From positions 1 to 34,540 of the IMG/VR virus record IMGVR_UViG_3300049596_000320: a stretch of 34,540 nucleotides of DNA; one strand, 5' to 3'. The notes under the pieces were generated by a model, which saw nothing but the letters and a program-made list of their open reading frames with translations, ran no database searches and was not told the origin of the DNA. The DNA is from a virus. The position numbers were made by a program, and so were the translations under genes. This document shows positions 1 to 34,540 of this stretch, in pieces; the stretch's first letter is position 1, and each line of letters starts with the position of its first letter.

Positions 1-127
1 CACATATGCCCTTACTGCTTGATTGCCCATTTGGTTAATTGATGCTTGACTTATGTTTGTAGTTTGTGCTTGTGGTGCAGCCGGTGTCATAGGTGCAGAT
101 GTAGATACATTTGGCATATTAGGATTC
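1..127. repeat. Terminal direct repeat (left copy) marking circular closure
   Basis: Bases 1-127 are identical to 34414-34540, the last bases of the window. The repeat lies inside the tape-measure coding sequence, and removing one copy restores one uninterrupted reading frame. A length of 127 equals a common maximal assembler k-mer, so this is most likely the overlap left on a circular contig (unique length 34,413 bp) and not a physical terminal repeat. It therefore indicates a complete, circular or circularly permuted phage genome. Confidence 0.93.
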
Positions 128-2118
128 CCACCACCACTAGCTGATGGAACCTTTACTGCTAATATATTTTTAACTGCACTAAATCCTGTCATTGCAGCCA
201 TAGCTACTGCAGGAATTGCTGCTGGGTAACCTAATTTAACACCTGCTGCAATACCTTGATATGTACTAATTAACGCACTTGCAACTGCTAGTGTTTTACC
301 AATTGCAGTTTGTTTGCCTACTAAATCAGATGCCTGATTTAATGCTTGTGCAACTCCTTGTGCTAAAGCAATTTTAGCATCTGCTTCTTTTTTATCTATT
401 TCTTTTCTAGCATTTGAATTAGCTTCTACTCCTGCGTTGTATGCATTTTCTGATATTAAATTTTTATCAAAATATTCTTTTAATAATAAATCTTTTTTAT
501 CTAATAATTCCCTTTCTAAATCAAATTTAGCAACATTCTTTGCTATCTCTTTATCTAATGTAGCAATATCTTCTTCTGCTATCTTTTTATCTGCAACTAA
601 TTTTAATGCATCTAATTCAGTATTTTCTTTTTCTTGAAGTGCAGCTTTTAAAGCAATCTTTTGTTCTGCATTATATGTTTCATTTTTTTCAATATCTTGA
701 TATTGTAATTTATAATTTGCTTCTAATTGTTCTTTAGCTTTATCATATTCATTCTTAATCCCTAATAACTTGTTTTCAAGTATTATTTTATTTAATTCTT
801 TTTGGAATAAATCTTCTTTAGCTAACTGTTGTTTTTTAAACTTATCATTTACTGCATCTGTTTCAGCTTGTTCTGCCTTTGCTAAATCTCCATTATCTTT
901 TATTCCTGCTTCTGCAAGTTTCTTCCTTTTCTCTGCATATGCTTCTTCTATTGATTGAATTTCTTGTTGCTGTTGTGTCTTTAATTTTTTATTTGCTTCG
1001 TGTAATATAGAATTTGCCTCATCTACTTTCTTTTGTGCAGCATCATTATCACCCTTAGTTTTAGCCCTATCTGCTTTGTCAATACCTTGAACAGCTATCT
1101 GAAATCCTGCTCTCTTTTCTTTTAGTTTATTAAGACTTGCTTCTGCTGCTTCTATTGTTTTATCTCCATCTTTTGCAGTTTGCTCAGGGTCAAATACCAT
1201 CTTCGCTAATCCACCTGTAAAGCCTTCTTGCAATTTCCAATTTTTGCCTAATGCTTTACCAAGCGCATCTGCTGCTGCAAGTACAATAGTAACCGGTGCT
1301 AATAAAAAGTTTATAAGACCTTTTGTAAATTCATAATTCCTTTTTGATGCTTCTACTTGTGCATTTTTTGTATTCTTTGCATTTTCTAAATTAATTTCAG
1401 CAGCCCTTATAGCCTCATCTGATTGTTTTATCTTTAGATTAAGTATGTCTTTTTCACTCTTACCTTGTAACCTAAGTTGATTAGATTGACCATCTATTAC
1501 ATCTAACTTATCTTCTTGAGTTTTTAAATTTTCTTTAGATGTTTCATTTAACTTTTCTTGCTCATCACTTGTACCACTTACTGCTGCTTTTATATCATCC
1601 CAATATGCTACTAATGAACCTATTGCAACTAATAATAAACCAATACCTGTTGAACCAATAGCAGCCTTAATACCTTTAAAAGCATCAATAGCTACTGCTT
1701 TCATTTGTTTAAATGAATCTATACTTTCACCTATTGCTTGCAACCCTTGAGAAATAGCCATTGCTGATTGAACCTTTAACAATGTCTTTTGGACATCTTC
1801 TGATTCAGCACCAAATAATGCCATTGCACCTTGTACTGCACCAAATCCACCGGCTACACCTGATAATGAAGCAGTTAATGATTTGAACTTTGCATCAGGA
1901 TTAAAAGCCTCTGTCAATGCTTTAGCATCACCAATTTTATCTTTTAATTCTCCTGCTCTTTTAGCAGCCTCAATAGCTTGTTTTGATGTAGCACCAAACT
2001 TATCAGATAATGCAGTTACCTCTGCCTGTGCTTCTCTTAATTGCTTTTTAAGTGAACCTACAGAAGCAGTAGCACTTGATGTATCTACTGTTGCTTTTAA
2101 ATTTAAATTCTCTGTCAT
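1..2118 (-). CDS. Tail tape measure protein, N-terminal and central part (continues at 34345-34413)
   Basis: Tape measure proteins set the length of a siphovirus tail and occupy the tail tube lumen. The ATG at 2116-2118 overlaps the stop of the upstream gene as TAATG. The frame stays open to base 1 and, once the circle is closed, ends at 34345, giving 728 residues. Residues 1-130 are Ala/Lys/Glu-rich helices. A Gly/Ile/Leu-rich hydrophobic stretch lies near residues 145-175, and a second (LLAPVTIVLAAADALGKALG) near 260-290. Long charged coiled coil (Lys/Glu/Gln/Ala) follows. Near the C-terminus there is another Ala/Gly hydrophobic patch and a Pro/Thr/Gln-rich tail. This mix of coiled coil and membrane-like patches is typical of the family. 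It is short for a tape measure, which suggests a tail of about 0.1 micrometre by the usual length rule. It lies after the tail-tip genes, which is the reverse of the usual siphovirus order. Confidence 0.88.
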   Translation of the reverse strand, partial: MTENLNLKATVDTSSATASVGSLKKQLREAQAEVTALSDKFGATSKQAIEAAKRAGELKDKIGDAKALTEAFNPDAKFKSLTASLSGVAGGFGAVQGAMALFGAESEDVQKTLLKVQSAMAISQGLQAIGESIDSFKQMKAVAIDAFKGIKAAIGSTGIGLLLVAIGSLVAYWDDIKAAVSGTSDEQEKLNETSKENLKTQEDKLDVIDGQSNQLRLQGKSEKDILNLKIKQSDEAIRAAEINLENAKNTKNAQVEASKRNYEFTKGLINFLLAPVTIVLAAADALGKALGKNWKLQEGFTGGLAKMVFDPEQTAKDGDKTIEAAEASLNKLKEKRAGFQIAVQGIDKADRAKTKGDNDAAQKKVDEANSILHEANKKLKTQQQQEIQSIEEAYAEKRKKLAEAGIKDNGDLAKAEQAETDAVNDKFKKQQLAKEDLFQKELNKIILENKLLGIKNEYDKAKEQLEANYKLQYQDIEKNETYNAEQKIALKAALQEKENTELDALKLVADKKIAEEDIATLDKEIAKNVAKFDLERELLDKKDLLLKEYFDKNLISENAYNAGVEANSNARKEIDKKEADAKIALAQGVAQALNQASDLVGKQTAIGKTLAVASALISTYQGIAAGVKLGYPAAIPAVAMAAMTGFSAVKNILAVKVPSASGGGNPNMPNVSTSAPMTPAAPQAQTTNISQASINQMGNQAVRAYV

Positions 2119-4133
2119 TAGTACGTTGTTTCAATTACTTTTAATAAACTTATTTTTGTCGTGTTATATTCCATTGGGTTATACCCCTCAATCTTATTCA
2201 ATCTAAATAGTGACCCATCTACCCAAATGTATTTGCTAAAGTCTAAATTAAATATATCTATTGTATTTAATAAAATAGAACAAGACAATAACTTACTATT
2301 TTTATTTGTTATTTCTGCCATATATGTATCATAAAATACATTAAACAAATTATTATTAGTGTAATTATCTGAACTATAAAAAATTTCTTTTGGTGCTCCA
2401 AAGTTTATATCATTTAAAGGAGTGTAAGGGTCGTCTAAATGACCACCATATCCATAAGAAGTTAATGTCACAAGTGTAGCTGATATATTTTTAATAGCCC
2501 AAGAAGTAACTGATGGTATTTTTTTTACTTGCATTATTCTAATTACACTATCCATATTATCCTCTGCACTATTTGCATTAGACTTTTTATAAATAGCCGG
2601 ATATATTTTATCAGTTCCAATAGCTCTAAATAAAACAGATGGTGCAAATATTACTTCAACAGTTTCTGTATCTTTACTAAAGTCATATAAACTATCAAAA
2701 ATACTATTACCATAAGATTCCGAATATTTCTTTTTATAGTTTTCATTGTAAAAATCATTATCCTCTTTAAATTTATAGTTGTAATATCTAGCATTTAATT
2801 CACTCATAGGCTTAATGCTCAATGGCTTAGACCTATCTATTTTATTAGACCAATCATTAGCAGTAGAACTGCTTGTTTCGTAAAAGTGAATATATGGCTT
2901 AATGATAATATTATTCTCTTTAAATTTATCATCATATACATAAAGGTTAAACATTTTACAAATGCTTAAAAATAAGTCTCTTTGAAATATTCCCTTAGGA
3001 ATACAGTCATTCATAATCAAACCATCACCTAATGCCAATGCTACAGGTATTGATGATATGGAATTAAAGCTAACATCTGCATCATTTACTGTAATAGGTA
3101 TGTCATCCTTGTTAGGTGCGTTATTAGTAAATTGGAATTGTAAGTAATCATTTTGTACCATTAATGTTGAAATACTTCCACTTATAGAAAATGTGTCAGT
3201 AAAATATTCACCATAAATAGATACACCATTTTTTAAAATATTTAAAGTTCCGGCAGTTGAAGTTCCGTTAAAATTATAATCAAAAGTAAGAGTAAATGCA
3301 GTTGCACCTGTATATGTAAATTTAGAATTAGCTGCTGATGGAACTAATCCTGAACCTGTAACTGTTGTAAATCTAAGAAAAGAACTGCCTGTCACCTCTT
3401 GTGGTACTGTTAGTACAGCATTGTTTAAATCACTTGTAGTTTTAGTTAATTGCTTTTGATTGTGTGGTATTACTAATCTTTTAAAATAATCTGTTGCAAA
3501 GAAATCACACTCATAAGTGTAGTCTATATTGGCAAATATTTTATCTATATATTCTTTAATATATATTGCCGGTCTAAATGTAGTATATTGAAAATCTACT
3601 TTGTTTGTACTTACATTTCCATAATCTATTAATGGGTAAAAGTACCCTTCTCCTCTTGCAGCATCCCAACTTGCAGTAATATTAGTTGTATTGTAAACGT
3701 GGTCATAAGCACTAAAATCTAAATTTTCTAATTTCTTATTCCCTAATGTAGTCATAAATCCACCTAGCTCACCAAACACGCTGCATTGATATTCAATAGT
3801 TTCCTTATCTACGACTATTTCTAAAATCCTTAATGTGCCTTTAAATATTTGCACCTTGTCAATATATATAATACACTTAGCAGATTTACTTGCATTGAAA
3901 TTATAGTTTACATTTGGTTTAGTTGCATCAAAATCATTCGCATTGCCAATATCAAATACAAAGCCAAATATTTGATTATTCCTAGCCGTACCGGATAAAG
4001 ATATTGTTTTACTAAATGATGTGTTCTTTGAACCAAAGTCTGTTATGTCATCTATGGTATAAGTAAATTCTGTACTTATATCCTGCAATAAATCCAACTT
4101 ATTATCTTCTATATATATTTCTGTACTAATCAT
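2118..4133 (-). CDS. Tail tip / baseplate hub-like protein (671 aa)
   Basis: A large tail-module protein without a recognised enzymatic domain. The N-terminus (MISTEIYIEDNKLDL, then a segment rich in Ser/Thr and Ile ending near SFSKTISLSG) resembles the opening of many Bacteroidota phage tail-tip proteins. In these a short beta-rich domain about the width of a distal-tail domain begins with an element-declaring strand followed by an F-x-K-x-I/V-x-L/V-P/S motif. The rest is beta-rich with many Asn, Tyr and Asp residues. The start overlaps the stop of the 408-aa gene by one base (TAATG type), and the stop overlaps the tape-measure start, so all three look translationally coupled. The likely role is distal tail or baseplate hub. 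This is inferred from position and composition, not from catalytic motifs. Confidence 0.6.
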   Translation of the reverse strand: MISTEIYIEDNKLDLLQDISTEFTYTIDDITDFGSKNTSFSKTISLSGTARNNQIFGFVFDIGNANDFDATKPNVNYNFNASKSAKCIIYIDKVQIFKGTLRILEIVVDKETIEYQCSVFGELGGFMTTLGNKKLENLDFSAYDHVYNTTNITASWDAARGEGYFYPLIDYGNVSTNKVDFQYTTFRPAIYIKEYIDKIFANIDYTYECDFFATDYFKRLVIPHNQKQLTKTTSDLNNAVLTVPQEVTGSSFLRFTTVTGSGLVPSAANSKFTYTGATAFTLTFDYNFNGTSTAGTLNILKNGVSIYGEYFTDTFSISGSISTLMVQNDYLQFQFTNNAPNKDDIPITVNDADVSFNSISSIPVALALGDGLIMNDCIPKGIFQRDLFLSICKMFNLYVYDDKFKENNIIIKPYIHFYETSSSTANDWSNKIDRSKPLSIKPMSELNARYYNYKFKEDNDFYNENYKKKYSESYGNSIFDSLYDFSKDTETVEVIFAPSVLFRAIGTDKIYPAIYKKSNANSAEDNMDSVIRIMQVKKIPSVTSWAIKNISATLVTLTSYGYGGHLDDPYTPLNDINFGAPKEIFYSSDNYTNNNLFNVFYDTYMAEITNKNSKLLSCSILLNTIDIFNLDFSKYIWVDGSLFRLNKIEGYNPMEYNTTKISLLKVIETTY

Positions 4134-5359
4134 TATCTAAATTGACTTGTTAAATATTTACCAACTTCAATATCTATTTCAAAGTTAAATAACTTATCAC
4201 TTGTTTCTAATTTATATTCATAGTTAGTGCTACTGATTGTAACAGGGAAATAAGCACCCTGCACTTCCATATATACAATAGTACTTGCAAATAACTGCGC
4301 TAACCATTCATAGTCCTGTTCACTTACCCAATCGGATATTAGATGGAACTTATCCTTATGCTGAATAGCATAGTTCAATGTCGTTTCATTGTACTTGTTA
4401 TATGAATCAATGTTTGACATTGCATTGCCGGATAGCTGCCAATCGTTGCGCCTATATGATGCCCTTTGCAGTTCCGTTGACCTTTTATTAACCAATGCAA
4501 ATTTCATAGTGTCCCAACCCCCTAGCCTATTAAGAAAATGCAAATTGTATTGCCTGTATTTAGGATAGCACTTTTGTATAAACTGCAGTTTCCTAGATAC
4601 TGCCACCCCTCGTTTTATATAAACATTATAGCCATAAGTATTTTCTGTTATCAATGTTCTACCAGCAAAGGTGTTTATATGCCCTGCCTGACAATTAAAT
4701 AAATTCATTTCACCTGTGAATGTTATGCCACCACTTACGGTATCTATCACCGAACCTGCTTCGTTTAAAACATCAACGATAGCATTATATGTACCGGCAG
4801 TAATCTTAAAATATGTGGCATAAAAATTATCCCCATACTCAATAGTAATCTTTTCCGTTTCCCTTTCCGTTATCCAATCATCTGTGAAGTTTTCTAATAA
4901 TAGATTGTCATAATAATCGGATAGTACTAATGGTGTATTATTATTAACAAATAATATATCTGCAAATAATGGTGGATAATAATTGTATGCAGCTAATGCA
5001 CCGGATGCAAGGTTAGATGTAGTTATCAAATTGCCACCACTTACATATTCTTCACCTACTCTAATTTGGCTATCTACTTTTATCTTATCATTAGATGCCA
5101 CTAATATAGAACTGCCGGATGGTTCAAAGTAATTAGTTACATATGAACGTACCATTGGTGATGCATTAAACACCCCATAGCTGCCCTCTGCTGATGGGGA
5201 TGGATATACTTTTGTTCTGCTCACTTGCGCATTGTTTACATATACATCATACACAAACTTAAATGAAAGTTCACCTATATTTGTTGAACTTGAAACGAAC
5301 CATAAGTCATCGTGCATACTTGAATAAGGTGCAGGGCTACTTTGTATTGTTATTGCCAT
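4133..5359 (-). CDS. Tail / baseplate structural protein (408 aa)
   Basis: A predominantly beta-strand protein rich in Tyr, Asn, Ser and Thr, with no signal peptide or membrane segment. A central motif (YRQYNLHFLNRLGGWDT, about residues 270-287) is a landmark I associate with a family of conserved but uncharacterised tail proteins in Bacteroidota siphophages. The C-terminus has the alternating-hydrophobic pattern of an edge beta-sheet (ETSDKLFNFEIDIEVG). The gene overlaps the upstream neck-like gene by 23 bases and abuts the 671-aa tail-tip gene. A role in the tail tip or baseplate is inferred from its place between a neck-like gene and the tape measure. I cannot assign a biochemical activity. 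Confidence 0.55.
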   Translation of the reverse strand: MAITIQSSPAPYSSMHDDLWFVSSSTNIGELSFKFVYDVYVNNAQVSRTKVYPSPSAEGSYGVFNASPMVRSYVTNYFEPSGSSILVASNDKIKVDSQIRVGEEYVSGGNLITTSNLASGALAAYNYYPPLFADILFVNNNTPLVLSDYYDNLLLENFTDDWITERETEKITIEYGDNFYATYFKITAGTYNAIVDVLNEAGSVIDTVSGGITFTGEMNLFNCQAGHINTFAGRTLITENTYGYNVYIKRGVAVSRKLQFIQKCYPKYRQYNLHFLNRLGGWDTMKFALVNKRSTELQRASYRRNDWQLSGNAMSNIDSYNKYNETTLNYAIQHKDKFHLISDWVSEQDYEWLAQLFASTIVYMEVQGAYFPVTISSTNYEYKLETSDKLFNFEIDIEVGKYLTSQFR

Positions 5360-6047
5360 TTGTTATTTCTTTACCTATTTGTCTAATTTTAATTTGAATA
5401 TCTTTACCTAGTGCTGCCTCCATAACTTCATAGAAGTTTTTACCAAATGTTTCTTTTGCAGCATTATCAAAATAATGCGTTGCTTTTAAACCATCTCTTT
5501 TAATCTTAGTTGAAATGGCATATGCTAACTTTCTTTTATTATCTGCATCTGTTAATAGTTTTTTTAATGCTAGATTTTTCTTTCTACCTGATGTTTCCTT
5601 TACAGTATATTTATCACTTCTAATTGATTTTCTTGCTCTATTAAGCCAAGTAAATATAGAAGCTGCCATTACTCTATTTGGATATGGGGATTTATATTTA
5701 TATTGACTATCTGTATTATTTGGCTTTGCGTTTTTACCACCATATCCCTGCACTCCCTTATTAACAAATTTCCAATACTTTGAAGCAGGTTCATTTTTTG
5801 GGTAACCTAGTGATAATGTATAAATTGTGCCAAATTTAGTAAACTGCAATCTTATATCATTAATATTGCCACTAGATATTGACCCACTTTTTTCTAAATT
5901 ATCTTGTGCTTGTTTAATAAAATCAGCACCAAAGTCTTTAAGTAATTTTTCAATAACAGGCATTTCCCCCTCTTTCATAGGCTGCTCACCTAGTGTATTT
6001 AAAAATCCATTCCCTAATGCTATTGCCTGTGCCTTGCTAATACTCAT
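5337..6047 (-). CDS. Neck / tail-completion-like protein, possibly HK97 gp10-like (236 aa)
   Basis: The start is taken at ATG 6045-6047 (MSISKAQAIALG) because the upstream 14 codons are hydrophobic and look like read-through of noncoding DNA. The first 70 residues are helical with Lys/Glu. A beta-rich segment (FTKFGTIYTLSLG) follows, then a Gly/Lys/Tyr-rich loop with YKYKSPYPNR near residues 115-125 and a basic helical C-terminus. The layout of an amphipathic helix followed by a constrained Lys/Gly-rich region recalls HK97 gp10-type head-tail joining proteins, but similarity is weak by eye. It sits between the tail chaperone pair and the 408-aa tail gene. A hairpin with weak terminator character (6088-6112) precedes it. 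Confidence 0.45.
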   Translation of the reverse strand: MSISKAQAIALGNGFLNTLGEQPMKEGEMPVIEKLLKDFGADFIKQAQDNLEKSGSISSGNINDIRLQFTKFGTIYTLSLGYPKNEPASKYWKFVNKGVQGYGGKNAKPNNTDSQYKYKSPYPNRVMAASIFTWLNRARKSIRSDKYTVKETSGRKKNLALKKLLTDADNKRKLAYAISTKIKRDGLKATHYFDNAAKETFGKNFYEVMEAALGKDIQIKIRQIGKEITNGNNNTK

Positions 6048-6087
6048 ACTAATAAATAGGGCAAAGGTACAAAAATAACTAACCCCC

Positions 6088-6112
6088 ACTTTTTTAGGGC
6101 AGGGGTCAGCAA
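6088..6112 (-). terminator. Weak stem-loop before the neck-like gene
   Basis: On the minus strand ACCCC pairs with GGGGT across the loop TGCCCTAAAAAAGTG. The flanks share CCCCCAC and GGCAGGGG with the terminator at 28977-29006, but the following T content is low. It lies in the 80-base gap between the tail chaperone frame and the 236-aa gene. Confidence 0.3.
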
Positions 6113-6127
6113 ATCAAAAAACACTAT

Positions 6128-6292
6128 CTATCTAACCTTCTTTATTTGCTCTTTGTCATAATCATTCTTAGCTTTTAAATATGAAAGTATATTTAAACAT
6201 TCTATTGTGCTAAGTTCATACGCTTCCGTAACTGTGCAACTTTCGTAGTCGGCAATAAGTTTGGTGGAATATTGCCATCCAAAGTAGTGCAT
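6128..6292 (-). CDS. Tail assembly chaperone, second frame (T-like), 54 aa or longer by -1 frameshift
   Basis: This reading frame lies in the -1 frame relative to the 226-aa gene and overlaps its 3' end. From an internal ATG at 6292 it reads MHYFGWQYSTKLIADY and ends in a Lys-rich helix (YLKAKNDYDKEQIKKVR), which looks like the T part of a G/GT tail chaperone pair. The frame is open further upstream: a TTG at 6382 would give 84 aa, and the frame remains open to a run of nine Ts at 6408-6416. An AGAGGTGG stretch about 12 bases before the ATG could allow independent initiation. The two routes, frameshift or internal start, cannot be separated here. Confidence 0.6.
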   Translation of the reverse strand: MHYFGWQYSTKLIADYESCTVTEAYELSTIECLNILSYLKAKNDYDKEQIKKVR

Positions 6293-6882
6293 AAATCTTG
6301 AACCACCTCTTTCGCTTTGTCCTGCGTCATCCCTGTCTGCATCAGTTTGCTCACCATATAATCCTGTGAAACTTCTATCCAATTTCTGTATACTTGATAA
6401 AAAAAAACAAGCGAGTGATAAACATCTATAAATCTTGCAGTCAGCATATCCTCTGAATATTGTTCGTGCTTACTAGCATCATACTTTTGTTTGAACCAAA
6501 TACCCAATATCCTTTTCTGTGGGATAACCATTGTCGCTGCTAACTTGTGCAGGTTATTATATAAATCCTCACTAAATACCTTGCTTTCAATATACCTAGC
6601 GAATGGCATCTTGCTCACATCATAGTTTATCTTATACCTTTTGGTTTTGTTAATTGATATATACTTAACCGGCTTACCGGCAATCGGTTGTGTTAGGAAT
6701 AAGATGCTTTTCTTTAGCTTATTAAATTGGGTTATTGTAAGGCTATCCACTTGTGCCTCTGTCATATCATTGACTATTGATACTAGCTTAGAATTGACTT
6801 CTATTTCAGTCAGATATTTGTCCTTAGAATTATAGACATTGTATATCTGTTGGTATTGCCAAACATTTATTTTGTGCCACAT
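6202..6882 (-). CDS. Tail assembly chaperone-like protein, first frame (G-like), 226 aa
   Basis: The start is set at ATG 6880-6882 (MWHKINVWQYQQIY), which overlaps the end of a small membrane peptide gene. A longer upstream extension is hydrophobic and belongs to that peptide in another frame. The protein is helical, with no membrane segment. Its C-terminal third (SEDMLTARFIDVYHSL, then a helix ending LRKRMNLAQ) overlaps the T-like frame by 91 bases or more. The frame contains GTT TTT TTT TAT, that is T TTT TTT in the right register for a -1 slip. Position before the tail structural genes and the overlapping frame support a tail chaperone. Sequence similarity to a named family is not certain. 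Confidence 0.55.
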   Translation of the reverse strand: MWHKINVWQYQQIYNVYNSKDKYLTEIEVNSKLVSIVNDMTEAQVDSLTITQFNKLKKSILFLTQPIAGKPVKYISINKTKRYKINYDVSKMPFARYIESKVFSEDLYNNLHKLAATMVIPQKRILGIWFKQKYDASKHEQYSEDMLTARFIDVYHSLVFFYQVYRNWIEVSQDYMVSKLMQTGMTQDKAKEVVQDLCTTLDGNIPPNLLPTTKVAQLRKRMNLAQ

Positions 6883-6971
6883 ATGCTTTTGATTTTGGAT
6901 AAAGATAATACAATTACATATATTAAACAAGCTATTGGAATACTAATGATAAAAAATCTTATGTACTTCAT
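6867..6971 (-). CDS. Small membrane peptide (34 aa)
   Basis: Starts at ATG 6969-6971, two bases after the stop of the 23-aa peptide gene. Residues 5-24 form one hydrophobic segment (FFIISIPIACLIYVIVLSL) flanked by Lys/Arg on both sides. Its stop overlaps the start of the 226-aa tail chaperone gene, so it may be coupled to it. No function is recognised. It could be a small membrane effector or simply a translated leader. Confidence 0.4.
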   Translation of the reverse strand: MKYIRFFIISIPIACLIYVIVLSLSKIKSICGTK

Positions 6972-6973
6972 TG

Positions 6974-7045
6974 TTAATCGTTTATGAATTTATAGAATAT
7001 CCATTTGGCTAACTCCCATATAATAATTGCTAATATTACTGTCAT
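6974..7045 (-). CDS. Very small hydrophobic peptide (23 aa)
   Basis: Starts at ATG 7043-7045 in the context GAATAACTATG, the same start context as many genes in this genome. The product (MTVILAIIIWELAKWIFYKF...) is mostly hydrophobic with two Trp and two Lys, an amphipathic or membrane-inserted helix. It starts three bases after the stop of the coiled-coil gene. The role is unknown and the peptide is near the limit of what can be called. Confidence 0.3.
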   Translation of the reverse strand: MTVILAIIIWELAKWIFYKFIND

Positions 7046-7047
7046 AG

Positions 7048-7212
7048 TTATTCTTTATAAAAATCCTCTTGCAATGATATTAATTCCCTAGTCATATTTT
7101 TAAGCTCCAATTCCTTTTCAGCTAATTGCTTTTCAAGTCTTTGTATCTTTTGAATAAGACCCTCTATTTCCATTTTGTCTAATATGCCTTGTTTTAATTC
7201 GTAGTTTGTCAT
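7048..7212 (-). CDS. Small coiled-coil protein (54 aa)
   Basis: The start is chosen at ATG 7210-7212 (MTNYELKQGILDK); an ATG eleven codons earlier lies within an inverted repeat and adds non-coil sequence. Almost the whole product is a heptad-patterned Leu/Ile/Lys/Glu helix (IQRLEKQLAEKELELKN), a parallel coiled coil. No enzyme motif is present. It lies in the run of small genes between the terminase and the tail genes. A small structural or regulatory adaptor is possible. Confidence 0.55.
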   Translation of the reverse strand: MTNYELKQGILDKMEIEGLIQKIQRLEKQLAEKELELKNMTRELISLQEDFYKE

Positions 7213-7229
7213 AATAGTAGTTTTTAAAA

Positions 7230-7301
7230 TATCCCTGCCCATCTAGGAAACTAACCAACATCCCTATTGTTTAATTTATTTGATTGTTTGTTGCAGGGAT
7301 A
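7230..7301 (-). promoter_or_regulatory. Nested inverted repeats, candidate attenuator
   Basis: TATCCCTGC (7230-7238) and GCAGGGATA (7293-7301) form a perfect 9-bp inverted repeat with a 54-base spacer. A third copy of the core (CATCCCTAT, 7259-7267) can pair with the same arm, so two alternative stems are mutually exclusive. The region lies between the 27-aa peptide gene and the coiled-coil gene. On the minus strand the distal arm is followed by ATATTTTAAAAA, weakly terminator-like. Confidence 0.35.
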
Positions 7302-7307
7302 GTATGT

Positions 7308-7391
7308 TTAATTATTTTGAATGTATGCAGTTGCTAAGATAGCTAGTATCATTATTACTACTGCCTCAAAGTTGTATTGTTTCTGTTTCAT
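7308..7391 (-). CDS. Single-pass membrane peptide (27 aa)
   Basis: Starts at ATG 7389-7391 in the context CACAAACACTATG, shared with the two genes upstream. The product has a basic N-terminus (MKQKQYNF) followed by one hydrophobic helix (AVVIMILAILATAYI) and ends QNN. It is a plausible real gene because of the repeated leader and the positive-inside layout. Function unknown. Confidence 0.45.
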   Translation of the reverse strand: MKQKQYNFEAVVIMILAILATAYIQNN

Positions 7392-7409
7392 AGTGTTTGT
7401 GTTTTTGGA

Positions 7410-7553
7410 TTAGTTTTTTAAATAAATACCATATTTAATTTTATTACTTATTGTTAAATATCTTACACAATATTCATTTGTATTTAAATATTTATTTGAA
7501 TAAGCGATTTTTAAATCTTGTAATTCTTTTTGTAATTCGTTTAATGTTTTCAT
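7410..7553 (-). CDS. Small helical protein (47 aa), unknown function
   Basis: Starts at ATG 7551-7553 after AAACAAACACTATG. The first half is an amphipathic Leu/Lys/Glu helix (TLNELQKELQDLKI); the second half is Tyr/Asn/Lys-rich (YLNTNEYCVRYL). No motif is recognised. It lies 52 bases after the 75-aa gene and shares its start context. Confidence 0.45.
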   Translation of the reverse strand: MKTLNELQKELQDLKIAYSNKYLNTNEYCVRYLTISNKIKYGIYLKN

Positions 7554-7605
7554 AGTGTTTGTTTTTAAATGTGCGTTGGTCAGTCGCACCCCTGACTTTA
7601 ATTAG

Positions 7606-7833
7606 TTATTCATTTCCTTTTACTACATCATTATTTAGCAGCCATAGACATTGTTTGATTGTTGCTTCGTGAATACTTCCACATCCCATTGATTGGCAGA
7701 TATAACCTACTTCCAGCTCTATCCAATAATCAGGTTTTCCATCTTCAATGTTTCCAATTTCGGAAAATGCGTCAGCTACTCTAATGTCTTTTTTTGCTTC
7801 TGCAAATGATTTTACTTTTTTAAACTTTTCCAT
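7606..7833 (-). CDS. Small acidic protein (75 aa), unknown function
   Basis: First gene after the promoter near 7870, with the start context CACAAACACTATG. The N-terminal 20 residues are basic and helical (EKFKKVKSFAEAKKD); the remainder is acidic with Trp and Cys (YICQSMGCGSIHEATIKQC) and ends VVKGNE. The three Cys and one His are not spaced as a standard zinc finger. No family is recognised. As the first gene of the tail-side transcript it could be regulatory, but nothing in the sequence proves this. Confidence 0.55.
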   Translation of the reverse strand: MEKFKKVKSFAEAKKDIRVADAFSEIGNIEDGKPDYWIELEVGYICQSMGCGSIHEATIKQCLWLLNNDVVKGNE

Positions 7834-7854
7834 AGTGTTTGTGTTTTTGGTTTG

Positions 7855-7872
7855 TTTGATATATCAAATATA
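7855..7872 (-). promoter_or_regulatory. Promoter P1 -7 element overlapping a perfect palindrome
   Basis: On the minus strand TATATTTG (7865-7872) matches the Bacteroidota -7 consensus TAnnTTTG. It overlaps the perfect 14-bp palindrome TTTGATATATCAAA (7855-7868), a likely operator. A TTTG -33 box is not found at the usual 20-base spacing. The site would drive the small genes and tail module starting at 7833. Confidence 0.5.
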
Positions 7873-7910
7873 TAACAGTTATCAATACCTTTTATACATT
7901 TTCTATACTT

Positions 7911-7947
7911 TGTGATGAACGGTAAATATCAAGGATGAACGGTAAAT
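7911..7947 (-). promoter_or_regulatory. Upstream direct-repeat element, copy 1 of 3 (P1)
   Basis: GATGAACGGTAAAT occurs twice as written on the plus strand, at 7914-7927 and 7934-7947, exactly 20 bp apart, so the copies lie on one face of the helix. The same 14-mer recurs at 18732-18745 and, inverted, at 31228-31241. In each case it lies upstream of a promoter and reads against the direction of transcription. Here the distance to the -7 box is 41 bases, 10 fewer than at the other two sites. It is probably an activator or operator site. Confidence 0.65.
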
Positions 7948-7975
7948 GAGCCGGTTATCAATCAAATACGGCTCA
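7947..7975. terminator. Stem-loop between terminase and P1
   Basis: TGAGCCG (7947-7953) and CGGCTCA (7969-7975) form a perfect 7-bp stem with a 15-base loop. It lies 33 bases after the large terminase stop on the minus strand and abuts the P1 repeat element. There is no clear T-run (CATTTACC follows), so intrinsic termination is uncertain. Confidence 0.3.
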
Positions 7976-8008
7976 AAGTTGTACTATAAAGCAACTTCTT
8001 ATGATTGA

Positions 8009-9160
8009 TTAAACAAATGAGTATCTGCCGTTACCCCTCCTAATACTAAAGTTAGACCAAGCCAAAGCCAATGCCATAACACAGTCATCGTGGAATCCAC
8101 TAGGTGCAGAGTATTTCACCCCATTGGCAGTAAATTGATACTCAAAGACTTGCAACTCATTGGTGATTGCTCCCTCAGGGAAGCCTATTCTGCCCTGTTG
8201 GATGGCAGTAGCAAGACCTTCCATTAGCTGCTGCTTACTAGAACTCGTAAACTTCAATCCCTCAATTGCTATCCCATCCCTTTTTAAATCCTCTAGGATA
8301 GGGTCACCAACTCCGGTGCTATCGACCAATATAGGGCATCTAGGCAGCCGTTTAATATTCTCCTTAGTATTATGCCAATCCATTTGATACCTGTCAAAAT
8401 AAGCCACGTTACCCCCATTATCAAGACCTATGATTACGGTATGGTCTACTGACTTTGCAAGGTCAATACCAAATGCCACAATCGTCTGATTGCTCATAGG
8501 CTTAGTGCAATCCTGTATAAATTTGTTACCAAATGGGTTCGCACTATTCTCACTAGGGTTTGCCATATACTCTTGCTCAAACACTACATTCGGCAATTGC
8601 ATCCTAGCTTCATCAATTTCCTGTGGGTCTATATATGGATTGTCATAGCTAGTAAACTTAAACGAAGCCCAATCATTCTCACCGGCTTTCATAAACAAGC
8701 TATAAAAATAGTTCTTACCTCGTGGGGTTGAAAGGAATATAGCTTTGCCCTTGTAATCGGTTAGCGTAGGTCTAATACTATTTTGCCATCCAGATTCTAA
8801 TTCAGGGATAAAAGATGCTTCATCTATTATAACCAAATGGAACTTACGACCCCTTAGGTTATCCAATCTTTCCCCTGTAAAGAATTCCACCTGCCCACCA
8901 TTGGGAAAATCTATTTTAAGGTCAGACTTGTTTTTAGGCAGTTCTAGGGATTCAGTTAGCTTTGCAAAGAAAACCTTAGCTAATCCATAAGTAGGGGTTA
9001 TATAAGCCACAGAAAGTCCTTTAACTGCATAGGCTACTGAAAGTATCTGTGATAGTTCTGACTTACCAAATCTACGACCACACATCACAACCCTGAAACG
9101 CTTGTCGCATTCTAGTATCTTCTGTTGGTTTGCGTGTGGGTTAGGTAGAAATATCTGCAT
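8009..9160 (-). CDS. terL: Terminase large subunit (383 aa)
   Basis: The ATP-driven DNA packaging motor and nuclease. Walker A is GRRFGKS (residues 28-34); Walker B is LVIIDE (109-114) with catalytic Glu114; the coupling motif STP is at 144-146. The C-terminal RNase H-like nuclease domain shows Asp233 (FGIDLAKSVDH), Asp280 (ILVDSTGVGD) and the FHDDCVMALALA motif (Asp358/359). The length is slightly below the family norm but all motifs are present. The start (ATG 9158-9160) overlaps the stop of the small-subunit gene by one base. It is the last gene before a stem-loop and the next promoter, well separated from the portal gene, which is unusual. Confidence 0.96.
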   Translation of the reverse strand: MQIFLPNPHANQQKILECDKRFRVVMCGRRFGKSELSQILSVAYAVKGLSVAYITPTYGLAKVFFAKLTESLELPKNKSDLKIDFPNGGQVEFFTGERLDNLRGRKFHLVIIDEASFIPELESGWQNSIRPTLTDYKGKAIFLSTPRGKNYFYSLFMKAGENDWASFKFTSYDNPYIDPQEIDEARMQLPNVVFEQEYMANPSENSANPFGNKFIQDCTKPMSNQTIVAFGIDLAKSVDHTVIIGLDNGGNVAYFDRYQMDWHNTKENIKRLPRCPILVDSTGVGDPILEDLKRDGIAIEGLKFTSSSKQQLMEGLATAIQQGRIGFPEGAITNELQVFEYQFTANGVKYSAPSGFHDDCVMALALAWSNFSIRRGNGRYSFV

Positions 9161-9537
9161 TATAAAATGGTTTTACCATCTACAAAGATAACTTCAATTT
9201 TATTATCTGACTTAATATCCATTTGTTCCTTAGGCTTACCGTACACTCTAGTAAGTAAAGTGTCTAATGAGTATAAGCTGCCATTGCTCATAGACTTTAG
9301 GATTGCCTTAGCTACTGTTTTTTCAAGTACAGTTGCTTTGTCATTTGTGCTAACTGTTCTAAGTTCTTCTTCATCCATTGACATTAAAGCCTGAATGCTA
9401 TCATTAATTTCTGATAGCTTATAGCCTTGCTCTTTTAATAGGCTGACATATTTTCTAGGTCTGCCATTGGGATTCCCTGATTCTCCGGCTTCAAATGGTT
9501 TTGCTCCTTGTGGTGTTACTCCTTTTTCAAATGGCAT
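9160..9537 (-). CDS. terS: Terminase small subunit-like, DUF5681-type (125 aa)
   Basis: The N-terminus carries the signature FEAGESGNPNGRPRKY (about residues 15-30), the GxSGNPxGRPK motif of DUF5681, commonly found next to large terminases. A helical middle (KEQGYKLSEINDSIQALMSMDE) and a region with LDTLLTRVYGKPKEQ follow. The gene ends by overlapping the terL start by one base. Its role is recognition of phage DNA for packaging. The assignment follows from the motif and the adjacency to terL. Confidence 0.85.
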   Translation of the reverse strand: MPFEKGVTPQGAKPFEAGESGNPNGRPRKYVSLLKEQGYKLSEINDSIQALMSMDEEELRTVSTNDKATVLEKTVAKAILKSMSNGSLYSLDTLLTRVYGKPKEQMDIKSDNKIEVIFVDGKTIL

Positions 9538-9554
9538 TTCTGTAATGTTTCTGT

Positions 9555-9908
9555 TTATTTATCTAATTTAGATTTAAAATACTCACAAAGTTTATCCATC
9601 TTACCTATGTAGTAAGTCATAAAATCTTTGTAACCCTCGCTATCTTGTTGATAGCTAATATATAAAATACCCCTCAATCTTTGTGATGGGGTCTTATTTG
9701 TTTCTAGGTCTGTCTTAATGCTATCTATGTTATCAAGTTCATCCGGCTGAAAGGTTTCTTCTTTGATAGCTATATAACAAAACTTTTGATTCAGTTGGAA
9801 TATTTGTGCAGCATCATTTGGGGATAGTTCCTGTGTACCAAATGTTACTTTGATGGTCTTATCTTTTCGTGATGTTAAGCCTTCTATTTGTGCCGGTATT
9901 AATATCAT
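9555..9908 (-). CDS. Conserved packaging-region protein (117 aa), unknown function
   Basis: A mostly soluble protein with a beta-rich start (MILIPAQIEGL, IKVTFGTQELSP) and a helical C-terminus (DFMTYYIGKMDKLCEYFKSKL). It lies directly upstream of the small terminase gene, with the start context AAATAACTATG. I associate this kind of protein with the position next to terminases in Bacteroidota phages but cannot name a domain. No catalytic motif is visible. Confidence 0.6.
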   Translation of the reverse strand: MILIPAQIEGLTSRKDKTIKVTFGTQELSPNDAAQIFQLNQKFCYIAIKEETFQPDELDNIDSIKTDLETNKTPSQRLRGILYISYQQDSEGYKDFMTYYIGKMDKLCEYFKSKLDK

Positions 9909-9917
9909 AGTTATTTT

Positions 9918-10040
9918 TTATCTGCCCTGACCCTTATAAGGCTTAGGCTTAGGGGAATGCTTGTTATAAGATTTCTTTGCCTGTCCTCTTTTGCGTTTGC
10001 CAAATGTTAATTTTGTTGAATCGTTTTTACCCTTTGCCAT
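9918..10040 (-). CDS. Small, very basic peptide (40 aa)
   Basis: Starts at ATG 10038-10040, overlapping the 3' end of the HNH gene. The product is strongly basic (MAKGKNDSTKLTFGKRKRGQ, then a Lys/Pro-rich tail ending KGQGR). Such a composition fits nucleic-acid binding. Similar short basic peptides occur in Bacteroidota phages near packaging genes, as far as I recall. It is supported by its position and composition only. Confidence 0.55.
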   Translation of the reverse strand: MAKGKNDSTKLTFGKRKRGQAKKSYNKHSPKPKPYKGQGR

Positions 10041-10284
10041 CTAATTTCTCTTTATGTTTATTTTTTAAATATTCCATATGTGTTTTAGTATCACCCATAA
10101 CCGTATGACAGTATCTGCATAATGCCATAAGGTTTTCTATCTTGTCTGCCTCTTTGCTTCCCCCCATTCCCCTAGCTTCGATATGATGTATGTCTTGTCC
10201 TTTTGCACCACAACTTTCACAAGGGATAAAATCTTCTATACCATATCCAAAATGGTCTAAATATATTTTAGTATGCTTTTTTAT
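10027..10284 (-). CDS. HNH endonuclease (85 aa) with an apparent ATA start
   Basis: The frame shows a compact HNH nuclease: CESC (about residues 24-27), DIHHIEARGMGG (35-46, the catalytic His pair), NLMALCRYCH (54-63) with the second zinc Cys pair and final His. HNH proteins next to terminase genes assist packaging and cos cleavage. No ATG, GTG or TTG exists between the in-frame TAA upstream and the CESC region. The sequence opens with ATA AAA AAG CAT ACT, where ATA overlaps the TAA of the preceding gene as ATAA. Translation IKKHTKIYLDHFGYG looks like a genuine N-terminus with M replaced by I. It could be a non-canonical AUA start, a strain polymorphism or a sequencing error. Confidence 0.8.
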   Translation of the reverse strand: MKKHTKIYLDHFGYGIEDFIPCESCGAKGQDIHHIEARGMGGSKEADKIENLMALCRYCHTVMGDTKTHMEYLKNKHKEKLDGKG

Positions 10285-10703
10285 TTTTTATCTATTTGCT
10301 TTAGCTTATTTATTGCCCATTCAACTCCTGATGTACCACCCCAAGCATCCCACATTAATCCACCACAACCCTCTGAATAAGGTACATCTTTATTTTGTTG
10401 CTGCCTTTTAAAAGATGCCATCCTAGCTATTGTATCTCTTGATATGTTTTCTTTGTTAGCTAATTGGTTTGCTCTTGCTTTACCTACTGCAGTTCCACAT
10501 TCACCCCATCCGTTTTCATCTGCCCACTTTAAAGCCCTCTTTGCATTATTACTAGCTGATTCCGGATAGTCATTATAAGTCTCCTCATATTTACCACCGG
10601 CTAATATTGCAGCCCAAACTAAAGCTGCTTGTTCGTGTGTATCATAAATACAAGCACTTTGTCCTACTTTCCATTTTCCGTTGCTACATTTAATTATTGG
10701 CAT
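10281..10703 (-). CDS. Phage protein with a conserved Trp/Gly C-terminal motif (140 aa)
   Basis: The N-terminal 30 residues form a small Cys-containing beta unit (PIIKCSNGKWKVGQSACIYD). From residue 50 the pattern NAKRALKWADENGWGECGT, then RANQLANKENISRDTIARMASFKRQ, and lastly WDAWGGTSGVEWAINKL recurs at the ends of many phage head or portal-associated proteins. In those, a helix with S-x-D/E-T-I/V-x-R-M is followed by WGG...WA. Here it is free-standing. It overlaps the glycosyltransferase gene by 14 bases and the HNH gene by a few. The function of this motif is not established to my knowledge. Confidence 0.55.
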   Translation of the reverse strand: MPIIKCSNGKWKVGQSACIYDTHEQAALVWAAILAGGKYEETYNDYPESASNNAKRALKWADENGWGECGTAVGKARANQLANKENISRDTIARMASFKRQQQNKDVPYSEGCGGLMWDAWGGTSGVEWAINKLKQIDKK

Positions 10704-11694
10704 TACCTATCAATTTATTATAAATAGCAAATCTTTTATTATTTATAGCGTCAAAGTTATATACCCTGTCACAGTATTCAAATAGCTTTTGTCCGTATTC
10801 AATCCTAGCTGCATCATCAAATGTCAAAAGTTTAATCCAATAGTACCAATCTTTTTGATTATTTACATAGCATACCGGCATATCTTTATAAGGATGTACG
10901 TTGCTAACAATAGCCGGATTTCTTTTAGATGCAGTTTCTAATACCTTTAAATTAGATTTCATTGCGTTGAACTTATTATCTACCAAAGGAATTACACTAA
11001 TATCTGAATCAGCATAAGCACCCATATATTTAGTCACACCTGCATAGTCATAGATAGTTGGATTTAATTTTAAGCCATTTGTAAACACTCCTATCATTCT
11101 ATCCCAAATATGCTTCTCCCCTAAATTGTAACCGGCAATAACTGTCTTTATAGGGAAGTTAATTTTCTTAATTGGGTTGCGTAGAATATCCATATCAGGT
11201 GCGTGTGTGCCTGAACCTGACCAAAACAATCTGACCATATCAGAATCTATTTTGTCATCTTGGAATTGTTCTTTGCCATAAGGTAAAGCATTAGGCAGGA
11301 TTTCTACATTGGTATTATACTTATATATTTCATCTGCCAACCTTTCGTGTGTGCAGGTGCAAAGGTCAGCCACTCGCATATATTCTGTTATGACTTCCGA
11401 TATATTGCTTTCCTTATACCTTTCATATAAAACGTGAGACGGTGGCAAAATCCAATAGTCATCATTATCTACTATTAATTTAAAATCATATTTTAATTTC
11501 ATCTTAACTAATAGCTTTGCATCTGTGGATGTTAAAAACCTATTGAATATAACTATGTCGTAATTGTTATCAAATACTAATTCATTAATAGTATCTGTAA
11601 TCATACAATAGTCTTTTCGCATATTAACTAAAGGCATCATTATTCTATGATAGCCAACCCCACTAAATTTGCTTGTTACTGCTAGTATTCTCAT
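10690..11694 (-). CDS. Glycosyltransferase, GT-B fold, GT4-like (334 aa)
   Basis: A two-domain Rossmann layout: N-terminal MRILAVTSKFSGVGYHR (a Gly loop and His typical of GT4 acceptor domains) and VDNDDYWILP near residue 95. The C-terminal donor domain has RLFWSGSGTH (about 155-165) and NAMKSNLKVLETASKRNPAIVSN (about 263-285), which corresponds to the E-x7-E donor-binding region of GT4 enzymes. It transfers an activated sugar to an unknown acceptor. The start overlaps the GT2 stop as ATGA, so the two are coupled. It could modify phage virions, host surface polysaccharide or DNA; the sequence does not decide. Confidence 0.75.
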   Translation of the reverse strand: MRILAVTSKFSGVGYHRIMMPLVNMRKDYCMITDTINELVFDNNYDIVIFNRFLTSTDAKLLVKMKLKYDFKLIVDNDDYWILPPSHVLYERYKESNISEVITEYMRVADLCTCTHERLADEIYKYNTNVEILPNALPYGKEQFQDDKIDSDMVRLFWSGSGTHAPDMDILRNPIKKINFPIKTVIAGYNLGEKHIWDRMIGVFTNGLKLNPTIYDYAGVTKYMGAYADSDISVIPLVDNKFNAMKSNLKVLETASKRNPAIVSNVHPYKDMPVCYVNNQKDWYYWIKLLTFDDAARIEYGQKLFEYCDRVYNFDAINNKRFAIYNKLIGNANN

Positions 11695-12278
11695 AGTGGT
11701 AGGTAGTATGCTTTATTTCCGTTTGAGTAATTACATACATTATCATTATGTAAATCCCAAGTCTTTTTTACTAAGTCCATTTTATTGTAACCATATTTGT
11801 CACTACCATTTTGGTCTATGTGCGTGGCTCTAGTAGATGGAATAAATTTAGTATGTAATCCGGCTGCCCTTACTCTTGTGCAATAATCTAAATCAATTGC
11901 ACCATAGGGGTCTAACTCTTGATTGAATGCACCTACTCTTTTAATAGCCTCTTTTGTTATTGTGAAGTTACCAATCAAATCTAATGAATCACCTGAAAAG
12001 CCATCTAATGAAATTGAACAAATGCCTATTGTCTTATCCTGCAAAAATTCATTTCTCATTAATAACCAATTGTCCGGTTCTAATATATCATTGGCTAATA
12101 GTGTGACATATTCTATATTGCTAAAGTCTATTTTATTTAACCCTACATTAAGAGCATTGGCTATTCCTTTTTCTTTAACTATAATAAGCTGCTGAATATC
12201 TGCACCGGCATTTATTAAGTTACTACCTAATGTAGCTACACTATCATTCTGATAGTTTAAAAATATTACTGCGTTCAT
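11691..12278 (-). CDS. Glycosyltransferase family 2-like (195 aa)
   Basis: A short GT-A enzyme: the N-terminus MNAVIFLNYQNDSV opens the nucleotide-binding fold. LLANDILEPDNWLL (about residues 60-73) supplies the acidic metal-binding region in place of the classical DxD, and GAFNQELDPYGAIDLDYCTRVRAAG (about 118-142) matches the GT2 acceptor/ED-like motif. The length is near the catalytic domain alone. It overlaps its neighbours by ATGA on both sides, which indicates a tightly coupled three-gene cassette with the acyltransferase and the GT4-like enzyme. Donor and acceptor are unknown. Confidence 0.75.
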   Translation of the reverse strand: MNAVIFLNYQNDSVATLGSNLINAGADIQQLIIVKEKGIANALNVGLNKIDFSNIEYVTLLANDILEPDNWLLMRNEFLQDKTIGICSISLDGFSGDSLDLIGNFTITKEAIKRVGAFNQELDPYGAIDLDYCTRVRAAGLHTKFIPSTRATHIDQNGSDKYGYNKMDLVKKTWDLHNDNVCNYSNGNKAYYLPL

Positions 12279-12757
12279 CTTGGTTTATTTTGTCCTATTT
12301 TTTTTGCCGGTACACCTGCATACTTTGAATATGGTTCTGATTCCCCTTTAAAAAATGCACTTGCTCCTATCATACATCCAATATGTATATTGCTAAATTG
12401 ATGCAATACTGCATTTAATCCTATGTTTGAATTTTCACCTATTACAGAATGCCCACCTATTTTAGCACCACAACTTATTGTAACATTATTATTTATAGTG
12501 CAATCGTGTCCTATATGTGCGTGTTTCATAATAAAACAATTATCACCAATATAAGTTACTTGCTCTGTACCTGCATCAATTGTAACCAATCCGGTAACAA
12601 TATTATTATTCCCTATAATAACCCTGCCCTTTGGTTCACCCCAATACTTCTTATGTTCTGCAAGGTCTCCTATAATACAATATGCACCTATATAATTGTT
12701 ATCACCTAGTATAACATTGTCACCAATGATTGCAGTTGGATGTATATAATTAGCCAT
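12275..12757 (-). CDS. LpxA-like hexapeptide-repeat acyltransferase (160 aa)
   Basis: The start is taken at ATG 12755-12757 (MANYIHPTAIIGDN), overlapping the preceding gene by 8 bases. The protein is a left-handed beta helix of hexapeptide repeats (IIGDNVILGDNNYIG and so on). It contains KHAHIGHDCTI, which matches the LpxA segment around its catalytic His (NAHIAHDC). It ends with a typical GVPAKKIGQ motif of sugar acyltransferases. It is shorter than LpxA and lacks its C-terminal helical domain. A sugar O- or N-acyltransferase acting with the two glycosyltransferases is likely. True lipid A activity is possible but not shown. Confidence 0.8.
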   Translation of the reverse strand: MANYIHPTAIIGDNVILGDNNYIGAYCIIGDLAEHKKYWGEPKGRVIIGNNNIVTGLVTIDAGTEQVTYIGDNCFIMKHAHIGHDCTINNNVTISCGAKIGGHSVIGENSNIGLNAVLHQFSNIHIGCMIGASAFFKGESEPYSKYAGVPAKKIGQNKPR

Positions 12758-13037
12758 TAGTCTTTGGTTTGCGACCACGCTTCTTTGGTTCAGTAATTTG
12801 TGTCATAGTCAAATCCTGTTCTAATGCTTTTTCGTAATAAGCATATAACCTTAACACCATATCCATCCGGCAGTTACCACACCAAATAGTTAAAATAAAT
12901 CCTTTGTCAATATAAGTCCTATAAATATGCTCATACATTTTCATTATGCTCAAATCTAAATTTCTTACATAACCACTTAAAGCAGTTTCGTAATTATTAT
13001 AATGCTCTTTTAAATATTGTCTGTGTTCTAATTCCAT
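12750..13037 (-). CDS. Small protein with an AT-hook-like tail (95 aa)
   Basis: A helical protein with a CGNCR motif (IWCGNCRMDMVLRLYAYYEKA, near residues 51-71) and a basic C-terminal EPKKRGRKPKTNG that matches the AT-hook core (RGRKP). Such tails bind the AT-rich minor groove. The single Cys pair might join a redox or metal site. It overlaps the membrane protein gene upstream by 10 bases and the acyltransferase downstream. The exact role is unknown. Confidence 0.6.
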   Translation of the reverse strand: MELEHRQYLKEHYNNYETALSGYVRNLDLSIMKMYEHIYRTYIDKGFILTIWCGNCRMDMVLRLYAYYEKALEQDLTMTQITEPKKRGRKPKTNG

Positions 13038-13267
13038 ATCTTATAAATTAATGTTTCTACAATCGGTGCTAAAAATCCTGATATAAATAATACACTAGCT
13101 ATGTTTACAATCAGTTCAGGTGTAAAGTATAGTATGACCCCAATCCACGCAGCCAAACAACTTCCACAATTGAAAGGTTTGAAATCGACTCCCCACTTAC
13201 GGTGTAGGTTGTGTATAGTATTAAAAAATAATGATGCACATATGCTTGTTATAATTATTTGAATCAT
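13028..13267 (-). CDS. Small membrane protein with a CGSC motif (79 aa)
   Basis: Two hydrophobic regions (IIITSICASLFFNTI at the N-terminus; IGVILYFTPELIVNIASVLFISGFLAPIV in the second half) suggest two to three membrane helices. Between them FKPFNCGSCLAAWIG carries a Cys pair followed by a Trp, a motif seen in small phage membrane proteins of unknown function. It overlaps both neighbours slightly (ATGA type with the sigma-like gene), so it belongs to the same transcript as the sigma-like factor and the glycan cassette. Confidence 0.55.
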   Translation of the reverse strand: MIQIIITSICASLFFNTIHNLHRKWGVDFKPFNCGSCLAAWIGVILYFTPELIVNIASVLFISGFLAPIVETLIYKIWN

Positions 13268-13746
13268 TTCCTTATGTGTTTTTTCAGTTCAGTTTTTGTT
13301 TGTTTTAGTGTTCTAATGATTGACATATATGGTATGCCGGTATGTCTGCTTAAATCTTTAGCATTCTTATTAAAATCAAAAGTATATAGTTTTAATATTT
13401 CTTTTTGATACCAATGCAGCTTCTCTATTCCTTTTTCCATCACATCAATAACACAATAATTTTCTACATCCGGCAATTCCTTTTCTTTATACTCTGTGTA
13501 ATTCCTGTACTTCTTCCAAAACTGACTTCTATCTGATTTAATCATATTAAGCATAGTCCTTACTATGTAAAACCTTATTTCATTCCTTTCATATAATCCA
13601 AACAATTTGCTTTCATCCATTTCAAGTAGCACTAAGAACACTTCCATCTTTAAATCATATTGCAATTCTTCCGGCTGCATCTTTGCAAATGCTTGATTGA
13701 CTTCTTCATTAAGCCAATATTGCTCTATAATTTTATTTTTGTCCAT
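13264..13746 (-). CDS. Sigma-70-like transcription factor (160 aa)
   Basis: The N-terminal half (DLKMEVFLVLLEMDESKLFG, then RFYIVRTMLNMIKSDRSQFW and a basic KKYR) resembles sigma region 2 as found in small sigma-like proteins of Bacteroidota phages. The C-terminal 50 residues (WYQKEILKLYTFDFNKNAKD, then LSRHTGIPYMSIIRTLKQTK) form a helix-turn-helix like sigma region 4. It is shorter than housekeeping sigma factors and has no regions 1 or 3. It overlaps the VRR-NUC gene by 22 bases. It is a strong candidate to act at phage promoters, perhaps those with the 20-bp-spaced direct repeats. That link is an inference. Confidence 0.7.
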   Translation of the reverse strand: MDKNKIIEQYWLNEEVNQAFAKMQPEELQYDLKMEVFLVLLEMDESKLFGLYERNEIRFYIVRTMLNMIKSDRSQFWKKYRNYTEYKEKELPDVENYCVIDVMEKGIEKLHWYQKEILKLYTFDFNKNAKDLSRHTGIPYMSIIRTLKQTKTELKKHIRK

Positions 13747-14039
13747 TCAATTAGTACCGGTTTGTTTTCCTTTTCGGTACAAATATATACTATTCCGGAA
13801 CAATTATGAATATCTTGTAATCTTTCTTTTTGTTCAGAGCTTAACCTGTCTCCTAATTTTTTAACTTCTACTGCTAAATATTTACCATCAGATGTATAAC
13901 CTTGCAGGTCTGCCCATCCTTTTTCTATCGTTCCTTTTCTTTTACCATATGGAATATTATTCACTCTGTTAAGTCGGCATCCAATAAATTCTAAATTTTT
14001 CTTTGCCCATTTAGTAAGGTCATTAGCTGATATGTCCAT
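13725..14039 (-). CDS. VRR-NUC domain nuclease (104 aa)
   Basis: A compact PD-(D/E)xK-type nuclease of the VRR-NUC family. Residues 33-48 read KRKGTIEKGWADLQGY with active-site Asp44; YLAVEVKKLGDRLSSEQ (54-70) supplies Glu58, Lys60 and Gln70. The length of about 100 residues is usual for stand-alone phage members, which are often near replication and recombination genes. These enzymes are thought to process branched or Holliday-like DNA. It follows the methyltransferase by 21 bases and overlaps the sigma-like gene. Confidence 0.85.
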   Translation of the reverse strand: MDISANDLTKWAKKNLEFIGCRLNRVNNIPYGKRKGTIEKGWADLQGYTSDGKYLAVEVKKLGDRLSSEQKERLQDIHNCSGIVYICTEKENKPVLIEWTKIKL

Positions 14040-14060
14040 TTATATTTTTTAAAAATAATT

Positions 14061-14621
14061 TTATAATATCCATTCTATTGTTGGTTTGCCAATATAATCT
14101 TTATCCCATACATACCAAGCATATGCAATCATTCCACTATTTTTCATTTTTATACCACCTTTATACAAACTTACTCTTTTACTAAATTGATATATATTTT
14201 TTAATGGGAATTCTTTATCTTGAAACATATCATATCTAATTTCACTTTCAAGCCATACGGTTTTTAAAAACATAGCAATTTTTTTTCTGCTTTGTTTTTT
14301 TGCTTTTAATATAAATTCAAGAGCTAGTTTATACGGTGGGTTTGTTATTATATTATCAGAAAATATATCACTTTGTAAAAAATCAATTTGTTCCCCATAT
14401 CCTCTATTAATTAAATCTGAACTAAAAGTATTAAAGCCATTATTAATTAAAACATTACTTATATCTCCCTCACCACAAGCACATTCCCACATATCCCCAT
14501 TAAATAATTCTTTTTTTAAAAGTTCTTCAACTACATATGCCGGTGTTGGATAAAAATCATTAATTTCTCTATCACCGTTTGTTCTGCTAGAACCAATTAT
14601 TGATAAACTATTATTTTTCAT
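14061..14621 (-). CDS. DNA N6-adenine methyltransferase (186 aa)
   Basis: Motif I is ECACGEGDIS (residues 46-55), which binds S-adenosylmethionine. The catalytic motif IV is TNPPYK (93-98), typical of N6-adenine methyltransferases. DFYPTPAYVVEEL (22-34) is the usual opening of this phage family. No target-recognition domain or endonuclease is visible next to it, so it is probably solitary. It may protect phage DNA from host restriction or mark DNA for timing. The target sequence cannot be read from the protein. Confidence 0.85.
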   Translation of the reverse strand: MKNNSLSIIGSSRTNGDREINDFYPTPAYVVEELLKKELFNGDMWECACGEGDISNVLINNGFNTFSSDLINRGYGEQIDFLQSDIFSDNIITNPPYKLALEFILKAKKQSRKKIAMFLKTVWLESEIRYDMFQDKEFPLKNIYQFSKRVSLYKGGIKMKNSGMIAYAWYVWDKDYIGKPTIEWIL

Positions 14622-14635
14622 AAATTTTAAAATTT

Positions 14636-14800
14636 TTAAAATGCTATTATTGTTTCTTTAATTTTATTTCTATACTTTGTTTTTTCAATATGTCTATGAC
14701 AGTCGGCACAAGTAACTAAACTAAATCCTGTTAAATTGTTTTTCTCAATTTTAAATTCATTATACTTTTTTGTCATTCCACATTTTTTGCACTTCCTCAT
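14636..14800 (-). CDS. Small zinc-finger-like protein (54 aa)
   Basis: Starts at ATG 14798-14800, inside the 3' end of the preceding small gene. CKKCG at residues 4-8 and CADCH at about 31-35 form two Cys-x2-Cys knuckles separated by a Lys-rich linker, then a basic helix (HIEKTKYRNKIKE). This is a single zinc ribbon or HNH-remnant layout, seen in small phage proteins. It ends shortly before the methyltransferase start. Nucleic-acid binding is likely. Confidence 0.65.
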   Translation of the reverse strand: MRKCKKCGMTKKYNEFKIEKNNLTGFSLVTCADCHRHIEKTKYRNKIKETIIAF

Positions 14801-14936
14801 AAAATTCTTTTTTCTCGGTTATTAAATTTGTTTTTGTTTTTACGTCTTTATGTGATGCATAATAATTTATAAAATCAGGAGTGTATGCATATTTTTGAAT
14901 CCCCTGTTTCTCGTATTTAACCTGATAGATTTTCAA
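14760..14936 (-). CDS. Small basic protein with a probable TTG start (58 aa)
   Basis: The frame has no ATG near its beginning, but a TTG at 14934-14936 gives a natural N-terminus, (M)KIYQVKYEKQG. The product continues with a Tyr/Lys-rich body (YAYTPDFINYYASHKDVKTK) and a helical end (KKEFYEEVQKMWNDKK). The gene overlaps the upstream 246-aa gene by 20 bases and the zinc-finger gene by 41 bases. Codon use looks coding throughout, which is why I call it despite the unusual start. Function unknown. Confidence 0.5.
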   Translation of the reverse strand: MKIYQVKYEKQGIQKYAYTPDFINYYASHKDVKTKTNLITEKKEFYEEVQKMWNDKKV

Positions 14937-15657
14937 AATATTTTACTAAAGCTAGTTTTTTACATTGTGAATCAATAAAATTATCATCCTTTATCCTTTT
15001 ACTAAATTCTTTAGCATCTTGTCCATATAACTTATTTAATTTTAGCAGGTTATCCTCTCGAACCATCCTGACAATTTGCAGCATTTCGCTTGGTTCAAAT
15101 TTCAATTTTCCCTGTCTTAGCAATATGGCGAATACCTTATCAGCATTAAAAACCCTGTTAAAGTCATTTTTAGGCGATTGTAGCCACTCTTTTTGGGTAA
15201 ATGATACTATGTCCTCATCCGATAATTTTGGGGGCTCTATTGGGCTTAAAATCGGTTTTATCATTTTCCTTACTTCAATTGCCTTTTTTGTGTAGGCTGC
15301 CATAACCTGACCAATAAACTTGGGGCTGAACTTTTCGTAGTGCTCGGTGCTGCAATCTAACTTTCCCTGTACTGCCATTTTAAACGCTATCCTAAATTCT
15401 TCAATGGTGTATAATGGGTAGCTAGTCCTAATAAAATCCTCAATAATAATCATTTCATCTTTGTCCGGATATTTTGTAAATCCTAGCAAAGTGAAGATGT
15501 AAGCTAAATTTTCCCTTAAAGTGACAGGTGAAATAAGATTTAACTTGCTGCCTTTGAAAGCATCAGCTATTTCATTATCAGCTATTGACCCACTCTTTAA
15601 GGGATGCCATTCGTTCCTGACTTGTGGCAGTTGGTTTAAATGTTTTTGTATTTCCAT
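14917..15657 (-). CDS. Replication-region protein (246 aa), unknown function
   Basis: A soluble, helical protein placed directly after the DUF4373 gene, with which it overlaps by 80 bases. The only ATG before residue 60 is the one used, so this long overlap seems real. Landmarks are TLRENLAYIFTLLGFTKYPD (about 46-65) and FSPKFIGQVMAAYTKKA (about 109-125). The layout resembles the helicase-loader or replisome-organiser partner that often follows DUF4373-type proteins in phages. I see no Walker A motif, so it is not an AAA+ loader. The role in replication is inferred from position. Confidence 0.55.
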   Translation of the reverse strand: MEIQKHLNQLPQVRNEWHPLKSGSIADNEIADAFKGSKLNLISPVTLRENLAYIFTLLGFTKYPDKDEMIIIEDFIRTSYPLYTIEEFRIAFKMAVQGKLDCSTEHYEKFSPKFIGQVMAAYTKKAIEVRKMIKPILSPIEPPKLSDEDIVSFTQKEWLQSPKNDFNRVFNADKVFAILLRQGKLKFEPSEMLQIVRMVREDNLLKLNKLYGQDAKEFSKRIKDDNFIDSQCKKLALVKYFENLSG

Positions 15658-16261
15658 AACGTAGTTTATTTTTTATCCAAGTATTTACCCTCCTTTTTAC
15701 ATCGAAGAACTTTTCAAGTTCGTAGCGCAATTTACCATTTTTATCCGGCTCACACCAATATTCTAAAAATTCATCATAAGAATCAGCTAATAAATCTTTA
15801 AAATCTTTTATACTATCTATAAATAATTCCTTATTATTATTATTTATATTTTCTTTTATTTCCTTTTCTTTTCTTTTCTTTGCATTACCCTCCCCAATAG
15901 CCCCCCCATTAGCCTCCCCATTTCCCCATCTAGATATTGCCCCATTTTTACCACTTTGACTTAATTTTGCCCTAAGTCCTAAATGGTCATTTAATCTTTC
16001 TGACCAAAACTCACCCTCATTAATACTAAATAAATCAAATTGCATTATAACTCCTTTGACTTTTATGTCAGTAGATTGCATTTGCATTGACAATATTGGT
16101 ATTAATTCCAATGGCATTTTACCACCTGCTTCTGCTAATTTTTCAATTAAAAACCAATAAATGCCATAACCCTCCATACCCAATTGATGCCTAAGAAATA
16201 ATACCTTTGTATCATTAGATGCATTGTAATCGTGGCTAAAATAATAAGACTTGTTTTTCAT
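15578..16261 (-). CDS. DUF4373 (Lin1244/Lin1753-like) replication protein (227 aa)
   Basis: The N-terminus YYFSHDYNASNDTKVLFLRH, followed by GMEGYGIYWFLIEKLAEAGG, is the signature of the DUF4373 / Lin1244-Lin1753 family, a winged-helix domain found in phage and mobile-element replication proteins. After residue 105 comes a Gly/Asn/Lys-rich low-complexity linker with KKRKEKEIKEN, then a helical C-terminus (FDVKRRVNTWIKNKLRYG) ending KEWVNS. It probably acts as an origin-binding or replisome-organising protein. Its start lies 17 bases after a leader-peptide stop and behind two stem-loops with complementary loops, which suggests translational control. Confidence 0.8.
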   Translation of the reverse strand: MKNKSYYFSHDYNASNDTKVLFLRHQLGMEGYGIYWFLIEKLAEAGGKMPLELIPILSMQMQSTDIKVKGVIMQFDLFSINEGEFWSERLNDHLGLRAKLSQSGKNGAISRWGNGEANGGAIGEGNAKKRKEKEIKENINNNNKELFIDSIKDFKDLLADSYDEFLEYWCEPDKNGKLRYELEKFFDVKRRVNTWIKNKLRYGNTKTFKPTATSQERMASLKEWVNS

Positions 16262-16277
16262 AAAATAAAAATAGGGT

Positions 16278-16310
16278 TCAGAATTCCTGCTTGTCGCATA
16301 AGCAGTTCAT
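16278..16310 (-). CDS. Candidate leader peptide (10 aa) upstream of the DUF4373 gene
   Basis: ATG at 16308-16310 is preceded directly by TAGGGGGAGG, a rare strong Shine-Dalgarno in this genome, and encodes MNCLCDKQEF before TGA at 16278-16280. Codons 2-8 form stem-loop A (16287-16305), so translating ribosomes would unfold it. The DUF4373 start follows 17 bases later. This layout resembles leader-peptide control such as RepY-RepZ in IncI/IncB plasmids. It is too short to be called a gene on coding evidence alone. Confidence 0.4.
   Translation of the reverse strand: MNCLCDKQEF
16287..16305. promoter_or_regulatory. Stem-loop A with a loop complementary to stem-loop B
   Basis: CTGCTT (16287-16292) pairs with AAGCAG (16300-16305), a perfect 6-bp stem closing a 7-base loop GTCGCAT (16293-16299). 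In the minus-strand transcript the loop reads ATGCGAC. This is the exact reverse complement of the loop of stem-loop B 46 bases away, so a 7-bp kissing interaction can form. Confidence 0.6.
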
Positions 16311-16331
16311 CCTCCCCCTAATATTGTTCTT

Positions 16332-16352
16332 AAACTAAATGCGACTTAGTTT
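16332..16352. promoter_or_regulatory. Stem-loop B with a loop complementary to stem-loop A
   Basis: AAACTAA (16332-16338) pairs with TTAGTTT (16346-16352), a perfect 7-bp stem around the 7-base loop ATGCGAC (16339-16345). It spans the stop codon of the DnaA-like gene. The loop is fully complementary to that of stem-loop A. A weak T-run on the plus strand could also make it a plus-strand terminator, but no plus-strand gene lies there. Confidence 0.6.
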
Positions 16353-16714
16353 TTGTTTGCAGACAAATATAAATTATATTCATCTAATTCCGTACTAATT
16401 TGTAAGATTTTTTCTTTGTACCATACCTCTGTTTCCATCAAATCTCGACATTTTTTAATAGAATACAAGGTTGTAGTATGATGAGTAATCCCTACATAAT
16501 TTGCAATTTCCGTTAGGCTTAATTTAGTATATACTCTTAATAAATATGCTGCTGCCTGTCTGCCAAAAACAGTTGTTTGTTTTCTGTTTCTAACTTTAAT
16601 ATCAGTATTAAACATTTCTTCAACCATATCAACTATATTAGTTGGTTTAATTGCTTTGTTAATACCATACTTTCGCATTTTATTAGCTTCATATATCTCT
16701 TTTTGTAATGACAT
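16346..16714 (-). CDS. DnaA domain IV-like DNA-binding protein (122 aa)
   Basis: The C-terminal two thirds match the DNA-binding domain IV of the bacterial initiator DnaA. GRQAAAYLLRVYTKLSLTEI (residues 51-70) corresponds to the basic loop and first helix; NYVGITHHTTTLYSIKKC (72-89) corresponds to the signature GxxDHSTVLYAxKKI, with the Asp replaced by His. The AAA+ domain of DnaA is absent. It may bind DnaA-box-like sites at the phage origin or recruit or compete with host DnaA. It lies two bases before the next gene, within the replication run. Confidence 0.75.
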   Translation of the reverse strand: MSLQKEIYEANKMRKYGINKAIKPTNIVDMVEEMFNTDIKVRNRKQTTVFGRQAAAYLLRVYTKLSLTEIANYVGITHHTTTLYSIKKCRDLMETEVWYKEKILQISTELDEYNLYLSANKN

Positions 16715-16716
16715 AA

Positions 16717-16905
16717 TTAAAATGGCAAGTCCTCCTTCGGCTTAAAATTGTCCTCATAGATTTGATAATCAGGATGCTTTGATTCTGTCTTATAGGTGTT
16801 AACCCACATTGAATATTTTTTATCCTCGATTGTAAAGCTGATTACTTCACCTTTAGCCGTCTGCTTTTTCCAAGCTCCATACTTCTTTTTTACTTCGCTA
16901 TTCAT
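16717..16905 (-). CDS. Small protein with an SSB-like C-terminal tip (62 aa)
   Basis: A small beta-rich protein (GEVISFTIEDKKYSMWVNTY) with the phrase KHPDYQIYED near residues 42-51, somewhat reminiscent of DUF736-type proteins. It ends KPKEDLPF. The acidic-hydrophobic tip EDLPF resembles the DDIPF/DDLPF tail by which single-stranded DNA-binding proteins recruit partners. With the ERF protein nearby, an ssDNA-binding or partner-binding role is attractive. The protein is, however, only half the size of an OB-fold SSB. Its start shares one base with the stop of the upstream gene. Confidence 0.55.
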   Translation of the reverse strand: MNSEVKKKYGAWKKQTAKGEVISFTIEDKKYSMWVNTYKTESKHPDYQIYEDNFKPKEDLPF

Positions 16906-17117
16906 TAGTTTTTATTTTTTAAAAGTGAATATTTTGCAACATATTTAGTGTTACGTTTAGTTCCAACATTAACAATATCTGTTTTAATATTATGACCCTC
17001 ATCTCTAAGGTTAAATACTATTGCAGCTAATCTTAATGTGCCATACTTTCTTAATGCCACCAATGGTGTTAGTGGTTCTTTTTTAAGGTGATTAAGCACC
17101 TGCGTTTGTTGTGTCAT
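16905..17117 (-). CDS. Winged helix-turn-helix protein, HTH_39-like (70 aa)
   Basis: The sequence (MTQQTQVLNHLKKEPLTPLV, LRKYGTLRLAAIVFNLRDEG, then NIKTDIVNVGTKRNTKYVAK) matches the small helix-turn-helix domain common in phages in which a Leu-rich recognition helix is followed by a beta wing. It probably binds DNA and could regulate the replication transcript or the repeat-containing promoters. It overlaps the 66-aa gene upstream by 26 bases and the 62-aa gene downstream by one. Confidence 0.75.
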   Translation of the reverse strand: MTQQTQVLNHLKKEPLTPLVALRKYGTLRLAAIVFNLRDEGHNIKTDIVNVGTKRNTKYVAKYSLLKNKN

Positions 17118-17292
17118 TCTGTTTGTTTTTAATTAAAGAAAAATTATATTGACTGTTTAAAAAGTTTGCGTTATTAGTATTATAACTACGGTAATTGCTA
17201 GATACATTTAATGCTCTTACCCAATCATTAAAACTTAGTTTCTCTTTAGGTAAAGATATTCTACTAACTTTTATTCCCCAAATATTTTCCAT
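17092..17292 (-). CDS. Small basic protein (66 aa), unknown function
   Basis: A polar protein with a Trp-containing N-terminus (MENIWGIKVSRISLPKEKLS, then FNDWVRALNV) and an Asn/Tyr/Ser-rich second half (YNTNNANFLNSQYNFS). No family is recognised. It begins one base after the ERF gene stop and overlaps the helix-turn-helix gene, so it is probably co-translated with both. Confidence 0.5.
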   Translation of the reverse strand: MENIWGIKVSRISLPKEKLSFNDWVRALNVSSNYRSYNTNNANFLNSQYNFSLIKNKQNDTTNAGA

Positions 17293-17293
17293 A

Positions 17294-17836
17294 TTAGTTT
17301 TGATTTTGATTAATAGTTCTTAATGCCTTTTCATATTGCTCTGATGTAGTGATAGCACTTATCTTAATAGCTACCTTTTGTTTCATAGCTTCATCCCAAG
17401 TGGTCGTTTCTAGTTTGGTAATTAATTCCATCCTTTTAACCTCACCTACTTCGTCTTTATGCTCATTGGTTGCATCAGCATCCTTTGTATCATCAATAGC
17501 AAATAAACCGTTCAATGCATATTTCCTAGCGTAGCTTGATGCGCTGCCTGTTATCTGTGCTGCATCCATTCCCTTTTTTACTTCTTCTTCCCTAGCCCAA
17601 CCATTAACCGATATATGATTATCAGTATTGTCTAACAGGGTTGCAGTAGCCTTTATATAAATCCTATCCCCTACCTGCACTACTTCATCACTTACTATTA
17701 ATGCAGTCTTGTATTTGTTTAAGATAGGTTTTACTGCTTCGATAATGTCCTCTGCACTTCGGTATTTATATTTACCAAATGCGTTCATTTGATTTTTTGG
17801 CACTTTTAATTCTGCCTGAATGTTTACTAGGTTCAT
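17294..17836 (-). CDS. erf: ERF-family single-strand annealing protein (180 aa)
   Basis: The core matches the ERF (essential recombination function) family: FGKYKYRSAEDIIEAVKPIL (residues 20-39) with NKYKTALIVSDE, then the signature KGMDAAQITGSASSYARKYA (87-106) and LNGLFAIDDTKDAD. These proteins anneal complementary single strands during phage recombination. The C-terminal helix (EQYEKALRTINQ) is as expected for partner binding. The protein is preceded by a 139-aa gene that probably works with it, and no exonuclease partner is adjacent. The start context is AAATAACTATG. Confidence 0.92.
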   Translation of the reverse strand: MNLVNIQAELKVPKNQMNAFGKYKYRSAEDIIEAVKPILNKYKTALIVSDEVVQVGDRIYIKATATLLDNTDNHISVNGWAREEEVKKGMDAAQITGSASSYARKYALNGLFAIDDTKDADATNEHKDEVGEVKRMELITKLETTTWDEAMKQKVAIKISAITTSEQYEKALRTINQNQN

Positions 17837-17838
17837 AG

Positions 17839-18258
17839 TTATTTGTTTAAAGTTATTGTAAATGATTGCTTATAAGATTTTAAAGGTATTTGACCACGTT
17901 CAAACTTTTTGCCGGTCTCCTCTATTTCTTTTTGTTCTTCTTTTAAGACATCTATTTGTGCCTGTAATTCAGCCCATCTTGGGGAGTAAGATGCATAGTC
18001 ATAAGTCTGTGAATCTTTAAGGCTTAGACTTGCACCTAGATAATCATACTTACCCTTAGGGCATTTATCTAAAAAGTCTATAATGTGTTCTTCACTTTTT
18101 GCTCTTAATGTTTTAGTAAAGTTTTCCATTACTGAAATCTTAATAGCTACATCTTCGGCTTTCATTGTGCCATCGTTTAGTTCATTAGCCACGTTCTGTG
18201 CTAATATTTCAATTTCGCTTTTAGACGGTGCGACTTCCCAAATTGCTAGTGTGTTCAT
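17839..18258 (-). CDS. Recombination-module protein (139 aa), unknown function
   Basis: A helical protein ending 2 bases before the erf start. It contains NVANELNDGTMKAEDVAIKI and a central loop (DKCPKGKYDYLGASLSLKDS), then PRWAELQAQIDVLKEEQKEI and a Lys-rich tail. I recall proteins of this style next to annealing proteins in Bacteroidota phages but know no assigned activity. No catalytic residue pattern is visible. Confidence 0.6.
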   Translation of the reverse strand: MNTLAIWEVAPSKSEIEILAQNVANELNDGTMKAEDVAIKISVMENFTKTLRAKSEEHIIDFLDKCPKGKYDYLGASLSLKDSQTYDYASYSPRWAELQAQIDVLKEEQKEIEETGKKFERGQIPLKSYKQSFTITLNK

Positions 18259-18270
18259 AGTTTATTTTTT

Positions 18271-18492
18271 TTAAGTTAAGCAAATAAATATTTCTTTATT
18301 TTCTGATATAAGAAAATTATTTTTATTATCCCATATAAATTCATATCCAAGAGCTTGGCATAGTTTTACTATTTCAATACTATTATGACCCTGAAATTTT
18401 ATATCAAAATCAGTTATAGTAATGTTATAAAAGTTTCCTATCCCCAATCCTGATTGTGCAACTGTTTTGTAGTTTTCGTAGATTTTACTCAT
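18271..18492 (-). CDS. Small protein (73 aa), unknown function
   Basis: A soluble protein with mixed alpha/beta character (YNITITDFDIKFQGHNSIEI, then VKLCQALGYEFIWDNKNNFL). The start context is TTTAAACTATG, as in neighbouring genes. It is one of the first genes of the replication transcript. It resembles no family I can name. Confidence 0.5.
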   Translation of the reverse strand: MSKIYENYKTVAQSGLGIGNFYNITITDFDIKFQGHNSIEIVKLCQALGYEFIWDNKNNFLISENKEIFICLT

Positions 18493-18495
18493 AGT

Positions 18496-18639
18496 TTAAA
18501 GTTTTTGGTTTTTAATTCCCTCAGCTAAATCTAATATAGATTTTAGGGTTCTGTAAACAATTAGTTCTGAATCGTTTACTACTAATAATTGGCATTTAAT
18601 AGCGTAAATTAGTAAATCAATTTTGGTGTTTTCTTGCAT
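18496..18639 (-). CDS. First gene of the replication transcript (47 aa)
   Basis: Starts at ATG 18637-18639 in the context AAAAAACTATG, about 33 bases after the -7 element of promoter P2. The product is one long amphipathic helix pattern (KIDLLIYAIKCQLLVV and ELIVYRTLKSILDLAEG). There is no motif, but codon use and the shared start context support it. Confidence 0.5.
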   Translation of the reverse strand: MQENTKIDLLIYAIKCQLLVVNDSELIVYRTLKSILDLAEGIKNQKL

Positions 18640-18672
18640 AGTTTTTTGTTTTGATTATCAATTAATGACGAG

Positions 18673-18704
18673 CAAATATACACCTTATGTACATAATATT
18701 CAAA
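18673..18704 (-). promoter_or_regulatory. Promoter P2, Bacteroidota type
   Basis: On the minus strand TTTG (18701-18704) is followed after exactly 20 bases by TATATTTG (18673-18680), a full match to the -33 TTTG / -7 TAnnTTTG promoter of Bacteroidota. It lies in a 121-base gap with no gene and faces the replication and recombination operon. The repeat element ends 27 bases upstream of the -33 box, the same distance as at P3. Confidence 0.75.
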
Positions 18705-18731
18705 TACTATGCACTTATTTTTAAAAAATGT

Positions 18732-18765
18732 GATGAACGGTAAAATACAAGGATAAGCGGCTACT
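18732..18765 (-). promoter_or_regulatory. Upstream direct-repeat element, copy 2 of 3 (P2)
   Basis: GATGAACGGTAAAA (18732-18745, plus strand as written) is a 13/14 match to the P1 element, with a degenerate second copy GATAAGCGGCTACT at 18752-18765, 20 bp away. The degenerate copy overlaps the last codon and stop of the HExxH gene. The 27-base distance to the -33 box equals that at P3, which suggests a common activator. Confidence 0.65.
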
Positions 18766-19036
18766 TACTGCCATCCTGTAAGGGCAAAGACCTAGAATTG
18801 TCCACCCTCCTGTAGTGCTCCCCCCATATTGTATTGCAAAGGATAATGGCTTTAGATTCTACTTCTTCTTCCTCAGCCTCAGGAAAAAGGATATGCATAG
18901 ATTCGTGTATGATTAACTCCAAATGCTTTTTGGATTTTACACGACTGTCTATTTCAATTTGGTTAAAACCACAATGAGCAAAGCCATAGACTTTCTGTCT
19001 GCCTAGTTTTCTATATATGACTTTAATTTTCTTCAC
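18761..19036 (-). CDS. Small zinc metallopeptidase-like protein, HExxH (91 aa)
   Basis: LELIIHESMHILFPEAEEEE (residues 39-58) carries the HExxH zinc-protease motif (HESMH, 44-48) with a downstream Glu-rich helix that could supply the third ligand. The N-terminus is a basic beta pair (KKIKVIYRKLGRQKVYGF). At 91 residues it is close to the minimal metzincin/ImmA-like core but has no DNA-binding domain. It could be a protease acting on a host or phage regulator, or a binding protein that has lost activity. It overlaps the preceding gene by ATGA. Confidence 0.65.
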   Translation of the reverse strand: MKKIKVIYRKLGRQKVYGFAHCGFNQIEIDSRVKSKKHLELIIHESMHILFPEAEEEEVESKAIILCNTIWGEHYRRVDNSRSLPLQDGSK

Positions 19037-19218
19037 GACTTTAATAATAGTTCATCCGGTCTGTCAACTTCTTTGACTTCGTATTTGCTGCCACCTCTTA
19101 CTTTTGCCAATGCTTTTTTTATACTATTCTCCTCAGTATATAATTCAGCTAACTTTTTAACTAGCCAAATCTCTTGTTCTACAATTGTCATTCGGTTAAA
19201 ATTTTTTGGGTATCTCAT
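19033..19218 (-). CDS. Small helical protein (61 aa), unknown function
   Basis: The start is taken at ATG 19216-19218 (MRYPKNFNRMTIVEQEIWLV), two bases beyond the exonuclease stop in the context ATAATATG. An earlier start would overlap the exonuclease by 41 bases. The body is Lys/Glu/Leu-rich (KKLAELYTEENSIKKALAKV). No family is recognised. It is coupled to the HExxH gene downstream. Confidence 0.5.
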   Translation of the reverse strand: MRYPKNFNRMTIVEQEIWLVKKLAELYTEENSIKKALAKVRGGSKYEVKEVDRPDELLLKS

Positions 19219-19219
19219 A

Positions 19220-19954
19220 TTATCTATCAGTTTTATTATGGTGTTTTCCACAAGTGCCACAACGCATTATTAATTTAACTACTCCACTTGCTAACATTCT
19301 TCTATCTTTTATATGCAAATCATCACTACCACATTCAGGGCAACTGCCTCTGTCTGCTCCAAAGATAACTCCATAATGGGTCTTAGCCGGTATATGATTG
19401 TTTAATTCTTTATGTACTTTCTCTAATAAAACCACATCTTGAATGCAATAATCAATCATTGTGTTCATTGCCTTTTTACAATTCTTTAGCATTATGTCTT
19501 TCCACAAATCAAAATTGGTATGGTTCTTTTGACCTAAGCCTAAGAACTTACCAATGTAATCAAGCCTGTTAGAATTAAACCTAAACTTAGACCTAGCTAT
19601 TTTTAAAGTATCTATTGTGTTGTATGTCGGAAACATTTCAATCCTATGAAACAAACACCTTGTCCTTATCCACGCTAAATCAAACTTGTCTCCATTGTGA
19701 CCTACTAATTCATCAGCTTCATTTGCAATCTTAATAAACTCTTGCAATAGCTTTTTATCATCTTGTTTGCTATCCCATTGCAGATAATAGACATCTTTGT
19801 CATCTTCCCATTTGTAACAAATACAAATGACTGCACGTTCTTTGATAATGTTCTCTGTGCCTATTTGTAATTTGTAACCTGACTGCCAAAATAAACCCAC
19901 GTTTGCACTTACTTCAATATCGAAATAAAGCCTTCTTCGTTTGGTTTTTAGCAT
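19220..19954 (-). CDS. DEDD-type 3'-5' exonuclease with a zinc ribbon (244 aa)
   Basis: A DnaQ/RNase H-like (YprB/RNase_H_2-type) nuclease. YFDIE (residues 10-14) is exo motif I; GHNGDKFDLAW (85-95) is motif II with Asp92; DTLKIARSKF and YCIQDVVLLEKVH (169-181) is motif III with Asp173 and a Tyr. The last 45 residues carry two Cys-x2-Cys pairs (CPEC, 205-208; CGTC, 232-235) that form a zinc ribbon. It is a candidate replication, recombination or host-DNA degradation exonuclease, and would fit as partner of the ERF protein. It sits between the endolysin and small genes, at the end of the long structural and lysis transcript. Confidence 0.8.
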   Translation of the reverse strand: MLKTKRRRLYFDIEVSANVGLFWQSGYKLQIGTENIIKERAVICICYKWEDDKDVYYLQWDSKQDDKKLLQEFIKIANEADELVGHNGDKFDLAWIRTRCLFHRIEMFPTYNTIDTLKIARSKFRFNSNRLDYIGKFLGLGQKNHTNFDLWKDIMLKNCKKAMNTMIDYCIQDVVLLEKVHKELNNHIPAKTHYGVIFGADRGSCPECGSDDLHIKDRRMLASGVVKLIMRCGTCGKHHNKTDR

Positions 19955-19958
19955 AAGT

Positions 19959-20465
19959 TTAAATTAGTACAAAGCCATTCTTATCAACTTTGTTGTTTTT
20001 ATGTAGTGTTAATAGTTCGTTAACCGACTTACCAAATGTTTTTTGGAAGTGAGGAGCATCATTAAATTTCCAATCGCCACCCCACTCATATCCGTATCTT
20101 TTAAAAATAGCCACAATTTCCTGCCAATCACTTTTACCATCACCATCAAAGTCTGTTTTTAAATCCCAACTTGCAGTCTCAAAAGTGCCATTCTTATCCT
20201 TATCCACTAATAGAACAATATCGATTGCTAATCCGAAATTGTGGTATGAAGAACCCCCACGTGCGTTTGTAACTATTGAACCTGCCTTTGTTCTGCCCTG
20301 TGCATATAATGCATCCTGTTCAGCAAATGTTCTTAGTGTATATGCGAAACGGCAAATAGCCGTACCTGTTAAGGCAGTAACAATTTCATCATACATTACT
20401 AATGCTTCTTCTCTTAAATTTGGATGAAGCAATTGAATCCTTTCTAAAGTTTTTTGGTCTTTCAT
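19959..20465 (-). CDS. Endolysin, M15 peptidase with EF-hand-like loops (168 aa)
   Basis: A VanY/T5-endolysin-type peptidase that cuts peptidoglycan peptides. Zinc ligands are His75 and Asp82 in SYHNFGLAID (74-83) and His139 in DAPHF; Glu127 in YEWGGDW is the likely base. Between them is a Ca-binding layout: DKDKNG (88-93) and a full 12-residue EF-hand-like loop DFDGDGKSDWQE (105-116). Phage T5 endolysin is known to be activated by calcium through such a loop, so calcium control is likely here. There is no signal peptide, so a holin must release it. The gene overlaps the holin candidate by one base. Confidence 0.93.
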   Translation of the reverse strand: MKDQKTLERIQLLHPNLREEALVMYDEIVTALTGTAICRFAYTLRTFAEQDALYAQGRTKAGSIVTNARGGSSYHNFGLAIDIVLLVDKDKNGTFETASWDLKTDFDGDGKSDWQEIVAIFKRYGYEWGGDWKFNDAPHFQKTFGKSVNELLTLHKNNKVDKNGFVLI

Positions 20466-20725
20466 TATTCTTCTTTTTTATTTTCTTTATATCCTTTAAT
20501 AAGTGTTGTAACTGATTCGACAGTAGTTAACCCTAATGCTACTGCACTTAATGCAAATGTAGCCCATACAAGGGAATCAGCAGGGTGGAAATCACCTTGT
20601 GTTTTTGAATTATCATACAAGGTATAAAATAGTGCAAACGCACCAACTATGCCCACTAACCTTTTACTTGATGTGCCACTTTCAGATGAAAAAAATCCAC
20701 CTATCCATTTAAAAATTGTTTTCAT
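20465..20725 (-). CDS. Holin-like membrane protein (86 aa)
   Basis: Two hydrophobic segments (LVGIVGAFALFYTLYD, about residues 23-38; SLVWATFALSAVALGLTTVE, about 51-70) are separated by a short polar loop. The N-terminus is amphipathic and Gly/Ser-rich; the C-terminus is charged (KGYKENKKEE). The size, topology and one-base overlap with the endolysin gene fit a class II-like holin. The family name is not certain. Confidence 0.65.
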   Translation of the reverse strand: MKTIFKWIGGFFSSESGTSSKRLVGIVGAFALFYTLYDNSKTQGDFHPADSLVWATFALSAVALGLTTVESVTTLIKGYKENKKEE

Positions 20726-21073
20726 TTATTTATTATTTGTAGTGTCTGTTTTAGTCTTACCCCAAAAGTTTTTCTTTTCTTTAATTTGAATAGTATCGTG
20801 TATGTATATAGTATCTATTCTAATTTTCATATAACTAATTTCCGTCTTTAAATCCAATACTTCTTCTTTTAAAGTTACAATTTTACTAATTGTTTGAGCA
20901 ACTAATTTATCTTCTTTTGCTTTTGCTTTCTTATGAACCTCTATAAAATTACTTTGGTTCTTTGTTGCATTAGCAATTAACTCATTGAATTTAGCATCTT
21001 TTTGTTGCTCTAAATTTTGCTTTTGAGCATTCAAAGTGCATCCTGTTAATAAAAGTAAAAACAAATATTTCAT
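20726..21073 (-). CDS. Lipoprotein, o-spanin-like (115 aa)
   Basis: The N-terminus MKYLFLLLLTGCTLNAQ has a short hydrophobic h-region ending in the lipobox LTGC (Cys12 lipidated after cleavage). The rest is a helical Lys/Glu/Ala coil with a Thr-rich end (DTIYIHDTIQIKE). It immediately follows a single-pass coiled-coil protein with which it overlaps by one base, the arrangement of i-spanin and o-spanin pairs. It would bridge the envelope for outer membrane disruption at lysis. Confidence 0.65.
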   Translation of the reverse strand: MKYLFLLLLTGCTLNAQKQNLEQQKDAKFNELIANATKNQSNFIEVHKKAKAKEDKLVAQTISKIVTLKEEVLDLKTEISYMKIRIDTIYIHDTIQIKEKKNFWGKTKTDTTNNK

Positions 21074-21366
21074 TATTTAATGTTTTGTATTTTACCCAAT
21101 TGCTCTAATGTACTTAATTTTGAAGTAGCTGCAGCCAATGATGAATCTGTTTTCCTAAGTGTATTTTGCATTACCTCGACCCTTACTTCTAGCTTTTCAA
21201 CCTTTGCACTTTGTGAAACTATTTGCTCTTTAAATGTAGATTTAACATCTATATATAAATATGATATTGCTACTAATACTAAAAACAGGGTAGCTACAAT
21301 TGGGTTTTTTGCGAATGATTTAAAATCCATTATACCTGTTATTGGATTTAAGTTTTTTATTGCCAT
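21073..21366 (-). CDS. Membrane-anchored coiled-coil, i-spanin-like (97 aa)
   Basis: Residues 22-40 (NPIVATLFLVLVAISYLYID) form one membrane helix after a short N-terminal part; the remainder is a heptad-like coil (AKVEKLEVRVEVMQNTLRKT and SSLAAATSKLSTLEQLGK) facing the periplasm. Its position immediately before a lipoprotein in the lysis cassette supports an inner membrane spanin subunit. Confidence 0.6.
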   Translation of the reverse strand: MAIKNLNPITGIMDFKSFAKNPIVATLFLVLVAISYLYIDVKSTFKEQIVSQSAKVEKLEVRVEVMQNTLRKTDSSLAAATSKLSTLEQLGKIQNIK

Positions 21367-21404
21367 TATTCTAATTTATTTTATATTCTAATATTACCTA
21401 TTAT

Positions 21405-21932
21405 TTAAAACAATTTTTTATAGTATCCGACTGAATATCCCTGTGTACCGTAATTCATCAATATAAGACCCTTATTAGGCACTTTTAAGCCTACCCCTAT
21501 ACTCGCACCCAAAACATTATTAAAGTTCCTTAAATCGCCTCCTATTAAAAATTCACTTTTTGGTTTTATAGTCTTTGTAATATATATAGTTTTTTCTTGT
21601 AGTTTTGCTTGGAAACCCCTGCCTATTATTTTATTTTGTGCAATGGTATCATTAATATAGAACGTATTTGAATCTATTTTTATTGTATCATTATATGCTT
21701 TTGTCTGCAAATATTCGTTAATTATACGAATTGTATCGTGGATTGGGATATATATTGAATCTTGTAAAAGTATATTATAAGGTATTGAATCCCCCTTTTT
21801 ATATTTAGTCAATGTTTTAACATTGATTATAGTATCTGTCTTTAAAACTATTTCATTTTTATTATAATTAGGCTTTGTCATTAATAAAATAATAACTATT
21901 GCTATTAAAATAACTACTAAAGCATTTTTCAT
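21405..21932 (-). CDS. Membrane-anchored beta-rich protein, DUF6808-like (175 aa)
   Basis: The N-terminal helix ALVVILIAIVIILLM (residues 4-18) is a signal anchor. The body has DTIINVKTLTKYKKGDSIPY and YIPIHDTIRI repeats of Thr/Ile beta strands, then SEFLIGGDLRNFNNVLGASI and a closing IVYYKKLF-like end (ending VGYYKKLF). I associate this pattern with DUF6808 domains of Bacteroidota phages. The final Gly/Phe/Tyr-rich strands resemble outer-membrane beta hairpins. A role in lysis or surface interaction is inferred from its position. Confidence 0.5.
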   Translation of the reverse strand: MKNALVVILIAIVIILLMTKPNYNKNEIVLKTDTIINVKTLTKYKKGDSIPYNILLQDSIYIPIHDTIRIINEYLQTKAYNDTIKIDSNTFYINDTIAQNKIIGRGFQAKLQEKTIYITKTIKPKSEFLIGGDLRNFNNVLGASIGVGLKVPNKGLILMNYGTQGYSVGYYKKLF

Positions 21933-21983
21933 TTTATCTTCTTAATTGCTGAAAGGAATATCTTAACCCAAGACCCATATATA

Positions 21984-22172
21984 CTATTTAGGAATTTCAT
22001 CTTTTACTTTTTTAGTTGCATTGTAATAATAGCGAATAGCCATTACCCCTGAGATGATAGCAATCAAACCGGCAATTAATGTAATAATCGGTTGCACTGT
22101 TGAAATACTTACGATAGCTGATAAAAGGCTTATACCTGTGCCTATGTCGGCTTGATTGCTATGTGGTGTCAT
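21984..22172 (-). CDS. Second holin-like membrane protein (62 aa)
   Basis: Residues 12-31 (GISLLSAIVSISTVQPIITL) and 33-50 (AGLIAIISGVMAIRYYYN) form two hydrophobic segments, followed by a basic tail (NATKKVKDEIPK). The N-terminus is short and polar (TPHSNQADI). This is a small two-helix holin or antiholin layout, and with the 86-aa protein the lysis cassette has two such candidates. Only topology supports the call. Confidence 0.55.
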   Translation of the reverse strand: MTPHSNQADIGTGISLLSAIVSISTVQPIITLIAGLIAIISGVMAIRYYYNATKKVKDEIPK

Positions 22173-22183
22173 TGTTTTAAAAA

Positions 22184-22363
22184 TTATCCTAACCCTGCGT
22201 TTGGGTCATTTGGATTGTTAGTAAAATCATTTGCTTCTGTTTGTGGATTCTGCTCCTGTGCTAATTTGCCTAAGAATTGTAATAATGGCAATCCGTAAGC
22301 AGTAGGAATAGTGTTAATAAATTGTTCTAATTCTTTTACTTGTTGCTCGTTTAATGTAATCAT
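22184..22363 (-). CDS. Small acidic protein downstream of the fibre genes (59 aa)
   Basis: Starts at ATG 22361-22363 and ends 11 bases before the 62-aa gene. It is a helix-forming Leu/Gln/Glu sequence (LNEQQVKELEQFINTIPTAY) followed by an Asn/Pro-rich disordered tail (NPQTEANDFTNNPNDPNAG). No family is recognised. It lies between the fibre-associated gene and the holin-like genes. Confidence 0.5.
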   Translation of the reverse strand: MITLNEQQVKELEQFINTIPTAYGLPLLQFLGKLAQEQNPQTEANDFTNNPNDPNAGLG

Positions 22364-22390
22364 AATATTTATTTTTTTACAAAGATATAA

Positions 22391-22711
22391 TTAAATAGTT
22401 GGATTTTGAAATGGCAATGGAAGTACTATAATTGGGGGATTGATTATGTTCTCAATTTGTTTATCAAGGTTTAAATCTATTGTCTCCGTATCTAGCCCAT
22501 TTTCAAGCCAACCGCATACTTGCTCGTAAGTTAAATCAGGGTAAGCAGTAAAATCCGTTTCACTTGGAGTTGTGCAATTCATAGTTCCGTAACTTGATAC
22601 TACTATTTCATCTTGCGTTGCTATGCGTGACCAATGAATTACTGAAACGACATCCGTTAGTCCATCCTCAGTTGGCTTAGTGTCCATTTGGTTTATTACC
22701 CAATTTTTCAT
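22391..22711 (-). CDS. Tail fibre-associated protein, DUF7936-like (106 aa)
   Basis: The start follows the fibre gene by 2 bases. The N-terminus (MKNWVINQMDTKPTEDGLTD, then VVSVIHWSRIATQDE) has the W-x-I...M...P...G-L-x-D-V-V pattern that I associate with small proteins next to phage tail fibres (DUF7936). The C-terminus is Pro/Ile-rich (INPPIIVLPLPFQ). A fibre chaperone or minor tail role is likely from position only. Confidence 0.55.
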   Translation of the reverse strand: MKNWVINQMDTKPTEDGLTDVVSVIHWSRIATQDEIVVSSYGTMNCTTPSETDFTAYPDLTYEQVCGWLENGLDTETIDLNLDKQIENIINPPIIVLPLPFQNPTI

Positions 22712-22712
22712 T

Positions 22713-25442
22713 TTATTTTATTTTAAGTTTTAATTCTTCTATTTGTTTTTGTTGCTCTTGTAAAGCCTTTACTAGCATTGGAATTAATACTGATGTCTTA
22801 ATTGTTTTAGTTACTGTTCCTAAATCATTATTATCTAAATCTTTATCAGGTGTTTCCTCTATAAGTGCAGGGAATATTTTTTCCATTTCCTGAGCAATAA
22901 AACCAATTTGTTTATTTTTATCTCCTATAAGATTAAAGTTTCTAACTTTTAATTTTAATATGTCATCTAGTTTAGGTGTAGCATCTACAATATTTTCTTT
23001 TAACTTAATATCCGATAATGTTCCATAGCTATTATTAACATTTACAATATTTCCATTACCATAAACAAACATTGTATTTGTAGTTATAGCTGAACCATTA
23101 CCTGACTGAGCAACATAAGCATACCAAGAAGTTGAACCTGTTGTTATAGATGATGCTTGAAATATAGGAGCAGTTGTACCATTTGGAGTTCTGCCTTGAA
23201 TTGCACAGTTTCCACCACCTGTAGCAAGAGCAGTTAATGCAGCTGTTTCTGCCGCAGTAGTTCCTATTAATACATTCCCCCCACTTGTAATACGCATAAC
23301 CTCATTTGCACTACTACTACTTCCACTTGTAGCAACTCCAAAAGCTAAATAAGGAGTGTCCGTTCCAACAGGAGTATAAATTAAAGCCTTTCTATAAGTA
23401 TCGCCACCTAATTGAAATGCAGCTAATGTATTTGCTGAAGTACCTTTTATTTGTAATATACCTGCTATGTCTAAGAATGGTCCTGTAAATCCAACCCCAC
23501 TAAAATTTCCTGCACTTGTTCCACCAACCCCTACACTACTAGAGAATGTAGCTGCTCCTGTGGATAAATTTATTGTTAATCCTTTTGCAGCAGTTGCCCA
23601 ATCAGTTAAATATAATGTTGAAGTAGAAACTCCAATAAATGCGTCAGTTGTTGCACCACCTATTCTTATTTGGCTATTTGCTGAATTTGCATTTATAGTT
23701 CCACTAAACGTAGCACTTGTTCCACCCAATGCACCTGCAAGTGTTAGCCCTCCTGCATCTGTCATTGTAATAACAGGAGAACCTGATTTTTGTATTGTAA
23801 AAGGCACTGAAGTTGAAGCAGTATCATTGTTTATAAGAATACCAAAACCTGTTGCACTTGATGCTATCTGAAATGCCCTACCTGCTGAATGTGTAATTTT
23901 TAAACCATCTCCTGTGCTACTATTTGTAATTCCTACACCTATTCCACTTCCTGCATTTGTAAATGTAGAAGTAGTTCCAATTATAGCACCTGTAAAAGTT
24001 GCTTCGCCTGTTGCAGCTATTGTTAATCTTGTAGTGTTTGCAGTTCTCAATATTAAAGGAATTGCAGTTGTATTATATGCTGCATTTACATAACTAGCCG
24101 TATCTGTAGCTTGTAAAACTACACTCGAACCATTGCCGGTTAAATCAAATACTCTTAAAATTGTATTAGTATCATATACACTTAATGCGTCACTTGGATT
24201 TATAGTGCCTAAATTTTCTCCTATTGCTAATTTACCTGTTGGGCTTAATACAAATGTATTCTTAGATAATGTTTCATTAATAATAGTAAATAAACTATTA
24301 TTGATTGAATTGTTAGCGTTTCCTGAACTTACACTCCAAATATTTCCACCTGTTGCCGTATTAGTTAATTTTAACCTGCTTGTTAAATAACTAGCCGTTG
24401 AAATATTTAATAACCCGCTTAAAGTTCCACCTGTTAATAATAAATAGTTAGCTAAATCAGCAGTTGAAGCTTTATTATTAAATGTTGTCCAATCAGCACT
24501 TGATAAAGCTCCTCTATTTGCAGCCGAAGCCGTAGGCAAATTAAAAGTATGCGTTGCAGTTGAACTTGATATAGCAAAGTCTGTTCCACTCGTTCCTGTC
24601 GCTAAAAATTGTATTTGTCTTGTTAAGTTATTTAACGTAGTTAATCCCTTAGAAAAGGTTGTAACTACTTGACATAAATGACTATTTTCTGTATGTAAAG
24701 TAACTACTCTTGTATCTACATTTGCATATATTCTAATTGCTAATCTATCTGTTATAGTTAAAACACTTGCAGTCACAGGGATAGCAAAATAATAAGGACT
24801 TAGTGTTGTTCCATTACTTAAATATTCAGGTACACTTTGACTGCTACCTAATAGCGTAAAAGTAGTTCCGTCATATTTATAAAGCTCTGCATATACATAA
24901 GGATTATGCGCATTAGAATTTACACTAAAATATAACTCACAATTAAAATTTCCCGCAGGTACTTCTAATAAAGCAGGGTCATTTGCGTCTGTTAAATAAC
25001 TTGCTATATAGCCATTAGTTGAAGCCGTAATATCAGTTCCCGCACCACTTATAGGGTCTTTACTAAATTCTCTATAAGCAACTCCACCGATAGTACCTTG
25101 ACTTACACTTGAATTTAGATAATAAGAAACAGAACTACCTCCACCTGTTGATGTTGGAAAATCTGCTAATGCTCCATCCCCTCTTACATATTGAGTAGCA
25201 TCCCCTGCAAAGCCTATATTAATTGTTCCTGCACTTGTTATTGGACTTCCGGTTATCGTTAAAGCATCCCCTGTTTCAGTAACACCTACGCTTGTAACTG
25301 TTCCAATAGTTGAAAATAAATCAGCTATCTGTAATAATGTTACCTTTTTAGAAACACCTGTTATTGGGTCACCTATGATTGTTAAGTCAGTAGATGCCGG
25401 AGCCATCTCTGTCGCTAGTTGATTTATTTTTTTAGATTCCAT
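22713..25442 (-). CDS. Tail fibre with C-terminal S74 intramolecular chaperone (909 aa)
   Basis: The host-recognition fibre. The N-terminal 120 residues (MESKKINQLATEMAPASTDL, IGDPITGVSKKVTLLQIADL) are a tail-binding segment typical of Bacteroidota phages. A long Gly/Ser/Thr/Ala beta-repeat shaft (ATGEATFTGAIIGTTSTFTN and similar, residues about 270-800) follows. The last 105 residues are a peptidase S74 domain: LSDIKLKENIVDA (catalytic Ser-Asp / Lys region), KVRNFNLIGDKNKQIGFIAQ and EMEKIFP, ending in a Gln/Leu coiled coil. S74 domains trimerise the fibre and then cleave themselves off, so the mature protein should end just before the SDIKLKEN segment. The variable shaft is where host range would change. 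Confidence 0.92.
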   Translation of the reverse strand: MESKKINQLATEMAPASTDLTIIGDPITGVSKKVTLLQIADLFSTIGTVTSVGVTETGDALTITGSPITSAGTINIGFAGDATQYVRGDGALADFPTSTGGGSSVSYYLNSSVSQGTIGGVAYREFSKDPISGAGTDITASTNGYIASYLTDANDPALLEVPAGNFNCELYFSVNSNAHNPYVYAELYKYDGTTFTLLGSSQSVPEYLSNGTTLSPYYFAIPVTASVLTITDRLAIRIYANVDTRVVTLHTENSHLCQVVTTFSKGLTTLNNLTRQIQFLATGTSGTDFAISSSTATHTFNLPTASAANRGALSSADWTTFNNKASTADLANYLLLTGGTLSGLLNISTASYLTSRLKLTNTATGGNIWSVSSGNANNSINNSLFTIINETLSKNTFVLSPTGKLAIGENLGTINPSDALSVYDTNTILRVFDLTGNGSSVVLQATDTASYVNAAYNTTAIPLILRTANTTRLTIAATGEATFTGAIIGTTSTFTNAGSGIGVGITNSSTGDGLKITHSAGRAFQIASSATGFGILINNDTASTSVPFTIQKSGSPVITMTDAGGLTLAGALGGTSATFSGTINANSANSQIRIGGATTDAFIGVSTSTLYLTDWATAAKGLTINLSTGAATFSSSVGVGGTSAGNFSGVGFTGPFLDIAGILQIKGTSANTLAAFQLGGDTYRKALIYTPVGTDTPYLAFGVATSGSSSSANEVMRITSGGNVLIGTTAAETAALTALATGGGNCAIQGRTPNGTTAPIFQASSITTGSTSWYAYVAQSGNGSAITTNTMFVYGNGNIVNVNNSYGTLSDIKLKENIVDATPKLDDILKLKVRNFNLIGDKNKQIGFIAQEMEKIFPALIEETPDKDLDNNDLGTVTKTIKTSVLIPMLVKALQEQQKQIEELKLKIK

Positions 25443-25872
25443 TAGTAGGTATTTGACAAGTGTCGTTTAATGAAGATAATGTTAATGAAAAGTCTATTTT
25501 AACACCTGCTAAATAATCAGGGTCTGATTCAGTATAAAATGATAATGTCATACTATCACTAGCAATCCAATTGTAAATAGGGTCTCTTAATTCAGCGACC
25601 ATATCCTGACCAACTAAAGTCATATCACTCAATACCTCTGTCTCGTTTGTTTCTTCCATTAACATTCTATCCATAACATAGATAGAAAAATTATATTGTA
25701 TTTGCTTTGCTAGTATCTGTGCATCTACTAAACTAAAAAACATAGCAGGATAAGTAACCTCACCATTGCTAAGTCTTTCCCACACATCACCGAAATACAC
25801 GAACTTAATTTGCTCGTGGTTGTTTCCGAATGTTGTTATTTGCTTTACTATTTGATTGAGTGTTAATCCCAT
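25432..25872 (-). CDS. Tail completion / terminator-like protein (146 aa)
   Basis: An alpha/beta protein with LNQIVKQITTFGNNHEQIKF, VYFGDVWERLSNGEVTYPAM and FFSLVDAQIL in the first half, and beta strands (LAGVKIDFSLTLSSLND) at the end. The YFGDxWERLxxGEVxYPAMFF pattern recurs in neck-region proteins of Bacteroidota phages as I recall. Placement after the DUF6712-like connector and before the fibre supports a tail terminator or neck role. The start overlaps a candidate 44-aa frame. Confidence 0.55.
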   Translation of the reverse strand: MGLTLNQIVKQITTFGNNHEQIKFVYFGDVWERLSNGEVTYPAMFFSLVDAQILAKQIQYNFSIYVMDRMLMEETNETEVLSDMTLVGQDMVAELRDPIYNWIASDSMTLSFYTESDPDYLAGVKIDFSLTLSSLNDTCQIPTNGI

Positions 25873-25939
25873 TATTTTTTGTTTTTTCTAAATAAACTTT
25901 TAGCTTATTTTGATTTTTAATGTTTGCTTCTTTGCTCAT
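25805..25939 (-). CDS. Candidate small basic peptide (44 aa), doubtful
   Basis: An ATG at 25937-25939, two bases from the connector stop, opens a basic Asn/Lys-rich frame (MSKEANIKNQNKLKVYLEKT ... KQPRAN) that overlaps the tail completion gene by 68 bases in another frame. It would fill the otherwise empty gap between the two genes. The Asn/Lys-rich content is what AT-rich DNA gives by chance, so support is weak. Confidence 0.25.
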   Translation of the reverse strand: MSKEANIKNQNKLKVYLEKTKNNGINTQSNSKANNNIRKQPRAN

Positions 25940-25940
25940 A

Positions 25941-26513
25941 TTAACATCCTATTTTGCCCTGATACTTTTGTTCTAAGTTTTTATTCTCATAAACATTATC
26001 ATCTTCTAAATATAAAGATGAAGTATAACCCTCTAAATCAGGAATGATTGTATCTATCCCACTTGTAAAGTTTAAATATTCAGGGTACAAAGTATTGTTT
26101 TGTCTTAAATACTTAATCAATCTTTGCTTGTAAAATTCTGCTCTTGTCCTGTATCTGTTAGCCACATCAATCATATCTTGCATTGATGGGTTCTCTGTAT
26201 TGTCTCCTGACTTTCTTAATAAACCTTTGTTATAAAACTGATATGATAACCCCATAGGTAATTCACTCATAACATAATAAATTAAACAATCGGCAATATA
26301 ATTATTTAATAATGTAGTTTCATTACCATTTAATGTAGAACCGTTTATTGCACTTTGCAATTTATTATATAATGTACTACCCAATGCAGGGAGTATATAC
26401 ATATCCTGTGCCGTTTTAATTTCCGGCAATATTAATTTTTCATCCACGTTTGCGTGTAAGCCGGTTCTATCTTTTATCCCTTGTACTGATATAAATAATA
26501 TATTTAATGACAT
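25941..26513 (-). CDS. Head-tail connector, DUF6712-like (190 aa)
   Basis: A mainly helical protein: DEKLILPEIKTAQDMYILPA (residues 24-43), ALGSTLYNKLQSAI, ETTLLNNYIADCLIYYVMSE, then RYRTRAEFYKQRLIKYLRQN. This helical pattern followed by a Tyr/Asp tail is characteristic of DUF6712 proteins that follow portals in Bacteroidota phages. It probably forms the adaptor ring under the portal. It starts 3 bases after the portal stop. Confidence 0.75.
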   Translation of the reverse strand: MSLNILFISVQGIKDRTGLHANVDEKLILPEIKTAQDMYILPALGSTLYNKLQSAINGSTLNGNETTLLNNYIADCLIYYVMSELPMGLSYQFYNKGLLRKSGDNTENPSMQDMIDVANRYRTRAEFYKQRLIKYLRQNNTLYPEYLNFTSGIDTIIPDLEGYTSSLYLEDDNVYENKNLEQKYQGKIGC

Positions 26514-26516
26514 TTC

Positions 26517-28499
26517 TTATTTTTTTCTTGTTACTATGTTTGTTTTCCATTGATGGCGACAAGATTCACTTGCTACCCCATTATCATTCCACCATCCACC
26601 CCTTCTATCCCAAACAGAATATCCTAATCTAGCACTCATCATTTCAATATCACTTCTGCTATAAATTTTATTAGCATCTAGTAAAGCAACACAAAAAGGT
26701 CTGCTAGTGGTTTTATCTGAATCATTAAATCCTTCAATCCATTCATAAGAATAGCGAACTAAAATTTCAGTTGTTTGTGGTTTTGTTTCACCTACTGCCT
26801 TGCTTAATGGTTGTGTTAATTCTCTAGATACTTCAATATCACTATTAATTCCTTTGCCTATTTTGGTTTCCTTAACCTTTAATATTTTTCTATCTTCTAA
26901 ATCTTTTAAAATATTTTTTATATTATTAACATCTTCATCCAAAACTTCTGCTAATACTTCAGGTGTTATATTTTTTTGTTTAGCTATTTGGTCTAATATA
27001 TCTGATTCTAATTGTGTAACATCTGCGAACATATAAAAGTCAACATCATCACTAAATCTTTTTTTAGATTTCCAAACATTAAATGCATCCTTGCTTTCAC
27101 CAAATTCATAAAACACACCAAAGTCTTGTGCTGCAAATTCTGCATCCATCTCATCAGAACCTAGCCAAGTGTTTACTTCATCATCACTTAAAGCATATCC
27201 TGTTTTAAGCATTGCACTTGCTTGTTCTCTATTGATTTTACCTTTAGTAAACTCGCGAATGATACGCTGCATATTTTGCCACTCACGACCTTTTAAACCT
27301 TTGATATGCTCGTTAACCGATAAGCCTTGTGCCGGAACTATTGCCTCAGCAGTAGGTGCATATTTAGTCATATCAATACCAATCTTTTCTAATATCCATT
27401 CTTTAGGTGCTACTTCTTTAATAGTTTGCTCACTAAACTCAATTCCTATTGGTTCAGTAGGAATAATCTTTATTTCAGTTGTGACATTTTTATATTTAGC
27501 TAACATATTAAATACACTTTCTAAATGCATTTGTTTAGCATTTACATATGTGTTCTTAAATATCTCATAGCCATCACGCATCTCTGTTCTGCTGCCTAGC
27601 TTACCGGCTTCTGCAATACCCATAATTGATGGGGTCGTAACCTGATGACCACTAAATATGTTAGTCTGTATTAATTCATCTACTCTGCCAAAATCCTCTT
27701 TTGTTAAATCACTTGTACCCAAATCATCTACGACAGGCTTCCTAGATATATCATTGACAAATGCAATCATATATTTTTTACCGTCTGCACCACTATAAGT
27801 TTTTCTTAGTCTGTTATCTACATTGCGCTTCTCCTCATCATTAGGCTCACCATTCGGTAAGGTAATAAGTTTACTAGCAGAAAACCCTGTCTGTGCATTT
27901 CCTAAGATATGCTTAGAAACTTCAATGTCAGATTCAATATAATTTAATGCAGCAAAATAACTAGGTAATCCATAGATACCAATATTAGGTCTGTACTCTT
28001 TTATGTACAGAATTTGTTTGCCTGTTGGTTGCTTAGGGTTAAATGCAGCCACAACTAATGGCTTTACCTTATTGTCTTTCCAATCTTCTTTATACCAATA
28101 CTGTGTATTGTCTTTGTTAGTTCTTATCTTAACATAATCACAATGCCATAACTCGGCAATGTTACCGGCTAAATCCCAAATAACTTCTAAGTAAGCACCA
28201 CCAAATATTTCAACATCTAAAGATACCTTTCTAGTTAAATCGTTTAAAGATTCAACCCTGTTAGCTTTATCTATAAATGCCTGTGCATCAGGTTCACCTG
28301 ACCAACCATTGCCGGTAATATAATGCACCTTACTTTTAATAATGGCACTATGCTTTGATGACTTATTGTATAAGTCAACTATGTATTCCGGATAGTCGTT
28401 ATTTTCTCCGTATTTAATATATCCACCATCTACACCCTTTTTCTCTTTGAATTCAGGTTGCCTAGCCTCTGCGAATGTTAATACTCTTAAATCTATCAT
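26517..28499 (-). CDS. Portal protein with a winged-helix-like segment and Cys-His C-terminus (660 aa)
   Basis: The dodecameric DNA gateway of the head. The first 400 residues follow the Bacteroidota phage portal pattern: YIKYGENNDYPEYIVDLYNK, HSAIIKSKVHYITGNGWSG, then LEVIWDLAGNIAELWHCDYV and PSIMGIAEAGKLGSRTEMRD. After residue about 490 a segment LESDILDQIAKQKNITPEVL, AEVLDEDVNNIKNILKDLED looks like a winged helix. The last 70 residues (RPFCVALLDANKIYSRSDIE, RRGGWWNDNG, ESCRHQWK) carry the Cys/His/Trp motif seen at the end of portals or MuF-like proteins. It overlaps the 124-aa gene by ATGA. Confidence 0.88.
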   Translation of the reverse strand: MIDLRVLTFAEARQPEFKEKKGVDGGYIKYGENNDYPEYIVDLYNKSSKHSAIIKSKVHYITGNGWSGEPDAQAFIDKANRVESLNDLTRKVSLDVEIFGGAYLEVIWDLAGNIAELWHCDYVKIRTNKDNTQYWYKEDWKDNKVKPLVVAAFNPKQPTGKQILYIKEYRPNIGIYGLPSYFAALNYIESDIEVSKHILGNAQTGFSASKLITLPNGEPNDEEKRNVDNRLRKTYSGADGKKYMIAFVNDISRKPVVDDLGTSDLTKEDFGRVDELIQTNIFSGHQVTTPSIMGIAEAGKLGSRTEMRDGYEIFKNTYVNAKQMHLESVFNMLAKYKNVTTEIKIIPTEPIGIEFSEQTIKEVAPKEWILEKIGIDMTKYAPTAEAIVPAQGLSVNEHIKGLKGREWQNMQRIIREFTKGKINREQASAMLKTGYALSDDEVNTWLGSDEMDAEFAAQDFGVFYEFGESKDAFNVWKSKKRFSDDVDFYMFADVTQLESDILDQIAKQKNITPEVLAEVLDEDVNNIKNILKDLEDRKILKVKETKIGKGINSDIEVSRELTQPLSKAVGETKPQTTEILVRYSYEWIEGFNDSDKTTSRPFCVALLDANKIYSRSDIEMMSARLGYSVWDRRGGWWNDNGVASESCRHQWKTNIVTRKK

Positions 28500-28870
28500 T
28501 GTCTAATTGTATAAGTGTCTGTTGTTGTATATTGGTTATATGTTAGGGTCGAACCTGAAAGCCACATAATACCTGTTTCTAGCTTGTTTAAGCCTGTTGG
28601 ATTTAAGTTGCTAGTACTTGCTTGTTCGTACACTTCGTAGGTATATTGACCCTCTAATGCAGCACTAAAGCTAGTGTTAGTAACAATTGTAAATTCATTG
28701 TATCTATCCTTGTATAAACTTAAATCAGATGTATTTAAAATTACAAATTTAATAATGTTATTACTACTTCTATTTGTAAAAACAAATAAATAGTTAGGGG
28801 TAATCAATAACTGCTTTTCAGTTAAAGTCATTATGATTGTATTGGTCTGTCCTTTAGTTAAATGTATCAT
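28496..28870 (-). CDS. Conserved structural protein between tail tube and portal (124 aa)
   Basis: A beta-strand-rich protein (TIIMTLTEKQLLITPNYLFV, FTNRSSNNIIKFV, EFTIVTNTSF, ALEGQYTYEVYEQAS) with an immunoglobulin-like strand pattern and many Thr/Tyr. It has no signal peptide. It resembles small decoration or baseplate-associated proteins of Bacteroidota phages. Its stop overlaps the portal start. It follows the terminator at 28977-29006, so a separate promoter in 28871-28976 is expected; none could be matched to consensus. Confidence 0.5.
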   Translation of the reverse strand: MIHLTKGQTNTIIMTLTEKQLLITPNYLFVFTNRSSNNIIKFVILNTSDLSLYKDRYNEFTIVTNTSFSAALEGQYTYEVYEQASTSNLNPTGLNKLETGIMWLSGSTLTYNQYTTTDTYTIRQ

Positions 28871-28976
28871 CTATTATAAATAGCAATAATAATAATATTT
28901 ACAAAACAAGTAGGTAAAGCTATTATTTGACTTATATTGTAATAAAGTAAGTCAATAACTTGACTTTTTGACATAC

Positions 28977-29006
28977 AAAAAACCCCCACCTAGAAAACTA
29001 GGCAGG
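28977..29006 (-). terminator. Rho-independent terminator after the tail-tube gene
   Basis: On the minus strand CCCCTGCCTAG, loop TTTT, CTAGGTGGGGG followed by TTTTTTG. The stem is strong with one bulge and is followed by a six-T run. It lies 26 bases beyond the stop of the 172-aa gene and separates the scaffold-capsid-tube unit from the portal unit. Confidence 0.8.
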
Positions 29007-29031
29007 GGAACTAACTATGAAAAACTGTAAA

Positions 29032-29550
29032 CTATCCTGCAGTTGTAAGAGCAGCAGCTACTGTACTATTAACCTCAGGTGCTAAAGCAGGTTCAGCTCC
29101 TGTGAATGTTAATGTATAACCACTTCTGTCTCCTTCAGCAGTACCTGTTGCAGCACTACCGGCAGTCAAATCCAATGACCTTGTTTTACCTAGCATAAAG
29201 AACTTACCATTGTTGTCTTTAGCAACTGCTGTAAGACTATTTTGTGCTAATAAAAGAATTTCATTTCTCGTATTTGCTTGTAATTTATTTAAGATTATTG
29301 TTAATTCAGGAGTGAAAAACAAGGTACCATTTTGAACATTCGATGCTACGTTTTCAGTAAACATTGAAGTTCCTTTTGTTAACTCATATTTATAAAACTT
29401 CTTACCTGCAGCTTTTACTAAAGCAGTAATAACACCACTAGCTTCTGTACTTGAAGTAATATCCGAACTTGCAATAAAATAAACCTCTGTAATTCCACCT
29501 AGTGAATCACGACAATCAAGGGTATATCCTTGTGTTAATGCACACGCCAT
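29032..29550 (-). CDS. Major tail tube-like protein (172 aa)
   Basis: A beta-rich, Thr/Ala/Gly-rich protein: GYTLDCRDSLGGITEVYFIA, SSDITSSTEASGVITALVKA, then FMLGKTRSLDLTAGSAATGT and the closing SGYTLTFTGAEPALAPEVNS. The size, lack of enzymatic motifs and the pattern of a closing GYTLTFTGxE strand fit a tail tube subunit. It is the only gene between the capsid gene and the terminator. A head decoration protein is the alternative. Confidence 0.6.
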   Translation of the reverse strand: MACALTQGYTLDCRDSLGGITEVYFIASSDITSSTEASGVITALVKAAGKKFYKYELTKGTSMFTENVASNVQNGTLFFTPELTIILNKLQANTRNEILLLAQNSLTAVAKDNNGKFFMLGKTRSLDLTAGSAATGTAEGDRSGYTLTFTGAEPALAPEVNSTVAAALTTAG

Positions 29551-29572
29551 AATATTTTATTTTATTTTATTT

Positions 29573-29600
29573 AAAAATGGGGAGTATATTTCAACTCCCC
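29573..29600 (-). terminator. Stem-loop terminator between capsid and tail-tube genes
   Basis: GGGGAGT (29579-29585) pairs with ACTCCCC (29594-29600) around an 8-base loop, and on the minus strand is followed by ATTTTTAA. It is probably a partial terminator or mRNA-stabilising hairpin that raises capsid expression over downstream genes. Confidence 0.65.
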
Positions 29601-29607
29601 TTTATAA

Positions 29608-30558
29608 TTAGATAGCTACTTTTACAATCTCATCAGGGAATGCAATGTTCACACCCATTTTGAATTCTGCTGCAAAACGTACTTCATCAGCCTCTTTAGC
29701 AAAGAAGATTTCAAATTTTTCTTCTTCGTTTAATAAGTCTGTACCTAAGAACAAATTGCTTAAACGCATTGCGTAAATATCATTTGTACTATTTAAACCT
29801 TCTACTGCAACTACTTTAATTGGAGTTCCCGGCAATACAAATTCGCTATCAGCTTTACCATCAAAAGAGTAGTTAAACATATTAGCATTCTTCAATGCAA
29901 TAGTGTAAGTACGGAAAGTATCTTGACCTACGAAGATAGTCATATCATCAGCAGCTACTACTTTAGCAGGGATTGCTTTGTAAACACCATCTAACAAACT
30001 AACTACGTTAGCTGCAGTGATAGATGTTAATGGAGCACCTGAAACATAACCTGATACGTTAGCATCAACTACACCTGCAGCAGCACCAATCAATTTGATT
30101 AAACCATCAAACTTGTTTAAGTTACCGTTAGCAGAAGCAGTATCACCTTGCCAAATAGAAGTCTCTAATTGAGAAGCAATTGTTTTAGCTTTTCTATCAG
30201 CATAATCTTGCTCGAAAGGAATTGAATCATACTGAGAACCTGTTGGTAAAGCCTTTTGTAAATACTTAGCTTCTAATGCCTTAGGGCATAATGCTTCTTG
30301 TACTTTGATTTTACCTACTGTTACAGTTCTTTGTGTGAAAGAAGTTGTACCTGATGCGTTCCAACCACAAGACCCACCTGCTTGGAAAAAAGCATCTGTG
30401 TCCATAATGTTAATGGTCTCTGCTGATTTAACTCCAACCATTACGTTACCTGCACTCTTAATTAAAGCTGCAGTTTTTGCTCCTAATACAGAAGAAGAAA
30501 CCAATAATGCTTCGTTCTCTTTTGTATAATTTGTTAATGTACTTACTGAAAATGACAT
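29608..30558 (-). CDS. Major capsid protein (316 aa)
   Basis: Features fit an HK97-fold coat protein: an N-terminal helix-rich region (TNYTKENEALLVSSSVLGAK), an extended loop region (AGGSCGWNASGTTSFTQRTV), then EQDYADRKAKTIASQLETSI (the spine helix) and a peripheral domain (AADDMTIFVGQDTFRTYTIA). A closing beta end (VRFAAEFKMGVNIAFPDEIV) completes it. It follows an acidic scaffold-like gene by 11 bases and is followed by a strong hairpin, both typical of a highly expressed coat gene. The fold cannot be proved by eye, but size, position and pattern agree. Confidence 0.88.
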   Translation of the reverse strand: MSFSVSTLTNYTKENEALLVSSSVLGAKTAALIKSAGNVMVGVKSAETINIMDTDAFFQAGGSCGWNASGTTSFTQRTVTVGKIKVQEALCPKALEAKYLQKALPTGSQYDSIPFEQDYADRKAKTIASQLETSIWQGDTASANGNLNKFDGLIKLIGAAAGVVDANVSGYVSGAPLTSITAANVVSLLDGVYKAIPAKVVAADDMTIFVGQDTFRTYTIALKNANMFNYSFDGKADSEFVLPGTPIKVVAVEGLNSTNDIYAMRLSNLFLGTDLLNEEEKFEIFFAKEADEVRFAAEFKMGVNIAFPDEIVKVAI

Positions 30559-30569
30559 TTGTTATAAAT

Positions 30570-31166
30570 TTATTTGTTTAAAATTGCGTTTCTATATTTT
30601 TCCAATCTCTCGTATTTACTATCATTAGTACTTACATAAGATTGAAATGCGTTTGCTGCTTTTTGAGTAGGTTCAGCAGTTGGGGTATTTGAAAGTGCTT
30701 CTACTAATTCAGCTACTTGTGCAAATCCCTCTTTTACTTTGCTCTCTAATTTAGCAATCTTCGCATCTAATTCCATTTTTTTCTTCTCATAATCATCCTT
30801 TAACTCTTGAATCATTGCAGTTGTATCTTGCGCAGGTTCAACAGGTTCAGCCGGTGCAACAGGTTCTTCTTCGATAACATCTTCTTTAGGAGATGCTATT
30901 TCTACGATTACACCTAACTCATCAACTTGGATAATTGTACCATCCATTAGTTGATGCTCACCTTGTGGAGCAGGAGTGCCATCAGCCATCTCTACCATAC
31001 CACCAATTTCTAATGCAGAAATCATAACCTTAGTACCATCTACTAAAGAATATTCAGCCATTTCTACCTTTGTAACTGTAGGCTCTACAGGTGCAACAGG
31101 CTCAACAACTTGTGGCATATCTTCGAATAATGCCTTGATTTGTTTTAATGCTTCTTTTGGATTCAT
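30570..31166 (-). CDS. Scaffold-like acidic coiled-coil protein (198 aa)
   Basis: A short helix (NPKEALKQIKALFEDMPQVV) is followed by a Pro/Val/Glu-rich spacer, a beta-rich part (YSLVDGTKVMISALEIGGMV, EHQLMDGTIIQVDELGVIVE), a second Pro/Ala/Glu-rich spacer (EEPVAPAEPVEPAQ) and a coiled coil (IQELKDDYEKKKMELDAKIA). The last residues are basic (RLEKYRNAILNK). Position directly before the coat gene and acidic coil plus basic end are classic scaffold features; the duplicated Val-Asp-Gly-Thr strand is a lipoyl-like beta motif often fused to phage head proteins. Confidence 0.65.
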   Translation of the reverse strand: MNPKEALKQIKALFEDMPQVVEPVAPVEPTVTKVEMAEYSLVDGTKVMISALEIGGMVEMADGTPAPQGEHQLMDGTIIQVDELGVIVEIASPKEDVIEEEPVAPAEPVEPAQDTTAMIQELKDDYEKKKMELDAKIAKLESKVKEGFAQVAELVEALSNTPTAEPTQKAANAFQSYVSTNDSKYERLEKYRNAILNK

Positions 31167-31207
31167 TTTATTTTTCTTTAAATGTCAATATATAGCCTAG
31201 TTTATCA

Positions 31208-31241
31208 CTTAACCATTTATCCCTAATATTTACCGTTCATC
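31208..31241 (+). promoter_or_regulatory. Upstream direct-repeat element, copy 3 of 3 (P3)
   Basis: ATTTACCGTTCATC (31228-31241) is the exact inverse complement of the P1 14-mer, with a degenerate copy CTTAACCATTTATC at 31208-31221, 20 bp away (10 of 14 bases). It ends 27 bases before the -33 box of P3, as at P2. It sits in the divergent gap between the scaffold gene and the plus-strand cassette, so it may act on both. Confidence 0.65.
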
Positions 31242-31268
31242 ACATTTTTTAAAAAAGGTGCCTAATTG

Positions 31269-31300
31269 TTTGGAAGATGTACAAAACCTGTGTACTTTCG
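31269..31300 (+). promoter_or_regulatory. Promoter P3 of the plus-strand cassette
   Basis: TTTG (31269-31272) then exactly 20 bases and TACTTTCG (31293-31300), one mismatch from TAnnTTTG. The spacing equals that of P2, and both spacers carry ATGTACA. Start of transcription is expected near 31307, about 18 bases before the first peptide gene. A promoter for the minus-strand scaffold gene must also lie in 31167-31324 but was not recognised. Confidence 0.7.
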
Positions 31301-31324
31301 TTATGTAATCAAATGACAAACACT

Positions 31325-31426
31325 ATGAGCCACAAGATTCTCCCCCCTCCGATTGAAGTTAAGATGTTTCTGCTTTTAATCGTTTCTGCTATCGTTTCAA
31401 TATTTATCCAATCATTAATCAAATAA
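31325..31426 (+). CDS. Small membrane peptide, first gene of the plus-strand cassette (33 aa)
   Basis: ATG at 31325-31327 in the context GACAAACACTATG. The product has a Pro-rich polar start (SHKILPPPIEVK) and one membrane helix (MFLLLIVSAIVSIFI), ending QSLIK. It fits the pattern of small inner membrane peptides. It is followed by the 91-aa gene after 10 bases. Function unknown. Confidence 0.5.
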   Translation: MSHKILPPPIEVKMFLLLIVSAIVSIFIQSLIK

Positions 31427-31436
31427 AATAAACACT

Positions 31437-31712
31437 ATGGAAAAGACAATTACAATTGAACTAGGTTATTATGGACATCAAGCCGAATTATTTCAAGAAT
31501 TATTTAAAGAGTATTCTAAAGAACCAAATCAGTATGGAACTTTTTTAGAGTTTGCAAACATTACTGATAGAGCAGTAAATACGGGTGTTGCAGCATATAC
31601 TAATGCTTTTGAAAATGAAACTCATTTTAATCAGGTTCTAATAAGAAAATTAAAATGGTTCTTTATTGCTGAGAAAATTAAAAGTTCTGAATTATACAAA
31701 CAAATTATCTAA
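31437..31712 (+). CDS. Small protein of the plus-strand cassette (91 aa), unknown function
   Basis: A soluble protein (TITIELGYYGHQAELFQELF, KEYSKEPNQYGTFLEFANIT, RKLKWFFIAEKIKSSELYKQ) with alpha/beta character and many aromatic residues. The start context is AAATAAACACTATG. It has no membrane segment or catalytic motif that I recognise. Together with the two genes after it, it forms a compact plus-strand unit opposite to the rest of the genome. Confidence 0.6.
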   Translation: MEKTITIELGYYGHQAELFQELFKEYSKEPNQYGTFLEFANITDRAVNTGVAAYTNAFENETHFNQVLIRKLKWFFIAEKIKSSELYKQII

Positions 31713-31729
31713 AATTAAAAATAAAAACT

Positions 31730-32305
31730 ATGAAAAATTTAATCGAAAAGTATGAAAGTTTGGGTTATTCTTTGAATGTTAAAGAAGAACCACTTATTAT
31801 TGCTAACTGTATGAAACTTAAAAGTAAAGCAAGATTCCCTAAGCCTTTATTTAATTTCAGATTCAGAAGCATTGAAAGAATGAATGAATTTTGTACTGAA
31901 TGGATTGAAAGAGTAGAAACTAATATCAATTCACAAAATGAAAGAAAAGCTAAAAAGAAAGAAGCCCAAAAGGTTATGAACCACAATTTCAAAGAAGGTA
32001 TGATTCTTTACAATAGTTGGGGATATGACCAAACTAACATTGACTTCTATCAAGTAGTTCAATCTAAGGAAAAATCAATTAAACTTAGAAGAATTGAAAG
32101 TTGCCACATTGCAGGTTCTGAGGGTTTTATGTGTGCAAATGTTAAACCTATTAAAAATGCTTTTAAAGGTGAACCATTTCTTAAAAAAGTTAATCTTTCA
32201 GTAAATTATAACGGAAGCATTAGCTATCACATTGCAGCTAAACATGGTTGTTTCTGCGAGTATGCAAATGCAGAATCAGGAGTTTACTCTAGTTGGTACG
32301 CTTAA
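31730..32305 (+). CDS. Conserved accessory protein of the cassette (191 aa), unknown function
   Basis: The N-terminal half is helical and basic (EKYESLGYSLNVKEEPLIIA, RMNEFCTEWIERVETNINSQ, ERKAKKKEAQKV). The second half has GMILYNSWGYDQTNIDFYQV (about residues 90-110), a pattern found in uncharacterised proteins of phages and plasmids. It closes with HGCFCEYANAESGVYSSWYA. Such widespread accessory proteins are often annotated only as hypothetical. Its place before the HD hydrolase gene (6 bases apart) implies co-expression with it. Confidence 0.6.
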   Translation: MKNLIEKYESLGYSLNVKEEPLIIANCMKLKSKARFPKPLFNFRFRSIERMNEFCTEWIERVETNINSQNERKAKKKEAQKVMNHNFKEGMILYNSWGYDQTNIDFYQVVQSKEKSIKLRRIESCHIAGSEGFMCANVKPIKNAFKGEPFLKKVNLSVNYNGSISYHIAAKHGCFCEYANAESGVYSSWYA

Positions 32306-32311
32306 TTAAAT

Positions 32312-32836
32312 ATGAATAAAATAAAATATAACTCACTAGCCCTTGCTGCTGAATACCACAAGTATCAGCAGTATGGGGTTAAACCTTATCTGTATCATTT
32401 ATTAGATGTATGGTTTGAAGCAGAAAGGTTCTGCAATCAGAATAATATAAAAGGTCTTAAAATGGATATAATACTTTCTGTATGTGCATTACACGATATA
32501 TTAGAAGATACTACCTTATATGAAAGTAAACTTAAGCAAATAAGTAATAAAGTTTATACTAATGTTAAACTGTTAACTAAAAAACCACCATTAGATAGAT
32601 ACTATATTGAAATATCAAAAAGTGAAATAGCTTCAATAGTAAAACTATGTGACAGGATATGTAATGTTAGGGAATGCATAAAGAATAGAAACTACCATAA
32701 ACTAAAAAAGTATATATCTGAATCAAATAAATTCAAGATTATATACTCTAATATTAATAAGCCTTTATCTAATAAGTTAGAAAGGCTTTATTTAAAAGGG
32801 AAGCTAATTAGTATTTTTCGTATTCAGCCTTACTAA
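32312..32836 (+). CDS. HD-domain hydrolase resembling small alarmone hydrolases (174 aa)
   Basis: The sequence matches the MESH1/SpoT hydrolase-type HD domain. AAEYHKYQQYGVKPYLYHLL (12-31) corresponds to the AxxxHxGQxRxxGxPYxxHP start with His29; ALHDILEDT (59-67) gives His61-Asp62 plus Glu65-Asp66; KLCDRICNVRE (111-121) supplies Asp114 and Asn118. These residues bind the Mn ion and activate water for removal of the 3'-diphosphate of (p)ppGpp in the family. The length suits a single-domain small alarmone hydrolase; no synthetase domain is fused. The end of the gene overlaps the convergent 72-aa gene. Another nucleotide substrate cannot be excluded. Confidence 0.8.
   Translation: MNKIKYNSLALAAEYHKYQQYGVKPYLYHLLDVWFEAERFCNQNNIKGLKMDIILSVCALHDILEDTTLYESKLKQISNKVYTNVKLLTKKPPLDRYYIEISKSEIASIVKLCDRICNVRECIKNRNYHKLKKYISESNKFKIIYSNINKPLSNKLERLYLKGKLISIFRIQPY
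32756..32792 (-). terminator. Stem-loop beyond the 72-aa gene
   Basis: AATAAGCCTTT (32756-32766) and AAAGGCTTTATT (32781-32792) form an inverted repeat with one bulged base. It sits 16 bases beyond the stop of the minus-strand 72-aa gene, inside the 3' end of the HD gene. It could end the tail-protease transcript and act against the convergent one. The T-run is weak. Confidence 0.4.
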
Positions 32837-33026
32837 TCATTTTGCCTTCTAAAATAGCATCAACCAATTTGTTAGGTGCACCTTCTACTTTGTATGGGGT
32901 CGCACCTTTTTCTTTAGCTTCATAACCACCCTCAGGGATATTTCTAAAAGCAACTTCTTCAAAAGAATTCTCAAAGAATACTTCTTTCCCATTGGCAATT
33001 TCACTAAGTAAGTTCTCATTTCTCAT
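32808..33026 (-). CDS. Small protein after the head protease (72 aa)
   Basis: The start is taken at ATG 33024-33026 (MRNENLLSEIANGKEVFFEN); a GTG two codons earlier is possible. It reads SFEEVAFRNIPEGGYEAKEK, GATPYKVEGAPNKLVDAILE, GKMISKAEYEKY: a small globular alpha/beta protein with no membrane segment. It lies 29 bases after the protease-RelA/SpoT-like gene and its end overlaps the HD hydrolase gene by 29 bases. As immediate neighbour of a toxin-like domain it could be an inhibitor or head protein; no evidence decides. Confidence 0.6.
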   Translation of the reverse strand: MRNENLLSEIANGKEVFFENSFEEVAFRNIPEGGYEAKEKGATPYKVEGAPNKLVDAILEGKMISKAEYEKY

Positions 33027-33055
33027 ATACACAATTTACTAATATTATTTGATTA

Positions 33056-34318
33056 TTACAAAAATTTACTGTAATATTTTTTAGATTCTTGCTCTATTTG
33101 TTTTCTTTGTTTATCATCCTTCCCAATTGTTAATACACGATATTTTTCGTATAACTCGTGCCCTTTGCCACCTTCAATACCAACTTGCTTTTTAATTTCA
33201 TTATACTTTTTTTCACCTAGTATCAATTTCGCATTTTCAGGCTTTTCCTTAGCATAAATCATTTTAGGTGTATTTACCTGTATTTCTGCAGTTAGTCCAT
33301 TAGAAGTCTTTATATTTATAAGATTGCCACTATAACCTAAAGGATTAGATTCGTGTGTCTGTGTTTTAATCCTGCCATTTCCATTAGCTACTCTAGGGTC
33401 ATTACTTAAATCCTTTATAATGTTTTGCATTGCTACAGGGTCATCAGTAATAATAGTATTTCTTACAGAATCTTTAATGTTACCTAGATTCCCATTTTCT
33501 TCTGTATTAGTTTTTCTTACAATAGAATCTGCTGATTTCATATTGATTGGAGTTACAACTGCACCATATTTTTCTGCTAAATCTTTACCTAATTTATCTA
33601 CCTCAGGTGCTGCATCTTGTGCTTTAGAAACTAAGTCTTTTACATCTTCATCTTCAACAGATACGGTTTTGCCACCACCTGTTGATTCTTTATCACCACC
33701 ACCCTCAGGTTGCCTACCACTTCCAGGCCCTCCTAATTCAACTCCTTCTAATATTTTATATATTTCACTCATTACCTGTTGTTCTTTTGAAACTTTAGGT
33801 GAGTAATTAAATATACCCTCAATTGAAAATCCGTTCACGTTCCCTTGTTTTACTTGATTCCATACATCCTCATTTTCCACTAGCATAGAAACGAACCAAC
33901 TGCCATCCGGTGCATCCTCAAATCCTTTCATTGGGTGTATGCCTCTTGTCTTATCACTAATAAAACTCTCAAACATTGTTACCCCTGTTTCAATTTGGTT
34001 AGGGTCGTGCATTAGGTTCACATTGTTTTGATACCCTTTCTTAAAATACTTTTGCACAATCTTAACAATCGTGTCTTTAGAAAAAGCAACATAGTAATCA
34101 CCAAAATTAGCATCACTTCTAAAGATAGGAGTGTCAGCCAACATAGCGCAGCCACTAATAATATGCTTATCTTCACTAACAATTTGAAACTTCTGTTCAT
34201 TTTTAAATGCATTCCAATTCTTTTGAATTGCAGGTCTATCTACTAATGAAACGAATTGCACCTCTGCATCATCATTTAAATCATCAGATATTTCCAACAT
34301 ATATAAAGGTAATTCCAT
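33056..34318 (-). CDS. XkdF-like head maturation protease fused to a RelA/SpoT-like domain (420 aa)
   Basis: Residues 1-175 match phage XkdF-type (peptidase S78_2-like) serine proteases: EVQFVSLVDRPAIQKNW (19-35), NLMHDP with likely catalytic His104, and VNGFSIEGIF with likely catalytic Ser165. A Gly-rich linker with GGPGSGR (196-202) follows, a motif common where phage head proteins join accessory domains, perhaps a processing site. Residues 245-395 resemble the RelA/SpoT fold of polymorphic toxins. MKSADSIVRK is the basic loop, NIKDSVRNTII holds Asp283, GYSGNLINIKT is the GYRSxH-like part, AEIQVNTP holds Glu345, and GHELYEKYR closes it. The synthetase Gly after the Asp is missing, so alarmone activity is unproven. 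It lies between the tape measure and the 72-aa gene. Confidence 0.75.
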   Translation of the reverse strand: MELPLYMLEISDDLNDDAEVQFVSLVDRPAIQKNWNAFKNEQKFQIVSEDKHIISGCAMLADTPIFRSDANFGDYYVAFSKDTIVKIVQKYFKKGYQNNVNLMHDPNQIETGVTMFESFISDKTRGIHPMKGFEDAPDGSWFVSMLVENEDVWNQVKQGNVNGFSIEGIFNYSPKVSKEQQVMSEIYKILEGVELGGPGSGRQPEGGGDKESTGGGKTVSVEDEDVKDLVSKAQDAAPEVDKLGKDLAEKYGAVVTPINMKSADSIVRKTNTEENGNLGNIKDSVRNTIITDDPVAMQNIIKDLSNDPRVANGNGRIKTQTHESNPLGYSGNLINIKTSNGLTAEIQVNTPKMIYAKEKPENAKLILGEKKYNEIKKQVGIEGGKGHELYEKYRVLTIGKDDKQRKQIEQESKKYYSKFL

Positions 34319-34344
34319 AACTATAAATATATTTATTTTAAATA

Positions 34345-34540
34345 TTAACTAAATCGTGCCCTTTGTTTTATTGCTTCTACTCTTTGTTGGTTGCTTGTAA
34401 CATCAGTCTCAATCACATATGCCCTTACTGCTTGATTGCCCATTTGGTTAATTGATGCTTGACTTATGTTTGTAGTTTGTGCTTGTGGTGCAGCCGGTGT
34501 CATAGGTGCAGATGTAGATACATTTGGCATATTAGGATTC
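34345..34540 (-). CDS. Tail tape measure protein, C-terminal end (same gene as 1-2118)
   Basis: This is the 3' end of the tape-measure gene, split only by the linearisation point; bases 34414-34540 duplicate 1-127. The encoded tail contains Pro/Ala/Gln/Thr-rich sequence (SAPMTPAAPQAQTT), then a Gln/Arg-rich end finishing RARFS before the TAA at 34345-34347. The head protease gene starts 27 bases further on (ATG at 34318), so the two are probably co-transcribed. Confidence 0.87.
   Translation of the reverse strand, partial: NPNMPNVSTSAPMTPAAPQAQTTNISQASINQMGNQAVRAYVIETDVTSNQQRVEAIKQRARFS
34414..34540. repeat. Terminal direct repeat (right copy)
   Basis: This is the second, exact copy of bases 1-127. 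Joining base 34413 to base 1 keeps the tape-measure frame open (codon boundaries fall on multiples of three on both sides). Confidence 0.93.

Follow-up and report, generated by a model that had tools for sequence, protein, structure and literature searches.

The RNA I and RNA II transcripts of ColE1 pair with each other and carry fully complementary 7-nt hairpin loops, and the put RNA of phage HK022, with a pair of hairpins close to a phage promoter, is an antiterminator that targets RNA polymerase. In the structured 5′ leaders of pT181/pIP501-type replication genes, a terminator-like hairpin lies before the ORF and kissing hairpins have interior loops; the pT181 attenuator is a precedent for partial read-through from such a leader into the gene (PMC4878617). 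Long-range loop pairing also occurs in the leader of the IncI/IncB replication gene repZ, where a pseudoknot joins a loop to the start region. Units in which a promoter, a structured RNA, a terminator, and a gene follow each other are known from AbiF (RF03085) and type III toxin-antitoxin systems, with partial read-through in AbiF RCd22 (PMC12373285). We analyzed a 34,540-nt stretch of viral DNA, hereafter the window, and found in it an element that resembles each of these systems in part. In contrast to ColE1, both partner loops lie within one leader, for which no role as a replication primer is known. Compared with the pT181/pIP501 type, the partner loops again reside in the same RNA, a scan for TAnnTTTG boxes revealed no antisense signal, and the element occurs in phages of Bacteroidota, also ahead of non-replication genes. 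It differs from the repZ leader in pairing loop to loop, 28 to 33 nt before the start, and in lacking a conserved leader peptide with a ribosome-binding site as well as an antisense signal in the same TAnnTTTG scan. The AbiF and type III leaders have another fold and sequence (no Rfam match) and are followed by the cognate toxin, whereas here the next genes encode replication proteins, endonucleases, or a methyltransferase that are not mutually homologous. Finally, unlike put, with which no sequence relation was shown, the element has a U-run before the ORF and kissing loops. Its features in the window are as follows.

16346-16714, minus strand: upstream gene for a small protein with a DnaA C-terminal HTH domain (Pfam PF08299, E 1.2e-13)
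16364-16371, minus strand: promoter box TATATTTG (TAnnTTTG) of the Bacteroidota -7 type, within the 3′ end of the DnaA_C gene
16332-16352, minus strand: hairpin P1, stem AAACTAA/TTAGTTT, with the 7-nt loop L1 GTCGCAT (16345-16339)
16320-16331, minus strand: A/U-rich linker AAGAACAATATT with a conserved tail of about AACnnUAUU
16273-16319, minus strand: long hairpin P2/P3 with purine-rich internal loops
16319-16316/16276-16273, minus strand: helix P2a, AGGG/CCCT
16313-16309/16284-16280, minus strand: helix P2b, AGGAT/ATTCT
16305-16300/16292-16287, minus strand: helix P3, CTGCTT/AAGCAG
16299-16293, minus strand: loop L3, ATGCGAC
16262-16272, minus strand: terminator-like U-run AUUUUUAUUUU, directly 3′ of P2/P3 and reaching from the stem to the start codon
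15578-16261, minus strand: downstream gene for a Lin1244_N (DUF4373-type) phage replication initiation protein of 227 aa

The original prediction had described two perfect hairpins with exactly complementary loops, and we verified both base by base on the minus strand: stem B, AAACTAA and TTAGTTT around GTCGCAT, spans 16352-16332, stem A, CTGCTT and AAGCAG around ATGCGAC, spans 16305-16287, and the two loops are exact reverse complements. The window contained a single pair of perfect hairpins of this kind (at least 6 bp, 7-nt loops, both within 60 nt, loops fully complementary), and none appeared in 200 first-order Markov simulations of it. Folding showed that stem A is the mere tip of a longer hairpin with the outer helices UAGGG/CCCUA and AGGAU/AUUCU, which includes the predicted G-run string GGGGGAGG (16318-16311). 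A 10-codon ORF was likewise present at 16310-16278. P1 holds the stop codon of the DnaA_C gene, and the TATATTTG box (16371-16364) precedes stem B by 11 nt. The 227-aa product of the downstream gene matched Pfam PF14297 (E 2.3e-9) and PHROG 2562, replication initiation protein (E 3.1e-15). The upstream product, a lone DnaA C-terminal DNA-binding domain protein (16346-16714), is a possible regulator of the promoter in the 3′ end of its own gene.

To collect relatives, we used the DUF4373 and DnaA_C proteins as queries, which yielded dozens of viral contigs; in most close relatives, both hairpins lay within the 130 nt ahead of the replication gene. Further protein, profile, and pattern searches widened the main set to 89 unique elements. 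When relatives were found by protein alone, 79 of 168 unique upstream regions contained the element, versus 5 of 33,600 shuffles, and the regions without it belonged mostly to distant homologues from other hosts. The element was present in 45 of 50 phage records, mostly as one copy each. All elements came from metagenomic viral contigs or from one MAG. A search of INPHARED found none in isolated phages, where the sole short DNA match (MT836381) was due to chance, and the host genomes searched (299 of the order and 395 of the phylum) lacked the element, save for two contigs of one Chitinophagaceae MAG that are probably phage. Some of the search patterns contained the stem base and the U-run, so the constancy of these parts is partly ascertained in the loci concerned.

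We then evaluated whether the helices and the loops covary. Among 43 aligned elements, standard pairs occupied 99.4% of cells versus 68.2% in shuffles, 19 of 23 pairs showed two-sided changes, and the covariation score was 0.775, compared with 0.173 after shuffling and at most 0.175 with the partner slid. Two-sided changes affected all 5 modelled pairs of P1 and 5 of the 7 loop-loop pairs, the remaining 2 being invariant. Thus, the compensatory changes sought in relatives were found in all helices and between the loops. As the first finder required complementary loops, we used two tests blind to loop-loop pairing, in both of which this pairing is free of ascertainment. A covariance model without the loop-loop interaction retrieved exact 7-nt loop complements in 83/83 correctly oriented elements, comprising 12 pair types, whereas loops drawn from elements of unlike type were fully complementary in 0.1% of draws. 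A pattern for the P2/P3 scaffold with free loop letters located a P1 with the exact complement in all 35 elements that had enough upstream sequence, and in 17/17 when newly fetched contigs were considered alone. Covariation and both loop-blind tests thus support a conserved pairing of the two RNA loops ahead of the replication gene, as predicted, and from these sequence comparisons we consider it nearly certain that the RNA folds with kissing loops.

The geometry of the pairing was equally constrained. The loop starts were 45 to 49 nt apart in all 89 elements, and complementarity ended at the loop edges, where the neighbours were T.T in 68/89 and A.A in 70/89, which fits loop-loop kissing and not an extended duplex. 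Both loops nearly always had U as their second and A as their sixth letter. On the gene-sense strand, P3 contained 47 G.U cells against a single A.C cell; as these numbers would be inverted for the opposite strand, selection acts on the gene-sense RNA (or on that DNA strand). P2a stayed GC-rich and followed by T's despite changes in sequence (GGGG/CCCC, GCCC/GGGC, GGCUC/GAGCC, GGAUC/GAUCC). The long hairpin has two symmetric internal loops whose conserved letters suggest tandem G.A pairs. By eye, neither a hammerhead nor a kink-turn fitted the GAUGAA/GGAUUC internal loops, because these are symmetric and probably contain tandem G.A pairs and because P2b is Watson-Crick paired.

Twelve 7-nt loop pair types and one 8-nt pair, TCCGTACA/TGTACGGA, were recurrent, and the latter followed the same complementarity rule, as did a larger-loop variant such as CTTCTGAC with GTCAGAAG. 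In another class of variants (L328, L343, L349, L358, L377, L395, L407, L414, and L432), the P1 loop has 14 nt and the loop-loop complement 8 to 9 nt; these elements were located ahead of small genes of unknown function or of a DUF6291 protein. Leaders that had diverged further, in which a strong stem and a T-run come before the ATG, preceded DUF1376-like genes in L114, L116, and L131; by eye, complementary loops were kept in L114 (ATGCAG/CTGCAT) and L116 (GTGTCCG/CGGACAC). In L211 (1253-1356), from a contig binned to a Sphingomonadaceae MAG, P1 was lost while P2/P3 and the gene were kept.

The 10-codon ORF and the G-run had been taken for a leader peptide with a Shine-Dalgarno sequence, in a switch of the IncI/IncB type in which translation of the peptide opens the stem and a pseudoknot drives translation of the initiator. 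The architecture of this one sequence is indeed similar, but the relatives did not sustain this reading. The homologous ATG was absent in 35 of the 89 elements, and elsewhere the ORF measured 2 to 60 codons and shared neither a frame nor a peptide. The G-run forms one side of a covarying stem and is replaced in relatives by GGCUC, GCCC, GGGUC, or GGAUC; many relatives have no Shine-Dalgarno-like string. In the window, the ATG abuts GGAGG with a spacer of 0, and is therefore poorly placed for a Shine-Dalgarno start; ribosomes of Bacteroidia generally do not recognize Shine-Dalgarno sequences (PMC9976891). The pairing joins two hairpin loops and not a loop with a sequence beside the rep start, and the antisense strand showed no enrichment in promoter boxes (TAnnTTTG type only; 7/86 versus 9.1% in shuffles). 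In addition, the element stands ahead of genes other than replication initiators. Together, these results refute an IncI/IncB-type switch as the conserved mechanism and leave it next to no chance of operating at this locus.

To define the transcription unit, we compared the regions flanking the element. Of the 89 elements, 85 had a TAnnTTTG box no more than 50 nt ahead of P1, often 2 to 5 nt before the stem, whereas the rate in shuffles was 4.1%. Since this motif is the -7 element of Bacteroidota promoters (PMC7366714), P1 probably lies at or near the RNA 5′ end. On the other side, loop 3 was separated from the ATG by 28 to 33 nt in the 89 elements, with the terminal U-run about 10 nt ahead of the start codon. 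Four alignment columns of the U-run were T in 43, 43, 43, and 42 of 43 rows, and the 14 nt before the ATG contained 7 to 11 T, versus 3.65 T and 6.37 A in control ORFs of the same phages (n = 1045). In some variants, the start was 9 to 18 nt past the T-run, which still adjoined the stem. A GC-rich stem and a conserved U-run, as expected for a pT181-type terminator, were seen, but a terminator-pattern scan was negative, the hairpin going unflagged because P2a has just 4 to 5 bp before an internal loop.

The genes behind the element were mutually unrelated. They comprised at least 6 kinds of replication protein (among them initiators of the HTH_36 and DnaD-like kinds, Lin1244_N and DUF1376-like proteins, and a primosome-like DUF6291 protein), endonucleases of the NUMOD4/HNH and GIY-YIG types, and an N6/N4 methyltransferase, inserted in L007 between the element and the initiator. 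Gene type and loop type were not tied together. Conversely, L040 (2890-2916), L041 (2890-2916), and L042 (1879-1905) had the TATATTTG box and a DUF1376-like gene, with the ATG 16 nt after the box and no leader. These three loci represent a natural deletion of the whole leader; as promoter box and gene are retained, the leader appears to be a regulatory add-on that is not needed for basal expression.

Loop identity changed on nearly constant scaffolds, and pairs of elements that show this were common. L171 and L185 differed at 2 of about 75 scaffold positions, yet 3 of the 7 loop pairs were changed, on both sides. An identical P2/P3 core carried three distinct loop pairs in L330, L336, and L405, and a fourth in L347 with two core changes. 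The loop type of L046 was another pair with its two loops exchanged. On a tree of 36 downstream proteins, loop type changed at least 16 times, and identical proteins could carry differing types. This switching is partly whole-element exchange by recombination and partly change in place, and its occurrence on near-identical scaffolds hints at a role in specificity. Three contigs (L319, L320, and L321) contained two elements, one ahead of a replication gene and one ahead of an HNH gene, and the loop pairs differed in all three. The copies ahead of the NUMOD4/HNH homing endonuclease genes were of the GTGAGAT/ATCTCAC type (L319, 7439-7532; L320, 6262-6355; L321, 3933-4026).

Based on comparative sequence evidence, we consider it likely that the element regulates the next gene in cis. 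It would be a 5′ leader RNA specific to phages, about 90 nt long, whose transcription would start at the TAnnTTTG promoter just upstream of P1. The RNA folds into P1 and the long imperfect P2/P3, with full pairing of the two 7-nt loops. P2/P3 ends in the U-run, right ahead of the next start codon, and the leader would limit expression of the gene that begins there, acting in cis. Transcription attenuation at the U-run appears to be the best single mechanism, and we give it close to even chances: kissing would set how readily P2 closes while RNA polymerase sits on the U-run, so that some transcripts would end there and others would extend into the gene behind, be it for replication or for an endonuclease. 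Attenuation is favored by the covariation in all helices and loops, the loop-blind tests, the compensated switches, and the sense-strand wobble bias, by the promoter box in 85/89 elements, the fixed spacing to the start codon, and the U-rich tract, by the upkeep of a GC-rich P2a followed by T's while the sequence varies, by the presence of the same leader ahead of many unrelated genes, by the leaderless relatives, and by the precedents for a promoter, structured RNA, terminator, and gene with partial read-through. Against it, the terminator-pattern scan missed the hairpin, the constancy of the U-run is partly ascertained in some loci, and no antiterminator pairing was identified among the folds considered. 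If P1, the kissing helix, and P2/P3 stacked in line, the 12-nt linker would have to span roughly 33 stacked layers (a rough estimate), which would put tension on the kissing interaction and on P2a closure. Kissing may then hold P2a open, causing antitermination, or may bend the structure.

The U-rich tract reaches the start codon and so could also serve translation. Translational control ranks next after attenuation and is possible but rather unlikely: a kissing-stabilized hairpin 9 to 14 nt before the start, within the 30S footprint, would block or position ribosomes, and the U-rich spacer would help ribosomes to bind in a group whose initiation does not rely on Shine-Dalgarno pairing. The narrow range of distances between loop 3 and the ATG (28 to 33 nt), a spacer rich in U and not in A, and the properties of Bacteroidia ribosomes (PMC9976891) are consistent with this reading. 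However, the T-run adjoins the stem even where the start is 9 to 18 nt beyond, which better fits a terminator, and leaderless relatives exist. The loop switches would fit another function, in which terminated leaders would pair with nascent leaders of other copies or of co-infecting phages, each RNA being its own antisense and specificity being set by loop identity. The repeated changes of type on the protein tree, including between identical proteins, the switches on otherwise identical cores, the different loop pairs in all three two-element contigs, and the near-fixed U2 and A6, which recall U-turn loops in antisense RNAs (PMC4485353), argue for such a sensor of dosage or incompatibility. 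Nevertheless, pairing in cis should outcompete pairing in trans, geometry allowing, and some switches are whole-element recombination exchanges, making the sensor distinctly improbable. We regard as speculative and improbable the broader proposal of a mobile phage regulatory RNA that unites sense and antisense in one molecule, whose loops would pair in cis and, in trans, with leaders of the same type, counting gene dosage and marking phages by a switchable loop identity, like plasmid incompatibility groups. The two hairpins directly after a phage promoter, in about one copy per genome, recall put and would be compatible with an antitermination RNA working through RNA polymerase on the operon behind it; yet the terminator-like U-run beside the ORF, the copies ahead of single endonuclease genes, and the kissing loops, for which put RNAs are not known, make this very unlikely. 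We find it hardly credible that the element acts as DNA, as a single-strand origin, a recombination site, or a protein-binding palindrome: its location in replication modules and the exchange, among relatives, of the initiator domain that follows speak for this, but the wobble is strand specific (47 versus 1), a promoter box lies directly upstream, the distance to the ORF start is fixed, and copies precede endonuclease genes.

A search of Rfam 15 with the window and 31 related loci gave no family at the gathering score for the element, just tRNAs elsewhere in three of them and otherwise chance-level matches. In the literature on kissing RNA in phages of Bacteroidetes, we found no matching description. 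Structured-RNA candidates from microbiomes include one phage-linked palindrome in Bacteroidetes (PMC8040213). The RNA family, the cis loop-loop design, and the switching identities appear to be new, whereas structured leaders, attenuators, and kissing loops as kinds are already known from plasmids (PMC4878617). The element represents a phage RNA class absent from Rfam, with exceptionally clear loop-loop covariation and common to many unrelated replication and homing genes. Its naturally occurring kissing-loop variants, compensated and set in nearly fixed scaffolds, are ideally suited to the study of kissing loops in cis, and the fast, coordinated switching of loop identity makes a role in incompatibility or dosage sensing directly testable. 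A regulatory function would reveal how replication genes are controlled in phages of a group that initiates translation without Shine-Dalgarno sequences.

Replication proteins encoded downstream of the element (L332, 5181-5795, and others) had varied N-terminal domains and a shared C-terminal part (EYWCEPxKxGKLRYELEKFF...), and the point where they adjoin the RNA element may be a boundary of recombination. The N-terminal part of the L332 protein was 45 to 48% identical to proteins of Pseudomonas and Lysinibacillus phages.
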